Shown here piece after piece: positions 1-33,371 of a stretch of DNA of 33,371 nucleotides (positions are counted from its first letter, which is position 1; the number at the start of each line of letters is the position of its first letter). The position numbers were made by a program, and so were the translations under genes. Below the pieces are notes generated by a model. That model saw nothing but the letters and a program-made list of their open reading frames with translations. It searched no databases and was not told where the DNA came from. The stretch is from an uncultured Verrucomicrobiales bacterium (GTDB lineage: Bacteria > Verrucomicrobiota > Verrucomicrobiia > Limisphaerales > UBA1100). The stretch spans positions 1-33,371 of the forward strand of contig CAJWVY010000015.1 in NCBI GenBank assembly GCA_913048135.1. Reading direction: 5' to 3'.

Positions 1-1
1 T

Positions 2-124
2 GACTTACTTAAAGATTTTAAAAATCTAGAATTACTCAACTTGCACAACAATGATGGTATCAATGATGTCCAAGTGCAGAAAATAAAATCTATTTTGCCC
101 AATTGTATGATTACTTATTATTAG
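2..124 (+). CDS. C-terminal end of a leucine-rich-repeat protein (cut by window edge)
   Basis: Forty codons are open from base 2 to a TAG at 122-124. The peptide has regularly spaced leucines (LLKDFKNLELLNLHNND) and ends LPNCMITYY, which looks like the last repeat and cap of the bacterial LRR proteins common in Planctomycetes and Verrucomicrobia. The start lies outside the window, so length and domain architecture are unknown. Base composition is clearly more AT-rich than the block beginning near 536. It could be an intact gene end or a remnant, since the next feature is also only a fragment. Confidence 0.6.
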   Translation, partial: DLLKDFKNLELLNLHNNDGINDVQVQKIKSILPNCMITYY

Positions 125-210
125 TTGATTCTGTCTGCTCTAAAAGGTTTAGAGCTATATTAACCCATTAGGCCAGCAGTAAAATACAGCGATTAGGTGT
201 ACGAAACTGA

Positions 211-333
211 TGGCTGCTAAAAAACAGAATGCTGTTGGCTCAAGGTTTATTGGTGAACGACATCCTCATCCACAACCGCGCTTTATCTGATGAGGAAGTG
301 AAAGCTCTCTACGAATTCGAGAAAGCTGAATAG
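211..333 (+). pseudogene. Remnant of a LamG/concanavalin A-like lectin domain C-terminus
   Basis: The frame ending at TAG 331-333 encodes DILIHNRALSDEEVKALYEF, the hallmark last strand and helix of LamG-type laminin-G/concanavalin A-like domains. The frame is closed by a TGA at 208-210, so only about 40 codons remain and no complete beta-sandwich is possible. A 34-residue reading from ATG 229 exists but has no visible ribosome binding site. I read this as a decayed gene end next to a tRNA, not as a functional small protein. Confidence 0.6.
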
Positions 334-349
334 GCGAACTAAAAAGTAA

Positions 350-427
350 TGGTCGGCTCGGGGCGATTCGAACGCCCGACCTCCTCGTCCCGAACGAGGC
401 GCGCTAACCAGGCTGCGCTACGAGCCG
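350..427 (-). tRNA. tRNA-Pro (anticodon CGG)
   Basis: On the minus strand the cloverleaf is complete. The acceptor arms CGGCTCG and CGAGCCG pair and are followed by an encoded ACCA end. The D stem is GCGC/GCGC, the anticodon stem CCTCG/CGAGG closes a TTCGGGA loop giving anticodon CGG, and the T arm is GGGCG-TTCGAAT-CGCCC. The body is close to typical bacterial tRNA-Pro(CGG). Confidence 0.95.
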
Positions 428-439
428 ACAACGGGCCGG

Positions 440-468
440 AATGAAACCAGATTAGTTCCTAATTGCAA
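440..468 (-). promoter_or_regulatory. Candidate promoter of tRNA-Pro
   Basis: Reading on the minus strand, TTGCAA (463-468) and TTCATT (440-445) are separated by 17 bases. The predicted start would fall a few bases before the mature tRNA 5' end at 427. A small ATTAG-TTC-CTAAT dyad (451-463) lies in the spacer. Sequence match only. Confidence 0.35.
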
Positions 469-496
469 CGCTGTTTTTCGGGTTTTTCCTATCTCA

Positions 497-524
497 TTGA
501 CTTTTGCCACGGTGTACTTAGGTT
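497..524 (+). promoter_or_regulatory. Candidate promoter of the SGNH-like gene
   Basis: TTGACT (497-502), a 16-base spacer and TAGGTT (519-524) form a good sigma70-type promoter. The expected transcription start near 531 leaves a leader of about five bases before the ATG at 536, and no Shine-Dalgarno sequence is visible. Confidence 0.5.
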
Positions 525-535
525 CAATGTATTAA

Positions 536-1459
536 ATGACCCGTTGGTTAACCATTCTGTTGCTTGGCTGGATGACTTTGGGGGCTTTGGAAACAAAGGC
601 TTCCATGGCCATTGGGTCGCAGCGGTTTAATTTGCGCTGGAACGGAGTAAACCGAGGCTTGCCGCTGCCTTTTGCCAGCGGAGCCAATCCCATCATCCCT
701 GTTAGTCCGTGGTTCCCAACGAATAGTATCACCTTTACCACCAATCGGGTGATGTTGCCTGATACCCTGAATGTTTTATTTTTGGGGAACAATATTGTGA
801 AGGCCAATAACATGGCCTCCGTGCTTACCTCGATGAGTCAGGTGGGGAAGCTTAAAATCAGGGCCAAGACTCATGCGCCGGGCGGCTATACTTTGTTCAA
901 TCATTCGGTGGATATTCATAGTGTCACCAATATTAGCACTTCCTTTCCGGATTTCCGGAACATCACCAACCGCATTCCGCAGCATGTGATTGTTTTGCAG
1001 GAGCACACCCGTGCGCCGGTGTATACGCCGGCGGTGACGCTGTCTTCCGCGCAGCGGTTGAATGTCAGGGCGCAGGCGGCTAAATCGCAGGTCGCTTTTC
1101 TGTTGCCGCATGCCATTGGGGATGGATTTTATTCCACGGCGGAAATGTATCGGCAGGCAGAACGAAGTGTTTATGGAGTGGCGGCACAGCTGAATGCGCC
1201 GGTGGTGCCGGCTGGGTTGGCCTGGCAATTGGTGGAGGCGCGGCATCCGGATATTCGCTTGCGTGATCGCACGGGTTTTCTGCCGTCCCAGCACGGCACC
1301 TATCTGAATGCCTGTATGATGTACTGCGCGCTCACGTGGCAGTCGCCATTGGGATTATCCAATGGCGGCTTGTTTCAAGTGCGGGAGCGCGAGGCTAAGA
1401 TTCTCCAACGAACGGCTTGGGAGGTATTTGTCGCGCGGCGCGGCGCAATTCCGTTCTAA
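536..1459 (+). CDS. Secreted SGNH/GDSL-hydrolase-like protein, probably catalytically inactive
   Basis: The 307-residue product begins with a Sec signal peptide (hydrophobic residues 5-17). The rest resembles SGNH hydrolases of the DUF4886 type: LNVLFLGNN (79-86) at the first block, GGYTL (116-120), VLQEHTRAP (153-161) and PSQHGTYLNA (250-259) at the last block. In active relatives the first block reads GNS with the nucleophile serine and the last reads D-G-x-H-P-S with the Asp and His. Here these positions read GNN (Asn86) and T-G-F-L-P-S (246-251), so all three catalytic residues appear to be lost in my by-eye alignment. The fold and export are kept, so it may bind a carbohydrate or ester without cleaving it. 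It is convergent with the methyltransferase gene, with overlapping stops. The ATG at 536 is chosen because it starts the signal peptide and follows a promoter directly. Confidence 0.65.
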   Translation: MTRWLTILLLGWMTLGALETKASMAIGSQRFNLRWNGVNRGLPLPFASGANPIIPVSPWFPTNSITFTTNRVMLPDTLNVLFLGNNIVKANNMASVLTSMSQVGKLKIRAKTHAPGGYTLFNHSVDIHSVTNISTSFPDFRNITNRIPQHVIVLQEHTRAPVYTPAVTLSSAQRLNVRAQAAKSQVAFLLPHAIGDGFYSTAEMYRQAERSVYGVAAQLNAPVVPAGLAWQLVEARHPDIRLRDRTGFLPSQHGTYLNACMMYCALTWQSPLGLSNGGLFQVREREAKILQRTAWEVFVARRGAIPF

Positions 1460-2622
1460 CTGTCCGCGCGCCGGAGGTCGGCGACGCATTCGACGTGTTG
1501 GGTTTGGGGGAACATGTCAAGGGGGGTGACGCTCTTCAAGGTGTAACCGTTTTCACACAGCCATTTGAGATCACGGGCAAGTGTGGCGGGGTGGCAGCTG
1601 ACGTAGATGACCTGACGGGGACTGGCCTTGACCAGCATATCGAGGCCTTCCTGATGACAACCTTTCCGCGGAGGATCCAGAATGATGGTGGTATCATCGG
1701 CCGGGAAGCGTTCGAGTAGTTCGTCCATGTGTTCCTCGGTTTTGCCCAGCAGAAATTCGCCGTTGGTATGGCCGCGTTGCTCGAGGTTGCGGCGGGCGGG
1801 CAGGATGCATTGCTTGTCGATATCGATGCCCACAAACCCCTCGACTAGATCGGCTAGTGACAGACTGAAAAATCCGATACCGCAGTAGGCATCCACCAGA
1901 TACTTGGAGCCGGCATCCTGCAGGCATTGGCGGACGGATTCCACCAGCTCGGGTAGGAGATGGAAGTTGTTCTGGAAAAATGAATCACGATGCATCTCCC
2001 AGTCATCGGGCATCATGCGCAGGACGACCTTCTGCATGTTGCGCGGTGGCGGGTTTTCTCGGACTTCCCGCAATTGCTCATTCAGCGCCGACTCGGCGAT
2101 ATGGCAGTTCTGCAGATCTATTACCAACCGGCTGTCCCAATGAAGAAAGCCGTACACCGGGCGTTGCTCGATCTTGTTCCATTGGCGTCGCACCATGATT
2201 CGGTTGCGGTAGTTGTAGGGTTCCGGGCAGGGAACGAGGTTGCCAACCACGGTGCTGTCAAAGCCGCCGATGCGTTCGAAGAGGTCGCGCACCTGCGATT
2301 CCTTGATGGTTTGTTGGGTGTTGTAATCGATGTGCTGATATTGGCAGCCGCCGCAGGTGCCGAAATGTTCGCAGCGCGGCTCCACGCGATCGGCCGAGGC
2401 TTCCAAAACTTGTAGGGGTTTGGCGCGGGCGAAGGCTTTTTTCTTTTCAGTGATCTCCACCAGCACAATTTCGCCGGTGATGACAAACGGCACAAAGATC
2501 ACAAAGCCATCTATGCGTCCGACGCCTTCGCCGCCGAAGGCCATGTCGTCAATCGTCAGTTCAACGCGATCACCGACATTGAGGGCTGGCGGCGCGTCGG
2601 ATTGGGAAACAGCATCATCCAT
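1456..2622 (-). CDS. rlmD: 23S rRNA (uracil-5-)-methyltransferase, RlmD/TrmA family
   Basis: This 388-residue protein matches the class I SAM-dependent RNA m5U methyltransferases. An N-terminal TRAM RNA-binding domain spans about 14-73. A 4Fe-4S ligand set follows: Cys84, Cys90 and Cys93 (CEHFGTCGGC) plus Cys173 (NCHIAESA). The catalytic domain has FFQNN (215-219), the SAM loop DAYCGIGFF (244-252), LDPPRKGC (315-322), nucleophile Cys343 in YVSCHPATLARDL and Glu378 near the end. Family members methylate U1939 or U747 of 23S rRNA or U54 of tRNA; the exact target cannot be told from sequence, so the symbol is provisional. It lies 45 bases downstream of the DUF3500 gene on the same strand. Its TAG shares bases with the TAA of the opposing gene. 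Confidence 0.88.
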   Translation of the reverse strand: MDDAVSQSDAPPALNVGDRVELTIDDMAFGGEGVGRIDGFVIFVPFVITGEIVLVEITEKKKAFARAKPLQVLEASADRVEPRCEHFGTCGGCQYQHIDYNTQQTIKESQVRDLFERIGGFDSTVVGNLVPCPEPYNYRNRIMVRRQWNKIEQRPVYGFLHWDSRLVIDLQNCHIAESALNEQLREVRENPPPRNMQKVVLRMMPDDWEMHRDSFFQNNFHLLPELVESVRQCLQDAGSKYLVDAYCGIGFFSLSLADLVEGFVGIDIDKQCILPARRNLEQRGHTNGEFLLGKTEEHMDELLERFPADDTTIILDPPRKGCHQEGLDMLVKASPRQVIYVSCHPATLARDLKWLCENGYTLKSVTPLDMFPQTQHVECVADLRRADS

Positions 2623-2667
2623 CAGGTCAACAACCCTTTAGCCAATTTGAATTGAACGGCGGAAGCC

Positions 2668-3699
2668 TTAGTGCGCCTTCTTGAAATGTTCGCGTAGGAT
2701 GTCGCGGCCGAAGTCGCCCTTGAAATCACGCCAGGTGGCGTGAATGTGGTTGGAGCCGTTCTGCGTGTTGGCATATTCGAGCAGAAAAGTGGGGCCCTGA
2801 ATGCGGTAGTAGTGCGGCTCAAAGGCCTTGGTGCTGCCGGCCCAGGAGAAGCGGATCTTGGCCAGTCCGGCTTTCTCGATCTTGGCCCAGTCTTCTTTGG
2901 CCACCACGGCGCGGTGGCGGTTGATGTATTCCTGAATGAGTTTGGTGAGCTGGGCCTGCTGGCCTTTGTTTAGGTCGTTGTAGCCGATGCCGGAATTTTC
3001 CATTGCCTCCACCGAAGGCAGGGCGGAGGTGAGGATGTCGCGTGGCGCTTTTTCAGCGATCACGGCCTGCTTGATCTGCGCGGCACTAAGGGAGGTGCGC
3101 AATTCGCGAGCGGCGAATTCCTCGGCTTCCAGGGCGATCAGTTTTCGGCCCGGGCCGAAATCCGCCACAGCCGGGTTACTGGCGAGGAACGACGGCACTA
3201 CGCTGAGCTTGCCGTTTACGATGGTGTAATTTAGCGACAAATGGTGGCCTTCGAAACGCCAGCCCCACGCGCCTTTGTTGCCGGGCTTGCCGAATACAAG
3301 AATGTGGTAGGCATCGCGGTCGCGCACAAAGCGACGATTCTTGCCCTCCAGCATGTACAGGATGTCCTCGAGGAACATGATGTTTTTCACCTTGGTATGG
3401 CCTGATTCGCTGAGCACAGTCTTGAGCAGGGCGTGGGTCAGCTCCCGTTGCTGGCCGGTCATGTGCTCGATCTGCAGCCCCTTGCGGCCGCCGCCCTTAA
3501 GCATTTCGGCGGGAATGAAATGCCAGTAAGTGCGTTCTTCGCCGTCAAATTTGAAAACGGCCTGCGCTTTCTGTTTGGCGTCCAGACTGGCGATCAAGGC
3601 GTCGGCAGCCTTGGCCATGTTGGCCGTCACATTTTCAGCTTGGGCGGGGATAACAAACGTCATGGCTGCGGCTGCAGCCAGAGAAAGTGCGAATTTCAT
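2668..3699 (-). CDS. Secreted DUF3500 family protein
   Basis: The 343-residue product starts with a clear signal peptide (MKFALSLAAAAAMTFVIPAQA) and is exported. The remainder fits the uncharacterised DUF3500 family: WHFIPAE (59-65), WGWRFEGHHLSLNYT near 145-159, VPSFLASNPA near 168-177 and, close to the C terminus, NHIHATWRDF followed by DFGRDIL. The conserved His clusters could hold a metal or act in catalysis, but no activity is established to my knowledge. It is transcribed away from ymdB, with a 77-base divergent gap carrying a promoter for each direction, and may be cotranscribed with the methyltransferase gene 45 bases downstream. Confidence 0.8.
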   Translation of the reverse strand: MKFALSLAAAAAMTFVIPAQAENVTANMAKAADALIASLDAKQKAQAVFKFDGEERTYWHFIPAEMLKGGGRKGLQIEHMTGQQRELTHALLKTVLSESGHTKVKNIMFLEDILYMLEGKNRRFVRDRDAYHILVFGKPGNKGAWGWRFEGHHLSLNYTIVNGKLSVVPSFLASNPAVADFGPGRKLIALEAEEFAARELRTSLSAAQIKQAVIAEKAPRDILTSALPSVEAMENSGIGYNDLNKGQQAQLTKLIQEYINRHRAVVAKEDWAKIEKAGLAKIRFSWAGSTKAFEPHYYRIQGPTFLLEYANTQNGSNHIHATWRDFKGDFGRDILREHFKKAH

Positions 3700-3707
3700 G
3701 GGGCGCC

Positions 3708-3736
3708 GATTGTGCGGAACGGGCCGGGAATGACAA
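3708..3736 (-). promoter_or_regulatory. Candidate promoter of the DUF3500 gene
   Basis: On the minus strand TTGTCA (3731-3736) and ACAATC (3708-3713) are spaced by 17 bases. Only eight bases separate the -10 from the ATG, so the leader would be nearly absent. Confidence 0.45.
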
Positions 3737-3741
3737 GCAGA

Positions 3742-3770
3742 TTGCGCCCTGTGCAGGCAAGCGCTAGGGT
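3742..3770 (+). promoter_or_regulatory. Candidate leaderless promoter of ymdB
   Basis: TTGCGC (3742-3747), a 17-base spacer and TAGGGT (3765-3770) are followed by exactly six bases and the ATG at 3777. The predicted transcription start is therefore the A of the start codon. There is no Shine-Dalgarno sequence. Confidence 0.5.
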
Positions 3771-3776
3771 CGGCCC

Positions 3777-4562
3777 ATGAAGCTGTTGTTCATTGGCGAC
3801 GTCGTGGGCTCGCCCGGCCGCAAGGCGCTAGCGGAGCTGTTGCCCGGCCTGCGGGCGCAGCATGGGCTGGATGTAGTGGTGGCCAACGGCGAAAATTCCG
3901 CCGGCGGCAACGGCATCACGCCGGACACAGCAGCGGAGATTTATGCGGCGGGCGTAGATGTGATCACCTGCGGGGATCATCTCTGGGATCAGAAAGAGGT
4001 TGAGATCTTGCTGGATGAGGAACCTCGATTTGTGCGGCCGATTAATTACCCCGCTGGCACTCCCGGTCAGGGTAGCGCGGTGATCGAGCGCGCTGGTCAG
4101 CCCACGGTGGGAGTGATCAACGCGCAAGGAAACACCTTCATGCGAGGTGAATTGGATAATCCCTTTCGGAGCGTCAAGGAGGAGGTGAAGAAACTCGCGC
4201 CGGTGGCGCCGGTGATCCTGCTTGATTTTCATGCGGAAGCCACCAGCGAAAAGATCGCCATGGCGCGAATGCTAGATGGTCACGTGAGCGTGGTGGTGGG
4301 GACTCATACGCATGTGCAAACGGCGGACGAATTTATTTTCCCGGGCGGCACGGCGTTCCTGTGCGATGCAGGTTTTACGGGGCCGCACGACAGTGTGCTG
4401 GGCCGCGATTGGGAGCCGGTGGTGGAACGGTTTCTGACTAGTCAGCCGCGCCGGTTTCCGGTAGCCAAAGATCGTGTGTTGTTGCAGGGCCTGATGGTGG
4501 AGGTCGATGGCGCGACCGGAAAGGCGTTGACTGTAGAGCGTGTCAGTGAAGCCCTGTCCTAA
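3777..4562 (+). CDS. ymdB: YmdB-family metallophosphoesterase
   Basis: The 261-residue length and motif order match the YmdB family of dinuclear metal phosphoesterases, which hydrolyse 2',3'-cyclic nucleotides in vitro and affect RNA turnover and multicellular behaviour in Bacillus. Visible ligands are Asp8 (GDVVGSPG), Glu39-Asn40 (NGENSAGG), His152 (DFHAEATSEK), and His177 and His179 (GTHTHVQTAD). One position differs from the B. subtilis type: the usual GNH reads GDH (Asp67), replacing an Asn metal ligand by Asp. The next gene, yicC, is also tied to RNA metabolism, and the two are 51 bases apart. The start is fixed by the family N-terminus and by a promoter ending six bases upstream. Confidence 0.88.
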   Translation: MKLLFIGDVVGSPGRKALAELLPGLRAQHGLDVVVANGENSAGGNGITPDTAAEIYAAGVDVITCGDHLWDQKEVEILLDEEPRFVRPINYPAGTPGQGSAVIERAGQPTVGVINAQGNTFMRGELDNPFRSVKEEVKKLAPVAPVILLDFHAEATSEKIAMARMLDGHVSVVVGTHTHVQTADEFIFPGGTAFLCDAGFTGPHDSVLGRDWEPVVERFLTSQPRRFPVAKDRVLLQGLMVEVDGATGKALTVERVSEALS

Positions 4563-4613
4563 AGAGCGTTCTGCCTTTCAAAGGAATCCGATTTCTGTCA
4601 AGGTAGCCGGCCC

Positions 4614-5489
4614 ATGAATTCCATGACCGGCTATGGCCGCGGCGAAGCGGCAAGAGGCGGAGCGAAATTCACCGTCGAAATCAGCACGGTAAACCGCAAG
4701 CAGGCGGAGCTGTCGTTGTATTTGCCACGTGAACTGGATGCTCTGGAAAGCCGCGCGCGGGATGAGATCAATGCCAAGGTGTCGCGCGGTCGGATTGCGG
4801 CGCGTGTACAATGGACTGCCAAAAGCGGCGACCGCGCGCAGGTGGAGATCGACCGCAATCTGGCCAAAGAATACGCCAAGGAATACCGCAAACTGGCGAC
4901 GGATTTGAAACTCGGCGGTGAGGTGAGTTTGGACACTATCCTGCGCGCGCCGGGCGTGCTGCAGACTTCCGAGGAAGAGCTAGATGTGGAATCGCTGTGG
5001 ACGCCTTTGCGCACGGCCGTGCGTGCGGCTCTCAAGGAATTGCTGGCGATGCGCGCTCGTGAAGGGGCCAATCTGAAGAAGGATTTGCAGAAGCGCATTG
5101 ATGCATTGCAGAAATCGGTCAAGGCCGTGAAACGCCAAGCGCCCAAAACAGTGCGACGGCATCGGGAAGCGTTACTGGATCGGCTTAATCAATCCGGTCT
5201 GGACCTGAAACTGGACGATGAACGCGTGCTTAAGGAAGTGGCTTTGTTCGCCGACCGGATTGATATAACCGAGGAATTGACGCGGCTGGAAAGTCATTTC
5301 GGGCAGTTTGCCGATTACGCCAAGTCCAAGGGGCCGGTCGGGCGCACGCTGGATTTCCTTTCGCAGGAAATGAACCGCGAAGTGAACACCATCGGCTCCA
5401 AAGCCAATGATCCTTTGATATCGCGGTTGGTGGTGGCGATGAAAAGCGAGTTGGAAAAATTCCGCGAGCAGGTGCAAAACGTCGAATAA
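4614..5489 (+). CDS. yicC: YicC family endoribonuclease
   Basis: A 291-residue protein with the YicC signature MNSMTGYGRG at the N-terminus (YicC N domain, about 1-155) and the DUF1732 C-terminal domain ending in RTLDFLSQEMNREVNTIGSK (near 247-266) and a final helical EKFREQVQNVE. YicC proteins are stress-related endoribonucleases that act on small RNAs in E. coli. Its stop overlaps the gmk start by one base (TAATG), so the two are translationally coupled, an arrangement seen for yicC/gmk in many bacteria. Confidence 0.92.
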   Translation: MNSMTGYGRGEAARGGAKFTVEISTVNRKQAELSLYLPRELDALESRARDEINAKVSRGRIAARVQWTAKSGDRAQVEIDRNLAKEYAKEYRKLATDLKLGGEVSLDTILRAPGVLQTSEEELDVESLWTPLRTAVRAALKELLAMRAREGANLKKDLQKRIDALQKSVKAVKRQAPKTVRRHREALLDRLNQSGLDLKLDDERVLKEVALFADRIDITEELTRLESHFGQFADYAKSKGPVGRTLDFLSQEMNREVNTIGSKANDPLISRLVVAMKSELEKFREQVQNVE

Positions 5490-6082
5490 TGGCCGAGCAA
5501 TCCCAACCGGTTTTGCTGGTGCTCTCCGGCCCGTCAGGTGTGGGGAAAACCACCGTGGCCCATCGCCTGTTGGAGGCCAACTCCAACCTCCAACGCATGG
5601 TCACCTGCACCACCCGCGCCCCGCGCGAAGGCGAAGTGGATGGTCAGGATTATCACTTTGTAACAGAAGACGATTTCCTCACCCAAATCCGCGCTGGCGG
5701 TTTTCTGGAACACGCGGAGGTGTACGGGAACCGTTATGGCACATTGAAATCCAGCGTGCAGGAGGCACTGGCGGCGGGACGGGATGTGTTGATTGTGAAC
5801 GACGTGCAGGGCGCCTTGACGCTCAGCGCCATGGCGCGCCAGGACAACGCCTTGGGTAAGGCGTTGCAGACGTTGTTCATCGTGGTGCCCGATGTTGCCG
5901 AATTGCGCGCGCGCCTAGAGGAACGGGCTGCGGATGAGGCGGACACGATCGAGGATCGGTTGGCGATTGCCGAGGCGGAGATGCAGCAGCAGGGGCAGTT
6001 TGATCATGTAATCGTGAGCAGCACGCGCGAGGCGGATTTCGAGCGGGCCCAAACCATTTACCAAAACGCAAAGGCGGCCTAG
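5489..6082 (+). CDS. gmk: Guanylate kinase
   Basis: Catalyses ATP-dependent phosphorylation of GMP to GDP in the cytoplasm. The 197-residue length is typical. The P-loop GPSGVGKTT is at 14-22, followed by the GMP-binding segment with TTRAPREGEVDGQDYHFV and EHAEVYGNRYGT, and the lid/C-terminal RLEERAADEADTIEDRL. It overlaps yicC by one base at its start and the flavoprotein gene by one base at its end (TAGTG), placing it inside a tight operon. The rpoZ gene that often follows gmk is absent here. Confidence 0.95.
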   Translation: MAEQSQPVLLVLSGPSGVGKTTVAHRLLEANSNLQRMVTCTTRAPREGEVDGQDYHFVTEDDFLTQIRAGGFLEHAEVYGNRYGTLKSSVQEALAAGRDVLIVNDVQGALTLSAMARQDNALGKALQTLFIVVPDVAELRARLEERAADEADTIEDRLAIAEAEMQQQGQFDHVIVSSTREADFERAQTIYQNAKAA

Positions 6083-6639
6083 TGGCAGAACAGAAAACCA
6101 TCATCCTCGGTGTCACCGGCTCCATCGCCGCGCATAAGGCGGTGGATGTGTGCAGTCAGTTGGTGAAAGCCGGCGCGGAGGTGCACGTGGTGATGACACG
6201 TGATGCGCAGGAGTTTATCACGCCCCTGCCGTTCAAGACGCTGTCGCGCAATCCGGTGGTGACCAGCCTTTACGACGAGGAGGAAGGCTGGCGTCCGACA
6301 CACATTCGTCTGGCTGATGAGGCTGATCTCATTCTGGTGGCACCGGCCACCGCCAACACACTCACCAAGCTGGCTCAAGGGCAGGCGGATGATGCCCTGG
6401 GCTGCATTGCTTTGGCGGCGAATCCGGCGGCCAAAATGCTCTTGGCTCCGGCCTTGAACGGCAAGATGTGGGAGCATCCGGCTACACAGGCGAATGTGGC
6501 GTTGCTAAAAGACCGCGGCGCCCAATTCATCGGGCCGGCCGCGGGCGACTTGGCCTGCGGCTACGAAGGCCTCGGCCGATTGGCACCGGTGGAGGAAATT
6601 GTGGAAACGACCTTGCAGGCAGCCGGATTGGCATCGTAA
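6082..6639 (+). CDS. coaC: Flavoprotein, phosphopantothenoylcysteine decarboxylase (CoaC) domain only
   Basis: A 185-residue HFCD-family flavoprotein starting at GTG. It shows the FMN-binding GVTGSIAAHKAVDVCSQL near the N-terminus, APATANTLTKLAQGQADD in the middle, the PxxNxxMW signature as PALNGKMW, and the substrate-clamp motif with the catalytic Cys in GDLACGYEGLGRL. This is the N-terminal half of the usual bifunctional CoaBC (Dfp). The CoaB synthetase half is missing and the frame stops cleanly before a different gene, so CoaB must be encoded elsewhere, or the protein decarboxylates another cysteine-containing substrate. CoaA biosynthesis from pantothenate would connect it with panB further along the window. 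Confidence 0.82.
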   Translation: MAEQKTIILGVTGSIAAHKAVDVCSQLVKAGAEVHVVMTRDAQEFITPLPFKTLSRNPVVTSLYDEEEGWRPTHIRLADEADLILVAPATANTLTKLAQGQADDALGCIALAANPAAKMLLAPALNGKMWEHPATQANVALLKDRGAQFIGPAAGDLACGYEGLGRLAPVEEIVETTLQAAGLAS

Positions 6640-6653
6640 AAGGCGCTGTCGAC

Positions 6654-8096
6654 ATGTTTGCTTTTGAGAACATTAAACGTTTTTTCCGACTGGTTAGCAC
6701 TTCGTCGATTGATTCCTCCGAGCAGTACCGTCGATTGAAGTTGATGGAGCGCGACATCGGCGTACCTGTAAAGGTGGCTGTGCTGGGTTTGCTTGCCTAT
6801 TTCCTGTTCTTTTCTGAATACGTGGAGGGTAAGGACTTCATTCTGCGTGCGCGTGTAGAGATCGCTCTGGAGCCGGTGCAGCAATTTTTCCTCGGATACG
6901 TAGTGGTAAACATGGGCGCGATGGTGTTCTTCCTGATGTTCAACAGCTGGAAACTGCGGGTAGTGCATTGGGTGACACTGGTGATGAATTTAGTGGATGC
7001 CATGGTGGTTTCGGCTCTGGTGGTGATTACCGGTGGGTTGGACAGTATGGTGTATTGGGTATTCCTCGTGTTGATCGTTCGCAATGCAATTAGTGTGCCG
7101 ATTCCGGTGACGCAAATCTCAGTGAACTTGCTGACCACGGCCGGTTATGCGGCAGCTATTTTTATCTGGAAAGGGTGGATCGCGATTGATCCAATGGAGG
7201 CCTTGGACGAATTGGCTCCACGCGTGGGTCCGGCCACCCCGGAGGAAATCCAGGCTGTGAACCAGCCGGCGGAGCAGTACGAGGGATCCTTATTTACCAT
7301 TCGGGTTTTCTTCCTCGTTCTGATGACGGCGGTTTGCTATGGCGTACAGGTATTGTTTGACCGAGATCGTCAGGCGCAAAGCGAGGCGCGGGAATATTCG
7401 CTGCGCCGCGAGCAGCTAAGATCTACCGGCCGCCTGGCGGCGGAGATTGCTCACCGCTTGAAGAATCCGTTGGCGATTATCAACAACGCCGCTTTCTCGC
7501 TAGGTCGTCATATGGAGGGGGAGAACACGGTGGCAACGAGGCAGTTGAATATGATCCGCGGCGAAGTGGAACGGTCCGACATGATCCTTACTGAGTTGAT
7601 GGGATACGCGCGGTTATCCGAGGGGCGCGTGGAAAAAATTGATATGAAAGAGGAGCTGCAGGGTGCGATTGAGGAAGCATTTCCGCCGAACCATGCTTTT
7701 CATATCCAATTGGAAAAAGATCTGCACGAAGGCCTGCCGCCTTTGATGATGCAACGGGCGCACCTGCGTGAAATCATGGTAAACTTGCTGGTGAATGCCC
7801 GCGAGGCGGCGGGTGAAAATGGAATGGTGCAGGTAAGTTGCCGCCCGTCGCCGCAATATGCCATTGAATTGCGGGTGAAAGATTCAGGTGAAGGCATTCC
7901 TCCGGATCAGCGCGAGCAGATTTTTGAAGCGTATTTCACCACCAAGAAAAAGGGCACGGGGCTCGGCTTGGCGATTGTGAAACAAAACACTGAACTATAC
8001 GGTGGCGAGATTGTTGTGGAATCAGAGCTTGGCGTGGGCACGGAGTTCATCTTAACTTTCCCAACCCGAGTTCTGCTCCAAGAAAACGAATCATGA
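6654..8096 (+). CDS. Membrane sensor histidine kinase
   Basis: The start is placed at ATG 6654; the frame is open upstream to 6468, but that part overlaps coaC and has non-protein-like, Arg-rich composition. The 480-residue protein has six predicted membrane segments (about 41-53, 79-96, 104-125, 127-146, 155-172, 214-234) and no obvious periplasmic sensor domain, so it probably senses a membrane or intracellular cue. The dimerisation/phosphoacceptor helix contains His267 in EIAHRLKNPLAIINN. The ATPase domain has the N box NLLVNAREAAG (377-387), G1 KDSGEGIP (409-416), FTTKKKGTGLGLAIV (428-442) and a final G box. Its stop overlaps the response regulator start by four bases (ATGA), making the two an obvious pair. 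Confidence 0.9.
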   Translation: MFAFENIKRFFRLVSTSSIDSSEQYRRLKLMERDIGVPVKVAVLGLLAYFLFFSEYVEGKDFILRARVEIALEPVQQFFLGYVVVNMGAMVFFLMFNSWKLRVVHWVTLVMNLVDAMVVSALVVITGGLDSMVYWVFLVLIVRNAISVPIPVTQISVNLLTTAGYAAAIFIWKGWIAIDPMEALDELAPRVGPATPEEIQAVNQPAEQYEGSLFTIRVFFLVLMTAVCYGVQVLFDRDRQAQSEAREYSLRREQLRSTGRLAAEIAHRLKNPLAIINNAAFSLGRHMEGENTVATRQLNMIRGEVERSDMILTELMGYARLSEGRVEKIDMKEELQGAIEEAFPPNHAFHIQLEKDLHEGLPPLMMQRAHLREIMVNLLVNAREAAGENGMVQVSCRPSPQYAIELRVKDSGEGIPPDQREQIFEAYFTTKKKGTGLGLAIVKQNTELYGGEIVVESELGVGTEFILTFPTRVLLQENES

Positions 8097-9526
8097 AATC
8101 CGCCCTCCCTCCCATCCTGATGGTCGACGATGAGCCCAATATGCGGTCGACCGTGAGTGAGTTGTTGATGGATGACGGCTATACGGTAGACGTTGCTGAA
8201 TCCGGAGAGCAGGCCGTGGAGATGCTCAATGAGCCGGGCAACGAATATTTCATGATGATAACCGATGGCCGACTGGGCGGCATGAGTGGCTATGAACTGC
8301 TCAAGAAAGCCAAGGATGGTTTCCCAAAAATGAGGGTGATCATGATCACTGCTTTTGCGACGCCGAAGCTCGCCGTGGAAGCCATTCAGAACGGCGCGGT
8401 AGATTATCTCTCCAAGCCCTTCGCTCCAGAAGAATTGCTCCACGCGGTGGATCGCTGTCGTGAGCATTACGATCTCAAGGAGGAAAACAAAACCCTGCGG
8501 GCGCGATCCGGCGGGAACAGCCCGATTTATCAATTGCACCAGATCGTGGGCGACTCGCCCAAGATGATTGATCTGCGCAAGTTTATCGAAACCGTGGCGC
8601 CGACCGATTCCACCGTGCTGATTCTAGGCGAGAGCGGCACGGGCAAGGAACTCGTAGCCGGCTCGATCCATCATCTCAGTGCGCGCGCCGAGAAGAATTA
8701 CATTCGCCTAAACTGCGCGGCCATTCCGGAGAACCTGTTGGAAAGTGAATTGTTCGGTCACGAGAAAGGCGCCTTTACCGGGGCGTTGCGCACTAAGACC
8801 GGTCGTGTGGAGGAAGCGGATGGCGGCACCATTTTTCTCGATGAGATCGGCGATATGAGCCGACCGCTGCAGGCCAAGCTGCTTCGTTTTCTTGAAGACG
8901 GCTCGTTCACGCGCGTGGGCGGCAATGAAGAAAAGCGCGTCCACGTCCGAATTATTGCTGCGACCAATCGCGACATTGTCCAGGCCATCAAGGAAAACGA
9001 TTTTCGTGAGGATCTTTATCACCGGCTGAACGTGATGCAGTTTCGGCCGCCACCCTTGCGCGATCGCGGCCGTGATGTGGTGACTTTGGCTGAACATTTT
9101 CTAGTTCAGAACTGCCAAAAGCTTGGGCGCGCACCCCTTAAGCTTTCTACGGCGGCGGAGCAAAAACTGCTCGCCCATCAATGGCCTGGTAATGTGCGCG
9201 AGTTGCGTAACGTGATGGAACGCGCGGCGATCATTGAGCAAACCGATGAAGTGCAGCCCGAAAGTTTGCCGGACTTCGAGCTGGAAACACAACTGCGCAG
9301 CAGCAGTGATTCCTCGCCGGAAGCCGAAGTGGATTTCCAGCTCGGCTTTGCCGAGGCGGTGGCGTCCTTCGAACGCAAGATGATTCAGAAGGCGCTTGAG
9401 CAGAATCAATACAACGTCAACCGCAGCGCCGAGCAGTTGAAGATGACCCGTCATTCGTTGCGTTATCGGATGCAGCAATTGGGGTTGGTCAACAACAGCA
9501 AGGATAGCGGCGGCGGCGATGAGTGA
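8093..9526 (+). CDS. Sigma54-dependent NtrC-family response regulator
   Basis: A 477-residue activator with three domains. The receiver (about 7-120) has the acidic pair Asp12-Asp13, phosphoacceptor Asp58, Thr86 and Lys108. The AAA+ domain has Walker A GESGTGKE (179-186), the sigma54-contact loop GAFTGA (226-231), Walker B GGTIFLDE (244-251) and WPGNVREL (364-371). The Fis-type helix-turn-helix occupies about 438-463. It would activate sigma54 promoters when phosphorylated by the kinase just upstream. I could not find a convincing -24/-12 promoter in the window, so its targets lie elsewhere or are too diverged to see. Its last eight bases overlap the start of hpnD. Confidence 0.93.
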   Translation: MKSALPPILMVDDEPNMRSTVSELLMDDGYTVDVAESGEQAVEMLNEPGNEYFMMITDGRLGGMSGYELLKKAKDGFPKMRVIMITAFATPKLAVEAIQNGAVDYLSKPFAPEELLHAVDRCREHYDLKEENKTLRARSGGNSPIYQLHQIVGDSPKMIDLRKFIETVAPTDSTVLILGESGTGKELVAGSIHHLSARAEKNYIRLNCAAIPENLLESELFGHEKGAFTGALRTKTGRVEEADGGTIFLDEIGDMSRPLQAKLLRFLEDGSFTRVGGNEEKRVHVRIIAATNRDIVQAIKENDFREDLYHRLNVMQFRPPPLRDRGRDVVTLAEHFLVQNCQKLGRAPLKLSTAAEQKLLAHQWPGNVRELRNVMERAAIIEQTDEVQPESLPDFELETQLRSSSDSSPEAEVDFQLGFAEAVASFERKMIQKALEQNQYNVNRSAEQLKMTRHSLRYRMQQLGLVNNSKDSGGGDE

Positions 9527-10409
9527 GCTAGCCGAAGCTGAAACTGGTGAGCAAATCACCCAACGCAGTGCCTCGAATTTAGCACTGTCCTTCATCGCCC
9601 TCGAAAAACCACGACGCAAAGCCATGACCACCTTGTACGCCTTTTGTCGGCAGGTGGATGATGTGGCGGATGAAGATTCCAGTCCGCTGGAAAGTCGGCG
9701 GATTGCACTGCAGGACTGGCGCGAGGATGTGCAGCGGGCGTGTGATGGCGGGGCTCCACAGAAACCGTTGGTTCGTGAATTGCAGCCGGTGATCGACCAG
9801 TACGGTTTGCAGTTCGAGCATTTTGACGAACTGATCAAGGGGCTGGAATCTGATCTCGAACAGGACCGGATCGAGACCTTTGAGGATCTCGAACTGTATT
9901 GCTATCGCGTGGCCAGTGCAGTGGGCCTCCTGAGTGTCGAGGTGTTTGGCTATCGCGATGCGAAATGCCAGGACTATATGGTGGCCCTCGGCAAATCACT
10001 GCAGTACACGAACATCTTGCGTGATATCGGTAATGACGCCGAGCGGGGCCGCATTTATCTGCCGCAGGAGGCGATGGAAAAATTCGGCGTGGAACCGCGC
10101 TCGATCCTGAACGGAAAATATTCCACCGCCTTCCACAATCTCGCAGCCGAGATGGCCGTGCGCGCGCGGCAACATTTTCAAAACACTGTCGAGCTGTTGC
10201 CCGCGGGCGATCGGCGTTCCATGATTGCCGGTGAATGCATGGCGGCGGTGTACTGGCGAATTTTGCGGGCTTTGGAAAAGGCGAAGTTCCGACCATCCTT
10301 GGATCCGGCGCCGCTTAAGCTCAGTAAATTGACCAAGCTCAGTGTGCTTCTGGGCGTGTGGGCGCGGACATTTTTCCGGTCCTCCTCGCCGAATTACGGC
10401 CGCGATTGA
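9519..10409 (+). CDS. hpnD: Presqualene diphosphate synthase-like (squalene/phytoene synthase family, HpnD type)
   Basis: A 296-residue head-to-head prenyl synthase. The two Asp-rich motifs are LYAFCRQVDDVADED near 40-55 and LRDIGNDAERGRIYLP near 168-183, with YCYRVASAVGLLSVEVFGY between them, the pattern of HpnD. HpnD joins two farnesyl diphosphates to presqualene diphosphate in the HpnCDE route to squalene and hopanoids; hpnC and hpnE are not in the window. Phytoene synthase is the main alternative. The ATG lies inside the end of the response regulator gene (eight-base overlap), so translation is probably coupled and the gene is part of the yicC-gmk-coaC-kinase-regulator operon. Confidence 0.8.
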   Translation: MSELAEAETGEQITQRSASNLALSFIALEKPRRKAMTTLYAFCRQVDDVADEDSSPLESRRIALQDWREDVQRACDGGAPQKPLVRELQPVIDQYGLQFEHFDELIKGLESDLEQDRIETFEDLELYCYRVASAVGLLSVEVFGYRDAKCQDYMVALGKSLQYTNILRDIGNDAERGRIYLPQEAMEKFGVEPRSILNGKYSTAFHNLAAEMAVRARQHFQNTVELLPAGDRRSMIAGECMAAVYWRILRALEKAKFRPSLDPAPLKLSKLTKLSVLLGVWARTFFRSSSPNYGRD

Positions 10410-10434
10410 TTTGCGGTCCGCTTCACGCTAGGCT
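10406..10434 (+). promoter_or_regulatory. Candidate leaderless promoter of dapF
   Basis: TTGATT (10406-10411), a 17-base spacer and TAGGCT (10429-10434) are followed by exactly six bases and the GTG at 10441. The -35 overlaps the hpnD stop codon. The spacing is identical to that of the ymdB promoter. Confidence 0.5.
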
Positions 10435-10440
10435 GCGTCC

Positions 10441-11244
10441 GTGCAAATAGCCTTTTCCAAAATGAACGGCGCGGGGAATGATTTCGTGCTGGTTGATAAT
10501 CGCGATGATCAGGTTTCCCTCAGTCGCGAACAGATCGCGCAGTTGTGTCACCGCCAGCGCGGGATTGGTGCTGATGGCCTGATTTATTTGCGCAATGCCA
10601 AGAACGGCGCGGATTGGGCGTGGGAGTTTTACAATGCCGACGGCAGCGATGCCGAGATGTGTGGCAATGGCGCGCGTTGTTTCGCCCGGTACATTCAAGA
10701 GACCACCGGTGGCGGCGAGACACTAAGCTTCGAGACGGTGTGCGGCGTGATTCACGCGCAGATTAATGGCGAATCGGTGACCATCAACCTGACCGATCCG
10801 CAAGGGCTGGCGCTGAACGAGCGCATTCCAACCAGTGGCGGTGAACAAACGGTGCACTCGCTTAATACCGGCGTGCCCCACGCGGTGTTATTTGTTGGCG
10901 AGGCCGATGCGGCGATGGTCTCCAGCTTGGGCGAAGAGATTCGCTTTCATGATCACTTTGCGCCGGCCGGGACGAATGTCAATTTCGCTCAGATTCTGGC
11001 GCCGGGCCACATCCGCGTGCGCACGTACGAGCGCGGGGTGGGGGAAACATTGGCGTGCGGCACGGGCGTTTCGGCCAGCGGCATGATCGCGGCACACCTG
11101 AATGATTGGCCTTCTCCGGTAAAAGTGGACGTACTCGGCGGCGACACCATGGGGGTCGCTTTCGAGCGGGAGGGCGATGCTTTTTCGGCGGTCCACCTCA
11201 CCGGCCCGGCGGATTTCGTGTTCACCGGCACAGTCGAAATTTGA
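10441..11244 (+). CDS. dapF: Diaminopimelate epimerase
   Basis: Interconverts LL- and meso-diaminopimelate for lysine and peptidoglycan synthesis. The 267-residue protein starts at GTG with the typical MNGAGNDFVLVDN and carries the two catalytic cysteines, Cys74 in MCGNGARC and Cys206 in ETLACGTG. It is the first of a dapF-dapA-dapB-folK group. No Shine-Dalgarno precedes the GTG, but a promoter -10 ends six bases upstream, which supports a leaderless start at this codon. Confidence 0.96.
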   Translation: MQIAFSKMNGAGNDFVLVDNRDDQVSLSREQIAQLCHRQRGIGADGLIYLRNAKNGADWAWEFYNADGSDAEMCGNGARCFARYIQETTGGGETLSFETVCGVIHAQINGESVTINLTDPQGLALNERIPTSGGEQTVHSLNTGVPHAVLFVGEADAAMVSSLGEEIRFHDHFAPAGTNVNFAQILAPGHIRVRTYERGVGETLACGTGVSASGMIAAHLNDWPSPVKVDVLGGDTMGVAFEREGDAFSAVHLTGPADFVFTGTVEI

Positions 11245-11250
11245 ATCGGC

Positions 11251-11279
11251 TTGGACTCCGTCGCCTGACCTGTTAGCGT
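11251..11279 (+). promoter_or_regulatory. Candidate promoter of dapA
   Basis: TTGGAC (11251-11256), a 17-base spacer and TAGCGT (11274-11279). The predicted start near 11286 leaves about four bases before the ATG at 11290, which is one reason for choosing that ATG over the GTG at 11278 inside the -10 region. Confidence 0.45.
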
Positions 11280-11289
11280 GCGCGCACCG

Positions 11290-12168
11290 ATGTTTAGTGG
11301 AGTTTATACCGCACTGGTCACGCCTTTTTCCAAAGGCAAGCTGGACGAAACCGCCCTCAAGAAGCTCGTGGAGTTGCAGGTGAAAGGCGGCGTGGACGGT
11401 ATTGTGCCGGTGGGTACTACCGGTGAATCGCCGACCGTAGAATTCGAGGAGCACGTACGTATCATTGAACTGGTGGTGCATTACGCCAAAGGCCGCTGCA
11501 AGGTAATCGCCGGCACGGGCGCCAATTCCACAGAGGAGGCCGTGTATCTCACCAAGTCCGCCGAGTATGCGGGTGCGGATGGTTCGTTGCAGGTGAGTCC
11601 GTATTACAACAAGCCGTCGCAGGAGGGCTTGTATGCGCACTTCAGCGAGATTGCGAATTCCACCAATTTGCCGATCGTGCTCTACAGCATCCCAGGTCGG
11701 TGCAATGTGGAGATCGGCATCAATACCGTCGCGCGCCTGGCGGCGGATTGCCCGAACATCGTCTGCATCAAGGAAGCCGGCGGCGATGCGGATCGCGTGA
11801 GCCAATTGCGCGCGGCCTTGCCTAAGAATTTTTCCATCCTCAGCGGCGACGACGCGTTGACGCTGCCGTTTATGTCCGTGGGCGCGCAGGGCGTGATCAG
11901 TGTGGCCAGCAATCTTTTGCCCAAGCAGCTCACCAAAATGGTGCACAGCTATCTCAAGGGCGACCACAAGGGCGCGTTGAAGTTGCACGAGAAATATTAT
12001 CCGCTCTTCAAGGATCTCTTTATCGAGACCAATCCCGTGCCGGTGAAATCCGCGCTCGCGATGAAAGGTCTCGTGAAGGAGGAATACCGCCTGCCGCTGG
12101 TGAAGCTGAACCCCGACAACCGCCGCCAACTCCGCGCCACGCTCAAGTCCACCGGCGTGATCAAGTAA
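11290..12168 (+). CDS. dapA: 4-hydroxy-tetrahydrodipicolinate synthase
   Basis: Condenses pyruvate with aspartate semialdehyde at the first lysine-specific step. Starting at ATG 11290 gives 292 residues, the usual DapA length; an upstream in-frame GTG (11278) would add four residues. Visible are the GTTGESPT substrate loop (42-49, with Thr43 and Thr44), YYNKPSQEG (105-113), Tyr132 and Arg137 in LYSIPGR, and the Schiff-base Lys161 in CIKEAGGD. dapB follows after only five bases. Confidence 0.96.
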   Translation: MFSGVYTALVTPFSKGKLDETALKKLVELQVKGGVDGIVPVGTTGESPTVEFEEHVRIIELVVHYAKGRCKVIAGTGANSTEEAVYLTKSAEYAGADGSLQVSPYYNKPSQEGLYAHFSEIANSTNLPIVLYSIPGRCNVEIGINTVARLAADCPNIVCIKEAGGDADRVSQLRAALPKNFSILSGDDALTLPFMSVGAQGVISVASNLLPKQLTKMVHSYLKGDHKGALKLHEKYYPLFKDLFIETNPVPVKSALAMKGLVKEEYRLPLVKLNPDNRRQLRATLKSTGVIK

Positions 12169-12173
12169 CCCTC

Positions 12174-12905
12174 ATGACCAAGGTCATCATTCATGGTTCC
12201 AAAGGCCGCATGGGCCAGATGCTCATTGCCTGCGGCGAAAAAATGGACGGACTCGATATCGTCATAGGCGTGGACGAAGGCGACAGCCTCGCCGATCACA
12301 TCGCCAATTGTGATGCGGTCATTGATTTCAGTTTGCACAACGCCACCGCCGCCTGCGCCGCCTTGTGCGCGGAGCACGGCAAGGCGCTGATCATTGGCAC
12401 CACCGGCCACACGGACGAAGAAAAGACTGAGGTGCTAAAGCACCAAACCGCCATTCCCATCGTTTGGGCGAGCAATTATTCGACCGGCGTGAACACGCTC
12501 TTTTGGCTCACCCGAAAGGCGGCGGAAATTCTGGGGCCGGACTTTGATTTGGAAGTGATCGAGATGCATCACCGCCACAAGGTCGATGCCCCCAGTGGCA
12601 CGGCCGCCACGCTCGGTGAGATTTTGCTCGAGGTGCGCAATCAGCAAAAGGACGCCCTGCGTCACGGCCGCGAAGGCATTGTCGGAGCGCGCACCGATGA
12701 GGAGATCGGCATGCACAGCCTGCGAGGAGGCGATGTGGTGGGTGATCACACCGTCATGTATGCCGGTGCCGGTGAACGACTGGAGCTCACGCACAAGGCC
12801 GCCAGCCGTGAGACCTTTGCCAACGGCGCTCTCCGCGCCGCCCAATGGGCCAACGGCAAGGCACCCGGGCTTTACAACATGCAAAACGTTCTGGGCCTTG
12901 AGTAA
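12174..12905 (+). CDS. dapB: 4-hydroxy-tetrahydrodipicolinate reductase
   Basis: Reduces the DapA product with NAD(P)H. The 243-residue protein has the Rossmann start VIIHGSKGRMGQ, IGTTGHT near 82-88, SNYSTGVN, and the signature EMHHRHKVDAPSGTA with the catalytic His and Lys. It ends LYNMQNVLGL, as in the family. It sits five bases after dapA and overlaps the TTG start of folK by eight bases. The pathway steps between DapB and DapF are not in the window. Confidence 0.95.
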   Translation: MTKVIIHGSKGRMGQMLIACGEKMDGLDIVIGVDEGDSLADHIANCDAVIDFSLHNATAACAALCAEHGKALIIGTTGHTDEEKTEVLKHQTAIPIVWASNYSTGVNTLFWLTRKAAEILGPDFDLEVIEMHHRHKVDAPSGTAATLGEILLEVRNQQKDALRHGREGIVGARTDEEIGMHSLRGGDVVGDHTVMYAGAGERLELTHKAASRETFANGALRAAQWANGKAPGLYNMQNVLGLE

Positions 12906-13392
12906 GCCCGCCTACATTGCGCTTGGCTCCAACCTCGGCGATCCAGTCGCCACGCTTCAATCGGCCTTTGCCGAATTGAAAACGCTCTCGCGAAAGCCCA
13001 TCCAACAATCTTCCCTGTGGCGCAGTACGCCGGTCGATTGTCCGCCCGATTCACCGGACTTCATCAATGCCGCAGCGGCGTTGACGCCGTTAGACGGGGA
13101 AACCCCCGAATCGTTGTTGGAAAAATTACAGGCACTTGAGGTGCAATTCGGTCGGCAACCCAAGGTGGTCATGAACGAGCCGCGTCCACTGGATCTTGAT
13201 CTCATTGCCTTCGGGGATGAGCAACGCCAAGGGGCGCAACTCACGCTTCCGCATCCGCGTTTCCAAGAACGTCGGTTTGTTCTGGAGCCACTGGCCGAGA
13301 TTGCGCCCGAGGCGATCCTGCCCGGGCAATCCGTCACCGTCGCCGAATTGCTTGCGCGCTTGGAGGCCGACGAGACATTGACGCGCCTTTAG
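12898..13392 (+). CDS. folK: 2-amino-4-hydroxy-6-hydroxymethyldihydropteridine pyrophosphokinase
   Basis: Transfers pyrophosphate from ATP to the pterin precursor in folate synthesis. The frame is open further upstream inside dapB, but homology begins at YIALGSNLGD, so I place the start at TTG 12898, giving 164 residues and an eight-base overlap with the dapB end. FolK motifs follow: SSLWRSTPVDCP, a diverged GRQPKVVMNEPRPLDLDLI (normally with GPR and two metal-binding Asp, here DLDL) and LPHPRFQERRFVLEPLAEI. The TTG start inside the previous gene suggests translational coupling. Confidence 0.88.
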   Translation: MSKPAYIALGSNLGDPVATLQSAFAELKTLSRKPIQQSSLWRSTPVDCPPDSPDFINAAAALTPLDGETPESLLEKLQALEVQFGRQPKVVMNEPRPLDLDLIAFGDEQRQGAQLTLPHPRFQERRFVLEPLAEIAPEAILPGQSVTVAELLARLEADETLTRL

Positions 13393-13416
13393 CCTTTCCC
13401 TGTTCCCTGCAGCCCC

Positions 13417-13422
13417 TACACT
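13417..13422 (+). promoter_or_regulatory. Candidate -10 element of the NRAMP-like gene
   Basis: TACACT lies exactly six bases before the ATG at 13429, the same spacing as for ymdB and dapF. The -35 region 17 bases upstream (CTTTCC) is poor, so this is weaker evidence. Confidence 0.3.
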
Positions 13423-13428
13423 CCACGC

Positions 13429-14667
13429 ATGGCTGACGAGCAACCGCCCGCCCCGCGCCGCTGGTATCAGGCCCTCGGTCCCGGGCTCATCACCGCCTGC
13501 GTGGTCATTGGCCCGGGCAGTATTTTAACCAGTTCCAAGGTGGGGGCCGCCAACGGCTATGCCCTGAGTTGGGTGGTGGTGGCTTCAGTAATCTTCATGC
13601 TCGCTTTTACCACCATGGCCGCGCGACTGGGTGTGATGGCCAGCGAATCGCCCGGCAATATGTTGACCAAGAGCGTAGGGCGTTGGCTGGCGATCTTGAT
13701 CGGAGTCTCGATTTTCTTCATCGCTTCGGCATTTCAATTTGGCAACAACCTTGGCGTTCATACGGCGTTCAATGCTTATGTGAAATTTGAATACATCGTT
13801 GTCGTATTTAATGCGGCAGCCATCGCTTTTTTGTTTTGTTTTAAGAACCTGTATCGGGCTTTGGAGAAGTTGATGATGGGGTTCGTGGGGTTGATGCTCC
13901 TCGCATTTGCCGCCAATTTGTTTTTTGCCAAACCCAAAATCGGCGAGTGGGGCAAAGGCTTTGTGCCTAGCGGAATGGGGGATATTGATATTACGGTTCT
14001 TGGGTTGGTGGGGACGACGTTTGTCATCGCTGCGGCCTATTTCCAAATCTATCTCGTGCGCCAAAAGGGTGTCGCGAAGGAGGATTTGCCCGAGAGTCTT
14101 GTGGATTCCCGTGTGGGCGCGGTGATCATGGCTTCCATCACCTTGATGATCATGGGCACGGCCGCCTCGGTGTTGCGCGGGAAGGAGCTGGCCGATGCAG
14201 GGGCCGTGGCCCAGCAATTGCAGCCGCTGTTTGGAGATGCCGGTAAGGCATTGTTTTGCTTGGGGCTCTTTTCTGCGGCTTACTCTTCGTTTCTCATAAA
14301 CTCCATGATTGGCGGCTTTGTTTTGGCCGATGGATTGGGGTTGGGTAGTGAACCGGATGATCCCTGGACACGCCGAATGACTGCGGCGGTCTTGATCACA
14401 GGAATGCTTGTCGCGTTATATGTGATTCGAACCGGGGTGAAGCCGGTTGGGGCGATCGTGATGGCGCAGGCCGTGACCGTCATTGCAGCACCACTGATGG
14501 CAGGGGTGCTGTTGTGGCTTTGCAATCGCAAGGAATACATGGGCGAGCACCGGAACGGACCTTTGCTCAATGTCGTGGGCGGCGTGGGCTTCTTGATCCT
14601 GTTGGCCATGGCATGGAATACCGCTTTCAACAAAGTGTGGCCGAAGGTTTCTGAATGGCTGGGGTAA
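13429..14667 (+). CDS. NRAMP-family membrane transporter with atypical metal site
   Basis: A 412-residue integral membrane protein with about eleven hydrophobic segments that fits the NRAMP/SLC11 fold (GPGLITACVVIGPGSILTSS at the N-terminus). Canonical Mn/Fe NRAMPs bind the ion with Asp and Asn of a DPGN motif in helix 1 and Ala/Met of an A-x-x-M-P-H motif in helix 6. Here the first reads GPGS (28-31) and the second region reads GTTFVIAAAYFQIYLV (195-210), so Asp, Asn and Met are all replaced. It may be a relative with another substrate, such as Mg2+ or a non-metal solute, and should not be called MntH. It begins 36 bases after folK and precedes panB. Confidence 0.75.
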   Translation: MADEQPPAPRRWYQALGPGLITACVVIGPGSILTSSKVGAANGYALSWVVVASVIFMLAFTTMAARLGVMASESPGNMLTKSVGRWLAILIGVSIFFIASAFQFGNNLGVHTAFNAYVKFEYIVVVFNAAAIAFLFCFKNLYRALEKLMMGFVGLMLLAFAANLFFAKPKIGEWGKGFVPSGMGDIDITVLGLVGTTFVIAAAYFQIYLVRQKGVAKEDLPESLVDSRVGAVIMASITLMIMGTAASVLRGKELADAGAVAQQLQPLFGDAGKALFCLGLFSAAYSSFLINSMIGGFVLADGLGLGSEPDDPWTRRMTAAVLITGMLVALYVIRTGVKPVGAIVMAQAVTVIAAPLMAGVLLWLCNRKEYMGEHRNGPLLNVVGGVGFLILLAMAWNTAFNKVWPKVSEWLG

Positions 14668-14713
14668 TTTCCGCTTGTCGCCGGTTTGGCTTTGCGGGAA
14701 AGGTGGCGGACTG

Positions 14714-15484
14714 ATGACGGAGCCCACGGGGAAAATCACGGCTAAAGCCATTCGCGCCATGAAAGGGCAGGCGCCGGTGGCGGCTTTGACGGTTTATGAT
14801 TACGCGATGGCCAAGTTGGTGGATCGCTGCGGTGTGCCGTTGATGTTGGTGGGGGACTCATTGGGGATGGTCGTGCTGGGTTTGCCGGATACGACCGGGG
14901 TGACAATGGAGGATATGTTGCATCATACCCGGGCGGCCGCACGGGCTGAACCGCAGGCGTTGTTAGCGGCGGATTTGCCGGCGGATAGTTATGGGACGCC
15001 GGATCGTGCCGTCGCCAATGCGCGGCGGTTGGTGGATGCCGGAGCGGAAGCGGTGAAAGCCGAAGGGGGCTTGGTGATCGGCGAACAAGTACGCGCGATT
15101 GTGGGTGCTGGAATTCCTTTTCTTGGGCACTTGGGCATGCTGCCGCAGCAGGTGAAACGCGAAGGCGGTTACAAGATAAAGGGCCGGCAGGCCGATGAGG
15201 CGACGGCGTTGCGTGATGATGCGAATGCGTTGGTGGATGCGGGCGCCTTTGCGATTGTGCTGGAATTGGTGGAGCCTGCGGTGGCGGCGGAATTGACAGC
15301 AGCGCTGCCTGTGCCGACCATCGGCATTGGTTCCGGGCCGGATTGTGACGGGCAGATTTTGGTGACGACCGATCTATGGGCGACCTCGCCGGATTACATT
15401 CCGAAACATGTGCAGCCGAATGAGGCGGTGCGGGGCGAAATGGAGAGGGCGATTGCGGATTGGAAGAAAGGGATGTCGAATTGA
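14714..15484 (+). CDS. panB: 3-methyl-2-oxobutanoate hydroxymethyltransferase
   Basis: Adds a hydroxymethyl group from methylene-tetrahydrofolate to ketoisovalerate, giving ketopantoate for pantothenate and CoA. I choose ATG 14714 (256 residues), preceded by a purine-rich GGGAAAGGTGG, over an in-frame TTG at 14675. Motifs are LTVYDYAMAKL, VGDSLGMVVLG with the Mg-binding Asp, VKAEGG, FLGHLGMLPQ and GIGSGPDCDGQILV near the end. It depends on a folate cofactor, which may explain the nearby folK. It overlaps moaC by four bases (TTGA). Confidence 0.92.
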   Translation: MTEPTGKITAKAIRAMKGQAPVAALTVYDYAMAKLVDRCGVPLMLVGDSLGMVVLGLPDTTGVTMEDMLHHTRAAARAEPQALLAADLPADSYGTPDRAVANARRLVDAGAEAVKAEGGLVIGEQVRAIVGAGIPFLGHLGMLPQQVKREGGYKIKGRQADEATALRDDANALVDAGAFAIVLELVEPAVAAELTAALPVPTIGIGSGPDCDGQILVTTDLWATSPDYIPKHVQPNEAVRGEMERAIADWKKGMSN

Positions 15485-15933
15485 GTAAACTCACACACAT
15501 TAATGCCAAGGGCGAGGCGCGGATGGTGGACGTGTCGGAGAAGCCGGTGCAGCGGCGGACGGCGGTGGCGCGTGGGGAGATTCGGATGGCACCGGCGACG
15601 TTGAAACTGGTGCGTGGGGACAAGATCGCCAAGGGCAACGTGCTGGCCACGGCCCGGATTGCGGGCATTCAGGCGGCGAAACGCACGGGAGATTTGATTC
15701 CGATGTGTCATCCGCTGCCGCTGGATCATTGCGAGGTGGAGTTTGAATTTCCCAAGGTGGGCAATGCAATCGTGATCACGGCCACAGCGCGGGTGGCGGC
15801 GCGGACAGGGGTGGAGATGGAGGCGCTTACGGCGGTTAATCTGGCGGCTTTGACGATTTATGACATGTGCAAGGCGGTCGATAAAAAGATGCGCATCACA
15901 AACGTGAAACTGGTTTCGAAAACTAAACAATGA
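15481..15933 (+). CDS. moaC: Cyclic pyranopterin monophosphate synthase
   Basis: Second step of molybdenum cofactor synthesis, converting the MoaA product to cPMP. The TTG at 15481 overlaps the panB stop and gives SKLTHINAKGEARMVDVS, aligning directly with the N-terminus of E. coli MoaC; the frame has another TTG at 15460 that homology does not support. The core MCHPLPLDHCEVEF and the ARTGVEMEALTAVNLAALT segment are intact. The 150-residue length is normal. It overlaps the following mogA/moaB gene by four bases (ATGA). Confidence 0.92.
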   Translation: MSKLTHINAKGEARMVDVSEKPVQRRTAVARGEIRMAPATLKLVRGDKIAKGNVLATARIAGIQAAKRTGDLIPMCHPLPLDHCEVEFEFPKVGNAIVITATARVAARTGVEMEALTAVNLAALTIYDMCKAVDKKMRITNVKLVSKTKQ

Positions 15934-16412
15934 ACATTCAGGTTGGGATTATCACGGTGTCCGATCGCGCGGCGGCGGGCCAATACGAGGACTTTGGCGG
16001 GCCGCTGGTGGCCCAGGCGGCCGACGGCTACGGCTGGTCGGTGATTGCCGAGACGGTGGTGCCGGATGACAAGGAACAGATTCAGCGGGCCATCCGCGAG
16101 CAGATCGCCAAAGGGGCGCACTTGGTGCTGACCACCGGCGGCACGGGCGTGGCGCCGCGCGATGTGACGCCCGAGGCGGTGAAGGAAATTGCCGATCGCG
16201 AGTTGCCGGGCTTCGGCGAGGTGATGCGGATGGAGTCCATGAAGATTACTAAGAACGCTATTCTTTCACGCAACCTGGCCGCGGCCGTGGGCAATGCGCT
16301 GGTCATCTGCCTGCCGGGCAAGCCGAAGGGCGCGGTGGAATGCCTCGGCTTTGTAGAAGGCGCCATTCCGCATTGCGTTGAAGTGGTGGCGGGTGTTCCG
16401 ACAAGTTGCTGA
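15930..16412 (+). CDS. mogA: Molybdopterin adenylyltransferase, MogA/MoaB family
   Basis: A 160-residue MoCF-fold protein that activates molybdopterin by adenylylation. It starts IQVGIITVSDRAAAGQYEDF and carries the nucleotide-binding LTTGGTGVAPRDVTPEA and the late LPGKPKGAVECL. Sequence does not separate MogA from MoaB firmly, so the symbol is provisional. It is coupled to moaC by a four-base overlap and to psd by a three-base overlap (TGATG). The remaining moa, moe and mob genes are not in this window. Confidence 0.85.
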   Translation: MNIQVGIITVSDRAAAGQYEDFGGPLVAQAADGYGWSVIAETVVPDDKEQIQRAIREQIAKGAHLVLTTGGTGVAPRDVTPEAVKEIADRELPGFGEVMRMESMKITKNAILSRNLAAAVGNALVICLPGKPKGAVECLGFVEGAIPHCVEVVAGVPTSC

Positions 16413-17314
16413 TGGCCGAATCGGGCATTCAATTTTTCAATCGCTACACCGGCGAGGTGGAAACCGAGATGGTGTATGGCGAGAAGTGGTTGCGGTTTAT
16501 TCTGTTTAACCCCTTCGGCAAAATTGCCCTGCACACGGTGGCCAAGCGGGCGTGGTTTTCGCGCTGGTATGGTTGGCGCATGAGCCGGTCAGGCAGTGCG
16601 GCACGGGTGTGGCCGTTTATTGAGCAGTACGGTATTGCCGAGGAGGAACACGTGAAGGCGGCGGATGCGTTTACGTCGTTCAACGAATTCTTTTATCGCA
16701 AGCTCAAGCCCGCAGCACGACCGGTGGATGCAGCGACGGATTCGGTGGTGTTCCCGGCCGATGGCCGGCATCTCGGGTTTGCCAAGGCTTCGGCTATGGA
16801 AGGGGTGTATGTAAAAGGACAGCGGTTTGATCTCGGGCGATTGTTGGGGGACGACGATTTAGCAGATCAATTCGCCGATGGCGCGGCAGTGTTTTCGCGG
16901 TTGTGTCCGGTGGATTATCATCGGTTCCATTTTTCAGTGGCCGGTGTGCCGGGTAATGCGCGGCTGATCAATGGGCCTTTGTACTCGGTGAACCCACTCG
17001 CCTTGCGTGATCGGTTGGCGATTCTTTGGGAGAACAAGCGCTTCATTACGGAGATTGAAACTGAGCAGCTCGGGCGCGTGTTGATGCTGGAGATCGGCGC
17101 GACGAATGTGGGTAGTGTGCATCATACGTTTGTGCCCACGCGGTCGGTGGAGAAGGGCGAGGAGAAAGGCTATTTCGCCTTCGGCGGCTCGGCCACGCTG
17201 ATACTTTTTGAGCCGGGCCGCGTGCAGTTGGCGGAAGATTTACTCGAGCAATCGGCCGGGCAACGTGAACTCTACGCGAAGGTGGGCGATCGGATGGGCA
17301 CGATCCTGCCTTGA
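16412..17314 (+). CDS. psd: Phosphatidylserine decarboxylase
   Basis: Makes phosphatidylethanolamine at the inner membrane. The ATG at 16412 overlaps the upstream stop and gives 300 residues, as expected for the larger (PSD-B like) class; an in-frame TTG at 16406 is less likely. The Asp of VDYHRFHF, the His pair of GSVHHTF and the self-cleavage serine in FAFGGSATLILFEPG form the autocatalytic set. The usual GGST is GGSA, but the serine that becomes the pyruvoyl group is kept. An early FNPFG and the SFNEFFYRKLKP segment are also typical. It is the last gene of the panB-moaC-mogA run. Confidence 0.92.
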   Translation: MAESGIQFFNRYTGEVETEMVYGEKWLRFILFNPFGKIALHTVAKRAWFSRWYGWRMSRSGSAARVWPFIEQYGIAEEEHVKAADAFTSFNEFFYRKLKPAARPVDAATDSVVFPADGRHLGFAKASAMEGVYVKGQRFDLGRLLGDDDLADQFADGAAVFSRLCPVDYHRFHFSVAGVPGNARLINGPLYSVNPLALRDRLAILWENKRFITEIETEQLGRVLMLEIGATNVGSVHHTFVPTRSVEKGEEKGYFAFGGSATLILFEPGRVQLAEDLLEQSAGQRELYAKVGDRMGTILP

Positions 17315-17338
17315 TAATCGCCGGTTGCAGCGGATAAT
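17311..17338 (+). promoter_or_regulatory. Candidate promoter of the tandem esterase gene
   Basis: TTGATA (17311-17316), a 16-base spacer and GATAAT (17333-17338). The -35 overlaps the psd stop codon. The predicted start is about 11 bases before ATG 17356. Confidence 0.4.
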
Positions 17339-17355
17339 CGGCACACCGATTGCTC

Positions 17356-19056
17356 ATGCGAACGACTCTTTTTCTTTTCCTCACTTGCGGCCTGTTGGCG
17401 GCTGCTGATTATCGTCCCGGGCCGGATGCGCAACGCCGAGACGGCGTTCCGCGCGGCAAGGTGATCCTGGGTGCATGGAACGACTGCAAGGCGTTTCCCG
17501 GCACTACGCGCTCTTACTGGGTGTACATTCCGGCGCAGTACGATCCGAAGCGTCCGGCAAATCTGATGGTGTTTCAGGACGGCGGCGGGTTTGTGCGCGA
17601 GAACGGGCACACGCGTGTGCCGACTGTGTTTGATAATCTCATTCACCGGAAGGAACTGCCGGTGACGATCGGGTTGTTTGTGAATCCGGGCAGTGTGCCG
17701 GGAGCGGAGCCGGGTAATCAGCCGCGGCGCAATCGGGCGTTTGAGTACGACACGGTGAGCGCGGATAACGCGAACTTCATCATCGACGAGTTGTGGCCGG
17801 TGGTGGCGAAGGAGCATAATCTGGTGATTGCCAAGGATCCGCGTACGCGTGCTATTTGTGGAAACAGCAGCGGCGGCATTGCGGCATTCACGGCGGCGTG
17901 GCATCGGCCGGATTTCTTTGGCGGCGTGATCAGCCATATCGGCAGCTTTACAAATATTCGAGGCGGCTATGTGTATCCGGCATTGATTCGCAAAACGAAA
18001 AAGAAAAATCTGCGCGTGCTGTTGCAGGAAGGTCGGCGTGATCTGGATAATCTTCACGGGCATTGGCCGCTCTCCAATGCGGAGGTATCGGCCGCGCTGA
18101 AATATAAAGGCTACGAGCACAAGATGGTTTGGGGCGATGACGGCCACAGCGGGCGACATGGGGGCTCCATTTTTCCCGAATCCGCGAAATGGATTTTCAC
18201 CGCGCCGGACTTCAAGAATGAGGAAAAGGCGAAGCCGAAAATTGCCGAGTATAAGCACAAAAAGGATTCCGAACGGCAGGAAGGCGTGCCGCGCGGCAAG
18301 GTGACGACGCATATCTTCGAGAGCCAGATCTTCAAGGGCACGCGGCGCGAATACTCCGTGTATGTGCCGGCGCAATATCGGCCGGAGCAGGCGGCGTGCG
18401 TGATGGTGTTTCAGGACGGGCACGCGTATCTTAAGGAAGACGGCGATGTGCGCGTGCCTATTGTGTTTGATAACCTGATTCACAAAGGTGAGATGCCGGT
18501 GACCATTGGGATCTTTGTGAATCCGGGTCATCGTGGCGATGCGTTTCCTGAGAATCGATGGAGAGCGAATAATCGCAGTTACGAATACGATTCGTTGGGC
18601 GACGAGTACGCACGGTTTCTCTTGGAGGAACTGCTACCGGCGGTGAGCGAGAAATACAATCTCTCATACAAGGCCGCCGATCGCGCAATCTGCGGTGCCA
18701 GCAGTGGCGGCATCTGCGCCTTTACCGCGGCCTGGGAGCGACCCGATGCGTTTAGCAAGGTGTACAGCATGATCGGCAGCTTCACGAATATCCGGGGCGG
18801 ACATGTGTATCCCAGCTGGATTCGCAAGACGGCTAAGAAGCCGGTGAAGGTTTTCCTGCAAGGCGGCCGCAATGATCTCGACAACGATCACGGCCACTGG
18901 CCGCTGGCGAATGAACAAATGGCGGCGGCGCTGAATTTCATGGGTTGGGATCACAAGTTTGTGTACGGCGACGGCAAACATAATCTGCAACACGGCGGCG
19001 TTCTGTTGCCGGACGCCTTGCGTTGGTTATGGGCGGGCCATGGAGAGAAGGAGTAA
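17356..19056 (+). CDS. Secreted protein with two tandem esterase domains
   Basis: The 566-residue protein has a short signal peptide (residues 1-17) and two consecutive copies of an enterochelin-esterase-like alpha/beta hydrolase domain, about 28-285 and 306-560, joined by a charged Lys-rich linker. The copies match throughout: GVPRGKV (30-36; 310-316), [22 protein letters not shown] and HGHWPL. Both keep the catalytic set: nucleophile Ser171 and Ser449 in CGxSSGG, Asp229 and Asp507 in GRxDLDN, and His264/His268 and His542/His546. Both are probably active, likely on sugar-linked or carboxylic esters in the periplasm. An in-frame TTG at 17350 is a possible alternative start. The SMP-30-like gene begins four bases after its stop. 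Confidence 0.85.
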
Positions 19057-19060
19057 CGCA

Positions 19061-20008
19061 ATGAAACGAATTATACTTACCAGTTGGATCGCGCTGGCCG
19101 GAATGTTGGGCGCGCAGGATATGCCGCTCTCGCAGGTGCTGATTCCGGGCGAGGATTGGCGACTGGCCTCGTTCCGGCACGAATTCACGGATGCGCCGAC
19201 GGCGGATGCGAAGGGAAATTTTTATTTCTCAGACCTGCGCAGCGAACAGGGACTGTACCAGATCATCCCGCAGGGCAAGGTGGTACTGTATCTCAAAGGG
19301 ATGACGGGGATCAGCGGGATGAAGTTTGGGCCGGACGGGAAGATTTATGCGTGCCGGGCGAGGACGCGGGAGTTGGTTTCGATTGATCCGGTGGCGAACA
19401 AGCTCACCGTGTTGGCGAAGGATGTGCGGCCGAATGATCTCGTGGTGACGCACAAAGGGTATTTGTATTTTACCGAGACGCCGAAAAAGCAAGTGACGTT
19501 TTACAACACCAAGACGGGCAAGATGAAGCCGGCGGATGTGGGCATCACGGCGCCCAATGGCATTTGCCTGTCGCCGGATCAGGGCACCTTGGTGGTGTCG
19601 GATTTTCGCGGCAAACATTGCTGGGCGTTTCGCATTGAGCCGGATGGCACGCTGGCGCACAAGCAGCCGTACATGACTATGCGCCGCAAGCCGAAACCGT
19701 CGCAGGAGCGGACGATTTTACCGGAGTTTCAGCCTTCCTGCCGCGGGGACGGCATGATCACGGACGCCTACGGGCGTTACTACGTGGCTACGGAATTGGG
19801 GGTGCAGTACTTCGATCCGACCGGCCGTATCAGCGGCGTGATTCCGGGGCCGCCGGGGATCAAGGGCATCACGAGTGTGGCGTTTGGCGGCCTCAATATG
19901 GAGTACCTATACATCACCTGTTTCGACAAGGTTTACCGGATGAAGACCCGGACGCGCGGCATTGTGTATCAGAACGGGCCGCAGGCGTATCCGCCGAAGA
20001 AGAAATAG
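19061..20008 (+). CDS. Secreted SMP-30/gluconolactonase-like beta-propeller protein
   Basis: The start is set at ATG 19061 because it begins a signal peptide (MKRIILTSWIALAGMLGAQ) and has a strong Shine-Dalgarno (GAGAAGGAG) just upstream; the frame open further upstream overlaps the esterase gene. The 315-residue product shows the six-bladed propeller pattern of SMP-30/LRE-like lactonases: FTDAPTADAKGNFYFSD, GMKFGPDGKIYACR, LYFTETPKK, NGICLSPDQGTLVVSDF and a late GDGMITDAYGRYYVA. The Asp, Asn and Glu residues that bind Ca2+ in the family are plausible but not individually assigned. It follows the esterase by four bases, suggesting that ester cleavage and lactone hydrolysis act on the same sugar-derived substrate. 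Confidence 0.82.
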   Translation: MKRIILTSWIALAGMLGAQDMPLSQVLIPGEDWRLASFRHEFTDAPTADAKGNFYFSDLRSEQGLYQIIPQGKVVLYLKGMTGISGMKFGPDGKIYACRARTRELVSIDPVANKLTVLAKDVRPNDLVVTHKGYLYFTETPKKQVTFYNTKTGKMKPADVGITAPNGICLSPDQGTLVVSDFRGKHCWAFRIEPDGTLAHKQPYMTMRRKPKPSQERTILPEFQPSCRGDGMITDAYGRYYVATELGVQYFDPTGRISGVIPGPPGIKGITSVAFGGLNMEYLYITCFDKVYRMKTRTRGIVYQNGPQAYPPKKK

Positions 20009-20881
20009 CTAGAGGTACTTCTTCAGAATTGGCTCGAGCGCCTTTTTGGTTTTGGCGGGCCAATATTTCCGATCGGTCATAATCGCATTTTTCAGAGCGG
20101 CGTGACATGGCCAATCGGCTGGTGCGACGGGGATGCGCGGCAACACTTCGGCGAGCACGGCTTGGGCGGTGGCGGCGTTGCGGTTGAGGTTATCGATGAC
20201 CATCTCCACTGTCACGTGAGCCTCGTCGGTTTTCCAGCAATCATAATCAGTGATCATCGCCATGGTGGCATAGGCGATCTCCGCTTCGCGGGCGCACTTG
20301 GCTTCACCAAGATTTGTCATGCCGATCACATCATACTTGAGCCGGTGATTGGTGAGGGACTCGGCGCGTGTGCTGAAGGCGGGGCCTTCCATGTTCACGT
20401 AGGTGCCGCCGTTGTGTACGCGGACCTTTTTGCGTCGGGCACTCTTGAGTAAGAGTTGGCGGAGTTCTTCGCAGATGGGATCAGCAAACGCCACGTGGCC
20501 GACGATGCCATTGCCGAAGAATGTGTGGTTCGCCGATTGTTTGGTGCGGTCGAGAAACTGATCAATTAGCACTATGTCGCACGGTTTGTACTTCTTTTGC
20601 AGGGAACCGACGGCACTGACGCTGATGATCCATTGCGCGCCCAGTTTCTTCATCGCCCAAATGTTGGCGCGATGGTTGAGCTCGCTCGGCAGGATGCGAT
20701 GCCCGCGGCCATGGCGCGGGAGAAACACCACTTCCCGGCCGGCCAGCGTGCCGGTGAGCAGTTGATCGGAAGCTACTCCGAACGGCGTTTTTACCGTGCG
20801 CCATTTCTGGTTTTCAAAGCCTTCAATATTGTAAAGGCCGCTGCCGCCGATGATGCCGATGCGGTGGGGGAGTGGAGGCAT
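20009..20881 (-). CDS. mtnP: S-methyl-5'-thioadenosine phosphorylase
   Basis: Phosphorolyses methylthioadenosine to adenine and methylthioribose-1-phosphate in methionine salvage. The 290-residue protein has IGIIGGSGLYNIEGF at the N-terminus, the phosphate-binding LPRHGRGHRILPSELNHRAN, VSAVGSL, and the MTAP substrate signature VNMEGPAFSTRAES followed by MTNLGEAKCAREAEIAYA and TDYDCW. A purine nucleoside phosphorylase of the same family is the alternative, but the motif set favours MTAP. On the minus strand a GATAAA lies six bases before the ATG, again a leaderless-style position, with a poor -35. Its stop abuts the stop of the convergent SMP-30 gene. Confidence 0.9.
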   Translation of the reverse strand: MPPLPHRIGIIGGSGLYNIEGFENQKWRTVKTPFGVASDQLLTGTLAGREVVFLPRHGRGHRILPSELNHRANIWAMKKLGAQWIISVSAVGSLQKKYKPCDIVLIDQFLDRTKQSANHTFFGNGIVGHVAFADPICEELRQLLLKSARRKKVRVHNGGTYVNMEGPAFSTRAESLTNHRLKYDVIGMTNLGEAKCAREAEIAYATMAMITDYDCWKTDEAHVTVEMVIDNLNRNAATAQAVLAEVLPRIPVAPADWPCHAALKNAIMTDRKYWPAKTKKALEPILKKYL

Positions 20882-20951
20882 GGGTTTTTTATCGCTTCTG
20901 GATTGGGTTTGGGTTAAAGGTTGGTCACCTCAACGCCTTACGAGGCGGCCG

Positions 20952-20966
20952 CGCTCATCGTGAGCG
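20952..20966. promoter_or_regulatory. Short perfect dyad in the mtnP/glgC divergent region
   Basis: CGCTCA-TCG-TGAGCG has six-base perfect arms and lies 29 bases before glgC. It could be an operator or a small hairpin in the glgC leader. No clear promoter for glgC was found in this 113-base gap. Confidence 0.3.
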
Positions 20967-20994
20967 AGGTCCGTGCCACGGGCAAGTTGATTTC

Positions 20995-22302
20995 ATGCCG
21001 GAAGATCACGATCAAAGTCTCGATGCCTCCCGCGTGTTGGCGGTCATCCTAGGCGGTGGCCGAGGCACGCGCCTGTTTCCTCTCACTCGTGAACGAGCCA
21101 AACCGGCGGTGCCTTTGGCGGGAAAATATCGGCTGGTCGATATCCCTATTTCTAACTGTATCAACGCGGGCATCAAACGGATGTATCTGCTCACGCAGTT
21201 CAATTCCGCGTCGCTGCACCGGCATGTTTCGCAGTCGTACAAATTCGACCACTTTACGCGTGGCTTTGTGGAAGTGTTGGCGGCTGAGCAAACCTTGTCC
21301 GACTCCTCCTGGTTTCAGGGGACTGCGGATGCGGTCCGGCAGCATGTTGGACACTTCCTCAATCATCGGTTCGATTACTTTTTGATCCTCAGCGGCGATC
21401 AGCTGTATAATATGGATTTCAGTAAAGTCATTGGGCAGCATATCAAGAATGATGCCGAGGTGACGATCGCAACAATCCCAGTTGATCGCGAGGCTGCTAA
21501 AGGGTTTGGGATCATGCAGATTGATGCAGATCGGCAAATCCGTGAGTTTGTGGAGAAGCCGCAGGACTCGGATGTGATCGATTCGCTTCGAATTCCTGCT
21601 GAGACTCGTAATGATCTCGGGCTCGGCGATGACGAGGATCAGTACCTTGCCTCAATGGGCATCTATGTGTTCAATCGTGATGTGATGCTGGAGTATCTCG
21701 ACAGTGATCACATTGATTTTGGTAAACACATCATACCCGAAGCGATTGATAAATGCCGATCCTTCTCCTACGTGTATCAGGGATACTGGGAGGATGTCGG
21801 GACGATTCGAACGTTTTTCGAATCAAACCTCGATGCGGCCAGTGAATTGCCAAAGTTCAATTTCTTTGACATGGAGGCTCCGATCTTTACCCGGCCACGT
21901 TTCCTGCCTGCTAGTAAAATTAATGGAGCAGCCATCGATCATGCCGTTTTGAGTGATGGCTGTATCATTAACCGGGCGCAAATCAGCGACAGCATCGTGG
22001 GCGTGCGGAGTGTGGTGGGTGATGGCACAATGATTCAGCGAGTGGTGATGATGGGCGCGGATTATTATGAATCCGCCGATTCAATCGATCGCAATAATAC
22101 ATTAGGGCGGCCGCCTCTCGGAATCGGGAGCAACACACGCATTCAGAATGCCATCATTGATAAGAACGCGCGTATTGGAAATAATTGTATCATCAGTCCC
22201 GCAGGCAAGGAGGAGGATTGCGACGGTGAGGGCTATTATGTTCGCGATGGTATTGTAATTATTCCCAAGAACGCGATTATTCCGGATAACACAGTTATCT
22301 AA
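20995..22302 (+). CDS. glgC: Glucose-1-phosphate adenylyltransferase
   Basis: Makes ADP-glucose for glycogen synthesis. The start is set at ATG 20995 (435 residues); the frame continues upstream to 20872 but that part shows no homology. The nucleotide-binding [39 protein letters not shown], the GTADAVRQH segment, EKP and YWEDVGTI are all present, followed by the C-terminal left-handed beta-helix with the hexapeptide-like [15 protein letters not shown]. The length and sequence style are closer to the cyanobacterial/plant enzymes than to E. coli GlgC. The dehydratase gene follows two bases after the stop. Confidence 0.93.
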
Positions 22303-22304
22303 GA

Positions 22305-24224
22305 ATGGGCGACATCTATCAAATTCGAACACGCGGCGATAGTCCGGCAGGCCAATTGCCGATTACCGAAGAACAACTCCGTGAATCACCCAGCGGCGAT
22401 CTCTTCGGTCTCACACAAAGTGCCGGTATGGGTTGGGACCCAGCGGCGTTGAGGGGTGATCCTTATCTGATCCTTAATACGCACGGGGGAGTTCGGGCGG
22501 ATGATGGGGCACCGGTTGCCCTTGGCTATCATACTGGTCATTGGGAGATTGGACTCCAAGTACAGGCGGCTGCTAATCAATTGAAAGCAAATGGCAAAGT
22601 GCCCTATGCAGCCCATTGCTCAGATCCCTGTGATGGTCGTACACAAGGTACTGACGGAATGTTCGACAGTTTACCGTTTAGAAATGATGCGGCTATTGTG
22701 ATGCGTCGTCAAATTCGCTCTTTGCCTACACGTAAAGGTGTGATTGGGGTAGCTACTTGCGACAAGGGTTTGCCTGCGATGATGATGGCTTTGGCAAGTT
22801 CAGGGGATTTCCCGGCTGTGTTGGTGCCTGGTGGAGTAACCTTGCCTCCAAGCGATGGAGGAGAAGATGCGGGTGCTGTGCAAACTATCGGTGCGCGCTT
22901 TTCGCACGGGATGTTGTCTCTCGATGAAGCGGCAACATTGGGTTGCAAGGCCTGTGGGTCACCGGGTGGTGGTTGTCAGTTTTTAGGTACAGCCGCCACC
23001 TCACAGGTGGTTGGGGAGGCATTGGGATTAGCCCCATTCCATACGGCTCTGGCACCATCAGGTTCGGAGGTGTGGTTGGAGATAGCTACACGTGCTGCCG
23101 ATTTGATTCAGGATTTAAAGTCCAACGGTTTGGGCGTAAATCAAATCATCACCGATGCGGCCGTACGGAATGCCATGGTGGTGCATGCGGCCTTTGGGGG
23201 GAGCACTAATTTATTGCTTCATATTCCGGCGATTGCGCACGCGGCTGGATTGAGGCGGCCAACAGTGGCGGATTGGCAGGAGGTCAACGCTGTTGTGCCT
23301 CGACTGGTAAGTGTTCTTCCGAATGGTCCAGAGATGTATCCCACGGTGAATGTTTTTCTTGCTGGTGGTGTGCCGGAGGTGATGCTGCACTTGAGGGATT
23401 TGGAATTACTGGACACGTCTGTAACTACAGTGGAAGGTCAATCTTGGGATACGCTGCTGGATGAGTGGAAAGATTCTGAGCGTCGGCAAAGATTTCGAGC
23501 TGTGTTACAGGAGCAGGAAGGTGTGAACCCTGATGCCGTCATCATGAGTCCTGAAAGGGCGAAGGAGCGAGGTCTTACAAGTACGGTGACGTTTCCCACA
23601 GGTAATCTTGCTCCAGAAGGGGCTCTCATTAAAGGCACAGCGATTGATCCGGCCGTGGTGGATGATGATGGAGTCTACCGTAAGGAAGGGCCGGCCAAGG
23701 TTTTTCCCAGTGAACAAGCTGCGATGGCTGCAATCAAGGCGGGGGAGATCAAGGCGGGGGATGTGATGGTGCTGGCCGGCATCGGCCCGATGGGTACTGG
23801 TATGGAGGAAACGTATCAGGTGACCTCAGCACTCAAGTTCTTACCTTTTGGGAAACATGTAGCGGTGATTACTGATGGTCGTTTTTCCGGCGTCTCCACC
23901 GGCGCCTGCATCGGGCACTTAGGGCCGGAAGCCTTAGCTGGCGGTCCGATTGGTAAGGTTCAGGACGGGGATGTAATTCGAATTGAGATCGATCGAAATA
24001 ATAACATTGGCACAGTGAATATGGTTGGTGTTGGTGAGGAGCGATTTGATCATGAAGAAGGCGCGCGCATTTTGGGGCAACGATCTTCACGGCCGGACTT
24101 GGCTCCGCATTCGCGTTTGCCAGAAGACACTAAACTTTGGGCAGCGCTTCAGGCCCAGAGTGGGGGAACGTGGGGTGGTTGCGTATACGATGTCCCGTCC
24201 CTGACGGCAAAATTGGCGGGCTAG
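22305..24224 (+). CDS. yjhG: IlvD/Edd-superfamily sugar-acid dehydratase, YjhG/YagF type (probable D-xylonate dehydratase)
   Basis: The 639-residue protein belongs to the Fe-S dehydratase superfamily and resembles E. coli YjhG and YagF along its whole length: [74 protein letters not shown] and [20 protein letters not shown]. Cys residues in the first three segments would hold the Fe-S cluster. YjhG and YagF dehydrate D-xylonate to 2-keto-3-deoxy-xylonate; IlvD or Edd activity is less likely. The first two thirds look more AT-rich than glgC upstream, a possible trace of transfer. It lies two bases after glgC and overlaps the convergent Sel1 gene by four bases (CTAG). Confidence 0.85.
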
Positions 24225-24814
24225 TTCTGTACGCCCTGATACATGCGGAATTGATCCGCCCGGCGCCGACCTTCGGCAATCATGGCGGGGGTGTAGGATT
24301 GTTCCAATGCCTGTCGAGCTGCAACGTGTTGGGTGTTGCCGGCTTCCGCAGCGAGTAAAATCCACTTATAAGATTCCATGGGATCGCGAGGCACGCCGCT
24401 GCCCTCCTTGTAGGAGAGGCCGAGCAAAAATTGGGCGTTGGGATTGTCGGCCTGCGCGGACTTCAAATACCAGTCGGCTGCCTCCATAAAATTCTGGGTG
24501 ACGCCGTGGCCGTTTTGATACATGCAGCCTAGGGCAAACTGCGCTTCGCTGCTGCCGTTCTTGGCGGCTTGGCGAAAGAGGTTGGCGGCTTTGGTGTAAT
24601 CTACTGTTCGCCCGCTGCCGGTGTAGTATTCAACCGCCAAGGCAACCTGGCCGGCGGGTGTAACGGGCATGTCTTCGGGCTTGGGGTCCGGCTGTATAAT
24701 CTTTGATTGGGCCACATCGTTGGTGGCGGTCTCCTCCTTGTTGCCACAACCGGAATAGATCAGTCCGCTGGAAAACAACAATCCCAGACCCCAAATGGAA
24801 TACATTCGCTTCAT
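24221..24814 (-). CDS. Sel1-repeat lipoprotein
   Basis: A 197-residue protein with a lipoprotein-like signal peptide ending [12 protein letters not shown]; the -3 residue is Tyr, so the lipobox is imperfect. Three Sel1-like repeats follow, with cores [40 protein letters not shown] and [20 protein letters not shown], then a C-terminal helix. Sel1 arrays are alpha-solenoid scaffolds for protein binding. A strong AAGGAGGAG lies upstream but is 12 bases from the ATG, a long spacing. It sits 89 bases downstream of the larger Sel1-protease gene on the same strand, and a promoter-like TTGATC-18-TAATAA lies between them. Confidence 0.85.
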
Positions 24815-24903
24815 GATGTTGTGATGCTCCTCCTTGACAGGAACTGTTAAGACAATCAGTGAATTATTAGAAAAGTCAAGAAAACGCGATCAACGTACCG
24901 ACC

Positions 24904-26412
24904 TTATTCGTGAACAAGCACAAACGCGGTGGCCGCCTGGGCGGTCTCGATATGGGCTTCGTAATTTGTCGTGGTCGTCAATTGCGGAGCTGAAAGACGC
25001 GATTTAACGAGCGGTAGGGTGGCCAGAAACGCGTGGATCTGTGAACTCTTCAATGCGTAATTGACGTTTTGTGGTAAGCTGCCCGTGAGTCTGAAAGTCT
25101 TAAGATCATCCAGCCGAACGGTTATCATGCCGACCACTTGACCGTTTTCATTCACTAACGCGCCGCCGGAATTGCCCGGCTGCACGGGCACGCTGATCTG
25201 CATCATGCGCGGGTCATCCTTCACGCCGGTTAGGCTACTGATGCGGCCTTCGGTGAACTTTAACTTGATGCCCTGCACGGCGGGGTTGGGATATCCAAGG
25301 GTAAATACGCTCTGCCCCAGACGGGCCGCGGGCAGTGGGCTGAGGTAGAGGGGGGTAGTTTCGGTTTTAATACGGAGCAGAGCGAGGTCGTTACCTAGAT
25401 CGGCCTTGATAAGTTCGGCGGGGAAATTCCCTTTTTGGGTCCGCACCTCAATGCGGCGGCCGTTTGCGATCAAGTGATGACTGGTTAGTAGATGTCCTTC
25501 ACTTGAAATGAAAAATCCGGTACCCGTACTCAGGGCGGTTTTGGTGCTGTCCGCCTCGGACCCGGTAAATTTCGCGTGGAACGCTGAGGATTCCCGGAAG
25601 GCTTGTTGAGCTTGCTCGGGGGATAATTTTTCTGCAATAGCCGTGCGGTGTTGGCGCGCGGCGGGGTTGCCAAGGTTGGCGGAAAGATCCATCCATTGAT
25701 AGGCCTTCACCAAGTCGCGTGGGACCCCCTTGCCAAAGTAATAGGCAGCCCCAAGGAGGAACTGTGATCGGGGATGTCCTTGCTGGGCCGCTTTGGCATA
25801 CCATTCAGTGGCGGCGGCCGTGTTCAGTGGCACTCCCCGGCCCGAGGCATAAAGCTGGCCCAGATTGCACTGGGCATTGGCGAGATTCATGCGGGCGGCC
25901 ATTTGATACCACTTAGCGGCTTCGGTAAAATTCTGCGGCACTCCATGGCCCTGTTCGTGCAACGCACCAATATTGTTCATGGCAGCCGCGTGCCCCTTGG
26001 CGGCGGCCTTGAGGTAAAAACGTAATGCCTGAGCCGGGTCGCGTGGGACGCCTTCGCCGGTGGCTAATAGGGTGCCGTACAGGAAATGGGCAATGGGATC
26101 CTCATGCTGGGCGGCGCGTTGAATCCAGTGGGCGGCTTTGACGCGATCTTTATGGACGCCTCGACCGTTGCGGTAGCATTGGCCCAGCATTCCTTGAGCT
26201 TGGGAATGATTCAGGGTGGCGGCGCGTTTGAAATGATCCACGGCCTTGGCGTAGTCCGGCGGCTCGCCCAAGCCGTCGTAATAGTTCAGCCCCATGTGAT
26301 AATGAAACGCGGCTTCATCTCGGTCTTTGGGCGTGCCGGCTGCCGGCGTGGCCGATTGTGCCCAGACCGTCAACGACAGCATCAGTATGATGCTTATTTT
26401 TTTAAAATTCAT
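24904..26412 (-). CDS. Secreted Sel1-repeat / trypsin-like serine protease fusion
   Basis: The 502-residue protein has a signal peptide (1-19), six Sel1-like repeats (about 33-250) and a C-terminal trypsin-like domain (about 295-465). Repeat cores include MLGQCYRNGRGVHKDRVKAA and NIGALHEQGHGVPQNFTEAA. The protease triad is visible: His313 in LLTSHHLI, Asp342 in LGNDLALLRI and Ser415 in QPGNSGGALVN, the DegP/HtrA-like arrangement, but no PDZ domain follows. The solenoid probably selects or anchors substrates in the periplasm. An AAAGGAGG Shine-Dalgarno five bases from the ATG supports the start, and a GGACG-AA-CGTCC dyad (26426-26437) lies immediately before it. The smaller Sel1 lipoprotein downstream is a likely partner. 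Confidence 0.88.
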   Translation of the reverse strand: MNFKKISIILMLSLTVWAQSATPAAGTPKDRDEAAFHYHMGLNYYDGLGEPPDYAKAVDHFKRAATLNHSQAQGMLGQCYRNGRGVHKDRVKAAHWIQRAAQHEDPIAHFLYGTLLATGEGVPRDPAQALRFYLKAAAKGHAAAMNNIGALHEQGHGVPQNFTEAAKWYQMAARMNLANAQCNLGQLYASGRGVPLNTAAATEWYAKAAQQGHPRSQFLLGAAYYFGKGVPRDLVKAYQWMDLSANLGNPAARQHRTAIAEKLSPEQAQQAFRESSAFHAKFTGSEADSTKTALSTGTGFFISSEGHLLTSHHLIANGRRIEVRTQKGNFPAELIKADLGNDLALLRIKTETTPLYLSPLPAARLGQSVFTLGYPNPAVQGIKLKFTEGRISSLTGVKDDPRMMQISVPVQPGNSGGALVNENGQVVGMITVRLDDLKTFRLTGSLPQNVNYALKSSQIHAFLATLPLVKSRLSAPQLTTTTNYEAHIETAQAATAFVLVHE

Positions 26413-26497
26413 GTCCCCCTCCTTTGGACGAACGTCCTTAGGAAAGATAAATCGGGTTTGAGGATCGGCAAGCGGCAGTTATGCACAAGGCGGTTGT

Positions 26498-26526
26498 TTG
26501 ACTTCGTGCCGAGGCACCTCTAATTT
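26498..26526 (+). promoter_or_regulatory. Candidate leaderless promoter of miaE
   Basis: TTGACT (26498-26503), a 17-base spacer and TAATTT (26521-26526) are followed by five bases and the ATG at 26532. This is the best match to consensus in the window. Confidence 0.55.
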
Positions 26527-26531
26527 GCGCC

Positions 26532-27104
26532 ATGCTTTTGTGGCGCGCAACGATTCCGAATGATTGGCTGCCCAAGGTGTTGGCCAATCTGGATGGGGTG
26601 TTGCTGGACCATTGTCATCTGGAGCGGAAGGCGGCGACCAGCGCGTTGAATCTCATTAAGTATCCGGAGCTGGCCGGGCACGCGCGGGAGCTGAACGCGA
26701 TTGCGCAGGAGGAACTCAGTCATTTTGAATTGTTGATGGCGGTCCTGGAGAAACGTGGCGTCACTTTTGGTTTATCGCAAAGTAGCCCGTGGATCAGCGG
26801 GCTGATGCGGTTCATTCGTAAGGGCAGACGGGAGCAGGTTATCGATCACTTGATCGCCGCTTCGTTGGTGGAAGGGCGCAGTTGCGAGAAATTCCAATTG
26901 TTAGCCGAGGCATTGAAGGAGAGGGAGCCGAAGCTGGCGGCGATGTATGCGGAGCTCGTGGAAAGTGAAGGCGGCCATTATTCGCATTTCTGGCTGATGG
27001 CTTGCCAGATCAATGATGCCGAGGCGCATGAGCGCTTGGATGCTTTTTTGAATTTGGATGCAGAACTAATTCGGCAATCGCATGATTTGCCAATTTTGCA
27101 CTAA
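26532..27104 (+). CDS. miaE: tRNA-(ms2io6A)-hydroxylase
   Basis: A 190-residue ferritin-like diiron monooxygenase that hydroxylates the isopentenyl side chain of ms2i6A37 in tRNA. The iron ligands are visible in two ExxH pairs and two single Glu: Glu31 (DHCHLERKAA), Glu61/His64 (EELSHF), Glu114 (EGRSCEKF) and Glu146/His149 (EGGHYSHF). The length and order fit MiaE. The gene has its own promoter and is convergent with the DUF971 gene with a four-base stop overlap (CTAA). It needs iron and oxygen, which fits its place next to a metal-uptake locus. Confidence 0.93.
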   Translation: MLLWRATIPNDWLPKVLANLDGVLLDHCHLERKAATSALNLIKYPELAGHARELNAIAQEELSHFELLMAVLEKRGVTFGLSQSSPWISGLMRFIRKGRREQVIDHLIAASLVEGRSCEKFQLLAEALKEREPKLAAMYAELVESEGGHYSHFWLMACQINDAEAHERLDAFLNLDAELIRQSHDLPILH

Positions 27105-27406
27105 GCGGTTTTCTCGCCGATGGAGCGCAGGTACTCGTGAGAATATAGGCCTGCATTGTGTCCGTCTTGCCAAAGTATTTGCACAGCATATCCGCCGACC
27201 GGTTGGAGACGTTTCACCTGAAAGGACGCCTCGGTTAATTGCGATTCGGGTCCTTTGGCTAAATTACCCATTATATCCATTTCGCCGGCGCATGAGGCGC
27301 AGGGGCATGCCCGTCGAACGGCTTCGAGTGAAATGAAGTGCTCAACGCCATCTTCCCACTTTAGCGCAAGTTCCGAACCGATGGGCTGTAAATCCAGCAA
27401 ACGCAT
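27101..27406 (-). CDS. DUF971 / gamma-butyrobetaine hydroxylase N-terminal-like protein
   Basis: A 101-residue single-domain protein with the DUF971 pattern: WEDGVEHFISLEAVRRACPC, then LQPVGGYAVQILWQDGHNAGLYS and EYL. Cys34, Cys36, Cys39 (CPCASC) and His83 (DGHNAG) align with the zinc site of the gamma-butyrobetaine hydroxylase N-terminal domain. Stand-alone DUF971 proteins have no firmly assigned role; fusions to Fe-S carrier ATPases of the ApbC/Mrp type suggest a link to Fe-S handling. It is transcribed divergently from the metal ABC operon across a 96-base gap, with its -35 element touching the shared palindrome, so it may be controlled by the same metal signal. Confidence 0.88.
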   Translation of the reverse strand: MRLLDLQPIGSELALKWEDGVEHFISLEAVRRACPCASCAGEMDIMGNLAKGPESQLTEASFQVKRLQPVGGYAVQILWQDGHNAGLYSHEYLRSIGEKTA

Positions 27407-27411
27407 ATGGT

Positions 27412-27440
27412 TTTATAACTAATATTGGCTTTGCTGTAAA
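27412..27440 (-). promoter_or_regulatory. Candidate leaderless promoter of the DUF971 gene
   Basis: On the minus strand TTTACA (27435-27440), a 17-base spacer and TATAAA (27412-27417) are followed by five bases and the ATG. The -35 overlaps the left end of the 26-bp palindrome by three bases. Confidence 0.55.
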
Positions 27441-27463
27441 AAGTTCGCCTAGACAAACTTTTT
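27438..27463. promoter_or_regulatory. 26-bp palindrome, candidate metalloregulator operator
   Basis: The sequence centred on CTAG (27449-27452) is a 26-base inverted repeat in which 11 of 13 base pairs match; its inner half-sites read AAGTTCGCCT and AGACAAACTT. It lies between two divergent promoter candidates, overlapping one -35 and ending three bases from the other. DtxR/MntR-type repressors bind palindromes of about this length. The DtxR-like domain encoded in the operon is the natural candidate ligand; MntR or Fur proteins encoded elsewhere are alternatives. Confidence 0.55.
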
Positions 27464-27466
27464 TAC

Positions 27467-27495
27467 TTGCGGCAATGTTTGTCATTGGGCAAATT
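27467..27495 (+). promoter_or_regulatory. Candidate promoter of the metal ABC operon, with a dyad in its spacer
   Basis: TTGCGG (27467-27472), a 17-base spacer and CAAATT (27490-27495) are followed by seven bases and the ATG at 27503. The spacer contains the perfect dyad CAATG-TTTGT-CATTG (27473-27487), a good position for a second repressor contact. An alternative reading, TTGGCT (27426) with TAGACA (27450), would put the start further upstream and place the larger palindrome over the -10. Confidence 0.4.
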
Positions 27496-27501
27496 CTGCC
27501 C
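27487..27501. promoter_or_regulatory. Short hairpin at the operon start codon
   Basis: GGGCA-AATTC-TGCCC has five-base perfect arms and ends one base before the ATG at 27503. If the mRNA includes it, it could hinder initiation; if the transcript is leaderless, it acts only as DNA. Confidence 0.25.
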
Positions 27502-27502
27502 T

Positions 27503-28477
27503 ATGCATTTGGAATTTATAAATCAGTGGTTCCGGAATGGGTTTGTCGCCGCGTATGTGGCAACGTTCTTCTTGGCCTGTAGTCAATCGGCTGAAGAAGC
27601 GGGCAAGGGCGACCCTATGGTTTCCGCTGGTGATAGTGGTAAACTGCAGGTGACCACTACGGTCAACATGGTTAGCGATCTCGTGCGCCAAGTGGGGGGT
27701 GATCATGTGGAGGTTACCGAAATCATGGGGCCCGGTGTGGATCCGCATCTATACAAGGCCAGCGCTAATGACGTCACTAAGCTTCAGAACGCTGAAATCA
27801 TATTTTATGTTGGCCTGTTGCTTGAAGGTAAAATGGAGGAAGTGCTGGGCAAGCTGAAGGACGGCGGTAAGCCGGTGTATGCCGTTACCCAGGATTTGCA
27901 AAAAACCAAGCTGCTCGATTCGGGCGAGTACGAGGATCACTTTGACCCGCACGTTTGGTTTGAAGTGCCGTTGTGGAAAGAGACCATTGATGTGGTGGTC
28001 GCCGGTCTGAGCAAAGCAGACCCGGACCACAAGGCCGATTACGAGGCTAACGGCAAGGCAGCCAAGGAAAAGATGGAGGATTTGCAAATGTGGGCCACGG
28101 AAAAGGTGAACGAATTGCCCGTTGAAAAACGTCTACTGGTAACCAGCCATGACGCGTACAACTACTTCGGCCGCGCGTATGGATTCAAGGTGGTGGGCCT
28201 GCAGGGTATTTCCACCGTCTCGGAAGCGGGCTTGGCTGACCGCACCAAGCTGGTTGACTTCATCAAGGAACAGAAGGTGAAATCCATTTTTGTGGAGACC
28301 ACGGTGAACCCGGATGCCATCAAGGCGATAGCCACGGATGCTGAGGTAACCATTGGTGGCGAATTGTTTTCCGATGCCATGGGCGAACTCGGCCAAATGG
28401 AAGGGGGGCTCGATCTCGGCACCTACGAGGGCATGATCAAGCACAACATCAGCACCATCGTCAATGCCCTCAGGTAA
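27503..28477 (+). CDS. ytgA: Metal-binding lipoprotein of a Zn/Mn/Fe ABC importer (TroA/YtgA type)
   Basis: Captures a divalent metal in the periplasm for the ABC transporter encoded downstream. ATG 27503 gives 324 residues with a lipoprotein signal (FLACSQ, lipid Cys26); an upstream in-frame TTG (27467) falls in the promoter region. The cluster A-I binding-protein fold shows four ligands: His82 (DPHLYK), His150 (DPHVWF), His216 (TSHDAYNYF) and Asp291 (LFSDAMG). This His-His-His-Asp set is that of TroA and chlamydial YtgA, and there is no His-rich loop as in many ZnuA proteins. The metal (Mn, Fe or Zn) cannot be decided from sequence. The OprB gene follows after a 75-base gap. Confidence 0.88.
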   Translation: MHLEFINQWFRNGFVAAYVATFFLACSQSAEEAGKGDPMVSAGDSGKLQVTTTVNMVSDLVRQVGGDHVEVTEIMGPGVDPHLYKASANDVTKLQNAEIIFYVGLLLEGKMEEVLGKLKDGGKPVYAVTQDLQKTKLLDSGEYEDHFDPHVWFEVPLWKETIDVVVAGLSKADPDHKADYEANGKAAKEKMEDLQMWATEKVNELPVEKRLLVTSHDAYNYFGRAYGFKVVGLQGISTVSEAGLADRTKLVDFIKEQKVKSIFVETTVNPDAIKAIATDAEVTIGGELFSDAMGELGQMEGGLDLGTYEGMIKHNISTIVNALR

Positions 28478-28552
28478 GTCATGTTCTAATCAAGCTTTCT
28501 TCCAAGGTTGCGGCAGCCTGTCGCAATGGTCTTGCCAGAGAGGTAAAGAATT

Positions 28553-29815
28553 TTGAAAAGCAAACACATCATATTGGGCATGGCCTTGGCCGCCCAGGGA
28601 CTTATGGCGCAGGGTGATCCGGCAACACCGATCGTTTCTGCAGCTGAAGCAAATGAAATTACGGATGCGCCCGAATCCATTTGGGATAGTGGCGCGTTGT
28701 CCGGGAATTGGGGCGGTGCGCGTAGTGAGTTGTTGGAAAAGGGCTACGAGTTTGCCTTCGAGTACACCGCTGAAGGGTTTAGCAATGTGTCTGGAGGCTT
28801 AAAGACCGGTAGTGTGTATAACGGCCTTGGCTATGGTGCGGTGGATGTAAATGGTGAAACGGCTCTGGGCGTGGAAGGATTAAGTCTTCGCGTGAGTACC
28901 TTATGGACGCATGGCGTGAGCCCCGGTCAGTATGCCGGTGATGAACTGACTGTCAGCAATATAGATGCGTATGATGGGTTGCGTCTCTATGAGATGTTCG
29001 CCGAAAAGAGTTTCGGAAAGTTGAATGTGCGCATGGGTAATCTGCTGGCGGATGAGGAATTCGTTGGAACGGAATATGGCGGCGCGCTAATTAATGCTGC
29101 ATTTGGTCAGCCTACATTTTGGGCGGCCAACACTCTAAATACCGGCCCGGCCTTTAACGTGCCGGGTTTGGGTGTGCGTTTCAGGTATGACTTTGATGAG
29201 GCTCGGTACGCGCAATTCGGAATCTATGATGGCGATACTTTTGATGATGCCGGAGGAGATGCCACGATCAATCAGCACGGCACGCACTTCGAACTTGGTA
29301 ACGGCCAAGGATGGACGAGCCTGTACGAGGTGGGCTACAACGGCTTCAATGTGGATGATGGCGCGGAGCTTCCAGGTTGGTACCGTTTGGGCGCCTGGTA
29401 TCACTCCAGTGAATTCGACACCAACGCCGGCGGCAAGAAGGAAGGTAATGGTGGTATTTATGGCGCCTTGGACAAGATGCTCACCCGCGAAGGTCTCGGC
29501 GCCTTTGCGCGGCTGGGAATCAGTGAGCGCGACCGCAGCCGGTTCCATTGGGTGTTGGACACCGGGTTTAACTACACGGGACTCATCCCCGGGCGGGATG
29601 AAGATGTGACCGCACTGGGTTTTGTTTACGGCAAACACAGCAGTGACATTACTACTAACAAATCTCATGAAGCAGTGGTGGAACTGACCCATCAGTTTCA
29701 GGTGAGCCCCTCGGTGTATCTACAGCCCGATATCCAATGGATTAAACGACCCAGTGGTGATACGAGTATAGATGACGCGCTGGTGATTGGCCTACGTGCC
29801 GGATTCACATTTTAA
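28553..29815 (+). CDS. OprB-family outer-membrane porin in the metal operon
   Basis: A 420-residue beta-barrel protein with a signal peptide (MKSKHIILGMALAAQGLMAQ) and the OprB pattern, beginning WDSGALSGNWGGARSEL and EFAFEYTAEGFSNVSGG and ending with the outer-membrane signature GLRAGFTF. The start is TTG 28553, chosen for the signal peptide and for the Shine-Dalgarno AGAGAGG nine bases upstream. OprB porins are usually linked to carbohydrate uptake. Here the gene lies between the binding-protein and ATPase genes of a metal importer and abuts the ATPase gene directly, so it probably admits the metal or a metal complex across the outer membrane. Confidence 0.85.
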   Translation: MKSKHIILGMALAAQGLMAQGDPATPIVSAAEANEITDAPESIWDSGALSGNWGGARSELLEKGYEFAFEYTAEGFSNVSGGLKTGSVYNGLGYGAVDVNGETALGVEGLSLRVSTLWTHGVSPGQYAGDELTVSNIDAYDGLRLYEMFAEKSFGKLNVRMGNLLADEEFVGTEYGGALINAAFGQPTFWAANTLNTGPAFNVPGLGVRFRYDFDEARYAQFGIYDGDTFDDAGGDATINQHGTHFELGNGQGWTSLYEVGYNGFNVDDGAELPGWYRLGAWYHSSEFDTNAGGKKEGNGGIYGALDKMLTREGLGAFARLGISERDRSRFHWVLDTGFNYTGLIPGRDEDVTALGFVYGKHSSDITTNKSHEAVVELTHQFQVSPSVYLQPDIQWIKRPSGDTSIDDALVIGLRAGFTF

Positions 29816-30601
29816 ATGAGCACACACAACGCAAAACCGGAAACACCTGTACCACTTGAGATTCATGATCTCACGGTTGCCTATCATAAGCGGCCGGTGT
29901 TGTGGGGGGTGGATGTTGAGGTTCCGGCTGGGCAACTTGTCGGGGTTATTGGCCCCAACGGCGCAGGAAAATCCACCTTGATCAAGGCGGCCATGGGACT
30001 GCTGCCGGTGAGCAGCGGCTGGGTCAAGGTCTTTGGCCAGCCGGTAAAGGATAATCTCCGCCGTGTGGGCTATGTGCCCCAGCGTGAATCGGTAGATTGG
30101 GATTTTCCCGTGAGCGTCATGGATGTTGTGCTTATGGGGCGCTACGGGCATCTCGGCCTGTTTAAGCGGCCTAGGAAGGAAGACCGCGAGGTTGCCCGAG
30201 AGTGCCTTGAAAAGGTGAAGATGTTGCCTTACGCCGACCGACAGATTTCCAACCTCTCCGGCGGCCAACAGCAACGGGTGTTCCTAGCGCGAGCGCTGGC
30301 ACAGGAGAGTGATCTGTATTTCATGGATGAACCGTTCGCCGGCGTGGATGCCGCCACCGAGGCGGCCATTGTGACGATTCTCCAAGAGCTCAAAGATCAG
30401 GGCAAAACACTCCTCGTAGTACATCATGATCTACCCACGGCCAAAACCTACTTCGACAGCCTGTTGTTGCTTAACATGCGGGTGGTAGCATTTGGCCCCA
30501 CCGAAGAGGTGTTTAACTACGACCTCCTGCAGAGTACCTACGGGGGGCGCCTGACCATCCTCAGTGAAGTGGCCGACGCCGTGGGCGCTAAGGCCCGTTG
30601 A
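29816..30601 (+). CDS. ytgB: ATPase of the metal ABC importer
   Basis: A 261-residue ABC ATPase of the Mn/Zn/Fe-chelate family. It has Walker A GPNGAGKST, the Q-loop region VGYVPQRESVDWDFPVSVMD typical of this transporter class, the signature LSGGQQQR, Walker B DLYFMDEPFAGVD and the H-loop VVHHDL. It begins at the base after the porin stop and ends four bases before the permease-fusion gene, so it is clearly part of the operon. It energises import by the two permeases downstream. Confidence 0.94.
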   Translation: MSTHNAKPETPVPLEIHDLTVAYHKRPVLWGVDVEVPAGQLVGVIGPNGAGKSTLIKAAMGLLPVSSGWVKVFGQPVKDNLRRVGYVPQRESVDWDFPVSVMDVVLMGRYGHLGLFKRPRKEDREVARECLEKVKMLPYADRQISNLSGGQQQRVFLARALAQESDLYFMDEPFAGVDAATEAAIVTILQELKDQGKTLLVVHHDLPTAKTYFDSLLLLNMRVVAFGPTEEVFNYDLLQSTYGGRLTILSEVADAVGAKAR

Positions 30602-30605
30602 CCCC

Positions 30606-32063
30606 ATGCTGCGTCCCATCCTCATTGTGCTGCTTTATCTGTGTGCGCCGGAGTTGGTGTGGGCCGAGCGCATTGGAGACATGGGGGAAACTACAGTCTG
30701 GGATCAAGCACGGCGCTTTTTCAGCCTAAAAGATCCCGCTGTGCGCTACGCATTGATGGGCTCCATTTTGTTAGGGATCAGTTGCGGGTTACTTGGCAGT
30801 TTTATCGTTGTCCGGAAGATGGCGCTATTTGGCGACACACTGTCTCATGCAGTGTTGCCAGGGGTGGCGCTGGGGTTCATGTGGAACATGAGCAAGGATC
30901 CGTTGGCGATTTTTATAGGTGCCACCTTGGCCGGATTGATCGGAGGCGCGCTGGTGACCTTGATCGTTCAAACGACCCGACTGAAGGAAGACACAGCTTT
31001 GGGGCTGGTGTTGGCCTCTTTTTTTGCCGTCGGCATTTGCCTGCTCACGCGCATTCAAAAGATTTCTACCGGTAATAAGGGCGGTCTTGATGATTTTCTT
31101 TTTGGGCAGGCGGCTGCTATGGGGAAGAATGATATCACTCTGATGCTGGGGGTTACGCTGTTGGTCATCGTGGCCATCACTTTTTTTTACAAGGAACTTT
31201 TGGTCGTCAGTTTCGACAAGACCTTTGCCGGTTCGGTGGGGTTGCCGGTGGCCGTCATACACTACGCTCTGATGATGCTGTTGGCGTTCAGTGTGGTGAT
31301 CGCGTTACAGGCGGTAGGCGTGGTGCTGGTATCTGCCATGCTGATCACGCCGGCCGCCGCGGCGTATTTGCTGACCGATCGGATGCATGTAATGCTGCTA
31401 TTGGCTTCCATCTTCGGCGTTGCGGCGGGAGCGACCGGAGCTTTCTTATCTTTTCTTGGCAACAACCTGCCGACCGGCCCATTGATGGTGGTAGGGGCGT
31501 CGTTGGTGTTCGTGTTGGCGTTCCTTTTCGGTCCGCGGCACGGGGTAATATCGCGTTGGTGGCGGCAATCCTCACGATCGGCTCAAGTGCAACGGGAGAA
31601 TACCCTGAAAGCCCTGTACCATGTGCTTGAGGCTCGTTCTTTTGTAGGTGAAGGAGTGTCTTTACGCGAGCTTGCCGAGCGCCGCCGCGAGACAATTGAG
31701 GATGTGCGAGGTCAAGCACAGCAGCTGAAAAAACATGACTTAGCCACCCTGCATGAAGATGGCGAGACCGTACATCTCACGCCCGATGGCTGGCAGCGGG
31801 CGTGTGAAATTGTCCGCAACCACCGGTTGTGGGAATTGTATCTCACCAACGAGGCCCGCATTGCCCCGGATCATGTGCACGATGATGCAGAGATTATCGA
31901 GCACGTGTTAGGCGAGGAAACCGTGCGTCAACTCGAGCGCACCTTAAACCATGCCAAAGAGGATCCGCATGGCCGACAGATTCCTGGGCTGCAGGATTTG
32001 CAATTGGGCGGCCGCAGCTTTGGCGGGCCGGAGGTCACTACCGGATATGGCAAGCCGTTATGA
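30606..32063 (+). CDS. ytgC: Metal ABC permease fused to a DtxR-like metalloregulator (YtgCR type)
   Basis: The 485-residue protein has an N-terminal hydrophobic, signal-like segment, an ABC-3 family permease domain (about 45-310, with GDTLSHAVLPGVALGF at 76-91) and a soluble C-terminal domain (about 330-465). The latter has a winged helix (VSLRELAERRRETIEDVRGQ) and a DtxR/MntR metal-binding and dimerisation segment: His406 and Glu410 (NHRLWE), His425, Glu429, Glu432 and His433 (VHDDAEIIEHVL), then DPHGRQIP. The Glu-x-x-Glu-His order is like MntR; Glu replaces the Cys of DtxR. The N-terminal ligands of MntR (Asp8, Glu11) are not evident. In Chlamydia the matching YtgCR is cleaved to free an iron-dependent repressor. 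ATG 30606 is chosen over an in-frame ATG at 30564 inside the ATPase gene. Confidence 0.9.
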   Translation: MLRPILIVLLYLCAPELVWAERIGDMGETTVWDQARRFFSLKDPAVRYALMGSILLGISCGLLGSFIVVRKMALFGDTLSHAVLPGVALGFMWNMSKDPLAIFIGATLAGLIGGALVTLIVQTTRLKEDTALGLVLASFFAVGICLLTRIQKISTGNKGGLDDFLFGQAAAMGKNDITLMLGVTLLVIVAITFFYKELLVVSFDKTFAGSVGLPVAVIHYALMMLLAFSVVIALQAVGVVLVSAMLITPAAAAYLLTDRMHVMLLLASIFGVAAGATGAFLSFLGNNLPTGPLMVVGASLVFVLAFLFGPRHGVISRWWRQSSRSAQVQRENTLKALYHVLEARSFVGEGVSLRELAERRRETIEDVRGQAQQLKKHDLATLHEDGETVHLTPDGWQRACEIVRNHRLWELYLTNEARIAPDHVHDDAEIIEHVLGEETVRQLERTLNHAKEDPHGRQIPGLQDLQLGGRSFGGPEVTTGYGKPL

Positions 32064-33103
32064 ATCCCGAACCCTTCATCCCTGCTTTTAACTGGCAGCA
32101 GCATGTGATCGATCCGTGGAATGCGGAGTTACCGATAACACTGTGGATTGTGTTGATGGGCTTCTTTGTTACCGCTTCCTGCGGATTGGTCGGCAATTAC
32201 CTCATCCTACGCAGGATGGCGCTGGTGGGTGATGCTATCAGTCACAGTGTATTAGCCGGTATTGCTGGGGTGATTGTCTTTACCGGTCATCTGCAAGTAA
32301 CAGGTTTATTTATTGGCGCACTAATTTCGGGTATCTTGACCACTGTACTGATTGAGGTGATTCATCGCTATTCACGTGTGAAACAAGACGCGGCTATTGG
32401 TGTGACCTTCACCAGCCTTTTCGCCCTAGGCGTTATCCTGATCAGTCTGCAGGCAGGCGATGTGCATATTGATGAAGAGTGTGTATTATACGGTGAAATT
32501 GTTTTTGTGCCGCTGGACAAAACGAAGTTATCTATAGCCCCGGCTTTAGCGGATGTGTTGAGAAAAATGCCGGGAGCTGAGTTGTACGTCGTTGGTAATC
32601 AGTTGATCATGGCTACTGATGTCATTCGCATGGGGTTCGTTACCTTACTAGTGGCTTTGTTGATTTGGGTCTTTTATAAAGAACTGCTGGTCAGTTCATT
32701 TGACCCTGGGTTGGCGTTTTCGTTGGGGATCAACAGGAACGTCGTCCATTACGGGCTAATGAGCCTACTCTCAGTTGTGGTGGTGAGTGCATTTGAATCT
32801 GTGGGTGCGATTCTAGTGGTGGCGATGTTGATTTTGCCTGGAGCTACCGCGCATTTATTATCGCCCCGTCTTCCGGTAATCATGGGGCTCACTGTATTAC
32901 ACGCCGCCCTTAGCACCATTTTGGGTTTTCACATGGCTAAATGGCTGGATTGCTCAATCGCCGGTGCCTTGGTGGTGGCCGGCATGGGCCTGTTTGTGTT
33001 GGCCTGGATCTTTGGAATCCACGACGGGTTGCTCGGTAAATGGTTGCGCCGTCGGCAGGTGCAAGAGCCGGATTCGAATGAATTGGTTGAACCAGTTGCT
33101 TGA
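32060..33103 (+). CDS. ytgD: Second metal ABC permease
   Basis: A 347-residue ABC-3 family permease with about eight or nine membrane segments and the conserved cytoplasmic-loop motif GDAISHSVLAG. It has the hydrophilic insert around DEECVLYGEIVFVPLDKTKL typical of the longer TroC/TroD and YtgD permeases. It carries no regulator domain and ends in a short polar tail. Its ATG overlaps the stop of the permease-DtxR gene by four bases (ATGA). The two permeases presumably form a heterodimer. It is the last gene of the operon, and tRNA-Ile2 begins 45 bases later. Confidence 0.92.
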   Translation: MNPEPFIPAFNWQQHVIDPWNAELPITLWIVLMGFFVTASCGLVGNYLILRRMALVGDAISHSVLAGIAGVIVFTGHLQVTGLFIGALISGILTTVLIEVIHRYSRVKQDAAIGVTFTSLFALGVILISLQAGDVHIDEECVLYGEIVFVPLDKTKLSIAPALADVLRKMPGAELYVVGNQLIMATDVIRMGFVTLLVALLIWVFYKELLVSSFDPGLAFSLGINRNVVHYGLMSLLSVVVVSAFESVGAILVVAMLILPGATAHLLSPRLPVIMGLTVLHAALSTILGFHMAKWLDCSIAGALVVAGMGLFVLAWIFGIHDGLLGKWLRRRQVQEPDSNELVEPVA

Positions 33104-33148
33104 AGGCTTTTCAATCCGGCTTTTGTGCGGCAAAGTCCTCCCGCCTTC

Positions 33149-33224
<76 letters not shown>

Positions 33225-33226
33225 TT

Positions 33227-33254
33227 TTCCATCTTTGGAAGTGGTATCTTTTTT
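33227..33254 (+). terminator. Weak candidate terminator after tRNA-Ile2
   Basis: TTCCA-TCTT-TGGAA forms a five-pair hairpin, followed after eight bases by a run of six T (33249-33254). The stem is short and the T-run is displaced, so this is tentative. Confidence 0.3.
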
Positions 33255-33338
33255 CATCTCCTTTCATTTTAGTTCGGTAATACGCGCATTCCAATGATAT
33301 TCGGCCTAAGGGGTCGGTTGCGTGAATACGCACTGAAG

Positions 33339-33367
33339 TGAATCAAAAGTGGTTCAGTTTTGATTCA
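33339..33367. repeat. Perfect 10-bp inverted repeat at the window edge
   Basis: TGAATCAAAA and TTTTGATTCA are exact reverse complements separated by nine bases. TTCAGT also occurs twice here (33353, 33364) and once inverted (33332). The flanking 33255-33338 is AT-rich with no gene visible. It may be an operator, a recombination site or an element end; the window stops four bases later. Confidence 0.5.
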
Positions 33368-33371
33368 GTAA

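Follow-up and report, generated by a model that had tools for sequence, protein, structure and literature searches.

A conserved palindrome at a metal-import operon of uncultured Verrucomicrobiota is probably an operator for a standalone repressor of the MntR type, with the permease-fused DtxR domain an unlikely main reader

In Bacillus subtilis, MntR binds metal through 6 ligands (Asp8, Glu11, His77, Glu99, Glu102, and His103; PMC6860424). In an MntR–DNA structure, the dimer covers 18 bp made up of two inverted repeats of 9 bp each, with Ser37 among the residues near base pairs 4–7; T stands at −7 in 19 of 20 half-sites and an A:T pair at 6/−6 in 14 of 20 (PMC11275975). In Chlamydia, YtgR, the only known iron-dependent regulator of that genus, is made as part of a permease fusion, YtgC-YtgR, from which it is cleaved off; once released, it acts as a repressor of the operon that encodes it (PMC5599777, PMC6504234). 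Such permease–repressor fusions have been reported in 11 phyla, and the chlamydial mechanism has been suggested to be general (PMC5599777, a review). Our literature search for permease–DtxR fusions outside Chlamydia returned nothing specific. Operators of the DtxR/IdeR type are palindromic sites near promoters.

The locus considered here lies in a window of 33,371 nucleotides, i.e., the whole stretch of DNA that was analyzed, and comprises a metal-import operon, a divergent DUF971 gene and the control region between them:

27101..27406, minus strand, divergent DUF971 (GBBH-like_N) gene (PF06155)
27412..27417, minus strand, candidate DUF971 −10 TATAAA, 17 nt from its −35 and 5 nt before the ATG; kept in G013 and G018
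27435..27440, minus strand, candidate DUF971 −35 TTTACA, sharing 3 bases with the palindrome; kept in G013 and G018
27438..27463, no strand, 26-bp inverted repeat, supported by the sequence, a repeat search and conservation in the family
27441–27460, 20-bp core, proposed MntR operator, AAGTTCGCCT AGACAAACTT
27467..27472, plus strand, candidate operon −35 TTGCGG, at a distance of 3 nt from the palindrome that is fixed in 11 genomes
27473..27480, plus strand, possible third half-site within the −35/−10 spacer, CAATGTTT in the window
27490..27495, plus strand, candidate operon −10 CAAATT, 17 nt from the −35
27503..28477, plus strand, ZnuA/MntC-type metal-binding lipoprotein (PF01297; NCBIfam Zn/Mn models below cut-off)
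28553..29815, plus strand, OprB-type porin within the operon (PF04966)
29816..30601, plus strand, ABC ATPase, best match of Mn/Fe type (PF00005; NF011630 and MntA models below cut-off)
30564..32063, plus strand, permease–DtxR fusion (PF00950 and PF02742; permease at about residues 59–322, DtxR domain from 31557)
32060..33103, plus strand, second permease (PF00950)

As listed, the fusion open reading frame overlaps the ATPase gene by 38 bases (30564–30601), and many homologues align only from about residue 18, so its true start probably lies further downstream.

The repeat search returned the 26-bp palindrome at 27438–27463 (AAAAAGTTCGCCT and AGACAAACTTTTT) with 11 of 13 pairs matching, the dyad between 27450 and 27451 and the central CTAG at 27449–27452, in agreement with the first-pass annotation, and the coordinates likewise bear out its statement that the repeat overlaps the DUF971 −35 (by 3 bases) and ends three bases before the operon −35. 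An 11-of-13 palindrome of this size arose in 0.5% of first-order Markov trials of the 96-bp region. The whole 33-kb window holds 3 such palindromes against 0.4 expected; the other 2, at 3139 and 27634 (the latter within the znuA-like gene), are probably due to chance. The half-sites of the window read GTTCGCC on the left and GTTTGTC on the right, each on its own strand, and aligning the AAGTTYGCC half-sites with the published MntR pattern puts T at −7 and −6 in both (PMC11275975).

Of 20 family genomes searched with the fusion protein, 16 have the operon (znuA-like gene, OprB, ATPase, fusion, and second permease). Conservation of the palindrome in relatives, the check named in the first-pass annotation, was found upstream of the operon in no fewer than 13 genomes of the family, mostly with 0–2 mismatches to the family consensus, with degenerate versions in G003, G011, and G010; the more diverged arm in G018 and G013 is on the opposite side to that of the window. 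Pair counting across the 13 family sites favors the dyad register (80% paired versus 31%–59% when the register is slid), and column shuffles add little to this. A genome-wide pattern search allowing up to 3 mismatches gave a background equal to the control apart from the operon site, and the palindrome is apparently the only close match in its own genome. Two matches were rejected as further operators: one on contig C134 of that genome, which lies inside a carboxylase coding sequence, and G006:C417, which overlaps the 3′ end of a gene.

The claimed TTGCGG-17-CAAATT promoter of the operon held up in comparison: the order of operator, 3 nt, TTG-type −35, 17 nt, and −10 is unchanged in 11 family genomes, in which the −35 of the relatives reads TTGCRN, TTGTGT or TTGAAG and the −10 is CARRTT-like in most. 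The support for the promoters is comparative, resting on conserved spacing, because a simple consensus scan of the control region detected no sigma-70 sites; judged on sequence alone, both promoters would be weak. CAAACTT stands at the position of the possible third half-site in most relatives. The ATG of the operon, at 27503, follows the −10 by 7 nt, and this distance is 6 or 7 nt in the ten genomes that could be read that far (the G010 entry ends before the start codon). Given this short distance and the fixed spacing of operator, −35, and −10, the mRNA of the metal operon is likely to be leaderless. The palindrome is genuine and conserved, a putative switch immediately ahead of the import-operon promoter.

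The TTTACA-17-TATAAA promoter proposed for DUF971 is present in the window and retained in its two nearest relatives (G013 and G018), but is not clearly recognizable in the sister genus. Moreover, MiaE takes the place of DUF971 as the upstream neighbor in 3 genomes that retain the palindrome (G015, G016, and G017), which indicates that the palindrome belongs to the metal operon. Thus, the joint control of both genes envisaged at first is not general; co-control of DUF971 by MntR is possible in the closest relatives, whose palindrome extends into the DUF971 −35.

Beyond the family, a diverged form of the operator, AAGTTAGCCnnGGCTAACTT, occupies the same place across the order. Other families of the order, including Persicirhabdus (L245) and Akkermansiaceae (L247), have the core AAGTTAGYCnnGRCTAACTT there, often beside a TTGAC −35. 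The ends of the order-level core TTAGCCnnGGCTAA, TTAG and CTAA, are also those of DtxR/IdeR operators.

Two proteins with a DtxR C-terminal domain are encoded in the genome of the window, namely, the fusion and a standalone protein of 148 aa (G000:C71:5507-5953). The latter scores 151 bits against the NCBIfam MntR model NF003025 (cut-off 138), is nearest to Bacillus MntR structures (E = 5e-31) and, in the motifs SAEDYLERI, DRHEVL, and DIEGIEHHLS, has all six ligands of the published list (PMC6860424). The fusion is present in 52 of 167 genomes of the order that are at least 90% complete, and 48 of these 52 also have a standalone MntR match. We further examined 80 named fusion loci from Verrucomicrobiota, Planctomycetota, Bacteroidota, and other groups for a separate DtxR/MntR gene. 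Many Verrucomicrobiota and Planctomycetota have this gene in divergent orientation to the operon, and in Bacteroidota it immediately precedes the operon on the same strand. The mntR gene, unlinked to the operon in the genome of the window, is its immediate neighbor in many relatives. In G008, mntR (G008:C9:189340-189754; L105, L184) is matched by overlapping pieces in two different frames, being either frameshifted or misassembled, and the palindrome is intact.

Five operator classes pair with five classes of standalone recognition helix over 46 loci from Verrucomicrobiota, Planctomycetota, and Bacteroidota, the operator classes having been assigned by eye and with prior knowledge of the standalone sequences:

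operator GTTYGCC, standalone helix QPSVTSM or KPSVTSM
operator TTAGCC, standalone helix QASVTxM (one exception, G030)
operator TTTTGACTAATCAAAA, standalone helix (P/A)GT(A/V)T
operator TTTAGAnnAnTCTAAA, standalone helix (P/A)AS(V/A/I)x
operator TGTTTTA, standalone helix SRSTVSN

When helix identity was regressed on C-domain identity, loci of the same operator class showed an excess of 0.080 for the standalone helix (reached in 0 of 5,000 permutations) and of 0.022 for the fused one (p = 0.052), in a test that ignores phylogeny; the co-variation may stem partly from shared descent, as both classes follow phylogeny. Within the TTAGCC class (18 genomes), the Q-A-S-V-T core of the standalone helix is 94%–100% conserved, and the fused helix averages 53% versus 84% for its own C-domain. 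Counterexamples are G030 and G056, which retain the TTAGCC operator, the one standalone regulator recovered there being divergent. In the family of the window, Pro replaces the Ala of QASVT at a position that aligns with Ser37 of B. subtilis MntR; the operators of the TTAGCC class and of this family differ at position 5.

Taken together, the MntR model score and six ligands, the T−7/T−6 pattern, the co-variation of helix and operator, the frequent presence of a standalone MntR alongside the fusion, the features of the fused domain and the case of G001 (the last two described below) lead us to conclude that the palindrome is probably the operator for the standalone MntR-type repressor whose gene lies at another place in the genome (G000:C71), acting on a Mn/Fe/Zn import operon, and that the fused domain is probably not its main reader. 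Of the initial interpretation as a site for a metal-responsive repressor, the DtxR-family operator at a metal operon is retained. The DtxR domain encoded in the operon, put forward as the simplest binder, is not: the helix of the separate MntR tracks the operator, and that of the fused domain is variable, acidic and tracks it far more weakly (p approximately 0.05).

The alternative that keeps the fused domain as reader holds that it is cleaved off the permease like YtgR of Chlamydia, dimerizes when metal is bound and uses the palindrome to repress the operon that encodes it. As in YtgABCD/YtgR, a permease of the ABC importer, here of the ABC-3 type, carries a C-terminal DtxR domain (the same fusion as YtgC-YtgR; PMC5599777, PMC6504234), which is encoded within the operon itself and predicted to have the fold of a DtxR regulator, with a winged HTH and dimerization helices (pLDDT 83; best match, the Mn repressor DR2539, E = 1.5e-9). 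However, although 29 aligned fused domains all have His89, Glu115, and His116 and almost all have Glu112, our alignment places an invariant Asn and an invariant Lys where MntR has Asp8 and Glu11, so that 2 of the 6 MntR ligands appear to be absent. The recognition helix is the least conserved part of this highly conserved domain, and the mean charges of helix and wing are −1.2 and −1.9, versus +1.9 and +1.5 in the standalone regulators (23 genomes of the order). Two features of a YtgR-type repressor are thus missing from the fused domain: its DNA-reading surface is acidic and variable in place of a DNA-suited helix and wing conserved along with the operator, and it is not the sole DtxR-type regulator, a standalone MntR being present here and in nearly all genomes with the fusion.

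Furthermore, G001 keeps the fusion without the palindrome: only a TTGACT −35 and an operator remnant are left upstream of its znuA, a search for MntR in this genome (91% complete) found none even at E = 10, and the mntR-flanking genes of sister genera are here separated from each other and have different neighbors. As G001 is a single genome at 91% completeness, this combination of retained fusion, undetected mntR and decayed operator is no more than supportive of reading by MntR. The missing mntR of G015 was rejected as support for the fused domain, the contig ending inside the neighboring gene of the mntR locus. We therefore consider both conventional binding of the fused domain to the operator and a YtgR-like release unlikely. 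According to the comparative evidence, the domain seems to have kept its metal-binding part and largely lost its DNA-reading surface, and since the conserved part is the metal-binding and dimerization domain, a role as a metal sensor on the transporter appears more likely than one as a transcriptional repressor.

Under control by the standalone MntR, a dimer loaded with Mn2+ or another divalent metal would occupy the 20-bp core from about −62 to −43, centered about 52 bp before the leaderless start, with the palindrome and its flanks ending 3 bp upstream of the −35. The bound regulator would keep the polymerase off the −35 and block the metal-import operon and, in the genus of the window, could also cover the −35 of DUF971; at low metal, the operon would be transcribed as a leaderless mRNA, and the fused domain may sense metal on the transporter. 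We infer MntR binding, the identity of the metal and repression from these comparisons. A site upstream of the −35, and not over it, is not the most typical position for a repressor. Activation, by MntR or by another regulator at the palindrome, would suit this position directly upstream of the −35 (center at about −52, fixed 3-nt gap in 11 genomes), and B. subtilis MntR does activate efflux genes, with one site overlapping the −35 (PMC11275975). Nevertheless, we rate it as improbable, as metal-loaded MntR is expected to shut off, not turn on, an uptake operon, and the second operator-like site nearer the −10 in some loci of the order (G058, L215, and L202) fits repression. Binding of the palindrome by a Fur-family regulator (Zur, Fur or Mur) is highly improbable: although the genome encodes three Fur-family proteins and the operon a ZnuA/MntC-type binding protein, the AAGTTYGCC half-site has the MntR T−7/T−6 pattern and resembles no Fur or Zur box to our knowledge, and the operator classes track DtxR-family helices.

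The proposed MntR control resembles that of the B. subtilis mntA and mntH operators in its two-domain regulator with six metal ligands, in inverted half-sites with T at −7/−6 and in a Mn-type ABC importer as the putative target. It differs in the half-site core (GTTYGCC here and TTAGCC in the wider order), in an operator just upstream of the −35 where those of B. subtilis overlap the promoter, in the likely leaderless mRNA and in the unlinked mntR. Unlike DtxR/IdeR, the standalone regulator is a two-domain MntR without an SH3 domain. The operator itself is ordinary, and every feature of an MntR operator that could be examined is found in it, i.e., an 18- to 20-bp dyad, T at −7, A:T at 6, and a conserved position at the promoter of an uptake operon; it adds a candidate MntR site with a footprint-supported, likely leaderless promoter in uncultured Verrucomicrobiota.

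In at least 3 phyla, genomes with the fused domain usually also encode a complete standalone regulator, and within the order examined the domain seems to have lost a canonical DNA-reading surface, which makes gating of a transporter by a former repressor a testable idea. In the groups examined, the evidence points against a general mechanism of the Chlamydia type. We tentatively suggest, as a proposition that could go either way, that the fused domain is a regulator-derived module which has given up DNA reading for the sensing of cytosolic metal and the gating of the importer (trans-inhibition), with transcription left to a separate MntR/DtxR, that Verrucomicrobiota, Planctomycetota, and Bacteroidota widely share this arrangement, and that chlamydial YtgR is a special case among the fusions of 11 phyla.

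In this family and some others, the metal ABC operon includes an OprB-type porin, through which the metal or a chelate probably crosses the outer membrane. In 2 Planctomycetota loci (L252 and L254), a third DtxR-like match lies just past the second permease, which may carry, or precede, a DtxR-like domain. Other proteins of Verrucomicrobiota (L124:6982-8010 as well as L121, L122, L123, L126, L138, and L145), approximately 340–400 aa long, begin with what appears to be a membrane helix, followed by a DtxR C-terminal domain and an additional segment at the C terminus, and an MntR-like gene is located near several of them.
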